DNA of 58,693 nt from an uncultured Parvularculaceae bacterium (GTDB taxonomy: Bacteria; Pseudomonadota; Alphaproteobacteria; Caulobacterales; Parvularculaceae). Below the pieces are notes generated by a model. The model was not told where the DNA came from, searched no databases, and saw only the letters and a program-made list of their open reading frames with translations. The translations under genes and the position numbers were made by a program. Positions 1 to 58,693 of the stretch are shown here, in pieces. The stretch is taken from positions 1 to 58,693 of the forward strand of contig CAJXLJ010000018.1 in assembly GCA_913055785.1 (NCBI GenBank), written 5' to 3'. Position 1 is the first letter of the stretch. Each line of letters opens with the position of its first letter.

Positions 1-819
1 GTTGCGCTTGTGCGGCATCGCCGAGGAGCCCTTCTGGCCCTTGGAGAAATATTCTTCGACTTCGAGCACTTCCGAGCGCTGGAGATGGCGGATCTCAACG
101 GCCAGCCGCTCGACCGATGAGGCGATGACGCCGAGGGCGGCGAAAAACGCCGCATGCCGGTCGCGCGGAATGACTTGCGTCGAGACCGGTTCGATGGCGA
201 GACCCATCTGTTCCGCGACATAGGCCTCAACCGACGGATCGATGTTGGCGAAGGTGCCGACCGCGCCCGAAATCGCGCAAACGGCGATCTCCGAACGGGC
301 GGCCTCGAGGCGTTTCCGGCCCCGCTCGAACTCTGCATAAAATCCGGCGAGCTTCACCCCGAAAGTGGTCGGCTCGGCGTGGATGCCGTGGCTGCGCCCG
401 ACGCAGACATCGTTCTTGTGTTCGAAGGCGCGTTTCTTAAGCGCCGCCAGCACGCGGTCCATGCCGGCGAGAAGCAGGTCGCTCGCGCGCGTCAGCTGCA
501 CGGATAGACAGGTGTCGAGCACATCCGACGACGTCATGCCCTGATGAACGAAACGCGCCTCCGGCCCCACCAGTTCAGCGAGATGGGTGAGGAACGCGAT
601 CACATCGTGTTTGACCTCGCGTTCGATCTCGTCGACGCGGTCCGCGTCGAATTTCGCGTTCCGGCCTTTTTTCCAGACCGTCGCGGCGGCGTCTTCAGGG
701 ATAACGCCAAGCTTCGCCTGCTGCGTGGCGGCGTGAGCTTCGATCTCGAACCAGATTTTGTATTTCGTCTCCGGCGACCAGATGTCGGTCATCTCGGCCC
801 TTGCATAGCGGGGGATCAT
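1..819 (-). CDS. purB: Adenylosuccinate lyase, 3' part cut by window edge
   Basis: PurB cleaves SAICAR and adenylosuccinate in purine synthesis. The reverse-strand frame is open from ATG at 819 to base 1 (273 codons). It starts MIPRYARAEMTDIWSPETKY, contains the QGMTSSDVLDT stretch of the family, and ends on the fumarase/lyase signature GSSAMPHKRN, so the catalytic loop is just inside the window and roughly the last third of the protein is missing. A GGAG eight bases before the ATG supports this start. It lies downstream of the OmpA-like and 67-residue genes in the same direction. Together with purL at the other end of the window it is one of two purine genes here. Very confident call. Confidence 0.95.
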   Translation of the reverse strand, partial: MIPRYARAEMTDIWSPETKYKIWFEIEAHAATQQAKLGVIPEDAAATVWKKGRNAKFDADRVDEIEREVKHDVIAFLTHLAELVGPEARFVHQGMTSSDVLDTCLSVQLTRASDLLLAGMDRVLAALKKRAFEHKNDVCVGRSHGIHAEPTTFGVKLAGFYAEFERGRKRLEAARSEIAVCAISGAVGTFANIDPSVEAYVAEQMGLAIEPVSTQVIPRDRHAAFFAALGVIASSVERLAVEIRHLQRSEVLEVEEYFSKGQKGSSAMPHKRN

Positions 820-858
820 CGCGCGTCTCCATCACTCTCGCCGCCAGTCGCGCGAACG

Positions 859-1062
859 CTAGCGGTTGTCTTCACCATCAAAATCCGTTTCCGGCTCGGG
901 CGCTGGAACAGCGAAATCGTCCTCAAGGCTGCCCATGACGGGCTCTTCCGGCTCAAGTCCCGCCGGCCGCTTCCGTCCGCCCCATATCCACCATCCGATG
1001 GCGAGCCCTGTCGCGAAAGCGAAAAGCAGCAAAAACCACATATGAGCGGCAAGCCAAAGCAT
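859..1062 (-). CDS. Small single-pass membrane protein, unknown function
   Basis: A 67-residue protein with one hydrophobic segment (about residues 2-27, rich in Leu, Phe and Trp), then a short basic GGRKRP stretch and an acidic, Pro/Glu/Asp-rich tail. This suggests an N-terminal membrane anchor with a cytoplasmic charged tail. It sits 12 bases after the OmpA-domain gene and 39 bases before purB, all on the minus strand, so a shared transcript is likely. An overlapping alternative frame (816-1052) has no protein-like features and was discarded. I do not recognise a family; the pairing with an OmpA-domain protein hints at an envelope role, which is inference. Confidence 0.6.
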   Translation of the reverse strand: MLWLAAHMWFLLLFAFATGLAIGWWIWGGRKRPAGLEPEEPVMGSLEDDFAVPAPEPETDFDGEDNR

Positions 1063-1074
1063 TTTCTGTCCCGT

Positions 1075-2295
1075 CTACTCCTGTTCGGCCGGCATCAGTT
1101 CAAACTCAATGCGCCGATTCTGGGCCCGTCCCGCTTCGGTGCCGTTATCGCCGACCGGCTCGATCTCGCCGGCGCCGCTGGTCCGGAGCCGCGTGACTTC
1201 AACTCCTGCATCCGCGAGGAAGGCTGCAACTGCTTCGGCGCGTTCGAGGCTCAAGCGCTGATTGCGGCGCGAATCGCCGCGGGAATCGGTGTGGCCGGTG
1301 ATGGCGAGGGTGTATTGCGGGCAAACCAGAAGGACGGTTGCAAGAGACCGCAAAGCGTCTTCCGTGGGCTCGTCAAGCGCGGCGCGCGACGTGTCGAATG
1401 AAATATCGACGCCGTCCAGCGCGACTTCGAGACGGGGGCGGCAGTCGTCGATCATCGGTTCCGGCGTGGGGGGCGCCGCTGTCGTCACCTCGGCGACGGC
1501 CTCTTCGCCAGCCGTGGCTTCCAGCGCGGACGTTGGCGCTTCCTCTTCGAAGCTCTCGTCAGTTTCCGTTTCCAACGGACTGGCGGCGGAAGCGGGCGCT
1601 TTGATGCGGACTTCCGAAGTCCCAGTAACGCCCCCGTCGAGCCTTTCCATGTAATCGCGCACCGCCGCGGCGCGCAGTTCGTCCGCCGCGACGCCGTTGA
1701 TGGAAAATTGCGCGCCTCTGGCGTCGACCTTACCTGCTTCAAGTTGCGCCAGCGCCTGAAGGCTTGCAGACACCGCCGCAAGCCAGGCGTCTTCAGGCGG
1801 CCCGCCGGAAGCAAGTTGAAGCTCGCCGGCAATGCGCCTGCCCGGGAACCGCATCGCAGCAAGCTGAAGCACGGCGTCGCGCGCCGGCTGGCTCGGCGCA
1901 TAGCCGGAAAGAGAAAGGTCGCCGCCTTCATGCTCGGCGGCCCAGATAAAGGGATCGGCAGGCGGCGGGCCTTCAACAACCGAAACGCCAGAAGCGTCGA
2001 CGCTGGTGATCCCGCCGAAGACAGGGCCGCCGGGACCGGCGGCGCTTGCAAGTTCGGTTTTGAGTTTGGCGAGGGCGTCCGCCGACGGCGCCTCGCCGCG
2101 AACAACAATCTTTTGGCCTTCGAGAGAAACCTGCGCCCATGGCGCATCGGCTTCTGCAATAGCGGCGTCGGTTTTCGCCCAGAGCGCATCGCGCGCCGAC
2201 GCCGCCGAGCCCGGCAGGCGGCCCTGATTGATGCTCAGAACGCCGATGGCGGCGATGATCGCGACACCGAACAGAAGTTTAAAAAAACCGGCCAT
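1075..2295 (-). CDS. OmpA-family (peptidoglycan-binding) envelope protein
   Basis: A 406-residue protein with an N-terminal hydrophobic anchor (about residues 4-22), a middle region that looks like repeated BON-type alpha/beta units (for example VSLEGQKIVVRGEAPSADAL), an acidic Ala/Glu-rich linker near residues 235-280, and a C-terminal OmpA domain from about residue 290. The domain shows ITGHTDSRGD, then RLSLERAEAV and GRAQNRRIEFEL, the usual peptidoglycan-contact pattern. It probably links inner membrane or periplasm to the cell wall. A GTG one codon upstream (2298) is an alternative start; ATG at 2295 is preferred. It is not an outer-membrane barrel OmpA, because no barrel precedes the domain. 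Confidence 0.85.
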   Translation of the reverse strand: MAGFFKLLFGVAIIAAIGVLSINQGRLPGSAASARDALWAKTDAAIAEADAPWAQVSLEGQKIVVRGEAPSADALAKLKTELASAAGPGGPVFGGITSVDASGVSVVEGPPPADPFIWAAEHEGGDLSLSGYAPSQPARDAVLQLAAMRFPGRRIAGELQLASGGPPEDAWLAAVSASLQALAQLEAGKVDARGAQFSINGVAADELRAAAVRDYMERLDGGVTGTSEVRIKAPASAASPLETETDESFEEEAPTSALEATAGEEAVAEVTTAAPPTPEPMIDDCRPRLEVALDGVDISFDTSRAALDEPTEDALRSLATVLLVCPQYTLAITGHTDSRGDSRRNQRLSLERAEAVAAFLADAGVEVTRLRTSGAGEIEPVGDNGTEAGRAQNRRIEFELMPAEQE

Positions 2296-2319
2296 CACTC
2301 TCGATTAGCGCCGTTCGCC

Positions 2320-3354
2320 TCACCACTCCAGTATCACCTTGCCGGACTGGCCCGAGCGCATGATGTCGAAGCCTTTCTGGTAGTCCTCGATGGAAAAGCT
2401 GTGGGTGAGGATCGGCGTCAGGTCGAGCCCGGCCTGCAGCATCGCGCCCATCTTGTACCAGGTCTCGAACATGCGCCGCCCGTAAATGCCTTTGATCTCA
2501 AGCCCTTTGAAGATCACCTTGTCCCAGTCGATCCCGGCGCCGTTGGGCATGATCCCGAGCATGGCGACCTTGCCGCCGTGATTCATGGTTTCGAGCATGG
2601 CCTGGAAGGCGCTCGGGACACCCGACATTTCAAGGCCAACATCGAAGCCTTCGGTCATCTTGAGGTCGCTCATCACATCCTTGAGCGAGTCGCTGGCGAC
2701 ATTGACCGTGCGGGTCGCACCCATCTTTCTGGCGAGATCGAGGCGGTAATCGTTGACGTCAGTGACGACCACATGACGCGCGCCGACGAATTTCGCGATC
2801 GCCGCCGCCATGATGCCGATCGGCCCGGCGCCGGTGATCAGGACATCCTCGCCGACGAGATCGAAGGCGAGGGCGGTATGCGTCGCGTTACCGTAAGGAT
2901 CGAAGATCGCGCCGAGTTCGTCGGAGATATCGTCAGGCAGTTTGTAGACATTGAAGGCGGGGACGGCGACATATTCCGCGAACGAGCCCGGCCGGTTGAC
3001 GCCGACGCCGACCGTATTGCGGCAGAGATGGCGCTTGCCGGCGCGGCAGTTGCGGCAATAACCGCAGGTGACATGGCCTTCGGCGGAAACCCGGTCGCCG
3101 ATCTTGAAGGTCGCGTGTTCGGGATGAACTTCCGACCCGATCTCGACGACTTCGCCGGAGAACTCATGACCCACGGTCATCGGCACGGGGATCGTCTTTT
3201 GCGCCCAGTCGTCCCAGTTATAGATGTGAACGTCAGTGCCGCAGATCGCCGAGCGTTTGACCTTGATCAGGACGTCGTTCGGGCCGATTTCCGGCCGCGT
3301 CGTATCGAGCATCCAGATGCCTTCTTCAGGCTTTGCTTTCATCAGGGCTTTCAT
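2320..3354 (-). CDS. tdh: L-threonine 3-dehydrogenase
   Basis: Tdh oxidises L-threonine to 2-amino-3-ketobutyrate with NAD+; Kbl (3909-5111) then splits that product with CoA to glycine and acetyl-CoA. The 344 residues match the family length. Visible motifs are the catalytic zinc Cys in [14 protein letters not shown], the VGHEFSGE pair, the structural zinc cluster [15 protein letters not shown], and the Rossmann stretch [12 protein letters not shown]. Its start overlaps the stop of the upstream orphan gene as ATGA (3351-3354), which indicates translational coupling. In most bacteria tdh directly follows kbl; here a secreted protein gene lies between them. Confidence 0.96.
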
Positions 3355-3908
3355 GGCAGTTCTCTTTTGGCGATTTCGTTATTGATTTGCGATTGTAGCA
3401 TATCGACATCCACCCAATATTTCGCAATGCGTTGAAGCGTAGCCTCGGAAGGGTCTTCGTAATAGCTATGATAGAGTTCGTCGCACATACGATGAAAGCA
3501 GAGGTCCAGCCCAGAGAAATCAGTGTCGTAATATACGCGATTATCCGGCGTGCTTTTTTCGTAGTCCACCGCATTGGCGCATTTCATAGCGCCTGAATCG
3601 ACCCGGAGCATGCATTTAAACTGCCGCAAATTCTCGTTTGCGTCAGTGAGTTGCCCGAGAAAATATTGCGACTTGGCGATAAAGAAAAATGGTTCGTAAT
3701 TGGGCGCTTCGAAAAGCCTGACAGTGCTCAATTCTTGAAACGCTATGAGGGCTTCAGCATAACGTTCTGCTTCTATGAGAGCGTTTGCATCGTCCAGTTG
3801 CTGGTCATATTCATCGTAGTCCAGATACGGTCCCTCCTGCGCCCAAGCATTTGCTGTGAGCAGTGCGGAGCAAAGAACCAATAGACTGAGAACTTTCGTT
3901 GCCAGCAT
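3351..3908 (-). CDS. Secreted orphan protein inserted between kbl and tdh
   Basis: A 185-residue protein with a clear signal peptide (hydrophobic to about residue 22, cleavage likely after ANAWA). The mature part is acidic and helical, with a TPR-like stretch near residues 35-95 ([18 protein letters not shown], then [14 protein letters not shown]), and five Cys in the second half that could pair in the periplasm. The ATG directly follows the kbl stop (TAGATG, no gap) and its stop overlaps the tdh ATG. Its DNA is AT-rich: hand count of 3361-3600 gives 111 G+C in 240, about 46 percent, against about 70 percent in a 60-base sample of kbl. This suggests later acquisition. I recognise no family. 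Confidence 0.8.
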
Positions 3909-5111
3909 CTATATCACGCCCAACTCTTTCCCGACCTTTGCGAAGGCCGCCGCGGCGCGGTCGACTTGTTCGTCTGAATGTCCCGCACACATCTGGGTTC
4001 GGATGCGTGCAAGACCCTTCGGCACGACCGGGTATGAGAAGGCGGTGACGTAAACTCCTTCGTCCATCAGCGCCGCCGCCATTTCACCGGCTTTCTTGGC
4101 GTCGCCGATCATCACCGGGATGATCGGGTGTTCGCCCGGAAGAAGATCGAAACCGGCTTCCGTCATCTGCGCGCGGAAACGCTCGGCGTTGCGGAAGAGC
4201 TGTTTGCGAAGGCCGTCGCCATTGCGGATCAGTTCGAAGGTTTTCATCGACGCGCCGAGCAGCGCCGGCGTCAGCGCATTCGAAAAGAGATAAGGCCGGG
4301 CGCGGTTGCGCAACAAGTGAACCACATTCGCTGAAGCGCAGATATAACCGCCCATGCCGCCGCCGAGCGCCTTGCCGAGGGTGCCGGTGAGAATGTCGAC
4401 GCGTTCCGCGACGCCGCAATGGGTGGGCGTGCCCTTGCCGCCCGGCCCCATGAAGCCGGTCGAATGCGCATCGTCGACCATGACGAGCGCGCCATATGTG
4501 TCGGCGAGCGCGCAGATCTCGTCGAGCTTCGCAATATAGCCGTCCATGGAAAAGACGCCGTCGGTGACGATCAGTTTCGTGCGCGCGCCATCGGCGTCCG
4601 CCTGCTTCAGTTGGGTCTCGAGATCGCTCATGTCAGAATTGGCGTAGCGATAGCGCTTCGCCTTGCACAGGCGCACGCCGTCGATGATCGAGGCGTGATT
4701 GAGCGCGTCGGAAATGATCGCGTCTTCCGCCTCGAGGAGCGGCTCGAAGACGCCGCCATTGGCGTCGAAACAGGCGGCGAAGAGAATGGAGTCTTCATAG
4801 CCGAGGAAATCGGCGATTTCCTTTTCGAGCCGGCGGTGGAGATCGGTGGTGCCGCAGATGAACCGCACCGACGCCATGCCATAGCCGTGCGTCTCCATGG
4901 TCGCCTTGGCGGCGTCGACGAGGTCGGCGTTGTCGGCGAGGCCGAGATAGTTGTTGGCGCAGAAATTCAAGACGCGCACCGTTTCGCCGTTATGGACGAC
5001 GTCGATTTCAGGGCCCTGGGCCGAGGTGATCTGGCGTTCGTTCTTTTCAAGGCCCTGTTCGCGAATGTCGGCGAGCACAGCATCGATCCGGGCGTAGAAT
5101 TCCTCGCGCAT
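3909..5111 (-). CDS. kbl: Glycine C-acetyltransferase (2-amino-3-ketobutyrate CoA ligase)
   Basis: A PLP enzyme of the alpha-oxoamine synthase family that converts 2-amino-3-ketobutyrate plus CoA to glycine and acetyl-CoA. The 400 residues are full length. It shows NFCANNYLGLADN near the N terminus, VMVDDAHSTGFMG (PLP-contact Asp and His) and the Schiff-base lysine region TGTLGKALGGGMGGY. An AGAGGAG ribosome site lies three bases before the ATG. It is first in the minus-strand run kbl, orphan, tdh. The functional partner is Tdh. Confidence 0.96.
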   Translation of the reverse strand: MREEFYARIDAVLADIREQGLEKNERQITSAQGPEIDVVHNGETVRVLNFCANNYLGLADNADLVDAAKATMETHGYGMASVRFICGTTDLHRRLEKEIADFLGYEDSILFAACFDANGGVFEPLLEAEDAIISDALNHASIIDGVRLCKAKRYRYANSDMSDLETQLKQADADGARTKLIVTDGVFSMDGYIAKLDEICALADTYGALVMVDDAHSTGFMGPGGKGTPTHCGVAERVDILTGTLGKALGGGMGGYICASANVVHLLRNRARPYLFSNALTPALLGASMKTFELIRNGDGLRKQLFRNAERFRAQMTEAGFDLLPGEHPIIPVMIGDAKKAGEMAAALMDEGVYVTAFSYPVVPKGLARIRTQMCAGHSDEQVDRAAAAFAKVGKELGVI

Positions 5112-5186
5112 GGAGCTCCTCTTGTCGGCGGGTTTTCGCCCATGGTTTGGCAGCGGGCGGGGCGGGCGTCAATCGCCGGAAAAGGC

Positions 5187-5996
5187 TCAGGCTTTGTGGC
5201 GCGCGCCCCTGGCCGGCGGCGTTTCCGGGGCGCCGGCGAAGCACTGGGCGGTTTCCATCCAGCGCATGGCGGCGGGCCCCCGGGTTTCGAGCCCGGTGTC
5301 GGCGATATTGCGGGTTTGCGTGACGATCCGGGCGAAGTCGACGGCGGCGCCGTCGACCCTGTTGTCTTCCTGGGGGGCGTTCCATTCCCATACCGCGCCG
5401 GAAGGGGCGGCGAGGCGCACATAAGGCTTCGGCTGGGGCGGCTCTTCCCCGCGATTGCGGAAGGTCCAGCTATAGGTCGTAACGCCCAGATGACAGATGT
5501 TCTTTATACGGTCTTTTTCCTCTCGTTCGAGGCCGAGCACATCGAAAACTTCCTGTCCGTGCGCCCATGTTTCCATCTGACGGGCGATGATGCAGGCCCT
5601 GGCGCTCATATCCGGGCCGACCCAGCCGAGGCGGGCGTCGGGGGCGGCGCTATTATAAGAAGCGGCTAGCGCCGGATAGGTCTCGCGCCATTTTTCATAG
5701 AGCGCTTTTCCAGCGAGCCCGTTCTGGGTCTCGTTGAGCCATTCGCGTTGAGTTTGAGGATGGCTCTTGCCGTTCATAAAACCGGCGGCGACCTGTTTCA
5801 GAAAATCCTGAAACGCTTCTCGAGACTGCAATGTCAGCGCTGCCGCATGGTTCCACAAATAAAGATGAGCGATGACGTCTTCGATGGTCCAGCCCTTGAA
5901 GAGCGTAACGGTTTGAAACGCCGTATCAGCCGCGTTATCCAGTATCGCCGCTAATGCTTCGCTTTCATCATGAAAGTCGTCAGCTTCAGTAATCAT
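5187..5996 (-). CDS. TIGR03084-type metal-binding protein (DinB/maleylpyruvate-isomerase fold)
   Basis: A 269-residue soluble protein resembling the TIGR03084 group within the DinB/mycothiol-dependent maleylpyruvate isomerase superfamily. Support is the N-terminal four-helix pattern with FKGWTIEDVIAHLYLWNHAA (first metal His), METWAHGQEVFDVLG (second His on a later helix), and a C-terminal sterol-carrier-like part. Such proteins often sit beside acyl-CoA or terpene degradation genes; the next genes here (6088-11626) are an acyl-CoA carboxylase set on the same strand. No reaction is known to me for this group. Family fairly sure, function open. Confidence 0.7.
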   Translation of the reverse strand: MITEADDFHDESEALAAILDNAADTAFQTVTLFKGWTIEDVIAHLYLWNHAAALTLQSREAFQDFLKQVAAGFMNGKSHPQTQREWLNETQNGLAGKALYEKWRETYPALAASYNSAAPDARLGWVGPDMSARACIIARQMETWAHGQEVFDVLGLEREEKDRIKNICHLGVTTYSWTFRNRGEEPPQPKPYVRLAAPSGAVWEWNAPQEDNRVDGAAVDFARIVTQTRNIADTGLETRGPAAMRWMETAQCFAGAPETPPARGARHKA

Positions 5997-6010
5997 TTAT
6001 ACTGAACCTC

Positions 6011-6079
6011 CGCTCATCCCCACGAAGGCGGGGATCCATGCAGCAATGAAATAGATTCCCGCTTTCGCGGGAATGAGCG
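6011..6079. repeat. dRS3-like palindromic repeat, copy A
   Basis: A 69-base intergenic unit bounded by inverted ends CGCTCAT and ATGAGCG. It holds two small hairpins: CCCC...GGGG on the left and ATTCCCGCTTTCGCGGGAAT on the right. The right half fits ATTCCC-N8-GGGAAT, the form of the dispersed dRS3 repeat known from Neisseria. It lies between the biotin carboxylase stop and the TIGR03084-type gene. A second copy (8116-8187) lies at the other end of the biotin carboxylase gene. Confidence 0.8.
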
Positions 6080-6087
6080 GCTGAGCG

Positions 6088-8097
6088 TTACTCACCTTCG
6101 ATCTCCATCAGCAGCGTATCGGCGGCGACCTGAACGCCCGGCGTCGCGTGAACTGCCGCGACCTTGCCGTCGATTTCGGCGATGAGTTCATGCTGCATTT
6201 TCATGGCTTCAAGAACAGCGAGGCGATCGCCTTTTTGAACAACGTCGCCTTCTTTCGCGAAGAGTTCGATCAGCATGCCGTGCATTGGCGCCGTCACTGC
6301 TCCCGCGCCAGCGGCGTCTTCAGCCGAAACCGCAACGGCGTTGAGATTGACGAGATCGAAATCACGCCCGCCGATGGAAACCTGAATGCGCCCGCCGCCG
6401 GGGCCGTCAGGAAGATTGTAGAGAACGGAAACGGCGCGGTTATCGACCTGGATCTCCGCTGCGTTGCTTGAAACGGTTTTCACCTTTGCGACATGAGCGG
6501 AGTCCTCTGTCTCGATAGAGTAGCGTTCCGGTCTTTCGGTCGGCGCTATTGTAAGCGCATGAACCTCGCCCCGGCATTCGAAACGATACGGGGTCTTGAT
6601 AGTCTCACCGCTCGACCAGTTGAGAAGCGCACGCGGCGCGGAAACGGCTTGCTCAAGAGCCGCCTCCCTCGCGGCGACATGAAGAAGCGCCGAAGCGATG
6701 GCTGCGTCTTCCCTGCTCAATGGCGCCGCCGAAAGGTCGTCCGTGGTGAAGGCTTCCCCGATAAAGGCTGTCGTCGCTTCGCCGTTTACGAAGGCGGGGC
6801 GCTCGAGAGCGTCGATCAGAAACTTGCGATTGGTTGCAACGCCGAAAAGCGCCGTTTCTTTAAGCGCCTCAACGAGCCGCGCTCTGGCGTCTTCACGCGT
6901 TGTCCCATGGGCGATGACTTTCGCGAGCATCGGATCGTAGTAAGGCGAAACTTCGCCGCCGGTCGCAATCCCGGCGTCGATACGTACGCCATCGCCGGAC
7001 GCCGGGCGCCAGAAATCGATCGCGCCGGTGGCGGGCAGAAAATCCTTGCTGACATCTTCCGCGTAAAGCCGCGCTTCGATGGCGTGACCGGTAAGGTTCA
7101 CATCATCCTGCGCGAAGCCGAGCGGTTCGCCGCGGGCGACGCGGATCTGCCATTCGACAAGGTCAAAACCCGTCACCATTTCCGTCACCGGATGCTCGAC
7201 CTGAAGGCGCGTGTTCATTTCAAGAAAATAGAACGCGCCCGATTGATCGAGCAGGAACTCTACGGTTCCCGCGCCGACATAACCAATGTCTTTCGCCGCC
7301 TTTACCGCCGAAGCGCCCATCTTCTCTCGAAGCGCGGCATCGACGGCCGGCGAGGGCGCTTCTTCCAGCACCTTCTGGTGGCGGCGCTGCACCGAGCAGT
7401 CGCGTTCGCCGAGATGGACGACATGCCCGTGGCTGTCGGCGAAAACCTGTATCTCCACATGGCGCGGCCTGATGATGGCGCGCTCTAAAATGAGGTCGCC
7501 AGAGCCGAAGGCGTTTTCCGCTTCGCTGCGGGCGGTCTTGATGGCGGCGGCGAGGTTTTTTTCATCCGTCACAAGGCGCATGCCGCGACCGCCGCCGCCG
7601 GCTGCGGCCTTCACCATGATTGGAAAGCCGACCTTTTGCGCGGCGTCGGTGAGCGCGGCGTCGGACTGATCCTTATCCTGATAGCCCGGCACGCACGGTA
7701 CGCCGGCCTCAATCATCCGGCGTTTTGCTTTCGCCTTGTCGCCCATCAAATCGATGGCGTCGGGCGTGGGGCCGATGAAAATCAGCCCGGCGCCGGCGCA
7801 GGCTTTGGCGAAGCTCGCATTCTCCGAAAGAAAACCGTAACCGGGGTGAACGGCATCCGCGCCGCTTTCCTTTGCAGCCGATAGAATGCGTTCCATGTCG
7901 AGATAGGATTCACCCACAGGCGGCGGACCGATGTGAATGGCTTCGTCCGCCTGTTTCACATGCGGTGCGTTCCTGTCCGCATCCGAATAAACAGCAATTG
8001 TGCGCAATCCCATCGCCTTCGCCGTGCGGATGATGCGGCAGGCGATCTCGCCACGGTTGGCGATTAGGATGGATTGGAAAAAATGCGACTTCGCCAT
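6088..8097 (-). CDS. Acyl-CoA carboxylase biotin carboxylase/BCCP subunit (AtuF/MccA-like)
   Basis: A 669-residue alpha subunit: biotin carboxylase first (ILIANRGEIACRIIRTAKAMG, ATP-grasp loop KAAAGGGGRGMR, catalytic ERDCSVQRRHQK, EMNTRLQVEHPVTE), a linking domain at about 460-590, and a biotinyl domain at the end with the biotin lysine in EAMKMQHEL. It carboxylates its own biotin and passes CO2 to the carboxyltransferase encoded at 8225-9847. The length fits the methylcrotonyl- or geranyl-CoA carboxylase type. The neighbouring DUF1446 gene favours an Atu (acyclic terpene) type, but a methylcrotonyl-CoA or other acyl-CoA substrate cannot be excluded. The gene is flanked on both sides by the same palindromic repeat. 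Confidence 0.9.
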   Translation of the reverse strand: MAKSHFFQSILIANRGEIACRIIRTAKAMGLRTIAVYSDADRNAPHVKQADEAIHIGPPPVGESYLDMERILSAAKESGADAVHPGYGFLSENASFAKACAGAGLIFIGPTPDAIDLMGDKAKAKRRMIEAGVPCVPGYQDKDQSDAALTDAAQKVGFPIMVKAAAGGGGRGMRLVTDEKNLAAAIKTARSEAENAFGSGDLILERAIIRPRHVEIQVFADSHGHVVHLGERDCSVQRRHQKVLEEAPSPAVDAALREKMGASAVKAAKDIGYVGAGTVEFLLDQSGAFYFLEMNTRLQVEHPVTEMVTGFDLVEWQIRVARGEPLGFAQDDVNLTGHAIEARLYAEDVSKDFLPATGAIDFWRPASGDGVRIDAGIATGGEVSPYYDPMLAKVIAHGTTREDARARLVEALKETALFGVATNRKFLIDALERPAFVNGEATTAFIGEAFTTDDLSAAPLSREDAAIASALLHVAAREAALEQAVSAPRALLNWSSGETIKTPYRFECRGEVHALTIAPTERPERYSIETEDSAHVAKVKTVSSNAAEIQVDNRAVSVLYNLPDGPGGGRIQVSIGGRDFDLVNLNAVAVSAEDAAGAGAVTAPMHGMLIELFAKEGDVVQKGDRLAVLEAMKMQHELIAEIDGKVAAVHATPGVQVAADTLLMEIEGE

Positions 8098-8115
8098 GTT
8101 TACAAGCTCAACACC

Positions 8116-8187
8116 CGCTCATCCCCGCGAAAGCGGGGATCCATAGGCTCAACGATTTATGGATTCCCGCTTTCGCGGGAATGAGCG
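8116..8187. repeat. dRS3-like palindromic repeat, copy B
   Basis: A 72-base unit with the same architecture as 6011-6079: CGCTCAT and ATGAGCG ends, left hairpin CCCCGCGAAAGCGGGG, right hairpin ATTCCCGCTTTCGCGGGAAT. It lies between the carboxyltransferase stop and the biotin carboxylase start, so transcripts of the operon carry strong hairpins on both sides of the biotin carboxylase message. Confidence 0.8.
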
Positions 8188-8224
8188 GAGGTTTTATCAA
8201 GACAAGCAGCACTCTAAATCACCT

Positions 8225-9847
8225 TTACATTCGCGCAATGCCGAAGCTGTTGGATTTGACGTCGCGGTGTTTCGCCTCCCAGACGGTCGACAACAAAAAG
8301 CCTAAAGTCTGGCGCGTATCGCGCGGGTCGATCATGCCGTCGTCGAGACAGTGTCCTGACGTGTAGAAGGCGCTCGATTGCCGATCGAACATGTGGGTGA
8401 GCATTTTTTCCTGCATGGCGAGCTGATCGCGATTGACGTCGGTTCCTGCTTTTTCGGCGGCCGCCTCGGCGATGATCGTCATCACTTGCGCGGCCTGCGC
8501 GCCGCCCATCACGCCCATGGAGGCGTTGGGCCAGGTGACGCAGAAATCCGGATCATATCCGCGTCCGCACATGCCGTAATTTCCGGCGCCGTAGCTCGCG
8601 CCGATCATGAACGTAATGCGTGGGACGGAGACGTTGGTGACGGCCTGGATCATCTTCGAGCCATGCTTGATCATACCACCCTGTTCGTATTCTTTTCCAA
8701 CCAGATAGCCCGTTGTATTTTGCAGAAACACGAGGGGAATATCAGCCTGATCGCAAAGCTGCATGAACTGCGCCGCCTTGGTTGCGCCGTCAGGGTCGAT
8801 CGGCCCGTTATTGCCGATGAGTCCGCACGGCATCCCGTAAACTTCAGCCTGCAGGCAAACGGTTGAGACGCCGTAGCGCGGCTTGAAGTCAGAGAAGTCC
8901 GAGGCGTCGACGATGCGCGCGACCACTTCGCGAACATCGTACGGTTTGCGGTAATCGGTTGGTGCGAGGCCGAGAATTTCGTCAGGGTTGTAAACGGGTT
9001 CGCGAAAGCTCTTTTGCGGCATCACAGGACAACGCCGGTTCCATTGCAATCGCGCAACGACTTCCCGCGCAATCCGGATCGCTTCGCCGTCGTCATCGGC
9101 GAGATACTCCGCGAGCCCTGATATGCTTGCATGCATCTCCGCGCCGCCGAGTTCTTCCTCCGTCGCAATCTCGCCGGTTGCAGCTTTCAAAAGCGGCGGA
9201 CCGGCGAGAAACGCCTTGCCGCGGCCTTTGACGGCGATGACATAGTCGGACAGCCCCGGCATGTAGGCGCCGCCGGCGGTCGATGATCCGTGCAGTACGG
9301 AGATGACTGGAAGCCCGGCTTTGGAAAGCCGCGCCAGATTGGCGAAAAGGCCGCCGCCTTGCAGGAAGCCTTCGACCGTGTAGTTCATCAAGTCGCCGCC
9401 GGCGCTTTCGACGAGGTGGACGAACGGCATCCTCTGGGCGAGAGCGATTTCCTGCGCGCGTTTCAAACGATAGCCGCCCGCGGTGGTCATCGCGCCGGCC
9501 TTGATGCCGCTGTCGTCGTTGACGATGGCGCAGCGCGCGCCGTTAATGAACCCGATCCCCGACATGATCGTCGAGCCGGGGATTGATTTTTCTTCCTGCT
9601 CCGTATCGAGAAGGTATCCGGCGATATTGCCGATCTCGAACCATGGCATGCCGGGATCGAGAAGGCGGGCGAGCCGTTCGCGCGGCAAAAGCTGTCCGCG
9701 CGCTTCGAAGCGTTCCTTGCGGGCCGCGGATCGCGCCGGAGCGCGGGCGTTCAGCTCTCGAAGCTTTTCGACCAGCGCCGTCATTTCGGCGTAGTTTTTC
9801 TGATAAGTTTCAGAATTCGTGCTTATCTTTGATTTGTAGACCGTCAT
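8225..9847 (-). CDS. Acyl-CoA carboxylase carboxyltransferase subunit (AtuC/MccB-like)
   Basis: A 540-residue beta subunit with the two crotonase-like halves of biotin-dependent carboxyltransferases. Visible motifs include ESAGGDLMNYTVEGF, LHGSSTAGGAYMPGLSDY, EELGGAEMHASISGLAEYL, LQNTTGYLVGKEYEQGG and MIGASYGAGNYGMCGRGYDP. Length and motifs fit the methylcrotonyl/geranyl-CoA carboxylase family. From memory, MccB has a Phe pair near SARGIP that narrows the acyl pocket; here the aligned stretch is GLFANLARLSKAGLP, so one Phe is replaced by Ala. This is compatible with a larger substrate such as geranyl-CoA, but it rests on recall rather than an alignment. Its ATG directly follows the stop of the upstream AtuA-like gene. 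Confidence 0.88.
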   Translation of the reverse strand: MTVYKSKISTNSETYQKNYAEMTALVEKLRELNARAPARSAARKERFEARGQLLPRERLARLLDPGMPWFEIGNIAGYLLDTEQEEKSIPGSTIMSGIGFINGARCAIVNDDSGIKAGAMTTAGGYRLKRAQEIALAQRMPFVHLVESAGGDLMNYTVEGFLQGGGLFANLARLSKAGLPVISVLHGSSTAGGAYMPGLSDYVIAVKGRGKAFLAGPPLLKAATGEIATEEELGGAEMHASISGLAEYLADDDGEAIRIAREVVARLQWNRRCPVMPQKSFREPVYNPDEILGLAPTDYRKPYDVREVVARIVDASDFSDFKPRYGVSTVCLQAEVYGMPCGLIGNNGPIDPDGATKAAQFMQLCDQADIPLVFLQNTTGYLVGKEYEQGGMIKHGSKMIQAVTNVSVPRITFMIGASYGAGNYGMCGRGYDPDFCVTWPNASMGVMGGAQAAQVMTIIAEAAAEKAGTDVNRDQLAMQEKMLTHMFDRQSSAFYTSGHCLDDGMIDPRDTRQTLGFLLSTVWEAKHRDVKSNSFGIARM

Positions 9848-11626
9848 TCAAAGCGCCTTCGCCAGTTCGGCCGGTATCGAGATTGGATAGTCGAGCAGCA
9901 TTTGCGCATAGGCCTTGCCTTGCGGATCGTTGCGCAAGGATGCAACGCCGCCGCCGCCGAGCGCAGCGTCGATCAGAAAGTTGATGGCGTACGGTCCCGG
10001 CATATAAAAACGTTTAACTTTGCTCGCGTCGGCGCCGCCTTCAATGAAGGACGCGAAGCGTTTCGCAATCGTTGTTTCATCAAGCGCCGCCCAGATATAG
10101 GGAAGATATTCGGCTTCACGCGCAATGAGGCCGATATTCGCCTTGTCGCCCTTGTCGCCTGAGCGCGCCCAGGCGAGCTTGATAAGCGGAACGTCTATCG
10201 TGTCGCCGGGCGCCGGGGCTGCGGGCGGAACAGGATGTTCAAACTTCGACGGGTCGTATTTTTTTCCTGGCGCGTCTTTGAACGCACAGCGCTCGCCGTC
10301 GACATCGATTGTGATGTCGATGTCGGTTTTAGGCATTAGACAGGAAAAGAGGCGTACGACTGGCGACGGTTTCGGTCTGCCGCCGCCAGAGAAGATCGTG
10401 AGCCCCGGCGGCGTTGCAAGGCCGAGCCCAGCGGTTTCTTTCAATAAAAGGCCAACCCCCATGGCGTCAGCGTGTTTGGCGGCGATCTTGAGCGTTACTT
10501 CCCTGTTCGGGTCGCCAATCGTTTCGACGCTTGTTTCGGTGAAGTCGCCTGCGTTGAAACGGCGGAAGGTTTTGCGCGTGCGTTCGAAGGCCGCGTCAGC
10601 GAACAGCCGCGCTTTCTTGTCCGCGTCCATCCCGATGAAGCTTAAAAGCATGCCCGCGCGCCAGCCGTCTTCAAAGGTAAGGGATGTCTTGTACGCGTCA
10701 GGCGCCGGGCGGCCTTTGGCGCCGGAAACGCGCACGCGGTTCGGCGCTGCTTCGGTGATCTCAACTTGCGAGAAGTCGCAGACCACATCCGGCAGCAGAT
10801 AGGCTTGCGGGTCGCCGATCTCGTAAACGAGTTGCTCAGCGACGGTTCCAACATTGACGATCCCGCCGGTTCCGTCGGGCTTGGTGACGACCAGCGTTCC
10901 GTCGTCGCTGATCTCGCCGACGGGATAGCCGATAGCCGCAATGTCGCCGGCGTCTTCCCAGTCTGTGAAGTTGCCGCCGGTCGCCTGCGGGCCGCATTCA
11001 AGAATATGTCCTGCGAGCGCGCCGGCTGCGAGCAAATCCCAGTCGTCCGCCTTCCAGCCGAATTCGTGAATGCACGGACCAAGCGTCACCGCGCTGTCGA
11101 CGCAACGCCCGGTGATGACGATGTCAGCGCCCATGTCCAGCGCCTTTGCAATCGGGAAGGCGCCGAGATAGGCGTTGATCGAGGCGATCTTGTCCAGCGC
11201 CGGCAAATCGGCGCTCGTAAACATTTCTTTCGGCGCTGCAGCGGCGATCTCTTCTTTGCGCGCCATCAAATCGTCGCCGGCGATGACGCCGACCTTGAGA
11301 GCGAGCCCCGCTTCCTTCACCAGCGCCCGCACGGCCGCAGCGCAGCCTTCCGGGTTCACGCCGCCGGCGTTGGCGATAATCCTGACGCCCTGCCGCGCGA
11401 TCTCGGCAAGATTCGGTTTCATGACGGCGGAAATGAAATCAGCCGCATAACCGGCGGAAGGGTCTTTCGCGCGGGCGCGGGCCATGATCGACATAGTGAT
11501 CTCGGCGAGATAGTCGAAAACGATATAATCGAGCCCGCCGGCTTTCAGAAGTTGCGGCGTCGCCATGGCGCTTTCGCCCCAATAGCCGCTGGCCCCCCCG
11601 ATCTTTATCGTTTTTCTGGCCGTCAT
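9848..11626 (-). CDS. AtuA-like acyclic terpene utilisation protein (DUF1446)
   Basis: A 592-residue protein in two parts: a long DUF1446 domain (starting KTIKIGGASGYWGESA and including MKPNLAEIARQGVRIIANAGG and DIVITGRCVDSAVTLGP) and a C-terminal AtuA-like ferredoxin-fold part with LIKLAWARSGDKGDKANIGL. Proteins of this kind occur beside geranyl-CoA and methylcrotonyl-CoA carboxylase genes; AtuA is required for growth on citronellol-type terpenes in Pseudomonas, its reaction being uncertain. An in-frame upstream extension to 11722 exists, but the conserved N terminus begins at the ATG at 11626. It leads an apparent operon with the two carboxylase genes and is divergent from the acyl-CoA dehydrogenase pair. 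Confidence 0.85.
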   Translation of the reverse strand: MTARKTIKIGGASGYWGESAMATPQLLKAGGLDYIVFDYLAEITMSIMARARAKDPSAGYAADFISAVMKPNLAEIARQGVRIIANAGGVNPEGCAAAVRALVKEAGLALKVGVIAGDDLMARKEEIAAAAPKEMFTSADLPALDKIASINAYLGAFPIAKALDMGADIVITGRCVDSAVTLGPCIHEFGWKADDWDLLAAGALAGHILECGPQATGGNFTDWEDAGDIAAIGYPVGEISDDGTLVVTKPDGTGGIVNVGTVAEQLVYEIGDPQAYLLPDVVCDFSQVEITEAAPNRVRVSGAKGRPAPDAYKTSLTFEDGWRAGMLLSFIGMDADKKARLFADAAFERTRKTFRRFNAGDFTETSVETIGDPNREVTLKIAAKHADAMGVGLLLKETAGLGLATPPGLTIFSGGGRPKPSPVVRLFSCLMPKTDIDITIDVDGERCAFKDAPGKKYDPSKFEHPVPPAAPAPGDTIDVPLIKLAWARSGDKGDKANIGLIAREAEYLPYIWAALDETTIAKRFASFIEGGADASKVKRFYMPGPYAINFLIDAALGGGGVASLRNDPQGKAYAQMLLDYPISIPAELAKAL

Positions 11627-11714
11627 GGACGTGACTGTAATTCTCTTTTGCCGCGGCGGCGATGGGTCGGTAGAAGGATTCGAAAACAACGGGATGAAAC
11701 ACGACGGGGTTTTA

Positions 11715-12923
11715 ATGGGCAAGGTCGATCAGCAGGAACTGGCTGAATTCGCGAAGCAGGCTGACGCCTGGTTCGCCGAGAATACGCCGGGCGACCCGGG
11801 TTTCATGCTGCCGCTGTCATTTCTCGAAGTCGGGACCGACCAGCAGTTCGAGTTTCTGCGCGACTGGCAGCGCAAGGTTTACGAGGCCGGTTATCTCGGC
11901 GCCGCGTGGCCAACCGACTATGGCGGCGGCGGTCTCGATCAGGCGTTTCAGGATGCGGCGACCGAGGCCATGCGACGCCATAAGGGGCCGATCATGCTCA
12001 ATGCGATCGGTCTCAACTGGGCGGGCCCGCTGCTCCTTGATATGGGCGCGGAAGCAGAAAAGAGTAAGCATCTCAAAAATATTCTGTCAGCGGAAGATAT
12101 CTGGTGTCAGGGGTTTTCCGAACCTGACAACGGCTCCGATCTTGGCAATGCTCAACTGACGGCGGTGCGCGACGGCGGCGATTATGTGCTGAACGGGTCG
12201 AAAATCTGGACTACCCTCGGCAATTACGCGAAATATATGATCCTGCTGGCGCGCACGAATAAGGACGCGCCGAACAAATACGCCGGCTTGAGCTTCTTCC
12301 TGGCGCCGATGACGGTCGCTGGTGTTGAAACCCATCCGATCCGGAAGATCTCCGGCGAATACGGCTTCACGCAGACTTTCTTTACCGATGCGCGCATTCC
12401 CGCCGGTTGCCTGATGGGCGAGGAAGGGCAGGGCTGGCTGATCGCTTTGCGGACGCTTGAATATGAGCGCGGCGCGCGCGGCGGACAGGCCGGCGGCTAC
12501 ATCATGACGCCGATTGACGTTGCGTCCGTGGTTGATCTGGCGAAGGAAATGAAACGGGACGGCGCGCCGGCGATTGAAGATCCGCTGGTGCGCGACAAGC
12601 TGGTGGAGTTTATCATCGAAGGCCAGGCTTTGGACTTGTGCGATCAGCGCGGGCGCATTGCGCCGCTGGTGCAGGACCGGCCCATGGCGCTGCCGCTTTC
12701 CGCCAAACTGATGTGGAGCGAGTTCGCCCAGCGCCTCACCGCTTTCGCGATGTCGCTGACGGGTGCGAAGGGCGGCTATTATGTAGGCGAGCCCAACGCC
12801 GTCGAGCGCGGACTTTGGACGCGGAGTTATCTCAACTCCTTCGCGGCGACCATCGGCGGCGGCACCTCGGAAATTCAGCGCAACATCATCGCCGAGCATG
12901 TGCTTGGCCTTCCGAAAGGCTAA
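11715..12923 (+). CDS. Acyl-CoA dehydrogenase subunit (FadE-like), first of a pair
   Basis: A 402-residue FAD acyl-CoA dehydrogenase: N-terminal helical domain, middle beta domain with WCQGFSEPDNGSDLGNAQ and LNGSKIWTTLGNYAKYM, and a C-terminal helical domain with IGGGTSEIQRNIIAEHVLGL. It introduces a 2,3-double bond into an acyl-CoA. ATG at 11694 is an alternative start. The next gene, four bases away, is a shorter and more divergent paralogue, an arrangement typical of alpha2beta2 heteromeric dehydrogenases known from steroid and side-chain degradation. Divergence from the AtuA/carboxylase operon suggests it supplies that carboxylase with an enoyl-CoA. That link is inference. Confidence 0.88.
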   Translation: MGKVDQQELAEFAKQADAWFAENTPGDPGFMLPLSFLEVGTDQQFEFLRDWQRKVYEAGYLGAAWPTDYGGGGLDQAFQDAATEAMRRHKGPIMLNAIGLNWAGPLLLDMGAEAEKSKHLKNILSAEDIWCQGFSEPDNGSDLGNAQLTAVRDGGDYVLNGSKIWTTLGNYAKYMILLARTNKDAPNKYAGLSFFLAPMTVAGVETHPIRKISGEYGFTQTFFTDARIPAGCLMGEEGQGWLIALRTLEYERGARGGQAGGYIMTPIDVASVVDLAKEMKRDGAPAIEDPLVRDKLVEFIIEGQALDLCDQRGRIAPLVQDRPMALPLSAKLMWSEFAQRLTAFAMSLTGAKGGYYVGEPNAVERGLWTRSYLNSFAATIGGGTSEIQRNIIAEHVLGLPKG

Positions 12924-12927
12924 GATC

Positions 12928-14049
12928 ATGGACCATCTCGGACGCATGGGGTTCAGCGAGGCGCAGGCTGATCTTCTTGAAGTTGCAACCAGTTTCTGCC
13001 GTGAGAAATCGCCGGTCGAAAAGGCGCGCAAGCTGCTGGACGACGAAAAGGGTTACGATCCGGCTGTCTGGAATGAGATCGTTGCGCTCGGCTGGCTCGG
13101 GATCGCGATTCCTGAAGAGTATGACGGCGCGGGGTTGGGCCTCGCCGAAGTCGCGCCGGTGATAGAGCAGATGGGAAGACGGCTGCTGGCCGGTCCGTTC
13201 TGTTCATCGACGCTGGCCGCGCAGGCGCTGCTTGCCGGCGGAACGGAAGAACAGAGGAAAACCTTCCTGCCGCAGATCATCGCCGGTGAGATCGCAACGC
13301 TGGCGCTGAGCGAGGAAAGCGGCGACTGGAGTCTTGTTCATCTCAAGGCGCGAGCCGAGAGGGCCGGCGATAAATTCAGCCTTTCCGGCGTTAAAAACTT
13401 TGTCTGGGATGCGAGCGCCGCCAGATGGATCATTGCTTCGGTTCTTTATGAAGGCGAACCGGCGCTGGTCATGATTGAGTGCGGTGCGTTGCCTGACGGC
13501 GCGTTGCGCCGCGAAGTCATCATCGACGAAACCAGGCGTTCATATGAACTGAAGCTCGATGGGGTTGACGTTCCGGCGAGCGCGCTGCTGGACCCCGCGA
13601 AGGCGCGGGCGGCGCTTGCGCATATTCATCTCGCGGCCAACCTCCTGGCTGCGGCGGAGATGGTCGGCGGGACGCAGGCCGTAATCGACTATACGATCGA
13701 CTATCTCCAGACCCGCAAGCAGTTCGGCAAGCTGATCGGCGCCTATCAGGGGCTGAAGCACCCGACCGTCAACGCCTTCACGCAATACGAGCAGGCGCGT
13801 TCGCATCTTTACGCCGCGGCTCATTGTTTCAATGAACAGGGAACCGGCGAGATCGCGACGCGCATGGCGAAAGCGGAAGCCGACAAGGCGTTGTCCTATG
13901 CGGCGGATCGGGCGATCCAGTTTCATGGCGGGTTCGGCTTCACCTATGAGTGCGATGCGCAGCTCTATCGTCGGCGCGCCATCTGGCATGCCTCGCAATA
14001 TGGCGACGCCGCCTATCATCGCCGGAAACTGGCGGAACTAATTCTTTAA
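12928..14049 (+). CDS. Acyl-CoA dehydrogenase subunit, second of a pair
   Basis: A 373-residue acyl-CoA dehydrogenase-like protein with LGWLGIAIPEEYDGAGLGLAE in the N-terminal domain and RKQFGKLIGAYQGLKHPTVN in the C-terminal domain. The end reads IQFHGGFGFTYECDAQLYRR, without the GGTSEIQRN ending of its upstream partner. It probably forms a heteromer with that partner, each contributing part of the FAD/acyl-CoA site. The ATG at 12928 is preferred over an upstream in-frame start at 12898 inside the previous gene. Its 3' end overlaps the convergent sigma factor gene by 12 bases (14038-14049). Confidence 0.87.
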   Translation: MDHLGRMGFSEAQADLLEVATSFCREKSPVEKARKLLDDEKGYDPAVWNEIVALGWLGIAIPEEYDGAGLGLAEVAPVIEQMGRRLLAGPFCSSTLAAQALLAGGTEEQRKTFLPQIIAGEIATLALSEESGDWSLVHLKARAERAGDKFSLSGVKNFVWDASAARWIIASVLYEGEPALVMIECGALPDGALRREVIIDETRRSYELKLDGVDVPASALLDPAKARAALAHIHLAANLLAAAEMVGGTQAVIDYTIDYLQTRKQFGKLIGAYQGLKHPTVNAFTQYEQARSHLYAAAHCFNEQGTGEIATRMAKAEADKALSYAADRAIQFHGGFGFTYECDAQLYRRRAIWHASQYGDAAYHRRKLAELIL

Positions 14050-15261
14050 CGCGGCTTTCTTTTCGATCAGAAACCGCCTCGTCGGCATATCTTCAGTAAG
14101 ACCAATTGCGCGATCATAGGCGTCGACCGCCTCAGCATGAAAGCCGAGCGCCTTCAAGACATGCGCGCGCACCGCCCAGTAGGACTGATATTTCTCGACG
14201 CGTGTAAGATCGACGCCGTCAAGGACGGTGAGCGCTTTCTCGGTGTTGGCGCTGTTCGCCAGCGCGGCGGCGTAGCCGACTTGCGCGCCGATGCTCGGTG
14301 ACAATTCCACCAGCTTTTTATAAAGCATCGCTACATCTTCACGCGTATCGCGCCCGCTCAGCCGTCCGGCGTTGTGGGCAGACTGGATGGCGGCCTCGAT
14401 CTGATAAGGACCAGCGTCTCCAAGCCGCCAGGCTTTGGTCAGCGCCGCTTCAGCGGCGGCGATTTTCTCACGGTCCCATCGCTCGATATTCTGTTCCGCG
14501 AGGGGAACATAGGCGCCGTTTTCGCGGCGCGCCGGTTTGCGGGCGTCGGCATGTAGCATGAGAGCGAGAAGACCCCAGCCTTCGGCTGCATCCGGCGCCA
14601 GTTCGGTGATGAGACGCGCTAGGAATATCGCTTCCCGCGTCAGGTCGCCGGCGCCGGCGTCTTCAGGATCGTCCCAGCCGGCGCCGAATGCGGTGTAGAT
14701 CGCCTCCAGCACGGCGGCCAGCCGGGAATGAAGCGCTCCCGCCGGCGGCGGTTCGAACGGGATGCGCGCCGCCTTGATCTTGCGTTTGGCCCGCACAAGC
14801 CGCCCGCTCATGGCTGCGGGAGAAACCAGAAACGCCGATGCGATGCGTCCCGCGTCGAGACCCATGACGGTTTGCAGCATCAGCGGCGACCGGATGGCGG
14901 GATCGATCGCCGGATGCGCGCAAATGAACAGGAGCTTCAATCGTTCGTCGGGAAAGGTTTCATCCGCGCGCATGGCGGCTTCAGCTTCTTCCGCCGCAAG
15001 CACAAGCGCCGGCGCGCTGTCGGCTTGTGTTCTGGCGCGGCGCGACCGGTCGATGAGTTTCCGGCGGGCGGCGGTAAGCAGCCAGGCTTCCGGCGCATCG
15101 GGAACGCCTTTCTCCGGCCAGTGTTCGAGCGCCGCCCTGAACGCATCTGCGAGCGCGTCTTCTGCGGCGGCGACGTCCCGGGTGCGGGCGGACAGCCAGG
15201 CGAGCAGACGTCCGTAGGACGCGCGGGCGGTTTCTTCCGCAACGGCCCGCGCATCGCTCAT
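14038..15261 (-). CDS. ECF42-type RNA polymerase sigma factor with C-terminal helical extension
   Basis: A 407-residue sigma-70-family factor. The first ~170 residues carry ECF region 2 (AEDALADAFRAALEHWP, PEAWLLTAARRKLIDRSRR) and region 4 (FLVSPAAMSGRLVRAKRKIK). The remaining ~230 residues are a DUF6596/TPR-like helical extension (LIELAPD-type helices, VGYAAALANSANTEKALTVL). This architecture and the adjacent DGPF genes are diagnostic of ECF42, whose factors lack a classical anti-sigma. ATG at 15261 is chosen because it lies just after the DGPF stop; an upstream frame to 15306 overlaps that gene. It is third in a tight three-gene operon. Promoters controlled by it are unknown. Confidence 0.9.
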   Translation of the reverse strand: MSDARAVAEETARASYGRLLAWLSARTRDVAAAEDALADAFRAALEHWPEKGVPDAPEAWLLTAARRKLIDRSRRARTQADSAPALVLAAEEAEAAMRADETFPDERLKLLFICAHPAIDPAIRSPLMLQTVMGLDAGRIASAFLVSPAAMSGRLVRAKRKIKAARIPFEPPPAGALHSRLAAVLEAIYTAFGAGWDDPEDAGAGDLTREAIFLARLITELAPDAAEGWGLLALMLHADARKPARRENGAYVPLAEQNIERWDREKIAAAEAALTKAWRLGDAGPYQIEAAIQSAHNAGRLSGRDTREDVAMLYKKLVELSPSIGAQVGYAAALANSANTEKALTVLDGVDLTRVEKYQSYWAVRAHVLKALGFHAEAVDAYDRAIGLTEDMPTRRFLIEKKAALKN

Positions 15262-15262
15262 A

Positions 15263-15604
15263 TCAGCCGCCGATGTTCCAGACCGGACGCACTTCGACAT
15301 AACCATAAGAAGCGCAAGGGCAGCGCGCCGCCCAGTCGAGCGCTTCGTCGAGATCGTCCGCTTCGATCATGTAGTAACCGCCAAGCTGTTCCTTGCCGTC
15401 GGCGAATGGGCCGTCCTGCACGCCGGATACGCGAACGCGCTTTCCATCGCGCGAATGCACCAGCGGATCGCCGGCGTAATAGGCTTCGGCTTTGCGGAGC
15501 GCTTCCGTGTACGCCATATAGGCGCCGAAGATCTCGCTCTTCTTCGAGTCCTCCATAACGTCCCAGGCGTCTTCATTATCGTAGAGTAGGAGGAGATATT
15601 TCAT
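15263..15604 (-). CDS. YCII-related DGPF-domain protein
   Basis: A 113-residue protein of the YCII/DGPF family: ferredoxin-like fold starting MKYLLLLYDNEDAW, the name-giving QDGPFADGKEQLGGYYMIEA stretch and a WAARCPCASYGYVEVRP end. Such proteins are encoded with ECF42 sigma factors, where their role is unknown. It overlaps the upstream DGPF gene as ATGA (15601-15604) and its TGA is followed by the sigma ATG after one base, so the three genes are translationally coupled. Confidence 0.88.
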   Translation of the reverse strand: MKYLLLLYDNEDAWDVMEDSKKSEIFGAYMAYTEALRKAEAYYAGDPLVHSRDGKRVRVSGVQDGPFADGKEQLGGYYMIEADDLDEALDWAARCPCASYGYVEVRPVWNIGG

Positions 15605-15966
15605 GACTCGCTCCCTTCGAAATCAAGGATCGGACGCACATCCACAAAGCCGTTCTTTGCGGCCGGGCATTTGGCAGCCCATTTCGAGGCGGTCTCAAGG
15701 TCCGGCGCGTCGATGATGAAAAATCCCCCAAGCTGTTCCTTGGTGTCGGGAAAGGGGCCGTCCTCGACCTTTCGCTTGCCGTCGCGCACCGAAACGACCG
15801 TTGCGCTTGACGGTTGTTCGAGGGCCGCGCTCGATTGGGTGAGGCCCGCTTTGCTCATTTCCTCACTGAACGCGTACCATTCGCCCATATAGGCGTCGAA
15901 TTCAGGCTTGTCCTCGCGTAGACTGAAATCTTCCGGCGATTCATTCGCCAGCAGCATCACTTTCAT
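15601..15966 (-). CDS. YCII-related DGPF-domain protein, second copy
   Basis: A 121-residue paralogue of the next gene, with VEDGPFPDTKEQLGGFFIID and WAAKCPAAKNGFVDVRPI. The ATG at 15966 has AGGAG seven bases upstream, better than the upstream in-frame start at 16017. First gene of the DGPF-DGPF-sigma operon; the operon promoter must lie in the 86 bases 15967-16052 before the end of the PiuC gene or inside that gene. Conserved acidic and His/Cys positions differ between the two copies, so they may not be interchangeable. Confidence 0.87.
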   Translation of the reverse strand: MKVMLLANESPEDFSLREDKPEFDAYMGEWYAFSEEMSKAGLTQSSAALEQPSSATVVSVRDGKRKVEDGPFPDTKEQLGGFFIIDAPDLETASKWAAKCPAAKNGFVDVRPILDFEGSES

Positions 15967-16052
15967 TGCCGTTCTCCTATTTTGGCGCGGGCGATTTTCC
16001 CCGCCAATCGACTTCATGACGCGCGAGGGCGGCGCATTTCGACACGCGCCGG

Positions 16053-16715
16053 TTACTCTCCAAAAGTCCGAATGAGATTGTTTCGAATGTTCGCAAAACG
16101 GGTGCGCAGCGGCGCCGGCGCATTCATTTCATTGAGGTCGTGGATCGCCCGTTCAAGCTCGAACAGAATGGCGCGGTGATCGGCGGACTTGATGCGGCTC
16201 TTGATCCAGCCGACGCAGGAAATGCGCGCGCCTTTCGTGACTTCCTCAACCCGGTGTACGGCGGTCGACGGATAAAGAACAACGGAACCGGGCGGGCCCT
16301 TGATGACATCCTCATGGCCGGCGTTGTCGATCACCAGCGCGCCGCCCTCATAAGATTCCGGATCGCAGAGAAAGACCGTGAAGGAGAGGTCGGTGCGGGT
16401 GCCGTCGATATAAGGCGCGTCCACATGGTCGCCATAGGTCATGCCCGGGCCGTAACGGTTGAGCATGATCCGCGCGTACCGGCTTGGCTGCGCCGCTGCG
16501 CGGAATACCGGGTTTGCGTTGAGCGCCTGCTCGATTTTTTTCAGAACGCCCCTGACCGCCGGCGCCTCTCTGTCCGCCTGGCGGTTGTTCTTGACGGTCC
16601 GGGCCGCGCCTTTCGCGGTTTCTCCGCCATCCCGCCAATATTTATCCTCAGCCAGCGCTTCAAGGATGGCGGCGCACTCGTCCCGGGTTAGAATGTCGGC
16701 GATCTGAAGGAGCAT
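16053..16715 (-). CDS. PiuC/YbiX-type Fe(II)/2-oxoglutarate dioxygenase
   Basis: A 220-residue prolyl-4-hydroxylase-like dioxygenase of the PKHD group. The iron triad is visible as His and Asp in YGDHVDAPYI and the distal His in TAVHRVEEVTKG; LSFTVFLCDPESYEGGALVI and GPPGSVVLYPS match the family. Members are encoded beside iron-uptake receptor genes, but their substrate is unsettled. Here no TonB receptor is adjacent; the divergent neighbour is a Gly-Glu-repeat lipoprotein. A 19-base palindrome (16724-16742) lies 9 bases upstream of the start and could be an iron-responsive operator. Confidence 0.88.
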   Translation of the reverse strand: MLLQIADILTRDECAAILEALAEDKYWRDGGETAKGAARTVKNNRQADREAPAVRGVLKKIEQALNANPVFRAAAQPSRYARIMLNRYGPGMTYGDHVDAPYIDGTRTDLSFTVFLCDPESYEGGALVIDNAGHEDVIKGPPGSVVLYPSTAVHRVEEVTKGARISCVGWIKSRIKSADHRAILFELERAIHDLNEMNAPAPLRTRFANIRNNLIRTFGE

Positions 16716-16723
16716 GGGGGCCT

Positions 16724-16742
16724 TTTGCGAATCGTTTGCAAA
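16724..16742. promoter_or_regulatory. 19-bp palindrome upstream of piuC-like gene, possible Fur-family operator
   Basis: The sequence TTTGCGAATCGTTTGCAAA forms two 8-base arms with one mismatch around a 3-base centre. Size and A/T-GC-A/T pattern resemble Fur-family boxes. It lies in the 76-base gap between the divergent PiuC-like and lipoprotein genes, placed to act on either. The link to iron is inference from the PiuC neighbour. Confidence 0.4.
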
Positions 16743-16791
16743 TTAGTCCAGAGGGCCTATATCATGCGGGCATTGATCGTGGAGGGGCAAG

Positions 16792-17628
16792 ATGACCCGA
16801 AGACTGAAACTTCTGTCCGGATTATCGACGCTGGCGGTCGCCGGCGCGTTTGCGCTTGCCGGTTGCGGCGGCGAAGGGGAAGGCGAAGGCGCTGAAGGCG
16901 AGGGGGAAGGCGCGACGGCCGCTGTTTCCGCCGAGGGCGAAGGCGAGGGCGCCGTTGTCGAGGGCGAAGGGGAAGGCGAGAGCGAAGGCGAAGGGGCGGC
17001 TCCGTCGGGCGATCCCGCAACCGAGGACGCCGAATTCCTGCATCGGCTCGGACAGATCCGCGGTCATCTCGTCGCCTTTATGGAGCTTTACCGGGCCGGC
17101 GAAGTCGAAAACGCGATGATGCACGCCAGGCATCCCGAGGATGAACTCTACGTGGCGCTCGCGCCTGCGTTCGAAGCGCGGCGTTTTGTCGGTTTCGCCG
17201 AAGAGCTTTCGCGTCTTGTGAATGCGGCGCGCGACAATGGCGATGTTGAGAGCGCCTATGCGGCGACGATTGCGGCGATCCGCGCCAATCAGCCGGATGC
17301 CGATGTTGCGACGAAGCTGATGGGCATTTCGAAGATCGCGAAAACCGCGGGCGACGAGTTCTCGATCGGCGTCGCGGAAGACGGCTCGATTGCAAATCTG
17401 CATGAGTATCAGGACGCTTACGGGTTTCTGACGGCGGCCCGGGAAATGCTTTCCGAAGAAGAAACCGGCGATATCAATGAGAGCGAGGCGATCGCCGTCG
17501 CTCACGAGCAGATCGATCTCGCGCTGCAGGAATTCTCCGGCCTGATCGTTGAGCAAACGGAAGGCAAGGCCTCGACCCTTTACGGCGCCGCTTCGCGCAT
17601 CGAAATCGTCGCGCTGGGGCTGAACTAG
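16792..17628 (+). CDS. Lipoprotein with Gly-Glu repeat linker and helical C-terminal domain
   Basis: A 278-residue lipoprotein: signal peptide with lipobox LAGC (Cys25), then an acidic low-complexity linker of about 45 residues made mostly of GEGEGE units interrupted by Ala/Val, then an all-helical domain from about residue 75. GGAGGGG lies six bases before the ATG. The helical part (HLVAFMELYRAGEVENAMMH, HPEDELYVALAPAFEAR) vaguely recalls imelysin/EfeO-type iron-uptake domains; I cannot confirm this. The position opposite a PiuC-type gene with a Fur-like palindrome between them is compatible with an iron role. The acidic linker may hold the domain away from the membrane or bind cations. Confidence 0.75.
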   Translation: MTRRLKLLSGLSTLAVAGAFALAGCGGEGEGEGAEGEGEGATAAVSAEGEGEGAVVEGEGEGESEGEGAAPSGDPATEDAEFLHRLGQIRGHLVAFMELYRAGEVENAMMHARHPEDELYVALAPAFEARRFVGFAEELSRLVNAARDNGDVESAYAATIAAIRANQPDADVATKLMGISKIAKTAGDEFSIGVAEDGSIANLHEYQDAYGFLTAAREMLSEEETGDINESEAIAVAHEQIDLALQEFSGLIVEQTEGKASTLYGAASRIEIVALGLN

Positions 17629-17641
17629 ACTAGCCGCCCTA

Positions 17642-17677
17642 TCGACAGGGTTATCTTTTTGTTCTATATTTGTTCTC
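17642..17677 (+). promoter_or_regulatory. SOS promoter with LexA box over the -10 element
   Basis: TCGACA (17642-17647), a 17-base spacer and TATATT (17665-17670) form a good sigma-70 promoter. The LexA box of alphaproteobacteria, GTTC-N7-GTTC, is exact at 17661-17675 and covers the -10. The polymerase ATG at 17678 is seven bases past the -10, so transcription should start on or next to the A of the ATG and the mRNA should be leaderless. No Shine-Dalgarno sequence precedes the ATG, and no other in-frame start codon is close. Confidence 0.8.
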
Positions 17678-19033
17678 ATGAATTCGGGAACAGGCATTCG
17701 GCGTGATTACCGCCCGGCGGATGGGCTCGCCTATCTCTTTCTGGACTTCAACGCCTATTTCGCCAGCGTCGAACAGTACGATCATCCGGAACTTATCGGC
17801 CGGCCGGTGATCGTAACGCCTCTTCAGTCGGAACATACGGGCGCCATCGCCGCGAGCTATGAGGCGAAGGCGTTCGGGATCAAACGCGGCACGACCGTGC
17901 GCGAGGCGCGCGCGCTCTGCCCGGGCGTCGCCGTCATGCCGGCGCGTCACGACCGTTATGTGCAGGTTCACAAGCTGGCGATGGCGGAGATCGAACGTTA
18001 TTTGCCGCTCGTTAAAGTCTATTCGATTGACGAGGCGGCGTTTCGCCTGTCGAGATCGGAACGCGACCCGGCGCGCGCCATCGAGACCGCAAAACGCGTC
18101 AAGCGCGGGATCGCCGAGAATATCGGCCCGGCCTTGCGCGCCTCGATCGGTCTCGCGCCGAGCCGGCTGCTCGCCAAACTGGCAGCCGAACGGGTGAAAC
18201 CTGACGGGTTGACCGTGCTCGAACTCGGCGATCTTCCCGGCAAGCTCGCCGATATGCCGCTTACGGACATTCCCGGTGTCGGCGCCGGCGTCGCCGCCAG
18301 GCTGGCGCGGTCAGGCGTCGACAATTTCACTTCGCTCTGGAACCTGCAGCCGAAACGCGCCCGCGCGATCTGGGGGTCTGTGCAGGGAGAGCGTTTCTGG
18401 TACGGGCTTCACGGGTTCGACGTTCATGAAGAACCGACCAAGAAGTCGATGATCGGGCACAGCCGCGTTTTGACCCGCGATCATGAGGCGCCGGAAAAAG
18501 CGCGGATCGTCGCCCGCGCCCTGCTGTTGAAAGCGGCGAGCCGTTTGCGCCACTATCGCCTGTACGCCGGGGGGTTAAGTCTTTCCATGCGCCAGCGACC
18601 GGAAGGGATATGGGAGGCGGCGCAGCGGTTTTCGCACACACAGGATTCTTATCGCTTCCTGAATGCGCTCGACGAGATGTGGGCGCGCTATCTGCGCGTC
18701 GGCGAGCGTGACGGCGGCGGGCCCCGCATCGGCGGCGTCACCGTCTATCTCCATCACCTGAAATCCCATGAAAGCGCGGCGATGCGACAGGGAGATCTCT
18801 TCGCCGACGCTGAGCATGCGCAAACCGACGCCAAGCGGGCGAAGCTGTGGCGGCTGATCGACCAGATTAACGCCGATCCGGAGGAAAAGTTCAGGCGGTT
18901 AAGCGGCGCAGACGCTGAAAAGGCCAAGGCGCGGCATATCTCCCTGGCGAGCCAGTCAGGCCTCGACCTCAACTATCTCGGCGCCAAGATCGCCTTTTCC
19001 CGCGTGCCGGAGGAGGCGGAATTTTTGTATTGA
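17678..19033 (+). CDS. Y-family (DinB/UmuC-type) translesion DNA polymerase, SOS-regulated
   Basis: A 451-residue error-prone polymerase. Motifs: LFLDFNAYFASVEQYDHPEL (first metal-binding Asp), YEAKAFGIKRGTTVREA (fingers), VYSIDEAAFRLS (SIDE motif with catalytic acids), ASIGLAPSRLLAKLAAERVKPDG (palm) and DIPGVGAGVAARLARSG (helix-hairpin-helix). It bypasses damaged bases. The little-finger domain (about 255-380) and a C-terminal tail follow. Its sequence stands apart from canonical DinB in having Asn rather than Asp in DFNAY, a position to check by alignment. Not linked to imuA or dnaE2 here, so it is a stand-alone SOS polymerase. Expression control is described at 17642-17677. Confidence 0.9.
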   Translation: MNSGTGIRRDYRPADGLAYLFLDFNAYFASVEQYDHPELIGRPVIVTPLQSEHTGAIAASYEAKAFGIKRGTTVREARALCPGVAVMPARHDRYVQVHKLAMAEIERYLPLVKVYSIDEAAFRLSRSERDPARAIETAKRVKRGIAENIGPALRASIGLAPSRLLAKLAAERVKPDGLTVLELGDLPGKLADMPLTDIPGVGAGVAARLARSGVDNFTSLWNLQPKRARAIWGSVQGERFWYGLHGFDVHEEPTKKSMIGHSRVLTRDHEAPEKARIVARALLLKAASRLRHYRLYAGGLSLSMRQRPEGIWEAAQRFSHTQDSYRFLNALDEMWARYLRVGERDGGGPRIGGVTVYLHHLKSHESAAMRQGDLFADAEHAQTDAKRAKLWRLIDQINADPEEKFRRLSGADAEKAKARHISLASQSGLDLNYLGAKIAFSRVPEEAEFLY

Positions 19034-19038
19034 ACAGG

Positions 19039-20013
19039 TCAGTCCCGCTCGCCGCGCCGCCAGAAGGGTTTGCGGTCTTCGCGCGGGGCGGGGGCGTGTT
19101 TCAGATCTTTCGGATTCCACGGCCCGTAGGAAAAACTGCGGGCGCCTTCCTGCGGTGCATAGCCGGTCATCGTCACTCGATGCGGGTTGGCCGCCGTCCC
19201 ATGCGCTTCGTCCTCGACATATTTGACGCTTGTCTGGCGGCGGATGGAGTCCGGGAACAGCGCCATCAGCTGCATGATTTCCTTGGGCATGTCGTTGGAG
19301 ACGTTCAGCCCGAGTTCGCGCGCCTCGCTGTGAACAATCGGGTAGTCATGGGTCCAGCGGCCTGACGAAAGCTGCTCGGCGATGGCGATGGCGGCGTTTT
19401 CCGAAACCGTGCCGGTCAGAAGCTCGCGGGCGGCCTTTTCGAGCTGCGTAATCGCCATGGCGCCGACATCGGCGAGAACGAGCGTATAATCATCCGTGCT
19501 CTGAATAGGTTTTTCCTGCGCGACGCGCACGACGGAAGCGGCGGGCAGGCCGCCGATTTGCGGGTCGATGGGGCCGAGCACCGCATGTTCGCTTAAGACG
19601 ACTTCATCAGCGGCGAGCGCAATCAGCGTGCCGCCGGACATGGCGTAATGCGGTACGAAAACGGTGGTGCGGCCGCGATGGGCCTTAATCGCGCGGGCGA
19701 TTTGCAAGGCTGGCAACACCAGACCGCCGGGCGTATGTAGGATGAATTCGAGCGGCTTGTTCGGCGGCGTATTGCGGATCGCCTCAAGCACGTCTTCGGC
19801 GTCGTTCAAGTCGATATAGCGAAGCATCGGAATGCCGAGGAGGCCCATGGGCTCCTGACGGTGTACGACGGCGATGATCCGGCTTTTGCGCTTTTTCTGG
19901 ATCTTCGAGAAGGCGTTGACGAGTTGCGTGTGGCGCTGCTGGCTGGCCATCTGCCGCGCCAGAATAAAGAATAAAATCAACAGGAAAGGCAGTACGCCCC
20001 ACAATCCGTCCAT
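19039..20013 (-). CDS. Membrane-anchored ClpP-class serine protease (SDH protease family)
   Basis: A 324-residue protein with one N-terminal transmembrane helix (about residues 4-20) and a Clp/crotonase-fold protease domain of the serine dehydrogenase proteinase family. The nucleophile Ser is in HYAMSGGTLIALAADE, preceded by EFILHTPGGLVLPALQIARAI and followed by VLGPIDPQIGGLPAASV. It probably degrades membrane or membrane-associated proteins. The C terminus is basic and Pro-rich. It is convergent with the Y-family polymerase (6 bases apart). No partner protein such as NfeD is adjacent. Confidence 0.85.
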   Translation of the reverse strand: MDGLWGVLPFLLILFFILARQMASQQRHTQLVNAFSKIQKKRKSRIIAVVHRQEPMGLLGIPMLRYIDLNDAEDVLEAIRNTPPNKPLEFILHTPGGLVLPALQIARAIKAHRGRTTVFVPHYAMSGGTLIALAADEVVLSEHAVLGPIDPQIGGLPAASVVRVAQEKPIQSTDDYTLVLADVGAMAITQLEKAARELLTGTVSENAAIAIAEQLSSGRWTHDYPIVHSEARELGLNVSNDMPKEIMQLMALFPDSIRRQTSVKYVEDEAHGTAANPHRVTMTGYAPQEGARSFSYGPWNPKDLKHAPAPREDRKPFWRRGERD

Positions 20014-20084
20014 GACCCCGAAACCCCTCTACGCAAGACAGAACGGAGAGCTTAAGGGCTTTTTGGCGGGGTGGGAAGGCCGGG

Positions 20085-20939
20085 TCAGGGATGAGCGCGC
20101 CAGTGTTCGATCATTAACGATGCAAGCTCCTGTGGCGCATCGTAGGGGATCCAGTGGCTTGCGCCATTGATCCGTGCGTATCGCCAGGACGCCTTCACAT
20201 AGCGTTCCGAGTCGATCATCTGTTTTTCGGTCAAATATTTCTCGCCGTCGGACCAGACGCCAAGGGTCGGTATGCGAACGAGTTCCTCGCCTTCCGCGCC
20301 CGGCTTCGGCGGATTAACGATGCGCGAAATCGATGCGTTCGAGCGGTACCAGTTGAGGCCCGCCGTCAGCCTGCCGGGGCGGGACAAGAGACGGATCGTT
20401 TCTTCGATGTCGCCATGGGCCGACCAGTGCTTGCGGAGGCTCGCCCAGTCATTGGCGCGATAGCCCATCTCGCAAAGCCCGCGTAACTGGTGCAGTAGAA
20501 TATAGAAGCTGCGGTGTTTCTGTTCCCATCCCGCCGATAAAAAGGCGCGGATATGGCCGACCGAAATCGCCGTCAGGGTCCTGAAGCGCTCCTTATGCTG
20601 TGCGGCGAGCATCCAGGCGACCGGCGCGCCGAAATCGTGGCCTGCAAGATGCGCTTCGGAAATATTGAGCGCATCCATGATCCCGAGAACATCCTCAACG
20701 GCGCCGGTTCGAATGTCGTAATCCGAAACGCGCGCCGCCATGTCGGTCTCGCCAAAACCGCGCATGTCCGGCGCAATGATGCGGAATCCCGCCTGAGCGA
20801 GGAGCGGGGTCACTTTCGACCAGACCGCCGAGGAATCCGGAAACCCGTGCAGCAGGATCGCCGCCGGCGCGGTTTCCTCGCCTTTGTCGCGAACATGGTG
20901 CGTAAGGCCGTTGGCTTTTATTCTGTGAATGCGCTCCAC
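20085..20939 (-). CDS. Alpha/beta hydrolase, epoxide-hydrolase-like
   Basis: A 284-residue alpha/beta hydrolase. ILLHGFPDSSAVWSKV carries the HGFP oxyanion motif; the nucleophile is Asp in LAGHDFGAPVAW, as in epoxide hydrolases and haloalkane dehalogenases; NWYRSN in the lid gives a candidate epoxide-activating Tyr; the catalytic His is in NGASHWIPYDAPQEL. Epoxide hydrolase is the likeliest activity, substrate unknown. The start is a GTG at 20939 just after the MoxR stop (six bases between), so the two genes probably form one transcript. Confidence 0.82.
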   Translation of the reverse strand: MERIHRIKANGLTHHVRDKGEETAPAAILLHGFPDSSAVWSKVTPLLAQAGFRIIAPDMRGFGETDMAARVSDYDIRTGAVEDVLGIMDALNISEAHLAGHDFGAPVAWMLAAQHKERFRTLTAISVGHIRAFLSAGWEQKHRSFYILLHQLRGLCEMGYRANDWASLRKHWSAHGDIEETIRLLSRPGRLTAGLNWYRSNASISRIVNPPKPGAEGEELVRIPTLGVWSDGEKYLTEKQMIDSERYVKASWRYARINGASHWIPYDAPQELASLMIEHWRAHP

Positions 20940-20945
20940 GCGAGA

Positions 20946-21791
20946 CTAGACGCCCTCGCGGCGGGCCAGAAACGCGAGCCGCTCGAAGAGATGAACGTCC
21001 TGCTCGTTTTTCAAAAGCGCGCCATGGAGCGGAGGGATCGCCTTTCTCGGGTCGCGCTCGCGCAAGGTCTCTTCCGGCACGTCTTCCGACAGCAGCAATT
21101 TCAGCCAGTCGAGTAATTCCGACGTCGACGGCTTTTTCTTGAGCCCCGGCACGTCGCGCACTTCGTAGAAGATCTTGAGCGCGTCCGCCACCAGCCGTTT
21201 CTTGATGCCGGGGAAGTGCACCTCGACAATCTCTTCCATGGTTTCAGCGTCAGGGAACTTGATGTAATGGAAGAAACAGCGGCGCAGAAATGCGTCCGGC
21301 AATTCCTTTTCATTGTTCGAGGTGATGATGACGACCGGCCGCTGTTTGGCCTTTACCGTCTCATTCGTCTCATAGACGTAAAACTCCATGCGATCGAGTT
21401 CCTGCAGAAGATCGTTCGGGAACTCGATATCCGCCTTGTCGATTTCGTCGATAAGCAGGATCGGGCGCTCTCCCGCCGTGAAAGCCTCCCACAGCTTGCC
21501 GCGTTTGATATAGTTCTTGACGTCGCGCGCGCGCTCTTCACCGAGTTGGCCGTCGCGCAGGCGCGCCACCGCATCATATTCGTAAAGGCCCTGCTGCGCT
21601 TTCGTCGTCGACTTGATGTGCCACTCGATCAACGGCGCGCCGAGGGCTTTTGCTACCTCAATCGCCAGCACGGTCTTTCCCGTGCCGGGCTCGCCCTTGA
21701 CCAGCAGCGGGCGCTCCAGCGTGACGGCGGCGTTCACCGCCACTTTAAGGTCTTCCGTCGCAATATAGTCTTTGGTGCCGGCAAACTTCAC
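20946..21791 (-). CDS. MoxR-family AAA+ ATPase
   Basis: A 281-residue AAA+ ATPase: Walker A in VKGEPGTGKTVLAIEV, Walker B in ILLIDEIDKADIEFPNDLLQ, sensor IITSNNEKELPDAFLRRC. MoxR proteins act as chaperones that insert cofactors or mature complexes, normally with a VWA-domain partner (CoxE type) encoded next to them. No VWA partner follows here. The start is GTG at 21791, supported by GGAGAGG seven bases upstream; the frame can be extended to 21848 but the extension is not protein-like. The following gene is an epoxide-hydrolase-like enzyme. Confidence 0.88.
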   Translation of the reverse strand: MKFAGTKDYIATEDLKVAVNAAVTLERPLLVKGEPGTGKTVLAIEVAKALGAPLIEWHIKSTTKAQQGLYEYDAVARLRDGQLGEERARDVKNYIKRGKLWEAFTAGERPILLIDEIDKADIEFPNDLLQELDRMEFYVYETNETVKAKQRPVVIITSNNEKELPDAFLRRCFFHYIKFPDAETMEEIVEVHFPGIKKRLVADALKIFYEVRDVPGLKKKPSTSELLDWLKLLLSEDVPEETLRERDPRKAIPPLHGALLKNEQDVHLFERLAFLARREGV

Positions 21792-21936
21792 GGGAACGCC
21801 TCTCCTTCGCAACCGCGAAAACCTATCGGCGTGCGCGGCCCGCGGCAAGACTTTGAGTCAGCAATCGCCCAAAAGCCTTTGATCTGGAAATAATTTTCCG
21901 GCAGGTTGCGGCGGCGGCAAGGAAGGCTTGAGACTG

Positions 21937-24462
21937 ATGCACCGAATTCTATCCATTCTTCTGTTGACAGTTCTGGCGGCGTCATGCGGACGCGGCGACA
22001 AGGCGCCGGCGCCGGATGAGCAGGAATCCCGGGTTGAAAAGGAAGCCGGTCCGCCCAGTGAGGAATGGACGAAAGCCGTTGAAGGACTCGCGCTGCGCGA
22101 AGGCTTCATCGATCTCTATATTGGCGAGAAGGACGGAAAAATTCTGGCGGCGTTCCCGGCGTCCGGCGAGGACGGGCTGTCCCTGCGGGCGATCTATGCG
22201 GCGAGCCTCACCGCGGGGCTCGGCTCCAACCCCATCGGGCTTGACCGCGGGCTTTTCGACGAGGGCTCAATCGTCGCCTTCCGCCGCGTCGGGCCAAAAC
22301 TTGTTGCTGAACAGGAAAACTGGACCTATCGCGCGAGCGCAGACAACCCGCTTGAGAAAAAGGCGGTGCGCGATTCCTTTGCGCGCTCGTTTCTCTGGGC
22401 CGGGAAGATCGAGGCGGAAGGACCGGCGGGCGAGCTTCTGGTCGATCTCTCCTCATTCCTGACGCGCGATGCGCTTGGCGTCGTTTCGACCCTGGCGAAC
22501 CATCCTCAAGGCGGAAATTTTTCGATCGCCGGCGACCGCAGCCTTCCCGATGTAACCAATGCGCTCGCTTTCCCCGATAATGTGGAGTTCGACGCCTTTC
22601 TGACGCTGACGAGCGGCGAACCGAAACGGGAAGTCTGGGCCACCGCCGCGGACGCGCGGTCAGTGACGATGATCCAGCATCACTCGCTGGTGCGGCTTCC
22701 GGATGACGGTTTCAAGCCGCGAGTCTATGACGACCGTTCGGGCGCGATAGAAGTTTCGTTCTATGATTTTTCCGCGCCGCTTGCCGGTCACGTGCGGCAG
22801 GGATACGCGCGCCGGTTCCGTCTTGAAAAACAGGACCCCTCGGCGGCGAGCAGCCCGGCGAAAAAACCGCTGGTCTTTTATGTGGATTCCGGCGCGCCGG
22901 AAGACATTCGCAATGCGCTGATCGAAGGCGCCTCATGGTGGGCGGATGCGTTCGAGGCGGCGGGGTTTCCGAACTCATTCCGTGTAGAAGTCTTGCCGGC
23001 GGACGTTCATCCCCGCGACGCCCGGTACAATACGATCCTCTGGACGCATCGCCAGACCCGTGGATGGTCCTATGGCGGCGGCATATACGATCCGCGGACC
23101 GGGGAGATGATCAAGGCGAATGTCATCCTCGGCAGTCAACGGGTGCGGCAGGACCGGATGATTTTCGAGGGCCTTGCGGGGGCGGATAAATCGGGAACCG
23201 GCGCGGCGGACGATCCGGTAGAGATCGCGCTTGCACGCATTCGCCAGCTCTCCGCGCACGAAGTCGGTCACACGCTCGGTTTCAATCACAACTTCGCTGC
23301 GTCGTCGAACAATCGCGCGTCGGTGATGGATTATCCGGCGCCGGATATCCGCGTGACGGCGGCGGGCGGGCTCGATTTTTCGCGCGCTTATGCTGTCGGC
23401 GCCGGCGACTGGGACAAGGCGGCGACGAGATGGCTCTATGCGCAGTTTCCTGACGGCGCCGATGAAAAAGCCGAGCTCGACAAAATCTTGAGCAATGCGT
23501 TTGCAAGGGGGCTGCGTTATATTCAGGATGGCGACGGCCGTTCGGTTGGAACGGGCCACCCTTACGCAAGCGTATGGGACAACGGCGCCGATCCTGTCGC
23601 GGCGCTTACGGAGACCCTGGCTGTCCGCCGCCTTGCGCTCGACGGTTTCGGTGAGCGCTCGATCAGCACTGGCCGCCCGATGTCTGACCTGCGTGCGGTT
23701 ATTGTGCCGGTCTATCTCTATCACCGCTATCAGGTCGCCGCCGCCGCCAAACTCATTGGCGGCCTTGACTTCAATTATTCGATAAAAGGCGACGGCCTTG
23801 CGGCGCCGGCGCCGGTGGCGGACGCCGATCAACGGCGAGCGCTCGACGCGCTGATTGCGACGCTCGATCCGGCGGCGCTCGATCTGCCGGAAGCGCTCCT
23901 CAATCGACTTTCGCCGGCAGCAAGCGGAGAAACCTTCGACGGCGACACGGGGCCGATGTTCGATCTCATAGCGGCGGCGGACACCAGCGCCGGAATAACG
24001 ATGGACGCACTCCTTAATCCGGCGCGCGCCGCGCGTCTTGTGGAAATGAAACGCCGGGACGCCGGCAATCTGGGTCTTGTTGACGTCATGCAGGCGATTG
24101 AGCAGGCGGTGTTCGCTAATGTGAGCTCGCCACGTATGCGCGCGATCGCCCGTCAGGAGCAGACGCGGTTTGTCTCATCGCTGATCGCTCTTTCCACCAA
24201 TGATCACGCTGCGCCCGGGGTGCGTGCGATCGCCGATGCCCGGCTGCGGTCGGTGGCGAACCGGCTGTCGCCGTCGTTCTTCGGCGGCGACGCCGGCGCG
24301 CGCGATCATAATGCGTGGCTGATGCGCCGGATCGAGGCTCATTTGACACGCCCGGCGGAAGCAGCCGCGCAGCAAGTCAGCGAACCGGAAACGCCGCCGG
24401 GCAGCCCGATCGGGTCCGGCATGATGGAAGAGTGTTGGCATTGTGACACGGCGGTCAGGTAG
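21937..24462 (+). CDS. Large zinc-dependent metalloprotease lipoprotein (DUF5117/DUF4953 type)
   Basis: An 841-residue exported protein: signal peptide with lipobox LAASC, then a large N-terminal domain, a metzincin-like catalytic part with HEVGHTLGFNHN (HExxHxxGxxH, first His near residue 441) and the Met-turn VMDYPAP, then a helical C-terminal region. This arrangement fits the DUF5117/DUF4953 metalloproteases common in Bacteroidetes and Alphaproteobacteria. ATG at 21937 is chosen over TTG at 21928; a GGAAGG lies ten bases upstream. Probably an outer-membrane or periplasmic peptidase; substrate unknown. It is followed after nine bases by glutathione peroxidase. Confidence 0.88.
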   Translation: MHRILSILLLTVLAASCGRGDKAPAPDEQESRVEKEAGPPSEEWTKAVEGLALREGFIDLYIGEKDGKILAAFPASGEDGLSLRAIYAASLTAGLGSNPIGLDRGLFDEGSIVAFRRVGPKLVAEQENWTYRASADNPLEKKAVRDSFARSFLWAGKIEAEGPAGELLVDLSSFLTRDALGVVSTLANHPQGGNFSIAGDRSLPDVTNALAFPDNVEFDAFLTLTSGEPKREVWATAADARSVTMIQHHSLVRLPDDGFKPRVYDDRSGAIEVSFYDFSAPLAGHVRQGYARRFRLEKQDPSAASSPAKKPLVFYVDSGAPEDIRNALIEGASWWADAFEAAGFPNSFRVEVLPADVHPRDARYNTILWTHRQTRGWSYGGGIYDPRTGEMIKANVILGSQRVRQDRMIFEGLAGADKSGTGAADDPVEIALARIRQLSAHEVGHTLGFNHNFAASSNNRASVMDYPAPDIRVTAAGGLDFSRAYAVGAGDWDKAATRWLYAQFPDGADEKAELDKILSNAFARGLRYIQDGDGRSVGTGHPYASVWDNGADPVAALTETLAVRRLALDGFGERSISTGRPMSDLRAVIVPVYLYHRYQVAAAAKLIGGLDFNYSIKGDGLAAPAPVADADQRRALDALIATLDPAALDLPEALLNRLSPAASGETFDGDTGPMFDLIAAADTSAGITMDALLNPARAARLVEMKRRDAGNLGLVDVMQAIEQAVFANVSSPRMRAIARQEQTRFVSSLIALSTNDHAAPGVRAIADARLRSVANRLSPSFFGGDAGARDHNAWLMRRIEAHLTRPAEAAAQQVSEPETPPGSPIGSGMMEECWHCDTAVR

Positions 24463-24471
24463 GAGGGCGCC

Positions 24472-24951
24472 ATGGCTGAATTCTACGACTTTGAAGTCAA
24501 GAAACTCGGCGGCGGTGAGGCCGATCTTGAAGACTATCGCGGCAAGGTGTTGCTGGTCGTGAACGTCGCCAGCAAATGCGGGTTCACGCCGCAATATGAG
24601 GGCCTCGAAGCCGCATACAGAAAATACAAGGATCAGGGTTTCGCCGTTCTCGGATTTCCCTGCAACCAGTTTGGGGCGCAGGAACCGGGAGACGCCGAGG
24701 AAATCGCCAATTTCTGTTCGGCGCGGTATGAAGTCACGTTTCCGATGTTCGAGAAGATCGATGTCAATGGCGCCGGCGCGCATCCGCTCTACAAATGGAT
24801 GAAAGCAAAGAAATCCGGTTTTCTTGGCTCAGGAGCGATCAAATGGAATTTCACGAAGTTTCTTGTTGATCGCGAGGGCAGGATCGCCGCGCGTTTCGGG
24901 CCGCAGGACAAGCCCGAGGCGATCGAAAAGCATATTGCAAGACTGCTTTAG
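24472..24951 (+). CDS. Glutathione peroxidase
   Basis: A 159-residue thiol peroxidase of the glutathione peroxidase family. The peroxidatic Cys is in NVASKCGFTPQYEGLE; GFPCNQFGAQEPGD and IKWNFTKFLVDREG complete the active site (Gln and Trp of the tetrad). Cys rather than selenocysteine is used. Many such bacterial enzymes are reduced by thioredoxin. It follows the metalloprotease gene in the same direction and its stop overlaps the end of the convergent FAD oxidoreductase gene. Confidence 0.94.
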   Translation: MAEFYDFEVKKLGGGEADLEDYRGKVLLVVNVASKCGFTPQYEGLEAAYRKYKDQGFAVLGFPCNQFGAQEPGDAEEIANFCSARYEVTFPMFEKIDVNGAGAHPLYKWMKAKKSGFLGSGAIKWNFTKFLVDREGRIAARFGPQDKPEAIEKHIARLL

Positions 24952-26540
24952 CGCCGCCGGAAATCCCGGAGGATTTCGCGGGCCGCGTTGTGTCCCGGCG
25001 CGCCGGTGACGCCGCCGCCTGGATGCGCGCCCGAGCCGCAGATATAAAGACCTTTCACAGGCGTCCGGTAATCGGCGTATCCGAGGGCGGGACGGGCGGA
25101 GAACATCTGGTCGAGAGAAAGCCGCCCGTGAAAAATGTCGCCCCCCGTCAGGCCGAAAGTGCGCTCAAGATCGAGCGGCGTCAGCACTTGCCGGCCGAGA
25201 ATGCTCTCTCTGAAGTTCGGCGCATACTGAGTGACCGTATCGATGACGAGGTCCGCGGCTTCCTCGCGCGCTTCGTCCCATGATCTGCCGTCAGAAAGTT
25301 CAGGCGCAAATTGCTGGCAGAACAGGCTGGCGACGTGTTTTCCCTCGGGCGCCAAGCTGTCGTCCAGCGTCGAAGGGATCAGCATTTCGACGATCGGCGC
25401 CCGGGACCAGCCAAACTGTTTTGCATCAGTAAAGGCGCGGTCGAGATAGCCGATGCTCGGACCGATGACGATGCCGGCGCTGTGATGGGGCGCTACGTCT
25501 TTTCCGGGAAGGGCGGAAAAGTCCGGCAGTTCGGACAAGGCGACATTCATGCGCAGCGTGCCGGAACCGCAGGCGAAATTTTTCATGCGACTGGCGAAGG
25601 TTGGCGCGAGTTCGCCGGCGTCCATGAGTTTTGTGAACAGCAGTTTCGGTCCGACATTGGAGGCGACCGCCGCCGCGCGGATGGTCTCGCCGTTCTCCAG
25701 TTCGACGCCGGCGGCGCGGCCATCATCGACGATCACGCGTTTGACGCCGGCGTCGGTGGTGATTTCCACGCCGCGATTTTCGGCGACCCGGCGCATCGCG
25801 TGCGTAATGGCGCCCATGCCGCCGATGGCGTGTCCCCAATAGCCTTTCTTGCCGCCAAGTTCGCCAAAGACATGATGCAGCAGCACATAGGCGGAGCCCG
25901 GCGTATAGGGCGAGGCGTAATTGCCGACGACGCCGTCAAAGGCGAAGGCGCCGAGGATCGCCGGATGCTCGAACCATTGCGCAAGAAATTCCGCCGCTGA
26001 CTTGGTGAACAGATCGAGCAGTATCTGCTGATCTTCGAGACCAAGCTTGCGGAAGCGATTGCCGGTGATGATGGCGCGCCAGATATCGTGAAGTTTCCCG
26101 CTCGCATTGGGCGGCGTTTCGAGAACCAGTTCGCGTAAGACGTCTGCGGCGCGCTCGATCGCTTCGTAATAGGCGGGAAGCGCCGCCGCGTCAGCTTGCG
26201 AATACCGTGCAAACTCTGCACGGGTCTCATCCATATCATAGGAGAGTTTGAGATATTCGCCTGGCTTGTTTCCGAGCGGCCAGAAATTCGGCATCGCCCG
26301 TTCGACGAGTTCGAGCCCATGATTGTAAAGGTTGAGATCGGCGATGACTTTGGGGTTGAGAAGGCTCACCGTGTAGCTGGCGACGGAGTTTCGAAAGCCG
26401 GGATGAAACTCTTCCGTCACCGCCGCGCCGCCGACAACGGAACGCCGCTCGACCATACGCACGGACAGCCCTGCTTCGGCAAGGTAGCACGCGCAGACGA
26501 GCCCGTTATGGCCCGCGCCAATGATGAGAATGTCGTACAA
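24948..26540 (-). CDS. FAD-dependent oxidoreductase (phytoene desaturase/PYROXD2-like)
   Basis: A 530-residue flavoprotein with the N-terminal dinucleotide fold ILIIGAGHNGLVCACYLAEAG, followed by VVGGAAVTEEFHPGFRNSVAS. The C-terminal FAD signature is YICGSGAHPGGGVTGAPGHNAA. This is the NAD(P)/FAD-dependent oxidoreductase group related to phytoene desaturases and mitochondrial PYROXD2; substrate unknown. The apparent start is a TTG (26538-26540) directly before YDILIIG. It lies five bases after the upstream 2OG-oxygenase gene, so they probably share a transcript. Confidence 0.87.
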   Translation of the reverse strand: MYDILIIGAGHNGLVCACYLAEAGLSVRMVERRSVVGGAAVTEEFHPGFRNSVASYTVSLLNPKVIADLNLYNHGLELVERAMPNFWPLGNKPGEYLKLSYDMDETRAEFARYSQADAAALPAYYEAIERAADVLRELVLETPPNASGKLHDIWRAIITGNRFRKLGLEDQQILLDLFTKSAAEFLAQWFEHPAILGAFAFDGVVGNYASPYTPGSAYVLLHHVFGELGGKKGYWGHAIGGMGAITHAMRRVAENRGVEITTDAGVKRVIVDDGRAAGVELENGETIRAAAVASNVGPKLLFTKLMDAGELAPTFASRMKNFACGSGTLRMNVALSELPDFSALPGKDVAPHHSAGIVIGPSIGYLDRAFTDAKQFGWSRAPIVEMLIPSTLDDSLAPEGKHVASLFCQQFAPELSDGRSWDEAREEAADLVIDTVTQYAPNFRESILGRQVLTPLDLERTFGLTGGDIFHGRLSLDQMFSARPALGYADYRTPVKGLYICGSGAHPGGGVTGAPGHNAAREILRDFRRR

Positions 26541-26545
26541 GTTCG

Positions 26546-27490
26546 TTAACCCGCCAGCCCGATTTCCTGCAGCCGCTGTTTGAGAAACTGGTCGGCTGAG
26601 ATGTCGGCGTATTTTGCCCCGTCGCCCCTGCAGCTTTCAAGGCAGGAAAGCATGGCTTCCGAATGCGGGTGCATAAAGAACGGCATTGAATAGCGCGATA
26701 CGTTCGGCCCCGCAGGATTGACTACTCTGTGGGTTGTCGCGGGAACGATATCGTTGCACACCCGGGCGAGCATGTCGCCGGCGTCGACGATGAGGTTTTC
26801 AGGCTCCGTCTCTACGGGCAGCCACTTGCCGTCACGATCGAGAAGTTCAAGACCGGCGCCCTCGGCGGCGACAAGGATGGTGATGAGATTGATGTCTTCA
26901 TGGGCGGCGGCGCGAATGGAATTCGGGTCGGCGCCTTCCGGTATGGGCGGATAGTGGAGCAGCCGAAGGATCGAATTGCCGTTAGTCGCCATCCGCCGGA
27001 AATAGTCCGCGTCCACATTGAGCGACGGCGCCAGCGCCTCGAGCATCACCATGCCGGCTTCTTCCAGGGCGTCGTAGATTTCAAGAAAGGTCTCGCGAAA
27101 GCCATCGGGCTTTTCCGGCCAGAAATTCGAGGGATAAAAGTCGGCGAGGGGGGAGCCCTCTTCAAATTCGCGGCCCACATGCCAGAATTCCTTGAGATCC
27201 GGGAATTTTGAATCCTTTGCATGTTCGCGGCCGAACGGCGTATAGCCGCGCTGGCCGTCTTCCCGGAAGAACCGCATCTTGTAGTCTTCGGACTGGGCGA
27301 AAAGGGCGGCGCTCATCTCATAGGCGCGCTTCAAAAGAGTCGGCGCAACCTTGTGATCCTTGAGGATGATAAAGCCGAAATATTTGAACCCCTCCCAGAG
27401 GGCCTGCTGGAATTCCTTGCGCGCCTCGCTGTCGCCATCGGTGTAAGCCTTGAGGCTAAGTTCAGGGACACGGTCGTATTTCCGGGTCAT
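26546..27490 (-). CDS. Isopenicillin-N-synthase-like 2OG/Fe(II) oxygenase
   Basis: A 314-residue non-haem iron oxygenase of the IPNS/DIOX family. Iron ligands are His and Asp in AAHEDINLITILVA and the distal His in ATTHRVVNPAGP; the RxS 2-oxoglutarate contact is VSRYSMPFFMHPH. An N-terminal DIOX_N domain precedes these (FGFIILKDHKV). ATG at 27490 is chosen because homologous sequence begins there; the frame is open to 27943 but that part runs antisense to flbT and is not protein-like. The substrate is unknown. The FAD oxidoreductase downstream may act in the same pathway. Confidence 0.87.
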   Translation of the reverse strand: MTRKYDRVPELSLKAYTDGDSEARKEFQQALWEGFKYFGFIILKDHKVAPTLLKRAYEMSAALFAQSEDYKMRFFREDGQRGYTPFGREHAKDSKFPDLKEFWHVGREFEEGSPLADFYPSNFWPEKPDGFRETFLEIYDALEEAGMVMLEALAPSLNVDADYFRRMATNGNSILRLLHYPPIPEGADPNSIRAAAHEDINLITILVAAEGAGLELLDRDGKWLPVETEPENLIVDAGDMLARVCNDIVPATTHRVVNPAGPNVSRYSMPFFMHPHSEAMLSCLESCRGDGAKYADISADQFLKQRLQEIGLAG

Positions 27491-27516
27491 ATCAGCATCT
27501 TCCCGCCAAACTTTCC

Positions 27517-27524
27517 TTAACCAT
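27517..27524 (+). promoter_or_regulatory. TTAACCAT half-site, possible CtrA site before flbT
   Basis: TTAACCAT lies 33 bases before the flbT ATG. It equals a half-site motif reported for the cell-cycle regulator CtrA in Caulobacter. No second TTAA at the standard seven-base spacing is present, so the call is weak. Confidence 0.25.
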
Positions 27525-27556
27525 GGAGGGTTTACGCTGAGCGCCGGAAGGACGCA

Positions 27557-27952
27557 ATGGCGCTGAAACTCACACTCAAACCGGGCGAGCGGGCCGCTAT
27601 CAATGGCGCGGTAATCGTTAACGGCGACCGGCGGTCGAGTTTTGTCATTGAAAATCAGGCGCGGGTGCTCCGTGAGGGAGATATCATGCAGCCCGGCGAA
27701 GCGACGACGCCGGCGAGCCGCATCTATCTGCCTGTCATGATGATGTATCTGGACCCCTCTATGCGCGCAGGCATGCAGGCTGAATATGAAAAGCGCCTTA
27801 CGGAGTTCACCGGGGCGATCAGTAATGTCGAGGCTCTCAACATGTGCGCGGCGCTCGCTGCGCATGTGGCGAATGGCGACTATTACAAAGCCATGAGCCT
27901 TTGCCGGAAACTGATCGATTTTGAAGAAACAAGGCTCTCCCATGTCGCATGA
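27557..27952 (+). CDS. flbT: Flagellin synthesis repressor FlbT
   Basis: A 131-residue cytoplasmic protein that in Caulobacter binds the 5' end of flagellin mRNA and promotes its decay until the hook is complete. It begins ALKLTLKPGERAAINGAVI and contains PASRIYLPVMMMYLD, both typical. GGAAGGA precedes the ATG by four bases. It overlaps flaF by 11 bases, and the set flbT-flaF-flagellin is complete here, so post-transcriptional flagellin control should be intact. Confidence 0.96.
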   Translation: MALKLTLKPGERAAINGAVIVNGDRRSSFVIENQARVLREGDIMQPGEATTPASRIYLPVMMMYLDPSMRAGMQAEYEKRLTEFTGAISNVEALNMCAALAAHVANGDYYKAMSLCRKLIDFEETRLSHVA

Positions 27953-28307
27953 GGCCTATGCGCAGGCGCAGCAGCGCAGCGCCAACCATCGGGACGCCGA
28001 ATACCGCGCTTTCGCGCGGGCGACCCGCGCCCTGATCGAAGCCGAAGCAAAGGGTCGGCGAGACCTTAAGGAGCTGATTGCGGCGCTGCATGTCAACCGC
28101 TCGCTCTGGGGGGCGCTCGCTCAGGATTGCGCAAGCCCTGAAAACCGTCTGCCGGAAGAGACCCGCGCCCGTATTATCGGCCTCAGCCGCTGGGTTGCGT
28201 CTTATTCAAGCGACGTGATGCGCAAGCAGGAAAGCGTCGAGCCCTTGATCGACGTCAACCGCATCATGATGGACGGACTTTCAGGGAAGGCCGCAGCCGC
28301 ACAATAA
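27942..28307 (+). CDS. flaF: Flagellin assembly activator FlaF
   Basis: A 121-residue partner of FlbT, needed for flagellin translation or secretion in Caulobacter-type bacteria. Family features are an early AYAQAQQRSANHRDAEYRAF and a helical core with LIAALHVNRSLWGALAQDCA and RIIGLSRWVASYSSDVM. ATG at 27942 is chosen rather than the upstream in-frame start at 27921, as conserved sequence begins with SHEAYAQ. It precedes the flagellin gene by 255 bases of regulatory DNA. Confidence 0.95.
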   Translation: MSHEAYAQAQQRSANHRDAEYRAFARATRALIEAEAKGRRDLKELIAALHVNRSLWGALAQDCASPENRLPEETRARIIGLSRWVASYSSDVMRKQESVEPLIDVNRIMMDGLSGKAAAAQ

Positions 28308-28309
28308 CC

Positions 28310-28373
28310 CGGCAAAAGCTGCCGCGCCGGGCAAAAATTGCCGGGCGGAAATTGCCGCCAGCCCGGAAAACAC
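28310..28373. other. Hairpin-rich GC segment after flaF
   Basis: Directly after the flaF stop, short G/C arms around A/T centres repeat, for example GGCAA-AAA-TTGCC and GGCGG-AAATTG-CCGCC. The pattern can fold into stem-loops but lacks a T run, so it is not a clear intrinsic terminator. It may separate the flbT-flaF transcript from the flagellin promoter. Confidence 0.35.
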
Positions 28374-28462
28374 CGTTTACGAACGGTTATCCTTACTTGC
28401 CGGAGCCTTGCGTTTTGCGGGCTTTGACCCCGGCGATTAACGCTTCTTTCCCATCGCTTTCA

Positions 28463-28480
28463 CCGGCTCGTCTCTTGCTT
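28463..28480 (+). promoter_or_regulatory. Sigma-54 promoter for flagellin
   Basis: CGGCTCGTCTCTTGCT places GG (28465-28466) and GC (28477-28478) ten bases apart and matches the -24/-12 consensus TGGCACG-N4-TTGCW at most positions. Transcription should begin near 28490, giving a leader of about 70 bases before the flagellin ATG, the region on which FlbT would act. Late flagellar genes of Caulobacter-type bacteria use sigma-54. Confidence 0.65.
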
Positions 28481-28562
28481 TGATTTAGACGCCCGCATGA
28501 GAAGCCATGGGGGCGGGCGAAAAACATCGCCGCAAAATAACCCCAGAAAGGGAGACGGCCGC

Positions 28563-29411
28563 ATGGTCAATAATGTCAGCACGAATCCGGGCGCTCTCAT
28601 CGCCCTCCAGACGCTCAACCGCATTACCGAACGCCTTGAGGACGTTCAGCGCCGCGTTTCCACGGGCCTTGAGGTCTCCAGCGCCAAGGACAACCCTGCG
28701 CTTTTCGCGCTCGCCCAGAAGCAGCGCGCTGAACTCGGCTCGATTGAATCAGTACAACAAGGGTTGCGGATCGGGGTTTCGACCGTAGACGTCGCCGTCG
28801 CCGCTGCGGAATCGATTTCCGACGTACTGGTCGAGATGCGCGCCATCGCTTCCCAGGCGGCGGACCCGTCCCTCGACGCCGATGAAGTCGCCGATCTCGG
28901 CGATCAGTATGTCGCGCTGCGCGAACAGCTTGAACGTCTCGTAGACAGTGCGGAAATCGGCGGGCGCAACCTGATCGCCAACGGCGGTTCGGCCCTCACC
29001 GTGGTCGCCGGCATCGACGGAACCACAACGATTACCGTCGACGCCCAGGATCTGTCAGTCGGCGGCTCCAATGTGACGGTCAGTTCATCCGACACGCCGT
29101 TCGAAGCGACAGTGGACGACACCAGCGCTGAACTCGCTCAGGCGGAAATCGCCGCTATCGAAGCATCGATAGACACCGTTTCGACCGCAACCGGCCAGCT
29201 CGCCGCCGGCGCTAATGCGTTCGATCTACAGAACAAGATTTTGACGCGCGTTTCGGATGCGCTCGAGATTTCGATCGGCAACCTCGTTGACGCCGATCTG
29301 GCGCGTGAGAGCTCGCGTCTTCAGGCGCTTCAGGTGCAGCAACAGCTGGCGATCCAGACGCTATCGATCGCCAACGCAGCGCCGAATACGATCCTCGCGC
29401 TGTTTGCATAA
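28563..29411 (+). CDS. Flagellin
   Basis: A 282-residue flagellin, on the short side of the family. The N-terminal D0/D1 region (NPGALIALQTLNRITERLE, STGLEVSSAKDNPALFALA) and the C-terminal D1/D0 region (GNLVDADLARESSRLQALQ, QLAIQTLSIANAAPNTILAL) are conserved. The middle is a small variable domain with Thr/Val/Asp-rich beta sequence, exposed on the filament. ATG at 28563 has AGGGAGA upstream. Transcribed probably from the sigma-54 site at 28463-28480; followed by a FlaG-like gene. Confidence 0.95.
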   Translation: MVNNVSTNPGALIALQTLNRITERLEDVQRRVSTGLEVSSAKDNPALFALAQKQRAELGSIESVQQGLRIGVSTVDVAVAAAESISDVLVEMRAIASQAADPSLDADEVADLGDQYVALREQLERLVDSAEIGGRNLIANGGSALTVVAGIDGTTTITVDAQDLSVGGSNVTVSSSDTPFEATVDDTSAELAQAEIAAIEASIDTVSTATGQLAAGANAFDLQNKILTRVSDALEISIGNLVDADLARESSRLQALQVQQQLAIQTLSIANAAPNTILALFA

Positions 29412-29462
29412 GGACGATCTCTCAAGGCCGCCGGTGCGTATAGCGGCGGCCGGGAGGCGGAG

Positions 29463-29843
29463 ATGGATGCACGGATTGGGACAGGTACCGAACAGCTGAC
29501 GGGCGGAGACCCGGCGCAACGAGCCTCGGCGCTCGCCGATGCAAGGCGGCGGGCGTCGCAGGCCGCGCTTCAGCAAAACCAGGCGGCTGAAGCGCGAAAG
29601 GTCGAGCAACGCCAGCGGGTGCGCGCCATTCTGGAAGAGGCGGTGGGAGCGAACACTCGCCTTGCCATTGCGCGAAATGAAAGCTTTGGCGTGTTCACGT
29701 TCCAGGCGATCGACAAGGCGACCGGCGATGTCGTCAAGGAATGGCCGCCGGTCCAGTTCGCCCGTTTCCTGGAATCAAACGGAACTGTGACAGACATCAC
29801 TGCCTCTGACGTCAGAGGCCTTATTTTAAACGAGCAAACCTGA
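29463..29843 (+). CDS. FlaG-like flagellar protein
   Basis: A 126-residue protein. The N-terminal half is Ala/Gln/Arg-rich and probably a coiled coil; the C-terminal half (FGVFTFQAIDKATGDVVKEW, QFARFLES) fits the FlaG domain, which has the pattern of an F-x-V strand followed by TGEVV and a P-rich turn. FlaG proteins influence filament length. GGGAGG lies five bases before the ATG. It is the last gene before the terminator at 29864-29900. Confidence 0.75.
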   Translation: MDARIGTGTEQLTGGDPAQRASALADARRRASQAALQQNQAAEARKVEQRQRVRAILEEAVGANTRLAIARNESFGVFTFQAIDKATGDVVKEWPPVQFARFLESNGTVTDITASDVRGLILNEQT

Positions 29844-29863
29844 AGACCTATCCCTCCCACTCT

Positions 29864-29900
29864 CCGGCGTTCCGGCCTAACCGGACGCCGGTATTTTTTT
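29864..29900 (+). terminator. Rho-independent terminator after the flagellin operon
   Basis: CCGGCGTTCCGG and CCGGACGCCGG pair (one bulge) around a five-base loop, followed by TATTTTTTT. It is well placed after the FlaG-like stop to end the flagellin transcript. Confidence 0.9.
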
Positions 29901-29965
29901 GTGAAACTGAGAATGACTATTGTGCGCAATCGCGGTCGTTGACGCCGCTGTGCAGCGTGCGCGAT

Positions 29966-30727
29966 ATGGCGGTCATGATGGATCCGAACGCCACCGCAGA
30001 AGAGATCGAGCACGGCCATACGCCTGAAGCAATCGCTGAAAGGCTGGAGGAAGGACCGCAGGCGAACTATCTGCGCGACTGGGTGCTGGGCGGCATTGAC
30101 GGCGCCGTGACGACGTTCGCGATTGTTGCCGGCGTCGCCGGGGCTGCGCTCTCCTCCAAGATTATTCTCATCCTCGGCGCCGCCAATCTCCTCGCTGACG
30201 GTTTTTCCATGGCCGCCGGGAACTATTCCGGCGTCAAGGCCGAACGGGACGACTTTCGCCGCCTTCGCGAAATGGAGCGGCGTCATATTGCGCTTGCGCC
30301 GGAGGGCGAGCGCGAGGAAGTTCGGCAGATCTTCGCCGCAAAGGGATTTGAAGGCGAAGATCTCGAGCGGGCCGTTGAGATCATTACCGCCAGCCAGGAG
30401 CGGTGGATCAATCTCATGCTGGAAGAGGAGCACGGCGCGCCGAAGGTGGCGCGTTCGCCGCTCAAGGCCGGGCTCGTGACGTTCGCCGCGTTTTTTGTCT
30501 GCGGCGCCGTGCCGCTCCTGCCGTTCGTATTCGGCCGCGCCGGCGATCCTCTGCTCATCGCGACGGGGATGACCGGCGCCGTTTTTTTCGGCATCGGCGC
30601 CCTCAAATCGAAATGGTCGACCGCCCGCTGGTGGGCGTCAGGGCTTGAAACCTTGGCCGTCGGGATGATCGCCGCCGGTGTCGCCTATCTCGTCGGCGCG
30701 CTTTTGAAAGGCTGGGTCGGCGCGTAA
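29966..30727 (+). CDS. VIT1/CCC1-family iron/manganese transporter
   Basis: A 253-residue membrane protein of the vacuolar iron transporter family. It has WVLGGIDGAVTTFAIVAGVAGA and ILGAANLLADGFSMAAGNYSG in the first helices, a charged cytoplasmic insert with EREEVRQIFAAKGFEGEDLE (metal-binding domain), and three further helices. It probably exports or stores Fe2+ or Mn2+. Several close start codons exist (29966, 29975, 29978); none has a strong ribosome site. Confidence 0.88.
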   Translation: MAVMMDPNATAEEIEHGHTPEAIAERLEEGPQANYLRDWVLGGIDGAVTTFAIVAGVAGAALSSKIILILGAANLLADGFSMAAGNYSGVKAERDDFRRLREMERRHIALAPEGEREEVRQIFAAKGFEGEDLERAVEIITASQERWINLMLEEEHGAPKVARSPLKAGLVTFAAFFVCGAVPLLPFVFGRAGDPLLIATGMTGAVFFGIGALKSKWSTARWWASGLETLAVGMIAAGVAYLVGALLKGWVGA

Positions 30728-30844
30728 CCGGCCCCGGCGTTCCGGCGGCACTTGATGTCCGCGGCCTGACCGGGCAAAGCCTGACTTTGCGAGTCGTTAG
30801 CAGAGAGTGCGGCATTGTTGAATCGGGAAAGAACCATCGGCGCC

Positions 30845-31690
30845 ATGCGCCGCCTGCGCCGTCAGTATTTGGACCGCACCGGCGTGAAGCAGTATGATCG
30901 GATACCGCTTTACGATCCGCGCCTTCCGATGATCGTTTTATGGAGTCAGAAAGCCGGCAGCACGACGGCCGTCAAATGGTACTTTGAAAAACTTGGACTG
31001 TTTGACGAGGCGCTCGCCTATCATCATTTCGCTCATCGCTACGAGATGGAAGTCTTCAAAAAAAGAACCGGGTATAGCCGGGATCTGAAGGCTGCGCTTA
31101 CGGATGCGAGCTTGCCGGTGGTCAAGTTTGTGCGCGATCCTGCGGCGCGTGCGTTCAGCAGCTATGTGTTTTTGAATGTACAGGCCAAGCCGGAAAAGGC
31201 GGCGTATCCGGTCTATTACTGGCGCCGCCGTGTCCTCCATGCTGTTCACGGGGCCGTTGACGAATTCAAGAAGCCATTTTCGTTTCTCGATTATCTGCGC
31301 TGGTTAGCCGGCGCTGATCCGAACAGTCTCGACGGACATCTGGCGCCGCAAGTCACGGCCCTGGAAAAGCGATTGACGGAGAGACTGACAATCGTCCGCA
31401 TTGAAGACTTGCCGCAAGGGTTTGCTGATCTTGAAAAGCGTTTCGGACTCTCGCCGGCTGATCCCAAAAAGGCCGAGCTCATATCCACATCCCATCACCA
31501 TTACCCGAAGGATGCTGACCGCCGGCGGTTCGAGCATATTTTACAGGAAGGCCTTGAGCCGCCTATCCAGGAAGGCGCCGACATGCCGCCAGTAACGACG
31601 AAGATGCTTGCGGACTATCCTGAAGCGTATGATCTGGTAAACACGGTATTTGCAGAAGATTATCACGCCTATGGCTACGGCGACGGGTGA
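30845..31690 (+). CDS. Sulfotransferase family protein
   Basis: A 281-residue PAPS-dependent sulfotransferase-like protein. The 5'-phosphosulfate loop is LWSQKAGSTTAVKWYFEKL and the 3'-phosphate loop is VVKFVRDPAARAFSSYVF. This places it with Golgi-type (Sulfotransfer_2) enzymes that modify sugars or lipids. The acceptor is unknown. A TTG at 30815 preceded by GAGAG is an alternative start. It is followed closely by the P6C dehydrogenase gene, with no evident functional link. Confidence 0.8.
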   Translation: MRRLRRQYLDRTGVKQYDRIPLYDPRLPMIVLWSQKAGSTTAVKWYFEKLGLFDEALAYHHFAHRYEMEVFKKRTGYSRDLKAALTDASLPVVKFVRDPAARAFSSYVFLNVQAKPEKAAYPVYYWRRRVLHAVHGAVDEFKKPFSFLDYLRWLAGADPNSLDGHLAPQVTALEKRLTERLTIVRIEDLPQGFADLEKRFGLSPADPKKAELISTSHHHYPKDADRRRFEHILQEGLEPPIQEGADMPPVTTKMLADYPEAYDLVNTVFAEDYHAYGYGDG

Positions 31691-31722
31691 TTTTTCGCGA
31701 TTTTAACAGGGACGATCCGCCG

Positions 31723-33207
31723 ATGAATATAGAAGACTTGCTTTCCCGTCTTGGTGTTGAAAGCGCCGCGAGCGGCGCCGGGCTCGCCGTTTCAACACCC
31801 GTTGACGGAACAGAGATCGGGAATGTTGCAGTCGATGATGCGGCCGCGATTGACGCCAAAATCGCTGCTGCCGAAGCGGCGTTTCTGGCGTGGCGCGAGG
31901 TTCCGGCGCCGAAGCGCGGGGAGCTTGTGCGGCTCCTTGGCGAGGCGCTGCGGGCGCATAAGGAAGATCTTGGCAGGCTGGTTACAATCGAGTGCGGCAA
32001 GATTCTTTCCGAAGGCCTTGGCGAAGTGCAGGAGATGATCGACATCTGCGACTTCGCCGCAGGACTATCGCGTCAGCTTTACGGTCTTACCATCGCCTCT
32101 GAACGGCCTGGCCACCATATGCGTGAGAGCTGGCATCCGCTGGGCGTAGTCGGCGTCATTTCGGCTTTCAACTTTCCGGTCGCGGTCTGGTCGTGGAATG
32201 CGGCGCTCGCCCTTGTCTGCGGCGACAGCGTTCTCTGGAAGCCGTCAGAGAAAACGCCGCTGACGGCGCTTGCGGTGCAGGCGTTGTTCGAGAAAGCCGC
32301 TGCGAAATTCGGCGAAGCGCCCGAAGGCTTGTCTCAAGTGATCATTGGCGCGCGCGAGGCCGGCGAGCAGATGGTTGACGATCCGCGCGTGGCGCTCGTC
32401 TCGGCGACCGGCTCGACCCGCATGGGAAGAGAGGTAGGGCCGCGCGTCGCCAAACGCTTCGGTCGTACGCTCCTCGAGCTTGGGGGCAATAACGCCGGCG
32501 TTGTCGCCCCGTCCGCCGATCTCGATCTTGCGGTGCGGGCGATCTGTTTCGCCGCGGCGGGCACCGCCGGCCAGCGCTGCACGAGCCTGCGCCGTCTGTT
32601 CGTCCATGAAGAGATTTATGACGCGCTCATACCGCGGCTGAAGAAAGCCTATGGAAGCCTGATGGTTGGCGATCCGTCGGCGCCGGAAACGCTTGTCGGA
32701 CCGCTGATTGACCGCGCCGCCTTTGACCGCATGCATTATGCGCTCGACCGCGCCAGGGCGCAGGGCGGGGCGGTTACGGGCGGAGAGCATGTAGACCGTC
32801 CGGGATATTACGTGCGTCCGGCGCTGGTGGAACTTGAAAACCATGACGGCATTGTCCTTGAAGAAACTTTCGCGCCGATCCTTTACGTCTTCAAATATAG
32901 CGACATCGATGACGCAATTGCGATGCAGAACAGTGTCGGGCAGGGGCTTTCATCCTGCATATTCACGCGCGATGTTCTGGAGGCGGAGCGTTTTCTTTCG
33001 GCGGCGGGGTCCGACTGCGGCATCGCCAATGTGAACATCGGTCCGTCCGGCGCTGAGATCGGCGGCGCCTTTGGCGGTGAGAAGGAAACCGGCGGCGGGC
33101 GCGAAAGCGGTTCGGATGCGTGGAAAGCCTATATGCGCCGCCAGACCCAGACTGTGAATTACTCCTCGGCCTTGCCGCTGGCGCAGGGGGTGAAGTTCGA
33201 CGTTTGA
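31723..33207 (+). CDS. L-piperidine-6-carboxylate / alpha-aminoadipate semialdehyde dehydrogenase (ALDH7)
   Basis: A 494-residue aldehyde dehydrogenase of the ALDH7 group (AmaB, Pcd), which oxidises alpha-aminoadipate semialdehyde to 2-aminoadipate in lysine catabolism. NAD site: ISAFNFPVAVWSWNAALAL and SATGSTRMGREVG; catalytic Glu in LLELGGNNAGV; catalytic Cys in AGQRCTSLRRLFVHEE; the end reads ETGGGRESGSDAWKAYMRRQ. ATG at 31723 is chosen over a GTG at 31687 that overlaps the sulfotransferase stop. The GabT-like aminotransferase 550 bases downstream suggests amino-acid catabolism. Confidence 0.88.
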   Translation: MNIEDLLSRLGVESAASGAGLAVSTPVDGTEIGNVAVDDAAAIDAKIAAAEAAFLAWREVPAPKRGELVRLLGEALRAHKEDLGRLVTIECGKILSEGLGEVQEMIDICDFAAGLSRQLYGLTIASERPGHHMRESWHPLGVVGVISAFNFPVAVWSWNAALALVCGDSVLWKPSEKTPLTALAVQALFEKAAAKFGEAPEGLSQVIIGAREAGEQMVDDPRVALVSATGSTRMGREVGPRVAKRFGRTLLELGGNNAGVVAPSADLDLAVRAICFAAAGTAGQRCTSLRRLFVHEEIYDALIPRLKKAYGSLMVGDPSAPETLVGPLIDRAAFDRMHYALDRARAQGGAVTGGEHVDRPGYYVRPALVELENHDGIVLEETFAPILYVFKYSDIDDAIAMQNSVGQGLSSCIFTRDVLEAERFLSAAGSDCGIANVNIGPSGAEIGGAFGGEKETGGGRESGSDAWKAYMRRQTQTVNYSSALPLAQGVKFDV

Positions 33208-33228
33208 GCCTGAGGACTCGGAGAAAAA

Positions 33229-33678
33229 GTGCAAACAATCACTCCTGTTTTAATTGGTGTGACGATCCTGTTCGCCGGAGCTGTCATTGGCGCAACCGCC
33301 ATGACCGCGCGGGAAAAGCGTGGCGGATTTGTCTACGCGCAGCTTGTCCTGATGGTTGGGGTCTATGTGGGTTTCGCCATTACCCGGCTCGATGCGGCGA
33401 CGGTCATCACGAGAGGGGACTGGACGGCGCTGCTGGTTGAGAGCGTGTTGGCGCTCGGATTCGTCTTCGCCGGACTGGTCGCGCTGCGTTCGGAACGGCC
33501 CTGGACATTGGGCGCGCTGATCCTTTCTCACGGGGTTGTCGATCTTTTGCACCTCAGTTTCGACGCTTCCCACAGCCCCGCCTGGTATGCGTTTATTTGC
33601 TTGATCTATGACGCGCTGGTGGGGGCGGCGGCGGTATGGCTCCTGAGCGATGACAAAAACCGGGCCGAGCCCCTGTAA
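33229..33678 (+). CDS. Small membrane protein, four predicted helices
   Basis: A 149-residue hydrophobic protein with about four transmembrane helices (near residues 5-25, 35-52, 65-84 and 112-138) and a conserved-looking HGVVDLLHLSFDASHSPAWY between helices three and four, whose three His residues could bind metal or haem. The start is GTG with GGAG upstream. It lies 21 bases after the P6C dehydrogenase stop. I do not recognise the family. Confidence 0.7.
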   Translation: MQTITPVLIGVTILFAGAVIGATAMTAREKRGGFVYAQLVLMVGVYVGFAITRLDAATVITRGDWTALLVESVLALGFVFAGLVALRSERPWTLGALILSHGVVDLLHLSFDASHSPAWYAFICLIYDALVGAAAVWLLSDDKNRAEPL

Positions 33679-33758
33679 ACCGGGCGGGGCCCTTCACTTT
33701 CCCGCCGAGCATGCTAGAGCCGGGCTTTGCGTCCCCTCAAAAGCCGGAGCCCCGTTTC

Positions 33759-35069
33759 ATGGATCACGGAAAGAACGAATTCGCCACCAATGAGAGCCTC
33801 AAGGCCCGCCGCGACGAGGCCTGCCCGGTCGGGCTGCCGTCGAAATCCGGGATTTATGCAGCCCGCGCGAAGGGCGCCGAGCTGTGGGACGTTGAGGGCA
33901 AGCGCTATATCGATTTTATCGGCGGCATCGGCGTTTTGAATGTCGGTCACGCCCACCCGAAGGTTGTCGCCGCCATCAAGAAACAGGCCGATGACTTCCT
34001 GCACACCGCCTTCGGCATCGCGCAGTATGAAAGCTATGTGGCGGTCTGCGAAAAGCTCAACAAGATCACGCCCGGCGCGACGCCGAAAAAGACGGCGCTT
34101 TTCAACTCCGGCGCCGAGGCGGTCGAGAACGCGATCAAATTCGCCCGCCAGATCACCGGTCGCCCGGGCGTTATCGCCTTTGCGGGCGCCTTTCACGGCC
34201 GCACGCTCTTGGCGACAACGCTCACCGGCAAGTCGAAGCCCTACAAGGTCGGCTTCGGGCCTTATGTGCCGGCGGTGTTCCACGGCGAATATCCGGACGC
34301 CTATCACGGCGTATCGGTCGAGGACGCGCTCGCCAGCGTCGATCACATCTTCAAGACCATGATCAACGCCAATGAAGTGGCGGCGATGATCGTCGAGCCG
34401 GTGCAGGGCGAGGGCGGCTTCAACCCGGCGCCGAAAGAGTTTCTCGAAGGGCTGCGCAAGAAATGCGATGAGCACGGCATTCTCATGGTCGCCGACGAAA
34501 TCCAGTCCGGTATGGGACGGACGGGCAAGTATTTCGCTTTTGAAAGCGCCGGCGTCGAGCCGGATTTCGTTTGCATCGCGAAGTCTATCGCCGCCGGCTT
34601 GCCGCTTTCGGCGCTCACTGGCAAGGCGGAACTGATGGACAAGGTCGTCGCCGGCTCCATGGGCTCGACCTATGGCGGCAACCCGGTCGCCTGCGCCGCC
34701 GCCCTCGCGGTGTTCGATATTTTCGAAGAGGAAGGGCTCCTTCAGCGTGCGGTTGAGATCGGCGAGCGCACGGCGAAACGCTGGCGCGCGCTTCAGCAGG
34801 GCGCCGGCAAGGGCGTCATGGGAGACGTGCGCCAGGTCGGCGGCATGGTTGCGGTCGAATTCGTCAAGGACGGCGATCCGAAACAGCCGAACGGCGAAAT
34901 GGCCGGAAAGATTCAGTTGGAAGCGCGCGAGCGCGGTCTCATTCTCACGACCGCCGGCGCTTACGCCCAGTGCCTGCGTTCACTGGTGCCGCTCGTTATA
35001 TCCGACGAGATGCTCGAAGAGGGCCTCGATATTTTCGACGCGGCGGTCGAGGCGGCGGCGAAGGGGTAA
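33759..35069 (+). CDS. gabT: 4-aminobutyrate (or 5-aminovalerate) aminotransferase, GabT-like
   Basis: A 436-residue class III aminotransferase. YIDFIGGIGVLNVGHAHPKV, the PLP-contact NSGAEAVENAIKFAR, GAFHGRTLLATTLTGKSKPY, VADEIQSGMGRTG and the PLP lysine in CIAKSIAAGLPLSAL match GabT/DavT. It moves the terminal amino group of GABA or 5-aminovalerate to 2-oxoglutarate. ATG at 33759 is supported by GGAG eight bases before it. GabT is usually paired with succinate semialdehyde dehydrogenase; here the nearest dehydrogenase is the lysine-pathway ALDH7, so 5-aminovalerate or a lysine-derived substrate is possible. Confidence 0.9.
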   Translation: MDHGKNEFATNESLKARRDEACPVGLPSKSGIYAARAKGAELWDVEGKRYIDFIGGIGVLNVGHAHPKVVAAIKKQADDFLHTAFGIAQYESYVAVCEKLNKITPGATPKKTALFNSGAEAVENAIKFARQITGRPGVIAFAGAFHGRTLLATTLTGKSKPYKVGFGPYVPAVFHGEYPDAYHGVSVEDALASVDHIFKTMINANEVAAMIVEPVQGEGGFNPAPKEFLEGLRKKCDEHGILMVADEIQSGMGRTGKYFAFESAGVEPDFVCIAKSIAAGLPLSALTGKAELMDKVVAGSMGSTYGGNPVACAAALAVFDIFEEEGLLQRAVEIGERTAKRWRALQQGAGKGVMGDVRQVGGMVAVEFVKDGDPKQPNGEMAGKIQLEARERGLILTTAGAYAQCLRSLVPLVISDEMLEEGLDIFDAAVEAAAKG

Positions 35070-35088
35070 CAGCGACGGGGGGGTAACA

Positions 35089-36111
35089 ATGAAGTTTATA
35101 GCATTGGCGGCTGCGTTCTTCGCGGCAATGATGACAAGCGCGTTTGCGCAACCTTGCGAGCCTTCTGAAGGGCGTAGCGCCGTGTTGCTCTCCCGTGAGG
35201 TCGCCGGCAATCGGGACTTCAATGAATATCTTGAAGGGCCGGAATGGACATTCCAGCTGAAACGCGCGGCGTTTGGCTGGGAGATAAGGCTGCTCGATAA
35301 AGAGCAACTCGATCTCACGCAGATGACGCCGCCGCTGCGCGGCGCGCCCAATCCGAGGGAAGTCTATGGCTGGCATTTTCGCAATGCTGATAATACCGGG
35401 CCGAATAAAGGCGATGTGAATGCGCCACAGGGGTTGCGGCTTTTCGGCTTCGATCCGGCGCTTTCCGGCACGGGCGGCTATCGCCCGAATGAGGCGGGCG
35501 GGGTCGATCCGGAAAACCAGCCCGGGCGCGGCGCGCTGACCATTGAGGATATGGGGCTCGCCGATCTCGAGCCCGGCCAGAAGGCGCGGATGAATTATCT
35601 CAAGTTCAACGTCTGCATGTCCTGGCCGAAAACCGATAAGGAAAAACAGAAAGAAGCCGCTGAAACCGCGAAGATGACAGAGCTGCGGAAAGTAACGCCG
35701 GAGCTCATGGAGATGATGGGCGGTTGCGGACTCGATTATGCGGCTTATCAGATTACGCCGTTCCTGACGCCGGTGGAGCTTGGCGGCGATTTCGACGCCG
35801 ATGACGCCCATGACCAAGCCGTGCCCATCGTTCGCAAGGCCGATGGCAAGCGCGGGTTGTTCTTATGTCGGGCGCTGACTTATGGAAATGTCGTCGGCAT
35901 GACTGGTCGCATGGGCGCGCATCTGATGCCAGATTATTTCGATAATGTCGACTGGTGGAGCCTGCATACAGGCCCGGCGAGCCAGGGAGCGGGCGGGACG
36001 CCGCCGCCGGCCTTGAAGGGCGACGCGATTGTTATCGGCAAGGAAGGCGCTTCGTCTGTGCTGATTTATTGGACGGGCGCGGAATATTCGAGCTATTGGC
36101 AAGGTGATTAG
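35089..36111 (+). CDS. Exported protein of unknown function
   Basis: A 340-residue protein with a signal peptide (hydrophobic core to about residue 18, likely cleavage after SAFA). The mature protein has several Cys and Trp residues and stretches such as VYGWHFRNADNTGPNKG and QGLRLFGFDPALSG, typical of secreted beta-rich proteins, and ends TGAEYSSYWQGD. The ATG lies 20 bases after the GabT stop. I recognise no family; a periplasmic or extracellular role is inferred only from the signal peptide. Confidence 0.75.
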   Translation: MKFIALAAAFFAAMMTSAFAQPCEPSEGRSAVLLSREVAGNRDFNEYLEGPEWTFQLKRAAFGWEIRLLDKEQLDLTQMTPPLRGAPNPREVYGWHFRNADNTGPNKGDVNAPQGLRLFGFDPALSGTGGYRPNEAGGVDPENQPGRGALTIEDMGLADLEPGQKARMNYLKFNVCMSWPKTDKEKQKEAAETAKMTELRKVTPELMEMMGGCGLDYAAYQITPFLTPVELGGDFDADDAHDQAVPIVRKADGKRGLFLCRALTYGNVVGMTGRMGAHLMPDYFDNVDWWSLHTGPASQGAGGTPPPALKGDAIVIGKEGASSVLIYWTGAEYSSYWQGD

Positions 36112-36118
36112 GCTGAGC

Positions 36119-37135
36119 TCAACCCTTCTTCCAGACGCTCCCCTTGCGGAGCGCGTCCGCGACTTTGCCGGTGCGCTTGCCGTGAGCCGGGTAATGTTTC
36201 CAGAAAGCGGTTTCGAAACTTTCGCCCGGCGCGCGATAGATGACGCCGAGCGGCATCGGGAAGGCGCCCATCGGCAGGGTCAGGAGCATCTGCGCAATGG
36301 CGGCGTTGGTTTCGTCATGGACGAGAATGCCCGTTAACGGAACGCCGCCCTCGGGACCGGATTCTCCAGCAATATTAACGATTTCCAAGGTTAACGTTGA
36401 GGTGTTGAGCTTCAACCCCTTGGTTCCGTTGGAAAACACCAGCGGCTTCCCATGTTCCACATGAAGCTGGGTCTCGGCGGCGGTTTTCTTGGCGACGAAG
36501 TCCTCGAACCGGTCCTTGTTGTAGACGATGCAGTTCTGGAAAATTTCGACGAACGCCGCGCCTTTAAATTCGCGGGCGGCTTTCAGGACCGGCGAGAGGT
36601 TTTTCGCATCGGTGTCGATGCCGCGGGCGATGAACCGCGCGCCGGCGCCGAGCGCAAAGGCGCCCGGGTGCACGGGACTGTCGACGGAGCCCGCCGGCGT
36701 CGAGGGCGAGCGCGTGCCGACGCGGGATGTCGGCGAGAACTGGCCCTTGGTGAGCCCGTAAATCTCGTTGTTGAAGAGCATGATCTGCGTGTCGAGATTG
36801 CGCCGCAGGACATGCAGAAGATGATTGCCGCCAATCGAAAGACCGTCGCCGTCGCCGGTGACGAGCCAGACATCGAGTTCCGGATTGGCGAGTTTGAGGC
36901 CGGTCGCAAACGCCGGCGCGCGCCCGTGGATCGTGTGGAAGCCATAAGCGTTCATGTAATAGGGAAAGCGCGAGGAACAGCCGATGCCGGAGACGAACAC
37001 GGTCTTGTCGGGATCGGCGCCGACATCGGCGAGCGTCTTCTGCACGCATTTCAGGATCGCATAGTCGCCGCAGCCGGGGCACCAGCGCACTTCCTGATCG
37101 GTCGCGAAGTCTTTTGCGGTGAGGGGTTTGTTCAT
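36119..37135 (-). CDS. korB: 2-oxoacid:ferredoxin oxidoreductase beta subunit
   Basis: A 338-residue TPP-binding subunit of 2-oxoglutarate:ferredoxin oxidoreductase. It carries the iron-sulfur/TPP CPGCG motif near residue 19, GCSSRFPYYMNAYGFHTIHG and the TPP-magnesium stretch VTGDGDGLSIGGNH followed by LFNNEIYGLTKGQ. With KorA it oxidises 2-oxoglutarate to succinyl-CoA and reduces ferredoxin. Its ATG overlaps the stop of the orphan gene at 37132-37575 (ATGA). The subunits would normally be neighbours; here a secreted protein gene separates them. Confidence 0.93.
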   Translation of the reverse strand: MNKPLTAKDFATDQEVRWCPGCGDYAILKCVQKTLADVGADPDKTVFVSGIGCSSRFPYYMNAYGFHTIHGRAPAFATGLKLANPELDVWLVTGDGDGLSIGGNHLLHVLRRNLDTQIMLFNNEIYGLTKGQFSPTSRVGTRSPSTPAGSVDSPVHPGAFALGAGARFIARGIDTDAKNLSPVLKAAREFKGAAFVEIFQNCIVYNKDRFEDFVAKKTAAETQLHVEHGKPLVFSNGTKGLKLNTSTLTLEIVNIAGESGPEGGVPLTGILVHDETNAAIAQMLLTLPMGAFPMPLGVIYRAPGESFETAFWKHYPAHGKRTGKVADALRKGSVWKKG

Positions 37136-37575
37136 TGGATCGACATCCGTGATATTTCGTTGAGCCGGTTCATGATCTGGTTGCGTTCAGCGCGCGAAAG
37201 TTCGCGCAGATAAAGACGGCTGTCTTCACCCATCGCGTAGAGCGTATCATCGGCGATGGCGGCGTCGCAAAGATAGTTGCCATCGGTGAGTTTGATGGTG
37301 ATGGCGCTTGCCGGCCAATCCTCGTCCGTTTCAGTCCATTCGGAGTCATCAGCGCGCATGTAGCCGATCAATTGCCGCACGTCGGACGTCCAGTAGGTTT
37401 CGCTCGCGCCCTGACCGCCATAGGCGAAGTTCCGATAGGCGGGGGCGTCCGACTGGATGTAAAATTCCGTGTCGTCGGAAAAATCGTGATCGAGGCAGGT
37501 TTGCGCCAGCGCTGCGCCATGCAGCGTAAGAACAGTGACGATCAAGACTGACACTGATTTTCCCCTCGGAAACAT
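37132..37575 (-). CDS. Secreted orphan protein inserted between korA and korB
   Basis: A 147-residue protein with a signal peptide (hydrophobic to about residue 23, cleavage likely after GAALA). The mature part is acidic (DDSEWTETDEDWPAS), has two Cys (CLDHDF and YLCDAAIADD) that could pair, and ends in a basic/amphipathic helix. The ATG is three bases after the korA stop with GGAG six bases before it, and the stop overlaps the korB start. No similarity to the orphan between kbl and tdh is visible beyond signal peptide, acidity and position. I recognise no family. Confidence 0.78.
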   Translation of the reverse strand: MFPRGKSVSVLIVTVLTLHGAALAQTCLDHDFSDDTEFYIQSDAPAYRNFAYGGQGASETYWTSDVRQLIGYMRADDSEWTETDEDWPASAITIKLTDGNYLCDAAIADDTLYAMGEDSRLYLRELSRAERNQIMNRLNEISRMSIQ

Positions 37576-37578
37576 GAC

Positions 37579-39474
37579 TTACTCCGCCGCCTTTTTCAGC
37601 TTCGCCGGGCAATTCGCTGCGATCGCCTCGAGAATCTCGGCGACCTTGAACGGCTGGCCGGAGACTTTGTTGAGCTGGATCACGTTGAGACCAAGCCGGT
37701 CGCGCAGCAGCGTCGCGCACTGGCCCATATTCATCTCCGGCAGCAGCACCTTGTCGTAATCCGCAAGCAGCCGGTCGAGATTTTTCGGCAGCGGGTTGAG
37801 CCAGCGCAGATGGATTTGCGCGACATCGTAACCCTGCTCGCGCGCAACTTCGACCGCACGCCAGATTGCGCCATGGGTGGAGCCCCAGCCGACCACCGCC
37901 AGCGGGCCCTTGCTCGGGCCTTGCTCCACTTCCTGATCGGGAATGAAGTCGGCGACCGAGGCGACTTTCTTCGCACGCAGTTCCGACATCGCCTGATGGT
38001 TCGCTGCGTCATAGGAGATGTCGCCGGTCTCGATGTCCTTTTCGAGACCGCCGATGCGATGGGCGAGCCCTTCCATGCCCGGCGTCGTCCAGGGCCTGCC
38101 GAGGCTCGCCTCGTCGCGGCTCCAGATTGCTTTTTTGAGTTCCGTCGGGTCCTCAACCGCTCCATCCGGAAATGTCGGCGCCGCGTTGGAGAGGATCGGC
38201 TCGTAATCGTTCATGTCCGGGATCTCCCACGGGCCGGCGGCGTTGGCGATGTAGCCGTCGGTGAGTAGGAAGACCGGAGTCATGTGGCGGACGGCGACCC
38301 GGGTCGCGTCAATCGCCGCGTCGAAGCAGTCGCCGGGACCGGCCGCCGCGACAACCGGCAGAGGCGCGTCTGCGTTGCGTCCATAGACCGCTTGATAAAG
38401 GTCCGACTGCTCGGTCTTGGTGGGCAGGCCGGTCGAGGGGCCGCCGCGCTGCGAGTTCACGATGACAAGCGGCAGCTCCACCGCCATGGCGAGGCCGATG
38501 GCTTCGGTCTTCAGCGCAATGCCGGGCCCGGATGACGAGGTGACGCCGATAGCCCCGCCATAGGACGCGCCGATCGCCGCGCAGCAGGCGGCGATTTCGT
38601 CTTCGGCCTGGAAGGTCGCGACCCCGAGATCGCCCATGCGCGAGAGGTGATGCAGGATCGAGGACGCCGGGGTGATCGGATAACCGCAGAAGATGATGTC
38701 CCGGCCCGCAAGCTCGCCGGCGGCGGCGAGGCCCAGCGAGATCGCTTCCGCGCCGGTGATCGAACGGTAGGTTCCCGCTTCCATCGGCGCTTCGCCGATC
38801 GCGAATTGCGGGATTTCGGCGGACAGCTCTGCGGTTTCCGCATAGGCGTGGCCGGCGTCGAGCGCGGCGAGGTTGCCGGCGAGAATTTCAGGCGGCTTCT
38901 TGGCGAATTTCTTAGTCGCCCAGTCGACGATCGGTTTGCGGTCGCGGCCGAACATCCACAGGATAGCGCCCAGCGCCCAGAAGTTCTTGCACTGCTCGGC
39001 GTCGCTTTTTGAAAGCCCGTGCGGTTTCACCGCCTCGAGAGTTTGCGTCGAGATGGCGATTTCAATGACCTGGAAGTCTGCAAGTTCGCCGGTCTCGCGC
39101 GGGTCTTTCTCGATATGGGCTTTGGAGAAGTTACGCTCGTTAAAGGCGTCGGTGTTAAGCACAATCACCGCGCCCTTCTGCAGGAGCGGGAGGTTCACCT
39201 TGAGGGCTGCGGGGTTCAGGGCGACAAGCACGTCCGGCTGGTCGCCGGCGGTGGAGATGCGTCGCGAGCCGAGATTGATCTGGAACGCGGAAACGCCGAA
39301 GGTCGTGCCTACCGGCGCGCGGATTTCGGCGGGAAAATCCGGAAAGGTCGAGAAGTCGGCGCCGGCGAGCGCGGTCGATTCCGCGAACTGGGAGCCGAGA
39401 AGCTGCACGCCGTCGCCGGAATCGCCTGCGAAGCGGACCACAACCGACTGCGATTCGGGGGTGATTTTCGTCAT
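37579..39474 (-). CDS. korA: 2-oxoacid:ferredoxin oxidoreductase alpha subunit (gamma-alpha fusion)
   Basis: A 631-residue subunit with the gamma domain first (VVVRFAGDSGDGVQLLGSQF, EIRAPVGTTFGVSAFQ) and then the pyrimidine-binding alpha domain (GAEAISLGLAAAGELAGRD, ITPASSILHHLSRMGDL, NSQRGGPSTGLPTKTEQSDL). This fused gamma-alpha form is typical of aerobic-type KorAB, whose pair works in the TCA cycle without a separate delta subunit. It is transcribed first, before the secreted orphan and korB. Confidence 0.93.
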   Translation of the reverse strand: MTKITPESQSVVVRFAGDSGDGVQLLGSQFAESTALAGADFSTFPDFPAEIRAPVGTTFGVSAFQINLGSRRISTAGDQPDVLVALNPAALKVNLPLLQKGAVIVLNTDAFNERNFSKAHIEKDPRETGELADFQVIEIAISTQTLEAVKPHGLSKSDAEQCKNFWALGAILWMFGRDRKPIVDWATKKFAKKPPEILAGNLAALDAGHAYAETAELSAEIPQFAIGEAPMEAGTYRSITGAEAISLGLAAAGELAGRDIIFCGYPITPASSILHHLSRMGDLGVATFQAEDEIAACCAAIGASYGGAIGVTSSSGPGIALKTEAIGLAMAVELPLVIVNSQRGGPSTGLPTKTEQSDLYQAVYGRNADAPLPVVAAAGPGDCFDAAIDATRVAVRHMTPVFLLTDGYIANAAGPWEIPDMNDYEPILSNAAPTFPDGAVEDPTELKKAIWSRDEASLGRPWTTPGMEGLAHRIGGLEKDIETGDISYDAANHQAMSELRAKKVASVADFIPDQEVEQGPSKGPLAVVGWGSTHGAIWRAVEVAREQGYDVAQIHLRWLNPLPKNLDRLLADYDKVLLPEMNMGQCATLLRDRLGLNVIQLNKVSGQPFKVAEILEAIAANCPAKLKKAAE

Positions 39475-39758
39475 ATGTCGCGTTGCCCCTTGAACAGGCC
39501 GATAAGCATGGCGAAACCGCCAGCAAAAACAAGCGCCTATTACGGGAAATTCGGTACGGGCGCCGCGTTGGTCAGGGCGCGTGATATCTCAATGCTTAAG
39601 GGGAATTTCAAGGCTTTTTTGGCGCGGCTCTCGCAGTTTTTAAGCCCGGGCGGACGGCCTGAAAAAGTATGCTGGCGATTAGAAAATATACGCCGCCGCG
39701 CAGCCTTAACCGCGTTGCATGCTGGCGTTTTCCGGGGCGCCGGCCTTAAACTCCAATT
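39475..39758. other. Intergenic region between korA and the DUF1214 gene
   Basis: 284 bases between divergent genes. It must hold both promoters. I see no clear -35/-10 pair and no Shine-Dalgarno sequence before 39759, and no RNA gene or repeat. Two copies of ATGCTGGCG (39669 and 39719 area) are the only repeated words noticed. Confidence 0.5.
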
Positions 39759-40355
39759 ATGAAAGGCGTTGCTGGTGTTGTGCTGACGATCCTGGCCGGT
39801 CTGGGCGGCGGCGCCGGTCTGGCGGCGGTTTTTATTGCCGGCTTTGCCGGCGTGGGGGGCGTTTCAAACGACGTATGGCGTACGAACCCGGCTGTCGGCG
39901 CGCCGGCGGCGAACCCTGCGATACGCGCCGGGGTGGCGCGCATCGGTTTGCTCGCCCTTAATCAGAAAGAGGCGGTTTATTTCATGGCGGGATCGGACGC
40001 CGCCGGACGACCGCTCGATGAGGCATGCGTTTATCGGCTCACGGGCTCGGACCTTCCGGCGCGCTGGTGGAGCGTGACGCTTTACGCTGAAGATAATTAC
40101 CTCGCGCGCAATGGAGAGGCTGCGCACGCCATCAGCGCCGACAGTGTCGTGCGTAATCTGGGCGGCGCTTTTTCGGCGGTGATTTCTGCAGCTCGTCCTG
40201 CTGGCGCGCAAAACTGGCTCGCTTCTAAAAACGCAGGCGCTTTTACGCTTACGGCGCGGCTCTACAATCCGGATGAGAAGGCGCTTGCGGATCTGGCCGG
40301 CATTGAGCTGCCTCGTATAGAGCGGGTTTCGTGCGGACGTGAGGAAGCATCATGA
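39759..40355 (+). CDS. DUF1214 domain protein (half of a DUF1254/DUF1214 pair)
   Basis: A 198-residue protein with an N-terminal hydrophobic anchor and a DUF1214 beta domain (RWWSVTLYAEDNYLARNG, WLASKNAGAFTLTARLYNPD). In many bacteria this domain is fused after DUF1254 in one protein of about 450 residues. Here it is a separate gene whose stop overlaps the start of the DUF1254 gene (ATGA, 40352-40355). The pair probably forms a periplasmic or membrane complex. Function unknown. Confidence 0.82.
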   Translation: MKGVAGVVLTILAGLGGGAGLAAVFIAGFAGVGGVSNDVWRTNPAVGAPAANPAIRAGVARIGLLALNQKEAVYFMAGSDAAGRPLDEACVYRLTGSDLPARWWSVTLYAEDNYLARNGEAAHAISADSVVRNLGGAFSAVISAARPAGAQNWLASKNAGAFTLTARLYNPDEKALADLAGIELPRIERVSCGREEAS

Positions 40356-40876
40356 GACCGGCGGCGCTTCTAATCGTCTTCGCAATCTCTTTGATCGCTG
40401 GTTTCGCCGGGACGGTCGTCGCTTATCCTTATCTGGTGATGAAGAAGGCCAGTGAGAAAATCCTGCATAGCGGAGAGGTCTCCTGGAACGCGTTTCACCA
40501 CGGTCCCCGGGTTACGGAAACATCGCGAGGCGTCGTGCGCCCGTCGCCAGACCTCATCTACTCTGTCTGTGTGTATGACCTGTCCGACGGTCCGGTGCGT
40601 ATCACTGCGCCGGCGCCTGCGGATGGCCGCTATGCAAGCATTTCGTTCTATGCGGATAATACCGACAATTACGCCGTCTTTAACGACCGTGATCCGGTTT
40701 TTAGGGGCGGCCTGGACGTGCTGCTCGCGCGAAAAGCCGTCGCTGGCGACGGGCTGGTTGTAGAGAGCCCTTCGGAAAAGGGCGTCGTCCTGTTGCGCCG
40801 GATCGTTGAGTCCGATGCGGCTTTTCCAATAATTGATGCCGAAAGGCGCAAGGCGCGTTGCGTGTCGGCGCCCTGA
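40352..40876 (+). CDS. DUF1254 domain protein (partner of the DUF1214 gene)
   Basis: A 174-residue protein with an N-terminal transmembrane anchor and a DUF1254-like domain (DLIYSVCVYDLSDGPVRI, YASISFYADNTDNYAVFNDR). It is translationally coupled to the upstream DUF1214 gene with GAGGAA before its ATG. The order (1214 before 1254) reverses the usual fused order. Function unknown. Confidence 0.82.
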   Translation: MRPAALLIVFAISLIAGFAGTVVAYPYLVMKKASEKILHSGEVSWNAFHHGPRVTETSRGVVRPSPDLIYSVCVYDLSDGPVRITAPAPADGRYASISFYADNTDNYAVFNDRDPVFRGGLDVLLARKAVAGDGLVVESPSEKGVVLLRRIVESDAAFPIIDAERRKARCVSAP

Positions 40877-40984
40877 GAAGGGCCGTCTTCGTTTTCCGTC
40901 GCAAGCCGGCTTCAGGCGCAATAATTTCTATAGGCACAGGCCGCCAAATGGAGATAAAGCGATGCGCCAACATGGAACAGGTCT

Positions 40985-42292
40985 ATGCCGCCAACGCCTA
41001 ATGCCGCCCTCGGCGAGCCATCTCCGTCCTCATCGAGAATAGACGCGCTGGATGCGCTGCGCGGCCTCGCCGTGCTTGGCATTTTCGTGATCAATATTCT
41101 CGGGTTTGCGATGCCCGAAATCGCGTTTGAAAATCCGAAAGCTGCCGGCGGCGCCGGCGCGGTCAACCACGGCCTATGGACATTTACCACGATCTTCATT
41201 GAGGGCTCGATGCGCGGCCTGTTCTCACTGATGTTTGGCGCGGGCGTCATGCTTTTTACCGCTCGTGCGGTTTATCCAGACGGTCCCATCAAGATTGCTG
41301 ACCTTTTTTATCGGCGCACCATGTGGCTCATCGTGTTCGGCGTTATTCATGCTTATCTGTTGCTGATGCCCGGGGACATTTTGCTGATTTACGGACTCGC
41401 AGGCCTTGTCTTGTTTCCGTTTCGTATTCTGCCGCCGCGTAAGCTTGTCTTCTTGTCGTCTGCGCTGCTTGCACTGTTCGTGGCGGATAGCGCCTCGCTG
41501 GAGTTTCAGGAGTTGCAGCTTGCGCGGGACGCCGCGGCGATCGAGACAAAAACTGAAGCCGGCGAACGGGCGACGCGCGCGGAAAGACAGATTCTGAAAG
41601 ACTGGCAGGCTGCGGTTAAGGATAACTGGCCCGAGCCGGAAGATCTTCAGGAACAGGTTTCGTTGCGCACCGGAGATGCGGCGACAGTATTTTTGAGCAA
41701 CGCGGAAATCGTATCCGGCGACAATTCAACAGACAGCCTTCTTTGGTGGGGCGCTGACGCCCTGATGATGATGTTTCTCGGCATGGCGTTTTACCAATGG
41801 CGCATCATTACCGCCGAGCGTAGTCTCAAATTCTACGCCCTTCTTGCGGCTTGCGGTTATGCAATCGGACTCGCGATCAGGATATGGGGCGTTTCTGAGC
41901 GGTGGGCGGCGGATTTCTCGCCGATCGTGACTTATCCATGGTTGTTCGACCAGCCGGGCCGGATCGCGATGACGATTGGCCATATCGGGCTCTTTTTCAC
42001 GCTCTGGAAATTCGTCAAAACCAGTCTGCCAATGCGGGCGCTGACCGCGGCCGGTCGTATGGCGCTCACGAATTATATTGCCCAGACGGTTATCGCGAAT
42101 CTGATATTTTCAGGTATCGGGCTAGGGTTTTATGGAGCGGTCGACAGGATGCAGGTTTATTGCGTCCTTGTCCTGATATGGCTTTTACAGCTGGCGTTCA
42201 GCATGTGGTGGCTATCGCGCTACCGTTTCGGCCCGCTTGAATGGGGCTGGCGCGCGCTGACCTATGGACATCGCCCGCCATTGCGCAAATAA
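40985..42292 (+). CDS. DUF418 (YeiB-type) membrane protein
   Basis: A 435-residue protein with about nine transmembrane helices. [20 protein letters not shown] and a C-terminal DUF418 domain ([37 protein letters not shown]) are typical. A soluble, charged loop lies near residues 165-225. Members are sometimes linked to acyltransfer onto surface polymers, unproven. The transaldolase gene follows 26 bases later. Confidence 0.9.
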
Positions 42293-42318
42293 CGGGGCCT
42301 GCTGCTAGGGAAAGCTGT

Positions 42319-42972
42319 ATGAAATTCTTTGTCGACACCGCCGATACTGACGAGATCAAGAGCCTGGTTCCGACCGGCCTTGTGGATGGCGTGACCACCA
42401 ATCCCAGCCTTGTCATGAAGTCGGGGCGTGATTTTCGCGAGGTGATCGCCGACATCTGCAAGATTGTCGACGGTCCGGTCAGCGCAGAGGTGACCGCGCT
42501 AGAGGCGCCGAAGATGATCGAGGAGGGCAAATCGCTCGCCAAGATCGCCGATAATGTCACGGTCAAGCTTCCGCTTACCATCGAAGGGCTGATCGCCTGC
42601 AAGGCGCTGGTTTCGGACGGGATCAAGACCAATGTGACGTTGTGCTTTTCGGCGAACCAGGCGTTGCTGGCGGCGAAGGCGGGCGCGACGTTCATCTCTC
42701 CCTTTATCGGCCGTCTTGACGATCTTAATATCGACGGCATGGAACTGATCCGCGATATCCGGATCATCTACGACAATTACGATTTCCGGACGGAGATCCT
42801 CGCCGCTTCCATCCGCTCGCCGAACCATGTCAAGGATTCCGCAATCGCCGGCGCCGATGTGGCGACTGTGCCGCCAGGCGTGTTGAAATCGCTCGCCAGT
42901 CATCCGTTGACGGATAAGGGCCTCAAGGCGTTTTTAGAAGACTGGTCGAAGACTGGGCAGAAGATTCTCTAA
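42319..42972 (+). CDS. tal: Transaldolase (fructose-6-phosphate-aldolase-like)
   Basis: A 217-residue small transaldolase of the pentose phosphate pathway. [16 protein letters not shown] and [17 protein letters not shown] open the protein; the Schiff-base lysine is in [29 protein letters not shown] and PFIGRLDD follow. Short transaldolases and fructose-6-phosphate aldolases are hard to tell apart by eye. ATG at 42319 is chosen; the open frame upstream to 42241 lies inside the DUF418 gene. The zntB start follows eight bases later. Confidence 0.93.
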
Positions 42973-42979
42973 GGAACAA

Positions 42980-43981
42980 ATGCCGGGAGCGCTTTCCAAA
43001 CCGCATATGATTGGCCTGGACGAAGGGCCTGCCTTTGTTTTCGGCTTCGGCTTTAAAGACAATGCCGCCGAAGCGTTGAGCTGGGAAACGATGGAGGCCG
43101 CCGGTTATGACTGGCGTTGGATCCACCTGAACATCAACCATGAAGAAGCGCGGTCATGGATTCGCAGTGGCGCAAGCCTTCCTGCCGCCGCCGCCAGCGC
43201 GCTGCTTGCTGGAGAAACCCGCCCGCGTGTGACGACCTTTGGCGAGGGCCTCGTTGTTAACCTGCGCGGCGTCAATCTCAATGAGGGCGCCGAGCCGGAA
43301 GACATGGTCTCCCTGAGAATCTGGATAGACGCGCGCCGCATCATATCCGTGAGGCTCCGAAAGCTCCGTGCGGCGATTGACGTGCGCGAGGCGGTTGAGG
43401 AAGGGCTTCGTCCGTCCGGTCCGGGCGCGCTTGTCTCAAAACTGGCTTCGCGCCTGATCGATCGTATTCAACCCTATGTGCAGGAGATCGAAGACGAGGT
43501 CGACGGTCTTGAAGACGCCATGCTGAGCGGCGGAAGTAGCGGGCTGCGCGCGCAGCTTGCCGATACGCGCCATGATGCAGTGCTTTTGCGCCGGTTCATC
43601 GCGCCGCAAAGAGACGCCCTGACAAGGCTTGCGATGGATGAGGCGCCGCTGTTCGATCATGCGACGAAAATAGAGCTACGTGAAATCGCCGACCTGGTGA
43701 CGCGGCAGACCGAGTCTATCGATGCGGCGCGGGAGCGCGCCATGGTGCTGCAGGACCAGTTGACTGACCAGCGCGCCGAGGAAATGAACCGCAACATGAT
43801 GATCCTGTCGGTCGCCGCTGCGGTGTTTTTGCCGCTCGGTTTTCTGACCGGGCTTTTCGGGATTAACGTCGGCGGCATGCCGGGCGTCGACAGCCCGCTC
43901 GCTTTCTGGCTGGTGTGCGCCGCATGCGTTTTGATCGGGGGGGCGCTCGTACTCGTGTTCAAGGCGATGAAATGGTTGTGA
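42980..43981 (+). CDS. zntB: ZntB/CorA-family divalent cation transporter
   Basis: A 333-residue transporter with a large N-terminal cytoplasmic domain, a long helical stalk (IQPYVQEIEDEVDGLEDAM, RHDAVLLRRFIAPQRDALTRL) and two C-terminal helices. The pore motif reads GINVGGMPG, the GxN form of ZntB rather than the GMN of CorA. It probably moves Zn2+. AAGGAAC precedes the ATG. It overlaps the MscS gene by 10 bases. Confidence 0.9.
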   Translation: MPGALSKPHMIGLDEGPAFVFGFGFKDNAAEALSWETMEAAGYDWRWIHLNINHEEARSWIRSGASLPAAAASALLAGETRPRVTTFGEGLVVNLRGVNLNEGAEPEDMVSLRIWIDARRIISVRLRKLRAAIDVREAVEEGLRPSGPGALVSKLASRLIDRIQPYVQEIEDEVDGLEDAMLSGGSSGLRAQLADTRHDAVLLRRFIAPQRDALTRLAMDEAPLFDHATKIELREIADLVTRQTESIDAARERAMVLQDQLTDQRAEEMNRNMMILSVAAAVFLPLGFLTGLFGINVGGMPGVDSPLAFWLVCAACVLIGGALVLVFKAMKWL

Positions 43982-46419
43982 TTGCAAGGCGGCTGATATC
44001 AACGCTCACCGCCTTGATGGCGGTTGTGGTTATCACGGTCTCTGCCGCGGCTGCGCAGACGGACGCTGTTCAGGCGGATCGTACGGCGGCGATCGAACAG
44101 ACGAGGTCGGGACTCAATGAACTGAGAGCGGCGATCGACGCCGGCGAGATCAGGGATGTCGAAGGGATCGAAACCCAATTGCGCGCCATGCGGGACCAGT
44201 CCCGTGGGCGGTTGCCGTTGATTGATCGCGATCTCGAGACAGTACGCAGTCAGCTTGAGCCGTTAGGGCCGCCGCCCGGTGAGAACGACCCTCCGGAAAG
44301 CGAGGAGCTCGCCGCTCAGCGTGCAGCGCTGAATGAGGAGATTGCGCGCCTTTCAAGCCAGCGTACGCGCGTCAACGCCAACATCGTCGAGGCGAACGAT
44401 CTATTGAGCCGGCTTTCCGCGACCCAGCTTCAGGGATTGTATGAACGCCTACTGACGCGCGGGGCTTCCCCTCTGGGGCCCGATGTTTGGAAGCCCGCCG
44501 CTGCGTCGGCGGCGACGGTCGCCGGCAGAATTGGCGCTTATTTCTCTCGCTGGGGCGATAAAAAACAGGAAAGCGGCGCCTTCGGCGTATCGCTCGCCTT
44601 TGTCCTCGGCGCGCTGATTGTATCGCTGTTGATTTTCGGTCCCGTCGACCGGTGGATCAGCTCCACCTTCACGGCCGTCATCCAGAAACGCAAACCAACG
44701 CGAGCCCGCCGGATTGTCGCCGCCGGACTTAAGATGATCGCGCGAACGGCGCCCGGCCTGATCGGCGGATTTATCATTGTTGAAACCCTGCGCGCGCAGG
44801 GAATTATTTCTGAAGCTGGCGAGCCGGCGGCGCGGGCCTTGTGGTTCGGTTTGATCGCATATTTGCTGATAAGCGGCTTCACGCGCGGCCTTTTCGCGCC
44901 CGCCATCCCCGACTGGCGTATTGCGCCGGTTGATGCGTCGCGCGGGCGTGTGGCGAGTAACCTGATTATCGCGATCGTGATCGTGTTCGGCCTGAAAGTG
45001 CTATGCGTTGAAATTGTCCGGTCTGCGCAAGGTTCGGACGAACTCGTCACGATGATCAACGCTGTCAGCGCGATGCTCGTTGGCGCCATTTTCTTCATGC
45101 TTTGCCGCACGCGCCTCTGGCTTGAAGCGTCTGCGAACACATCTGCGGCAGATGTGAAAACGGAAGACGAAAATGACGCTGAAGATGGCGGCGACATTGA
45201 CGACCTTGATGATCCATGGCGAACCGTCCGGCGCATCGGCAGAGCGATCGCTGTTGTAATCATCGTTGCGGCGCTTGCGGGCTATGTGGCGCTGGCTGAC
45301 TTTATTGCATCGCGCATCTATTTTCTGGCGCTCTTTCTCTCGCTTGCCTGGTTTTTACGCGCGCTTCTCGGAGAGTTCGCCTTCTGGCTGCGCAACAGGC
45401 TGCAGCATGAAGGCGCGCGGACCAGCGAAGATGAGGAAAAGAGCAAACAGAATTTCCGCTTCTGGAGCGGATTGCTGATCAATACGGCGCTGTTTTTCGC
45501 CCTTGCGCCAGCGGTTCTCGTGCTTTTCGGCGTGTCGTCGTCAAGAGTCTTCGACTTCGCCGGCCAGGCGCTTTTCGGTTTCAATATTGGCCGCGTGCAT
45601 ATCCCGTCGCTCGCCAATATCGCGCTCGCTGTGGTCATTTTTGTCGCTATCATGGGGCTGACGCGTGTCGCGCAGACGGGCTTCCAGCGCGGCGTGTTTG
45701 CCCATTCGCAGATCGATCCGGGCGTTCAGAATTCGCTGATCACGCTGATTGGCTACGCCGGGCTGCTGGTTGCGCTGTTTGCTTCCGTGGCGACAATCGG
45801 TTTCGACCTCAGCAACCTTGCGCTGATCGCAGGCGCTCTATCGGTCGGCATCGGTTTTGGCCTGCAGTCGATTGTCAACAATTTCGTTTCCGGGCTGATC
45901 TTGCTCTTTGAACGCCCGATCAAGGTCGGCGACTGGATCGTCACGGCCTCGGGCGAGGGGATTGTCAGGAGGATCAGCGTGCGCTCGACCGAAATTGTTA
46001 CCTTTGACCGGTCCTCGATCATCGTTCCGAATTCTGAACTGATTTCTTCTACCGTCACCAACTGGACCCACAAGGACAAGATCGGCCGGGCAGTGATCCC
46101 GGTCGGCGTTTCCTATAATGCCGATCCGCATAAAGTGAGGGATATTCTGCTTGAATGCGCCCATGCGCATCCGCTCGTGGTTCGGTATCCTGAGCCCTTC
46201 GTGGTCTGGAAAGACTTCGGCGCGTCATCTCTGGATTTTGACGTACGGGTCTATCTCGCCGATGTCGGCAACAGCATGACGGTTAAAACCGAACTTAGGT
46301 TTGCGATCTTCAAGGCGCTGGCCGAGGCGGGGATCGAGATTCCGTTCCCGCAGCGGGATGTTCACATAAAATCGATGCCGGCGGGATACGAGCCGCCGGG
46401 AGTGAAACGCGATGCTTGA
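43972..46419 (+). CDS. Large mechanosensitive channel (DUF3772 + MscS)
   Basis: An 815-residue protein: signal peptide (cleavage after AAAQ), a periplasmic coiled-coil DUF3772-type domain (about residues 30-170), eight or more transmembrane helices, an acidic cytoplasmic loop (EDENDAEDGGDIDDLDD) and a C-terminal MscS domain with the pore-lining glycine-rich helix GALSVGIGFGLQSIVNNFVSGLILL and the beta domain SGEGIVRRISVRSTEIVTFD. This resembles MscK/DUF3772 channels of alphaproteobacteria. It probably releases solutes on hypo-osmotic shock. Overlaps the DUF1272 gene by 8 bases. Confidence 0.9.
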   Translation: MVVIARRLISTLTALMAVVVITVSAAAAQTDAVQADRTAAIEQTRSGLNELRAAIDAGEIRDVEGIETQLRAMRDQSRGRLPLIDRDLETVRSQLEPLGPPPGENDPPESEELAAQRAALNEEIARLSSQRTRVNANIVEANDLLSRLSATQLQGLYERLLTRGASPLGPDVWKPAAASAATVAGRIGAYFSRWGDKKQESGAFGVSLAFVLGALIVSLLIFGPVDRWISSTFTAVIQKRKPTRARRIVAAGLKMIARTAPGLIGGFIIVETLRAQGIISEAGEPAARALWFGLIAYLLISGFTRGLFAPAIPDWRIAPVDASRGRVASNLIIAIVIVFGLKVLCVEIVRSAQGSDELVTMINAVSAMLVGAIFFMLCRTRLWLEASANTSAADVKTEDENDAEDGGDIDDLDDPWRTVRRIGRAIAVVIIVAALAGYVALADFIASRIYFLALFLSLAWFLRALLGEFAFWLRNRLQHEGARTSEDEEKSKQNFRFWSGLLINTALFFALAPAVLVLFGVSSSRVFDFAGQALFGFNIGRVHIPSLANIALAVVIFVAIMGLTRVAQTGFQRGVFAHSQIDPGVQNSLITLIGYAGLLVALFASVATIGFDLSNLALIAGALSVGIGFGLQSIVNNFVSGLILLFERPIKVGDWIVTASGEGIVRRISVRSTEIVTFDRSSIIVPNSELISSTVTNWTHKDKIGRAVIPVGVSYNADPHKVRDILLECAHAHPLVVRYPEPFVVWKDFGASSLDFDVRVYLADVGNSMTVKTELRFAIFKALAEAGIEIPFPQRDVHIKSMPAGYEPPGVKRDA

Positions 46420-46618
46420 ATTACGTAACGCATGCGAACGGTGCGGCAAGACGCTGCCGCCTGCAGAAGAAGCTTATATCTGCACATTTGAGTGCACATT
46501 CTGCCCTGACTGCGTTAAGGGTCCGCTGAGCGGCGTTTGCCCCAATTGCGGCGGCAACTTCGAGCGCCGTCCAATCCGGCCGGCAGCGCTATTGAAGAAG
46601 TACCCGCCAGCCTCTTGA
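46412..46618 (+). CDS. DUF1272 zinc-ribbon-like small protein
   Basis: A 68-residue protein with six or seven Cys (NACERCGKTLPP, YICTFECTFCPDCV, CPNCGG), the DUF1272 pattern. It should bind one or two zinc ions. It starts inside the MscS gene (8-base overlap) with GGGAG upstream and precedes the VOC gene by 15 bases. Function unknown. Confidence 0.88.
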   Translation: MLELRNACERCGKTLPPAEEAYICTFECTFCPDCVKGPLSGVCPNCGGNFERRPIRPAALLKKYPPAS

Positions 46619-46633
46619 TGAAGGAACCGGCTG

Positions 46634-47077
46634 ATGGACATCAACGGCATAGCGCATGTGATCCTGACTGCGGGCGATTATGAGCGGTCGACAGCGTTTT
46701 ACCGGGAGTTGCTGCCGTTTCTCGGCATGAGCCTTGTTATGGACAATGAGTTCATGCTTTATGGCGTTGGCGCGCGTACGGCGCTCGGGGTGAGACCGCC
46801 GGACGAGGTCCATCACGGCCAGCGCTTCGTTCAGACCAGAGTAGGACTGCATCATTTATGTTTTCGCTCGAAAGACCGTGAAAGCGTCGATGAAGTTTTT
46901 AAGTGGCTGAAAGAGAAGAACGCCAGGATTATTCACGAACCCGAAGAGGGCGCATGGGCGCCCGGTTACTATTCCGTGTTGTTCGAAGACCCGGACGGCG
47001 TGCGGCTTGAAATCAACCATGTGCCGGGCAAGGGACTGTTCGAGGCCGGCGGAAAACTCGAGAAATACGATGTGTAG
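46634..47077 (+). CDS. VOC-family (glyoxalase/dioxygenase-fold) protein
   Basis: A 147-residue VOC protein with two beta-alpha-beta-beta-beta units: GIAHVILTAGDYERSTAFYR and VGLHHLCFRSKDRESVDEVF, ending in YYSVLFEDPDGVRLEINHVP. The His residues at about 7 and 76 and the Glu in LEINHV are likely metal ligands. It may be a lyase, isomerase or resistance protein; the family is too broad to decide. Confidence 0.85.
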   Translation: MDINGIAHVILTAGDYERSTAFYRELLPFLGMSLVMDNEFMLYGVGARTALGVRPPDEVHHGQRFVQTRVGLHHLCFRSKDRESVDEVFKWLKEKNARIIHEPEEGAWAPGYYSVLFEDPDGVRLEINHVPGKGLFEAGGKLEKYDV

Positions 47078-47083
47078 GCCGTC

Positions 47084-47506
47084 ATGACTGCAAATTGGAT
47101 CATCGTCACAGGCGCTGTCCTGTTTTTCGTTCTTGGCGCTCTGCATTTCCTTATGACAGTGGCGGATATGAAAGAGCCGAAGAAGTTCGCGCCCGCCAAA
47201 CCCGGCCTTCTTGAAGAGTTGCACAATACGCGCATGGCTTTTCGCAAGGATTTGAAGAGCTTCTGGCGTACTTATATCGGTTTTCATTTCAGCCATTCGA
47301 TCGGGATCATGTTCTACGCGCTCGTCGTGATTTACTGTGCGCTAGCGCGGCCCGATATCCTCGCTGACATGACGGCGCGGATCGGCATCGTCGTATTCGG
47401 GGCGGCTTATGTGCTGCTGTCGAGATCGTTCTGGTTCATAATTCCGTTTATCGGGTCGCTGCTGGGAACGGCGCTGATCGCTGTCGGTATGGCGATGCTT
47501 TATTGA
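47084..47506 (+). CDS. Small membrane protein, four predicted helices
   Basis: A 140-residue hydrophobic protein with helices near residues 5-25, 65-85, 95-110 and 117-138. Between helices one and two lies a charged loop with LEELHNTRMAFRKDLKSFWR, then IGFHFSHSIGIMFYAL. It lies seven bases after the VOC gene and 13 bases before the FAH-family gene. I do not recognise the family. Confidence 0.72.
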   Translation: MTANWIIVTGAVLFFVLGALHFLMTVADMKEPKKFAPAKPGLLEELHNTRMAFRKDLKSFWRTYIGFHFSHSIGIMFYALVVIYCALARPDILADMTARIGIVVFGAAYVLLSRSFWFIIPFIGSLLGTALIAVGMAMLY

Positions 47507-47518
47507 TCAGGGGGGCTC

Positions 47519-48214
47519 ATGGACTTCGTGATCGATCCTGCGGAGCCGGCAAGCGCCGCCGTTTGTGGCGGCGGACTTTTTCCGGTGCGGCGCATCTTCT
47601 GCATAGGCCGCAACTACGCTGATCATGTCCGCGAAATGGGCGGGGATCCGAAAAGTTCCTCGCTGGTGTTTTTTACCAAACCGGCGGACGCCGTTGTTGG
47701 CAACGGATCATCGATACCCTATCCGCTGATGACGGGGAACCTGCATTTCGAAGGAGAACTGGTTGTCGCCCTGAAAGGCGGCGGCGTCCGGCTCCAAACC
47801 ATAGACGAAGCGGCGGCGCTCATCTTCGGATACGCGGCAGGGTGCGATCTGACCAGGCGCGATCTGCAGGCCGCCGCCAAAGACGCCGGCGCGCCCTGGG
47901 ACGCGGCCAAGGCGTTCGATCGCTCGGCGCCGATGGGCGAGATTTTACCGGTCGCAGATGCGCCGAAAGGTTTTCTCGACAGCGCGCGGCTTGAGACCTC
48001 GATTAACGGCGAGACCCGTCAGGCGGCGCCGCTGAATGACATGATCTGGACCGTTCCTGAGATCATTATTTCGCTTTCGGAGCTTTTCGAACTCAAACCC
48101 GGCGATCTGATATTTAGCGGCACGCCGGCCGGCGTCGGTCCGTTGATCCCGGGCGATAAAGTTGACGTGAGGATCGGCGATTTGCCTTCCCTTTCATTCT
48201 CAATTGCCGAATAA
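47519..48214 (+). CDS. Fumarylacetoacetate hydrolase family protein
   Basis: A 231-residue FAH-family protein: IFCIGRNYADHVREMG, MTGNLHFEGELVVAL (metal-binding E-x-E), FGYAAGCDLTRRDLQ and IFSGTPAGVGPLIPGDK. It likely hydrolyses or decarboxylates a 2-oxo acid, as acylpyruvases do; size fits acylpyruvase/oxaloacetate decarboxylase types. The free-Met-sulfoxide reductase gene follows 10 bases later. Confidence 0.9.
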   Translation: MDFVIDPAEPASAAVCGGGLFPVRRIFCIGRNYADHVREMGGDPKSSSLVFFTKPADAVVGNGSSIPYPLMTGNLHFEGELVVALKGGGVRLQTIDEAAALIFGYAAGCDLTRRDLQAAAKDAGAPWDAAKAFDRSAPMGEILPVADAPKGFLDSARLETSINGETRQAAPLNDMIWTVPEIIISLSELFELKPGDLIFSGTPAGVGPLIPGDKVDVRIGDLPSLSFSIAE

Positions 48215-48223
48215 GCGTGGTTT

Positions 48224-48697
48224 ATGACCGTGAACAAAGCCGCCAGATACGCCGAAGTCTCAAAGGAAATCGCTACGGTGATTGAGGGCGAGGGGAACCT
48301 CATTGCGCGCATGGCGACCGTATCGAATATTCTCCATCATGCGTTCGACCACTATTTCTGGACAGGTTTTTATGTAGTCGATCCGGAAAAACCGGACGAA
48401 CTGGTGATCGGTCCTTATCAGGGCAGCTTGGGCTGTTTGCGCATTCCTTTCGGCAAAGGGGTCTGCGGCAAGGCGGCGACGACGTGCGAGACGCAGATCG
48501 TCGACGATGTCCACGCATTTCCCGGCCACATCGCGTGCGACGCCAGGTCGGAGTCGGAAATCGTTGCGCCGGTCTTCAACAGTGCGGGCGAGCTAATCGC
48601 CGTCCTTGATGTCGACAGTGACCGGACAGCGCAGTTCGACGAGACTGATCGCGCAGAGCTCGAAGCGATCCTGAACTCATCATTCGCGCGAGGCTAA
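48224..48697 (+). CDS. Free methionine-(R)-sulfoxide reductase (GAF domain)
   Basis: A 157-residue GAF-fold enzyme of the fRMsr/MsrC group, reducing free Met-R-sulfoxide. The three catalytic Cys are visible: GCLRIPF, KGVCGKAA and GHIACDARS; DHYFWTGFYVVDPE and IVAPVFNSAGELIAVLDVDS are also typical. Convergent with the PH-domain gene, only three bases apart. Confidence 0.92.
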   Translation: MTVNKAARYAEVSKEIATVIEGEGNLIARMATVSNILHHAFDHYFWTGFYVVDPEKPDELVIGPYQGSLGCLRIPFGKGVCGKAATTCETQIVDDVHAFPGHIACDARSESEIVAPVFNSAGELIAVLDVDSDRTAQFDETDRAELEAILNSSFARG

Positions 48698-48700
48698 ACC

Positions 48701-49246
48701 TCAATAATCGTCATCGTCGTCATTGATGCGCCGCCGCTGGCGTTGATCTTCGCGGAGCGCAGACTTGGTGTTTTCGATAATCTTTCTGAGTTCAATCGGG
48801 TTGTCGAGATCGGGCAAGGTGATGACGCCGACGCCCGTGCCGCGCAGGATGAGCTGCCCGTAGCCTAGAATGCGTCCCCATACAGATTGATGAAGCGTGA
48901 TTTCTTCAATCTTGTTGAGGCTGACTTCCTGGGTATTCCGGGAGACGAGGCCTTTCTTGAACACGAAACGATAAGTCGTCACGACGATTTCGGTCGTTAC
49001 GAGAATGATGATGTGATTGATCAGGATGATGGAGCCGCAAACCCCTGCGAAGATGGCCGACCACCAGCCGACCTTCAGCTCTTCATAAGGCACCTCTGCG
49101 CCATACTGGATGTAGAAGAACATAAGGATGACGCCGGCGCCGAGCGCGAACCAGAACACGGGAAAAAAACTGTAGGTCCAGTTAAAATTGGCGCGGTGGA
49201 TGATTTCTTCCCCGCCGGCCAGAGTTTTTTCGACGTAGCCCGCCAT
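48701..49246 (-). CDS. Bacterial PH-domain membrane protein (YdbS-like)
   Basis: A 181-residue protein with two transmembrane helices (about residues 25-47 and 58-82), a following bPH2 domain (VVTTYRFVFKKGLVSRNTQE, LNKIEEITLHQSVWGRILGY, GTGVGVITLPDLDNP) and a C terminus ending in six acidic residues. Function unknown; such proteins may bind membranes. Divergent from ettA. Confidence 0.86.
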   Translation of the reverse strand: MAGYVEKTLAGGEEIIHRANFNWTYSFFPVFWFALGAGVILMFFYIQYGAEVPYEELKVGWWSAIFAGVCGSIILINHIIILVTTEIVVTTYRFVFKKGLVSRNTQEVSLNKIEEITLHQSVWGRILGYGQLILRGTGVGVITLPDLDNPIELRKIIENTKSALREDQRQRRRINDDDDDY

Positions 49247-49321
49247 AATCCGTTATCCCCTCAACTCGCTCTCATCCATAACATATAGGCAACCCGCGCG
49301 GGGGTAAAACGCTCTAATGCG

Positions 49322-49350
49322 TTGAAATACCCCGATTTGCGGGATAAGAC
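49322..49350 (+). promoter_or_regulatory. Possible ettA promoter
   Basis: TTGAAA (49322-49327), 17-base spacer, TAAGAC (49345-49350). The -35 is good, the -10 weak, and the leader to the ATG at 49407 would be about 50 bases. Tentative. Confidence 0.3.
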
Positions 49351-49406
49351 GCCGCGCTGTTTCCCGCTTGCAACGATTCTAGAGCCCCAGGAGCGCTTCA
49401 CCCCCC

Positions 49407-51074
49407 ATGGCGAAATACCAGTATATCTACTTCATGCACGGCCTGACAAAAGCTTTCACAGGCGGCAAAAAAATATTGGAAGACATACACTTACAGTTTT
49501 TTCCGGACGCCAAGATCGGGGTTGTCGGCGTCAATGGCGCGGGTAAGTCGACGCTTCTGAAGATCATGGCGGGCCTCGATCAGGAATTTACGGGCGAGGC
49601 CTATGCTGCGGACGGCGCGCGGGTCGGTTTTCTGCCCCAGGAGCCCGAACTCGACCCCGCCAAGACGGTCTTTGAGAATGTCATGGAAGGCGTCGGCGAG
49701 CTCAAAGCCAAGATTGATGCGTTCAACGCCGTTTCTGTGGAGCTTGGCGAGAATTACACCGATGAGCTCATGGAGAAGATGTCGAAGCTCCAGGAGGAGA
49801 TCGACGCCGCCGACGGCTGGGACGTCGATTCCAAAATTGAAATGGCGATGGAGGCCCTGCGCTGCCCGCCGGGCGAGTGGGCGGTGGATAAGCTTTCCGG
49901 CGGTGAGAAACGTCGCGTGGCGTTGGCTCGCCTCCTGCTTTCAAAGCCTGACCTCCTGCTGCTCGACGAGCCGACAAACCATCTCGATGCGGAATCGGTC
50001 GCCTGGCTTGAACATCACTTGCGAGATTACCCCGGCGCCGTCGTGCTCGTGACGCACGACCGCTATTTCCTCGACAATGTCACAGGCTGGATTCTCGAAC
50101 TGGATCGCGGCCGGGGCATTCCTTATGAGGGGAATTATTCCTCATGGGTCGACCAGAAACGCAAACGCTTCGAGCAGGAACAACGCGAAGAAGCAAACCG
50201 CAAACGCACCCTCGATCGCGAAGTCGACTGGATCAACGCCAGCCCCCGGGCGCGACAGGCGAAGTCGAAAGCGCGCATCAACGCTTATGAAGAGCTGCTC
50301 AACAAGGCGGGCAAGGAAGAGATCAACACAGCCCAGATCCAGATTCCGCCCGGTCCTCGGCTCGGTGGCGTGGTGATCGAGGCGGACAATCTGAAAAAAG
50401 CCTTCGGCGACAAGCTGCTCTTCGAAGATCTATCGTTCCGCCTCCCGCCGGGCGGTATCGTCGGGGTGATCGGGCCGAACGGCGCCGGCAAAACCACCCT
50501 GTTCCGCCTGTTGACCGGACAGGAGACGCCCGATGAGGGCGATCTGCGCATCGGGGAAACCGTGAAACTGGGGTATGTGGACCAGACCCGCGAAAATCTC
50601 GACGCCAATCACAATGTCTGGGAAGAGATCTCGGGCGGCAACGACATGATCCAGCTCGGCAAGCGCGAGGTGCCCTCCCGCGCCTATGTCGGCTGGTTTA
50701 ACTTCAAGGGCGGAGACCAGCAGAAGAAGGTCGGCTCGCTCTCAGGGGGCGAGCGCAATCGCGTACAACTCGCGAAAATGCTGAAAGAGGGCGCCAATCT
50801 GTTGCTGCTTGACGAACCGACCAACGACCTTGACGTCGACACCTTGCGTGAGCTTGAGCGGGCGCTTGAAGACTTCGCCGGATGTGCGGTCATTATCAGC
50901 CACGACCGCTGGTTTCTGGACCGTATCGCGACTCACATCCTGGCCTTCGAAGGCGACAGCCATGTGGAATGGTTCGAAGGCAACTTCGAGGATTACATGG
51001 AAGACAAAAAACGGCGGTTGGGGCCTGACGCTGATGTGCCGAAGCGCATCAAATACAAGCCGCTGACACGGTGA
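49407..51074 (+). CDS. ettA: Energy-dependent translational throttle protein EttA (ABC-F)
   Basis: A 555-residue soluble ABC-F ATPase with two nucleotide-binding domains. First: [52 protein letters not shown]; second: [48 protein letters not shown]. The arm and inter-domain linker ([20 protein letters not shown]) match EttA. It binds the ribosomal E site and gates early elongation according to ATP/ADP. Length is standard. Confidence 0.96.
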
Positions 51075-51076
51075 AG

Positions 51077-51691
51077 TCAGGAGGGCAATGACGCGATGCA
51101 GATTAGCTTAGAGTTGTTGCATAGCGGGATGATGCTCGTCCGGCGCGGCCAGCGCACCGCTTGGCGCTCGAATGTGAACGTCGAGCCTACAAAGTGATGG
51201 GTGAATTGCGGTGAATAGTCATAAGTCATTTCCACAATCAGGAGCGATCCGTTTTGGCGGATGATAGTGGCGTCGTCGAATTTGTTATAAAACGAGCCCG
51301 TCGTGTAGGGGGCAGAGCCGCTTTCATCGCGGCTCCATAAAACGACTGCCGAACTGCCGACTTTAACAACGCTCAGGATATTCACGTTTACATCGGTGAC
51401 GTCATTCGGCTCCAATATCGACACCACGCCGTCGATGAGGTCATCCACATCGTCGTAGGTCAGCTCTTCGGACTGGGCCGCAAGGTCGACCATCGTATTC
51501 ACCGCCAAGGCGACACGGCGATTAATGGTGAGAATGTCGGATGTTTCCAGCATACCGAAAAATATCACCGCCAGCAGCGGCAAAATCAGCGCAAATTCGG
51601 TTGCGGCGAAACCGCTCCGGCACTTCAGGAACGCTGAAGTCTTTTTCAGTCCATAGCGTGTGGCGCGCCCTGTTGCGTCAGTTCTTCTCAT
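51077..51691 (-). CDS. TadE-like pseudopilin / pilus assembly protein
   Basis: A 204-residue TadE-family protein: basic N terminus, then the prepilin-like CRSGFAATEFALILPLLAVI with a single transmembrane helix, and a periplasmic C-terminal region. The Glu within TEF at the helix start is the conserved pseudopilin Glu. It is third in the order TadG, TadE, TadE; it overlaps the preceding tadE-like gene by 14 bases. It probably assists Tad (Flp) pilus assembly. Confidence 0.84.
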   Translation of the reverse strand: MRRTDATGRATRYGLKKTSAFLKCRSGFAATEFALILPLLAVIFFGMLETSDILTINRRVALAVNTMVDLAAQSEELTYDDVDDLIDGVVSILEPNDVTDVNVNILSVVKVGSSAVVLWSRDESGSAPYTTGSFYNKFDDATIIRQNGSLLIVEMTYDYSPQFTHHFVGSTFTFERQAVRWPRRTSIIPLCNNSKLICIASLPS

Positions 51692-52247
51692 AGGGCTCGT
51701 TCCTGAAAATCATGGTGGAAACCAAATGGCGCTTGTTGGATCCGCCTTCAGACAAATTCATGCCGATCGCCGGGTTGAGCGTCGTGTAGATGAAACAAAT
51801 TCTGACACGGACAATTTCATACTCTCCGCCGGGGGAGAACGGCATGGCTTCGATCTGGTCCGGGGGCGAATCCGCGCAAGTCGCAGCGGAATTATCCGCG
51901 GCTAATTCCGAAAAGGTCGAATAATTACTGACTTCAACCGTCAGGCGGTCTTCGCAATCGCCGAATTTGTCGAGTACGCGGCAGACTTCATCATACATCG
52001 CCTCGAAACGCTCGTCGTCGTCAGCGTAGCCTTTCTGTATCTGCCCTGTCCTGACGAGCCGCGAAGCGTTGGCGACGGCGGCGTCGATTACCGAGTTGCT
52101 GAAATAGAACCAGCCGACTTCGAAAATAGAGAACATCAGTGCAAGAAACACCGGGGCGACGATTGCAAATTCAATCGCCGCTGTGCCGCGCCGGTCGCCG
52201 CCAAGACGCCGCAAACGTGCTCTGTTTGACTTAAAGGCGCAACGCAT
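51678..52247 (-). CDS. TadE-like pseudopilin, second copy
   Basis: A 189-residue TadE-family protein with GDRRGTAAIEFAIVAPVFLALM, a single helix and a periplasmic domain with four Cys (CRVLDKFGDCEDR, CADSP, ICFIYT). AGGAAAG lies six to seven bases before the ATG. It follows the tadG-like gene by nine bases, so the three genes form one operon. Confidence 0.85.
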   Translation of the reverse strand: MRCAFKSNRARLRRLGGDRRGTAAIEFAIVAPVFLALMFSIFEVGWFYFSNSVIDAAVANASRLVRTGQIQKGYADDDERFEAMYDEVCRVLDKFGDCEDRLTVEVSNYSTFSELAADNSAATCADSPPDQIEAMPFSPGGEYEIVRVRICFIYTTLNPAIGMNLSEGGSNKRHLVSTMIFRNEPYEKN

Positions 52248-52256
52248 CGCGCTTTC

Positions 52257-54461
52257 CTATTTGCTCACATGAAGATCGACGAGATCCTTGGCGATGTCGC
52301 CGAAGGCCTGTTCCAGATCCGTTCCGGTGTCCGCATCCTGAAAATACGGCGCCGTCGGTTTTGTAGCGCAGGCCTTGAAGATCGTTTCCACGCTGGTGGA
52401 GTCGAGATCGAACATGATCGTGTAAACGAGGTAGCCTTCCTGCTTCATGCGGTGGCAGATGCGCAGAAGTTTGTTGTCGACCTCATCACGCATTTCGCTT
52501 GCGGAATTGACCCCGACGCCCATCCGGCTTTCGACCGCATAGCCGTATGAGGTCGGCGCGGAATCCCAGTGCGTGTCAGCGCTGCCAACGGTGTTTTCGC
52601 CGTCCGTCATGATTACGATGGCTTTTGTCCAGTCAGTGTTGCTGTCCGGCACGCCTTCCGTGAAAGGCGCGCCATTGGACAGGATGCGCCAGCCCCACAT
52701 GGCGCCGTTGGCGGAGTCTGTGTTGCCGTGAGCAGAGAGTGCGTCCACATGATTTTCAATTGCCGTACGATCGTTGGTGAGCGGCAGGATTTCCTTAGGG
52801 CAGTTCAGGTTCGGGCTGGGGTCTGAGCCTGAATTCGGCGACTGATCGTATTTTCCCTTGTATTTGCCGGCGCTTGAATCCCACCAACCGACATAAGAAT
52901 TGCGCAGGATGAATTCATCGCCGGTCTCAGTCGTCGTTGTGCACGATTTTTTCTTCTTCTTTTTCTTTTTCGAGCAAACCGTTTCAGTGTCGCTGATCTT
53001 CGTTGCGCCAAGATCGAACAGCCGGGCTTTTACGCCATCCCAATAAGAATCGAGATCTGAATAGTCTTCGTCGATCGCCATGCGCGCGCCAAGTACGACC
53101 TCGAGATAGCGAGAGAAATCTTCACCCTGATTTGATGCCGTGAAGCGATAATCAGATACCAGATCCCGATTTTTATAATCTTTATCGTCGATTCCCGAGG
53201 CGTCATCAGGGTTGTCGAAAAAGAAACCGTAACCGGAGACGGTGCGAGAGGCGCCGCCCATGGAGTAAGTCTTTGTCACTTCAGAGTCGCCCCAGTCGCA
53301 GGCGTCGTCATCACAATCCGGCTCGTCCGGGTGAAACAACGGAACGAAGTAGGAATTTCCTGCTTGCGCCAGATCAGAAGCCGAAAGCATCAAGGACGGC
53401 TTTGCGGTAAAGGCGGCTTTCATCCGGGTTTCATAGTCGTTCCCGGGAGAGTTGAGCTCCGACGGGGTCGATATGGCGTTGTTGATGAATGTTGAGGTGG
53501 TGGCGGCTCCCACCGGCGTGTCGAGTTCGTCGAGCGGATAGGGGCGCGCTTCAACGCAGCCCTTCCAGGAAAGGTTTGAGTGGGAATTGTAAAGATCGTA
53601 GTGATTTACTTTCCTGCTGACATCCATCACCTTGGCGATGCCGCTGTCATTGTAATCTTTCGCCAAGGATGAATTGTCGACGATGCCGGTTTCATCCACA
53701 TGGATGAAGTGCGCGCCGTGATAGGCCGATTGAGCGTTAAGGTCCCCCCAGGAAGACTGCCAGCTTGAGGCGCCGCCAGCGTTGACGTAGGCGTTGAAGG
53801 GCACAACACCGATTTTGAGGTTGTTGCTGGTTGTCGCTTCGCCATACATGACTGCGAGGAGGTTATCGACAGCGTCCTTGAGGCTATCGATTTTCTTTTC
53901 TCCGCCGTTGTACCAATCCATCGAGCCGGTGACGTCAAGAACCAGCGCCAGCTCGATCCGGCCGGAGCCTTTTTTCGTGATTTCAACGCAATTATCGATG
54001 TTGAGCTTGTCGATTCCGGCGACTCCCAGGAGATAGGTGTCGACCGCGCCGGTAATGCAGGTTGAAATGACGGCCTCGTCGGCAAGATCAAAATCTATAT
54101 CCCAGCCTGATTTCAGATGCGTTTCGTAATTGAAGTTCTCTTCAAAGAAGCGCTTGCCGTAGTCTTTAAGGTCTGCTTTTGAGATGCTGTCATCTGCGGC
54201 TGCAAGCTGAGCGACCGCGAGGGATGCCGCATCCATCGACTCCACCATGTCAGCGCGCACGGCGTTCCAGCGCGAATAGTCGACGGCGCCGCCGACGAAC
54301 AAAAACAGCATGACGGACATGAATGTGAACAGGATTGCAAGATTGCCTCGCTCGTCGCGAGCAAAGGCGCGCAACGAAACGCGCTTGCGCACAGCAGCGT
54401 CGGTTTTCAGGTCACGAGATGAATTTCGCGCGTGAAGCGGCTTTGCACTTATACTGAACAT
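52257..54461 (-). CDS. TadG-like pilus protein with VWA domain and Cys-Ser-Lys8-Ser-Cys loop
   Basis: A 734-residue TadG-family protein: N-terminal cytoplasmic tail, one transmembrane helix with FARDERGNLAILFTFMSVML, then a large periplasmic region with a VWA domain whose MIDAS starts LVLDVTGSMDWY (Asp near residue 176) and closes near AIVIMTDGENTV. Within it lies a loop of exactly eight lysines bracketed by Ser and Cys on each side (residues 496-507), encoded by a 24-base A/G tract. TadG proteins help anchor or assemble Tad pili. No tadABC, rcpA or flp gene is in the window. Confidence 0.87.
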   Translation of the reverse strand: MFSISAKPLHARNSSRDLKTDAAVRKRVSLRAFARDERGNLAILFTFMSVMLFLFVGGAVDYSRWNAVRADMVESMDAASLAVAQLAAADDSISKADLKDYGKRFFEENFNYETHLKSGWDIDFDLADEAVISTCITGAVDTYLLGVAGIDKLNIDNCVEITKKGSGRIELALVLDVTGSMDWYNGGEKKIDSLKDAVDNLLAVMYGEATTSNNLKIGVVPFNAYVNAGGASSWQSSWGDLNAQSAYHGAHFIHVDETGIVDNSSLAKDYNDSGIAKVMDVSRKVNHYDLYNSHSNLSWKGCVEARPYPLDELDTPVGAATTSTFINNAISTPSELNSPGNDYETRMKAAFTAKPSLMLSASDLAQAGNSYFVPLFHPDEPDCDDDACDWGDSEVTKTYSMGGASRTVSGYGFFFDNPDDASGIDDKDYKNRDLVSDYRFTASNQGEDFSRYLEVVLGARMAIDEDYSDLDSYWDGVKARLFDLGATKISDTETVCSKKKKKKKKSCTTTTETGDEFILRNSYVGWWDSSAGKYKGKYDQSPNSGSDPSPNLNCPKEILPLTNDRTAIENHVDALSAHGNTDSANGAMWGWRILSNGAPFTEGVPDSNTDWTKAIVIMTDGENTVGSADTHWDSAPTSYGYAVESRMGVGVNSASEMRDEVDNKLLRICHRMKQEGYLVYTIMFDLDSTSVETIFKACATKPTAPYFQDADTGTDLEQAFGDIAKDLVDLHVSK

Positions 54462-54857
54462 ACTACGACCCTATGAGACGTCCTTAACGCCATGAGCCAT
54501 AATTTCGCGGGGGCTGGTTAATATCGCGTGTGTTATGTTGGTTAACCGCAAAAAAAGTTTTCTAAAGTTTGCAGGTTTTCTGAAAATTCGATTCAAAAAC
54601 GGCGTTCCCGCCGCGCTACCCTGAAAGCCGTTCAGGACGGGGCTTCCAGAGCGCAACCCACCTGGGGCGCCCCGTTCCTGACGGCGGCGTGAATCCGGAG
54701 CTGGGGCCTTCGTTTCATGGCCGGAAGGGCGGCGGGCAAGGTTTTTTGAAGGAAAACAAGCCCCTGCGGTGATCCTTAAAAAAACCGGGGGCCACGTCCC
54801 TAAGCCGCCTCATTCATGGTATTAACCATAAGGAGATTCTGTCGCGGAGGACTGGTT
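54462..54857. other. 396-base divergent intergenic region
   Basis: Between the tadG-like gene (leftward) and the LysM gene (rightward). It holds several TTAAC/GTTAA words (54484, 54518, 54540-54547 palindrome GGTTAACC, 54822-54829 TTAACCAT), a long imperfect hairpin (54628-54684) and an ATGGT-ATTA-ACCAT inverted repeat (54816-54829) just before the LysM ribosome site. A 61-codon minus-strand frame inside it lacks protein-like features. I see no RNA gene that I can name. Confidence 0.6.
54628..54684. repeat. Long imperfect inverted repeat, possible structured RNA
   Basis: CCGTTCAGGACGGGGC (54628-54643) pairs with GCCCCGTTCCTGACGG (54669-54684) across a 25-base loop with only a small shift (one unpaired base in each arm). 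No T run follows, so it is not a standard terminator. It could be an RNA hairpin in a leader or a small transcript, or a binding site. Confidence 0.5.
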
Positions 54858-55949
54858 ATGAGCATGAAACAGGCGCTACGGATTGTGGGGGCTGTCGCCG
54901 CTGGCGCCGCGGCCCTGACGGCGGCCGGGTCGGCTATGGCGGGCCGTTGCGGTCATTCTTATCCCGTTGACAGGGCGACAACCCTCTCGGAGGTGGCGCG
55001 GCAGTGCAATGTGAGCCTTGCGGCGCTGCGCGAGGCCAACCCCGGGGTTGATCCCGGCAATGTGCGGCCCGGCGAACATCTGGCGGTGCCCGATGAGATC
55101 GATGCTTATTATGCGCGCGGCGCTTCGGGGCCGGCATACCGATCCCGGACGCAGGATGCCGACATCGATTACTCGCGCGATATTGTGGCCATTCGAGACG
55201 ATGAAGGCTTTGACGCGATCAATGCGGCGTATGAGACGCCCTATTCGGAGTCAGCGACTGCGCGTTTCCGGGATCAGCGCAATACCGCCGGCGCCTCGTG
55301 GCTGGATGAACAGGCCGGTGGTGTTCGGCACCATTCCTCTGTGGACAGGCTGAGCTATCAGAAGCTCTCGGCTTTACGGATCCAGACCGCAGGGCGCAGT
55401 CTCGCCCCGGCCACGAATGTGGTGGGCGCGCCAGTGCAATCAACGCTTGTTTCCTGCCCCGTTCTCCAGAACAAGAGCGGCCAGAGCATCGAAAAGCTGC
55501 GCAACATCGTTCACAGCGGCGGGGAGGTTTATGTTGAAATTGAATCCCGTCCGAACGGCGCGCCCTCATCCTGTACGCTGATAAACGCTTCGGAGCCGGC
55601 GATGCTGACGCCGGGCGTCCCGCTGGCGCATTTTGGGCTGCCGTCGGGCGGCCCGGGGCGCAGGGTTGTGATGGATGGCGTAGAGCTTGGCGTGCTGCCG
55701 TCGGCGTTTGTCTCAGCCGAGCCGAATGTGCTGGCGTTGAGCGGGGACATCGTCCAGGCGGGGGACGGTTGTGCGGTGTTGGCCGACGACAATGGCGAAC
55801 TCTGGCGCCTCACCTCTCTCAAACAGGCGGAAGAGCTTTTCGGGCGAAAAGTGCGCGTCTGGGGTGAGATGACCGCCGGTGGCGGGGCCTGTGGCGAGGG
55901 CTTGTCATTTTCCGTAAGCCATACAGTCTACGCGGAGCCGTGGCGCTAG
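54858..55949 (+). CDS. Secreted LysM-domain protein
   Basis: A 363-residue exported protein: signal peptide (cleavage after SAMA), one LysM domain at about residues 31-78 (TTLSEVARQCNVSLAALREA, NVRPGEHLAVPDE), a central linker, and a C-terminal beta-rich region with Cys residues (SCPVLQNKSGQSIEKLRNIV, GAPSSCTLINAS, GDGCAVLADDNGELW). LysM suggests peptidoglycan binding. GGAGG lies seven bases before the ATG at 54858; the frame upstream to 54816 is discarded. The C-terminal part is not familiar to me. Confidence 0.85.
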   Translation: MSMKQALRIVGAVAAGAAALTAAGSAMAGRCGHSYPVDRATTLSEVARQCNVSLAALREANPGVDPGNVRPGEHLAVPDEIDAYYARGASGPAYRSRTQDADIDYSRDIVAIRDDEGFDAINAAYETPYSESATARFRDQRNTAGASWLDEQAGGVRHHSSVDRLSYQKLSALRIQTAGRSLAPATNVVGAPVQSTLVSCPVLQNKSGQSIEKLRNIVHSGGEVYVEIESRPNGAPSSCTLINASEPAMLTPGVPLAHFGLPSGGPGRRVVMDGVELGVLPSAFVSAEPNVLALSGDIVQAGDGCAVLADDNGELWRLTSLKQAEELFGRKVRVWGEMTAGGGACGEGLSFSVSHTVYAEPWR

Positions 55950-55989
55950 GCGCGCCGGCGAATTCTGCAGTTTTCTGATTGAGCGGCGC

Positions 55990-56005
55990 GGCGCCTTTTG
56001 GCGCC
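55990..56005 (+). terminator. Stem-loop after the LysM gene (weak terminator)
   Basis: GGCGCC-TTTT-GGCGCC hairpin about 40 bases after the LysM stop. No T run follows, so termination would be inefficient or factor-dependent. It could also act in the purL leader. Confidence 0.35.
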
Positions 56006-56073
56006 CGCAACGGCGTTTGCACCTTTGCCGCAACCGGCTTATGGAAGCGGCGAAGTTTGCCTGACGGATTTTC

Positions 56074-58693
56074 ATGACCGCCATCACGCCTGAAATCGTG
56101 GCCGAACACGGCCTCAAGCCCGACGAATATGAGCGCATCAAGGCGCATATGGGCCGCGAACCGAACCTTCTCGAACTGGGGATTTTCTCGGTCATGTGGT
56201 CGGAGCACTGCTCCTACAAGTCATCCCGGAAACATCTCAAAAAGCTTCCCACCAGCGCGCCCTGGGTGATCCAGGGGCCGGGCGAAAACGCCGGGGTCAT
56301 TGATATCGGCGAGGGCTTGGCCGCCATCTTCAAGATGGAAAGCCACAATCACCCGAGTTTCATTGAACCATACCAGGGTGCGGCGACCGGGGTCGGCGGC
56401 ATCATGCGCGATGTCTTCACCATGGGCGCGCGGCCCGTCGCCAATATGAACGCCTTGCGCTTCGGCGACTGGTCTCATCCGAAGACCCGGCATCTCGTTT
56501 CCGGCGTCGTCGCGGGCATTGGCGGCTACGGCAACTGCATGGGCGTGCCGACGGTCGGCGGCGAGACCAATTTCCACGCCGGCTACAACGGCAATATTCT
56601 GGTCAACGCCATGACCGTCGGGATTGCCGAAAAACACCGCATTTTCTATTCGGCGGCGCGCGGCGAAGGAAACCCGGTTGTCTATGTGGGCTCGAAAACC
56701 GGGCGCGACGGCATTCACGGCGCAACCATGGCGTCAGCAGAATTCGACGACGCTTCGGAAGAAAAGCGTCCGACCGTTCAGGTGGGAGATCCGTTTACTG
56801 AAAAGCTGTTGCTTGAAGCGTGTCTCGAATTGATGGGCTCAGACGCGATCATCGCCATTCAGGACATGGGCGCTGCGGGCCTTACTTCGTCGTCCGTGGA
56901 AATGGCGGCGAAGGGCGGCGGCGGTTTCGAGCTGGATCTCGATCATGTCCCTCAGCGCGAAGAGGGTATGAGCGCCTATGAGATGATGCTGTCCGAAAGC
57001 CAGGAGCGCATGCTCATGGTGCTGCAGCCGGGCAAGGAAGACGAAGCCCGCGCGGTGTTCGAAAAATGGGGTGTCGACTTCGCGGTAATTGGCGAGACGA
57101 CCCGGTCCGGGCGGCTGGTCATCCGTCACAAGGGCGAGACCGTCGCTGACATGCCGGTGAAGCCGCTCGCCAACGATGCGCCGGAATATGACCGGCCGCG
57201 CGCTGAACTCTCCAAGCCGGCGGCGCTTGCGGATCCGACTGTGGTCGTCAAAGAGGCCGAAGCGATTCTAAGGGCGCCCGGCAAGTCCGAAGCCGAAATG
57301 CGCACGATTGCGGAAACGCTCATCGCCGACCGCCTCGCCGACGCCGATCTCGTTGACGCCGTTGGCCTGACCATCTCCGTTGGCGAAGCGCGCGTTTATG
57401 CGCGTTCTAAACCGGACGGCGTGAGGTTCGACGGTTTTGAGGAAGCCGCCCGCAATCTCGCCGCGTCGAATATTGTCGAGACGGCGGAAGTCGAACAGCG
57501 CGAGGAAAGCGTGTCGCTTGCCGATGCGCCGGGCGCCGATACCATGCTGACCGCCATGGCGCGCCTGATGGGGACGCCCGACTTGTGTTCGCGCCGCTGG
57601 ATCTGGGAACAATACGATCACACGGTCATGGGCGACACGATCATCGCGCCGGGCGGCGACGCGGCGCTTGTGCGCGTTCATGGAACGGGCCGGGCGCTGG
57701 CGATCTCGACTGACGTGACGCCGCGTTATGTGAAAGCCGATCCTCATGAGGGCGGCAAGCAGGCGGTAGCCGAAACTTTCCGGAATATCTGCGCGACGGG
57801 CGCCGCGCCGCTGGCGATCACCAACTGCCTTAATTTTGGCAATCCGGAACGCCCTGAAATCATGGCGCAGTTTGTCGGCGCCGTTGAAGGCATTGCGGAA
57901 GCTTGCGAGACGCTCGGCTATCCGGTCGTTTCCGGCAATGTCTCGCTTTACAATGAGACGAACGGCGAGGCGATCCCGCCGACCCCGGCGATTGGCGGGG
58001 TCGGCGTTCTAGAGGATGCGACCAAGGCTGTGCGGGTCGGCGGTGCGGAGGCGGGCGAAGAGCTGATCGCCATTGGAGTCACGCGGGGCTGGCTCGGTCA
58101 GTCGCTCTACATGCGCGAGCTTTTCGGAATTGAGGAAGGCGCGCCGCCGCCGGTCGATCTCGAGACCGAACGCAAGACTGGCGAGTTGATCCGCAAGCTG
58201 ATTGATGAAGGTCTGGTGACCGCCTGTCACGATGTTTCGGACGGCGGCCTTCTGGTCGCCGCCGCGGAAATGGCGCTCGCCGCCGGTCGCGGTCTCGACC
58301 TTCATACGCCTGTGAAGCAGCGCAAGACCGCTTTCTGGTTCGGCGAAGATCAGGGCCGTTATCTTGTCGCCGCAACACCCGCCGGGGCCGATACGCTGTT
58401 GTTGAAAGCCGCGATGGCGGGCGTTCAGGCATCGAAGATCGGCCGGTTCGGCGGGCCGGATATTCTGCTCGACGAGACCGACGGCGTTTCGCTGCTCGAT
58501 CTTTCCGATCTTTGGGAGGCGTCGCTTCCCGACTACATGAACGCGCAAAGCGCAGAGGAGACCGATCCCATGCCCATGGCCGCCGACGACATCAAGAAAC
58601 TGATCCTTGAGGCGATGCCGGACGCTGAAATCGAGATCGAGGATCTCGCGGGCGACGGCGATCACTACCGCGCCCGCATCGTTTCATCGGCGT
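56074..58693 (+). CDS. purL: PurL-BolA fused reading frame, cut by window edge
   Basis: PurL converts FGAR to FGAM in purine synthesis. The frame from ATG 56074 is open to the window end with no stop (873 codons). It has [75 protein letters not shown] and [13 protein letters not shown]. The PurL part ends near [11 protein letters not shown] (residue 826); nine residues later the frame enters a BolA sequence starting [20 protein letters not shown]. About 100 residues between KPAALADPT and [12 protein letters not shown] (residues ~386-485) are extra compared with usual PurL of ~740 residues. A weak promoter TTGCAC-N16-TTATGG ends at 56044. The fusion could be real or due to one lost stop codon. 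Confidence 0.9.
58556..58572 (+). promoter_or_regulatory. Internal ribosome site for BolA inside the purL frame
   Basis: AGGAG (58556-58560) sits nine bases before ATG 58570, which is in frame with purL and begins the BolA sequence; a second ATG follows at 58576. This is a good start context and suggests that free BolA can be made from the same message. Confidence 0.7.
58570..58693 (+). CDS. bolA: BolA-family protein, 5' part, in frame with purL
   Basis: The first 41 residues of a BolA-family protein: [20 protein letters not shown], then [20 protein letters not shown], where the window ends. BolA proteins bind monothiol glutaredoxins through [2Fe-2S] clusters and influence iron and cell-wall genes; in alphaproteobacteria bolA and grx commonly follow purL. 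Here it shares the purL frame without an intervening stop, so it can be a C-terminal domain of PurL, a separate product from the internal start, or both. Roughly half the protein lies outside the window. Confidence 0.82.

Follow-up and report, generated by a model that had tools for sequence, protein, structure and literature searches.

The window analysed here is the whole of contig C18 (58,693 bases) of an uncultured Parvularculaceae bacterium, whose genome (G000) is assembled in 85 contigs. At the end of the window lies an open reading frame that leads from a small-type PurL through a linker of 10 codons into the beginning of a BolA of the YrbA/IbaG type. The original prediction, made from the letters of this DNA, was that no stop interrupts the frame from 56074 to the window end; reading frame 56074-58692 codon by codon confirmed this, and an AGGAG nine bases before the BolA ATG at 58570 and a CAA at 58546-58548, one base from TAA, are likewise present as described. 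The features of the locus are the following:

56074..58692, + strand: PurL-BolA open reading frame, stop-free over 873 codons, running off the contig end, with a single match in its own genome
56074..58539, + strand: small-type PurL (FGAM synthase II), up to ...LPDYM, assigned from equivalog scores and domain matches
57238..57516, + strand: inserted stretch of about 95 residues separating the PurL halves, from alignment, with a predicted beta-alpha-beta-beta-alpha-beta domain
58540..58569, + strand: linker of 10 codons, between the last base of PurL (58539) and the BolA ATG (58570)
58556..58560, + strand: AGGAG, proposed internal Shine-Dalgarno sequence of BolA, with 9 nt between it and the ATG
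58570..58692, + strand: N-terminal 41 residues of the YrbA/IbaG-type BolA, from the proposed internal start ATG at 58570-58572

BolA is cut after these 41 residues because the window is an entire contig. The start of contig C24, from the same assembly, falls within the remainder of a BolA of the YrbA/IbaG type (C24:35-127). A script comparison of both contig ends found no exact overlap between C18 and C24, and about the first 34 bases of C24 (bases 1-34; locus L059) do not read as BolA and are probably an assembly-edge artefact. The contiguity of C18 and C24 is therefore unproved, a restriction that concerns this genome only. The entire fusion is present in single-contig assemblies of relatives (e.g. 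G004, G040, G041, G046 and G051). Among the 53 family loci considered below, two, the window and L022, have a BolA truncated by a contig end.

The PurL part and the BolA domain

The PurL part scores 1018.2 bits against NF002290 (cut-off 648) and 931.4 bits against TIGR01736 (cut-off 525.75), and is composed of AIRS and AIRS_C domains, in two halves, and of an FGAR-AT_linker domain. A separate PurS partner is encoded in the same genome (G000:C2:167446-167676; E = 1.1e-33). The insert between the two halves, which is missing from all three sister-family PurLs aligned, was placed on the window by eye from residues 389-481 of its counterpart in L067 (where the insert lies at 2996-3334), and the AF2 model of this L067 counterpart shows a beta-alpha-beta-beta-alpha-beta arrangement with a mean pLDDT of 81.8. 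No match to the insert was found in Pfam at E-values up to 10, nor any significant match of its profile among PDB sequences, and the best 50 Foldseek matches of its model are generic ferredoxin-like folds (best E 5.6e-4, TM <=0.59). A PurS-like nature of the insert was also considered and is unsupported, as hhalign against six PurS sequences gave a probability of 1.1 and no PurS was named among the best 50 Foldseek matches. The AF2 model of the whole fusion is poor (mean pLDDT 53.7) and is uninformative on the placement of BolA.

The cut BolA copy of the window itself gave no BolA match at E <= 0.001. The fusions of three complete relatives match the Pfam BolA family PF01722 with 50.1, 51.0 and 49.3 bits (cut-off 25.7), and the BolA domain of L067 matches YrbA of S. 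meliloti (5nfk; E 4.9e-26), with an identity of 63%, against 32% with the free BolA of the window genome. In S. meliloti YrbA, two histidines are described as binding metal and are assumed to be cluster ligands together with a glutaredoxin (PMC7538681). Both ligand histidines of the BolA_H group, i.e. the histidine of the [H/C] loop and the invariant C-terminal histidine, are present in all 51 complete tails; in the window, the first one lies inside the sequence and the second past its end.

Two BolA matches were found in 50 of the 62 family genomes, one in 10, none in G024 and three in G014. Genomes with two matches have as a rule one free BolA and one within the fusion, and in G014 two free matches (C97:3973-4206; C39:1955-2188) stand beside the fused one. 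The free BolAs score 85-109 bits over the whole profile and the fused ones about 49-59 bits, and by these scores the free BolAs of the family appear to be of another type than the fused ones, an assignment for which the direct sequence comparison covers the window's own genome only. All occurrences of the low-scoring type in the family are in long frames or lie at the edge of a contig, and no free copy of the fused type stood out in the 62 family genomes, as judged by score and frame. If the free BolAs are of the other type family-wide, a free BolA of the YrbA type must come from an internal start.

Distribution of the open joint

A search of relatives covered 100 genomes, including 60 of the same family (its own among them), of which 56 have a PurL match. 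The joint between the two parts is visible in 53 of these 60 genomes, and the frame is open across it in all 53 loci. Among the seven genomes without a joint, the sequences of G010, G024 and G043 end before it, and G031, G042, G050 and G058 are without a PurL match. G031 and G050 (98% complete) have a free BolA, but neither a PurL match nor a fused BolA was detected in them. A later search of 62 family genomes added G386 (locus L188), which is open, and G385, which is without a joint; visible family joints are thus open in 54 of 54 cases and the joint is not shown in eight of the 62 genomes (the Shine-Dalgarno counts given below, out of 53, leave out G386/L188). The recurrence of the fusion in relatives, proposed as a check in the original prediction, was thereby established.

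In a collection of named genomes, the joint-carrying group corresponds to the Parvularculaceae, with Marinicaulis and Parvularcula MAGs, Aquisalinus flavus, Parvularcula dongshanensis, P. oceani and P. maris among its named members. The frame is open in 21 of the 22 named loci of the Parvularculaceae type, which are largely from the same genomes as the 53 (L088 was not scored). Outside the family, one or more in-frame stops lie between the two genes in 57 of 58 named loci, 53 of them by script count and four (L119, L125, L137 and L141) by their printed segment, L120 not being scored. Among the matches listed from a class search (289 genomes), 53 from outside the family cover PurL and BolA together, and all of them contain one or more stops; an order search (249 genomes) returned matches in 46 family genomes, none with a stop, and five matches outside the family, with one stop each. 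Nine further loci from outside the family (L147-L155), mostly chosen for a BolA in a long open frame, were read and were rejected as fusions: in L147-L149, listed in the class search with open frames of 889, 912 and 859 aa, the PurL tail is in frame and is then followed by a stop, and in the remaining six the sequence upstream of BolA, read in the frame of BolA, is unlike PurL by eye. The claim that purL and bolA are adjacent yet separate genes in related bacteria is in agreement with these data, as this is often the case outside the family, with a stop between the genes.

The CAA at 58546-58548, one base from TAA, had led to the view that a sequencing error or a recent stop-loss, restricted to this one genome, was the main alternative to a genuine fusion. 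This view is refuted: the CAA lies in a fast-evolving linker, and the 53 open family loci include single-contig genomes and named isolates. Relatives with a stop at the joint, which the original prediction had set against the fusion, are absent from these 53 loci. The open PurL-BolA joint is real and not an error, and its distribution inside and outside the family goes far beyond chance.

Apparent selection on the linker and proposed internal start of BolA

In 43 full-length genes, the linkers are 6 to 25 codons long and amount to 413 codons in total. On the gene tree, at least 14 changes of linker length are required (Fitch), all of them multiples of three. If insertions and deletions ignored the frame, the chance of 14 in-frame changes would be about (1/3)^14, an estimate that is rough because the tree is that of the same gene and because the start of the linker was set by a motif. 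The linkers of these genes contain no stop in frame 0, and 9 and 14 stops in the other two frames. In 17 close pairs, linker substitutions at codon positions 1, 2 and 3 number 34, 38 and 67 (p = 2e-4); the family loci are of shared ancestry, so that these counts and p-values are not independent. When stop gain was simulated as neutral, between 2.6 and 22.7% of runs, according to the model, ended without any stop-bearing tip, and a lack of stops is on that account a weak case by itself. Among 39 sister-family loci that were read (L060-L066 and L156-L187), bolA lies within about 120 nt of purL in 10, and four of these 10 adjacent, unfused pairs are in frame, a share that is if anything high because some of L060-L066 were picked for an in-frame match through the stop. 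Taken together, the in-frame changes of linker length and the excess of third-position substitutions suggest that the fused polypeptide is apparently under selection.

The first methionine of BolA (ATG) is kept in all 53 family loci. The Shine-Dalgarno 5-mer precedes it in 52 of 53 loci, versus 48 of 1159 control in-frame ATGs inside PurL of the same genes (p = 5e-31, a value inflated by the relatedness of the loci). In the window, the duplex energy is -8.4 kcal/mol at the internal Shine-Dalgarno sequence versus -3.3 at the purL start; the family median is -8.0 before the BolA ATG, versus -1.3 at the control ATGs and versus -3.3 at purL starts (18 genes, in which the purL starts were chosen by position). 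L030 is without the motif, and L005, L011 and L041 pair more weakly. At positions -11 to -14, the 17 pairs differ 0 to 3 times, compared with up to 10 times at other positions, though a few linker positions beyond the Shine-Dalgarno sequence vary as little (2-3 differences in 17 pairs). In a sister family (f4; L061), GGAGACAGAC is found immediately before the same BolA ATG, so that the start site of BolA is probably ancestral.

Given the conserved Shine-Dalgarno sequence and ATG, the dual output that had been proposed for this locus, a fusion and a free BolA, is the best reading of the sequences. It is estimated, with a probability of roughly three in four, that one gene yields two products, namely a predicted PurL-BolA protein of ~96 kDa and a predicted free BolA of ~8.5 kDa. 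At the sequence level, this reading draws on an uninterrupted frame that is conserved family-wide, the maintenance of the frame, the coding signal of the linker, the conserved internal Shine-Dalgarno sequence with its ATG, and the intact histidines.

Two other readings of the same data have to be weighed against it. That the free BolA is the sole product of importance, with read-through into BolA a tolerated by-product of a lost stop, would suit an internal Shine-Dalgarno sequence stronger than that of purL itself and an absence of stops that alone is not significant in most simulations; it seems unlikely in view of the at least 14 linker length changes, every one of them frame-keeping, of the third-position excess in the linker and of the unfused neighbours, which do not hold the frame (four of 10 are in frame). 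Even less probable is that the fusion alone is made and that the Shine-Dalgarno sequence and ATG are left over from the former gene: the frame is open, the linker reads as coding and both histidines are retained in the fused domain, but the motif and the first methionine persist while the remaining linker turns over, and retention in 52 of 53 loci would not be expected of a left-over sequence among genes this divergent (tree length of 25 at 4-fold sites).

The two-product reading can be set out as follows. The stop that lay between purL and its neighbour bolA (YrbA/IbaG type) would have been lost in frame in an ancestor of the Parvularculaceae and the fusion retained, leaving a gene with two translation starts. 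Ribosomes from the purL start would pass through the variable linker and produce an FGAM synthase subunit of ~96 kDa with a C-terminal BolA domain, and those starting at the old bolA site, from a strong Shine-Dalgarno sequence within the linker codons, would produce the free BolA of ~8.5 kDa.

Possible function and comparison with known systems

A monothiol glutaredoxin query matched 57 of the 62 family genomes, strongly in 56 and weakly in G005; the grxD of the window genome is located at G000:C12:67534-67830. In 13 of the 56 genomes with a strong match, grxD is no more than about 10 kb away from the fusion; in the others it is located elsewhere or on a different contig. Among the five sister-family loci printed, grxD follows bolA in three (L060, L062 and L066). 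The location of grxD, mostly away from the fusion, suggests that an old purL-bolA-grxD order has loosened with purL and bolA still fused, and since grxD is outside the close neighbourhood in most members, a tight BolA-GrxD-PurL unit is not favoured. The original prediction proposed that a fused product would tie purine synthesis to the iron-sulfur/BolA-glutaredoxin axis; both histidines are retained, but grxD is close to the fusion in a minority of genomes. We infer that tethering BolA to PurL draws GrxD to the PurL complex: BolA could dock GrxD, a monothiol glutaredoxin, there together with a [2Fe-2S] cluster, and this placement could be what selection keeps. A more speculative and rather improbable extension is that FGAM synthase would be responsive to iron or Fe-S, the [2Fe-2S] GrxD docking on the tethered BolA and tuning purine synthesis, and the free BolA competing for GrxD and setting the sensitivity, i.e. 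a one-gene sensor with a built-in competitor.

PurF, with an Fe-S cluster served by the tethered BolA, was considered as well and is unsupported as such a client. In the Bacillus enzyme, four cysteines are [4Fe-4S] ligands, and the PurF of the window genome (L191; G000:C2:41596-42942) has about two of the four cysteines of this pattern and seems to be without the other two or so.

To our knowledge, the partners and the purpose of BolA in bacteria are still unclear. That the family has kept the frame through many changes of linker length speaks for some link, physical or regulatory, between BolA and the PurL complex. The literature covered, which takes in a minority of subscription journals, yielded no description of a fusion of PurL with BolA.

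The closest known arrangement is the purL-bolA(-grxD) neighbourhood of Alphaproteobacteria, which shares both genes with the fusion, in the same order, and in which the free bolA start of unfused relatives is the counterpart of the internal Shine-Dalgarno sequence and ATG; a stop separates purL and bolA there, whereas the Parvularculaceae frame is continuous. YrbA of S. meliloti (5nfk), of the BolA_H group, is a stand-alone protein whose Parvularculaceae counterpart is fused to PurL, and its His32 and His67 are conserved in the fused domains. A BolA domain C-terminal to another protein is described for plant SufE1-BolA, and SufE1 and BolAs interact with CGFS-type glutaredoxins (PMC10051749); the partner is an Fe-S assembly protein in the plant case, whereas here it is a purine enzyme, and an internal bacterial start is kept. 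In-frame internal starts, with one frame, two starts and a shared stop, are described for N-terminal proteoform pairs (PMC11005335) and for two-polypeptide phage endolysins (PMC9430671). Unlike in these genes, the short product would here be an entire ancestral protein from a different pathway, nested through gene fusion. C-terminal BolA domains and internal starts are thus already known, and what seems to be new, as judged from the literature covered, is the joining of BolA to PurL and the apparent family-wide retention of both outputs. The locus is a natural case of a fusion that retains the start of the downstream gene, in which one frame may yield two products throughout a family.
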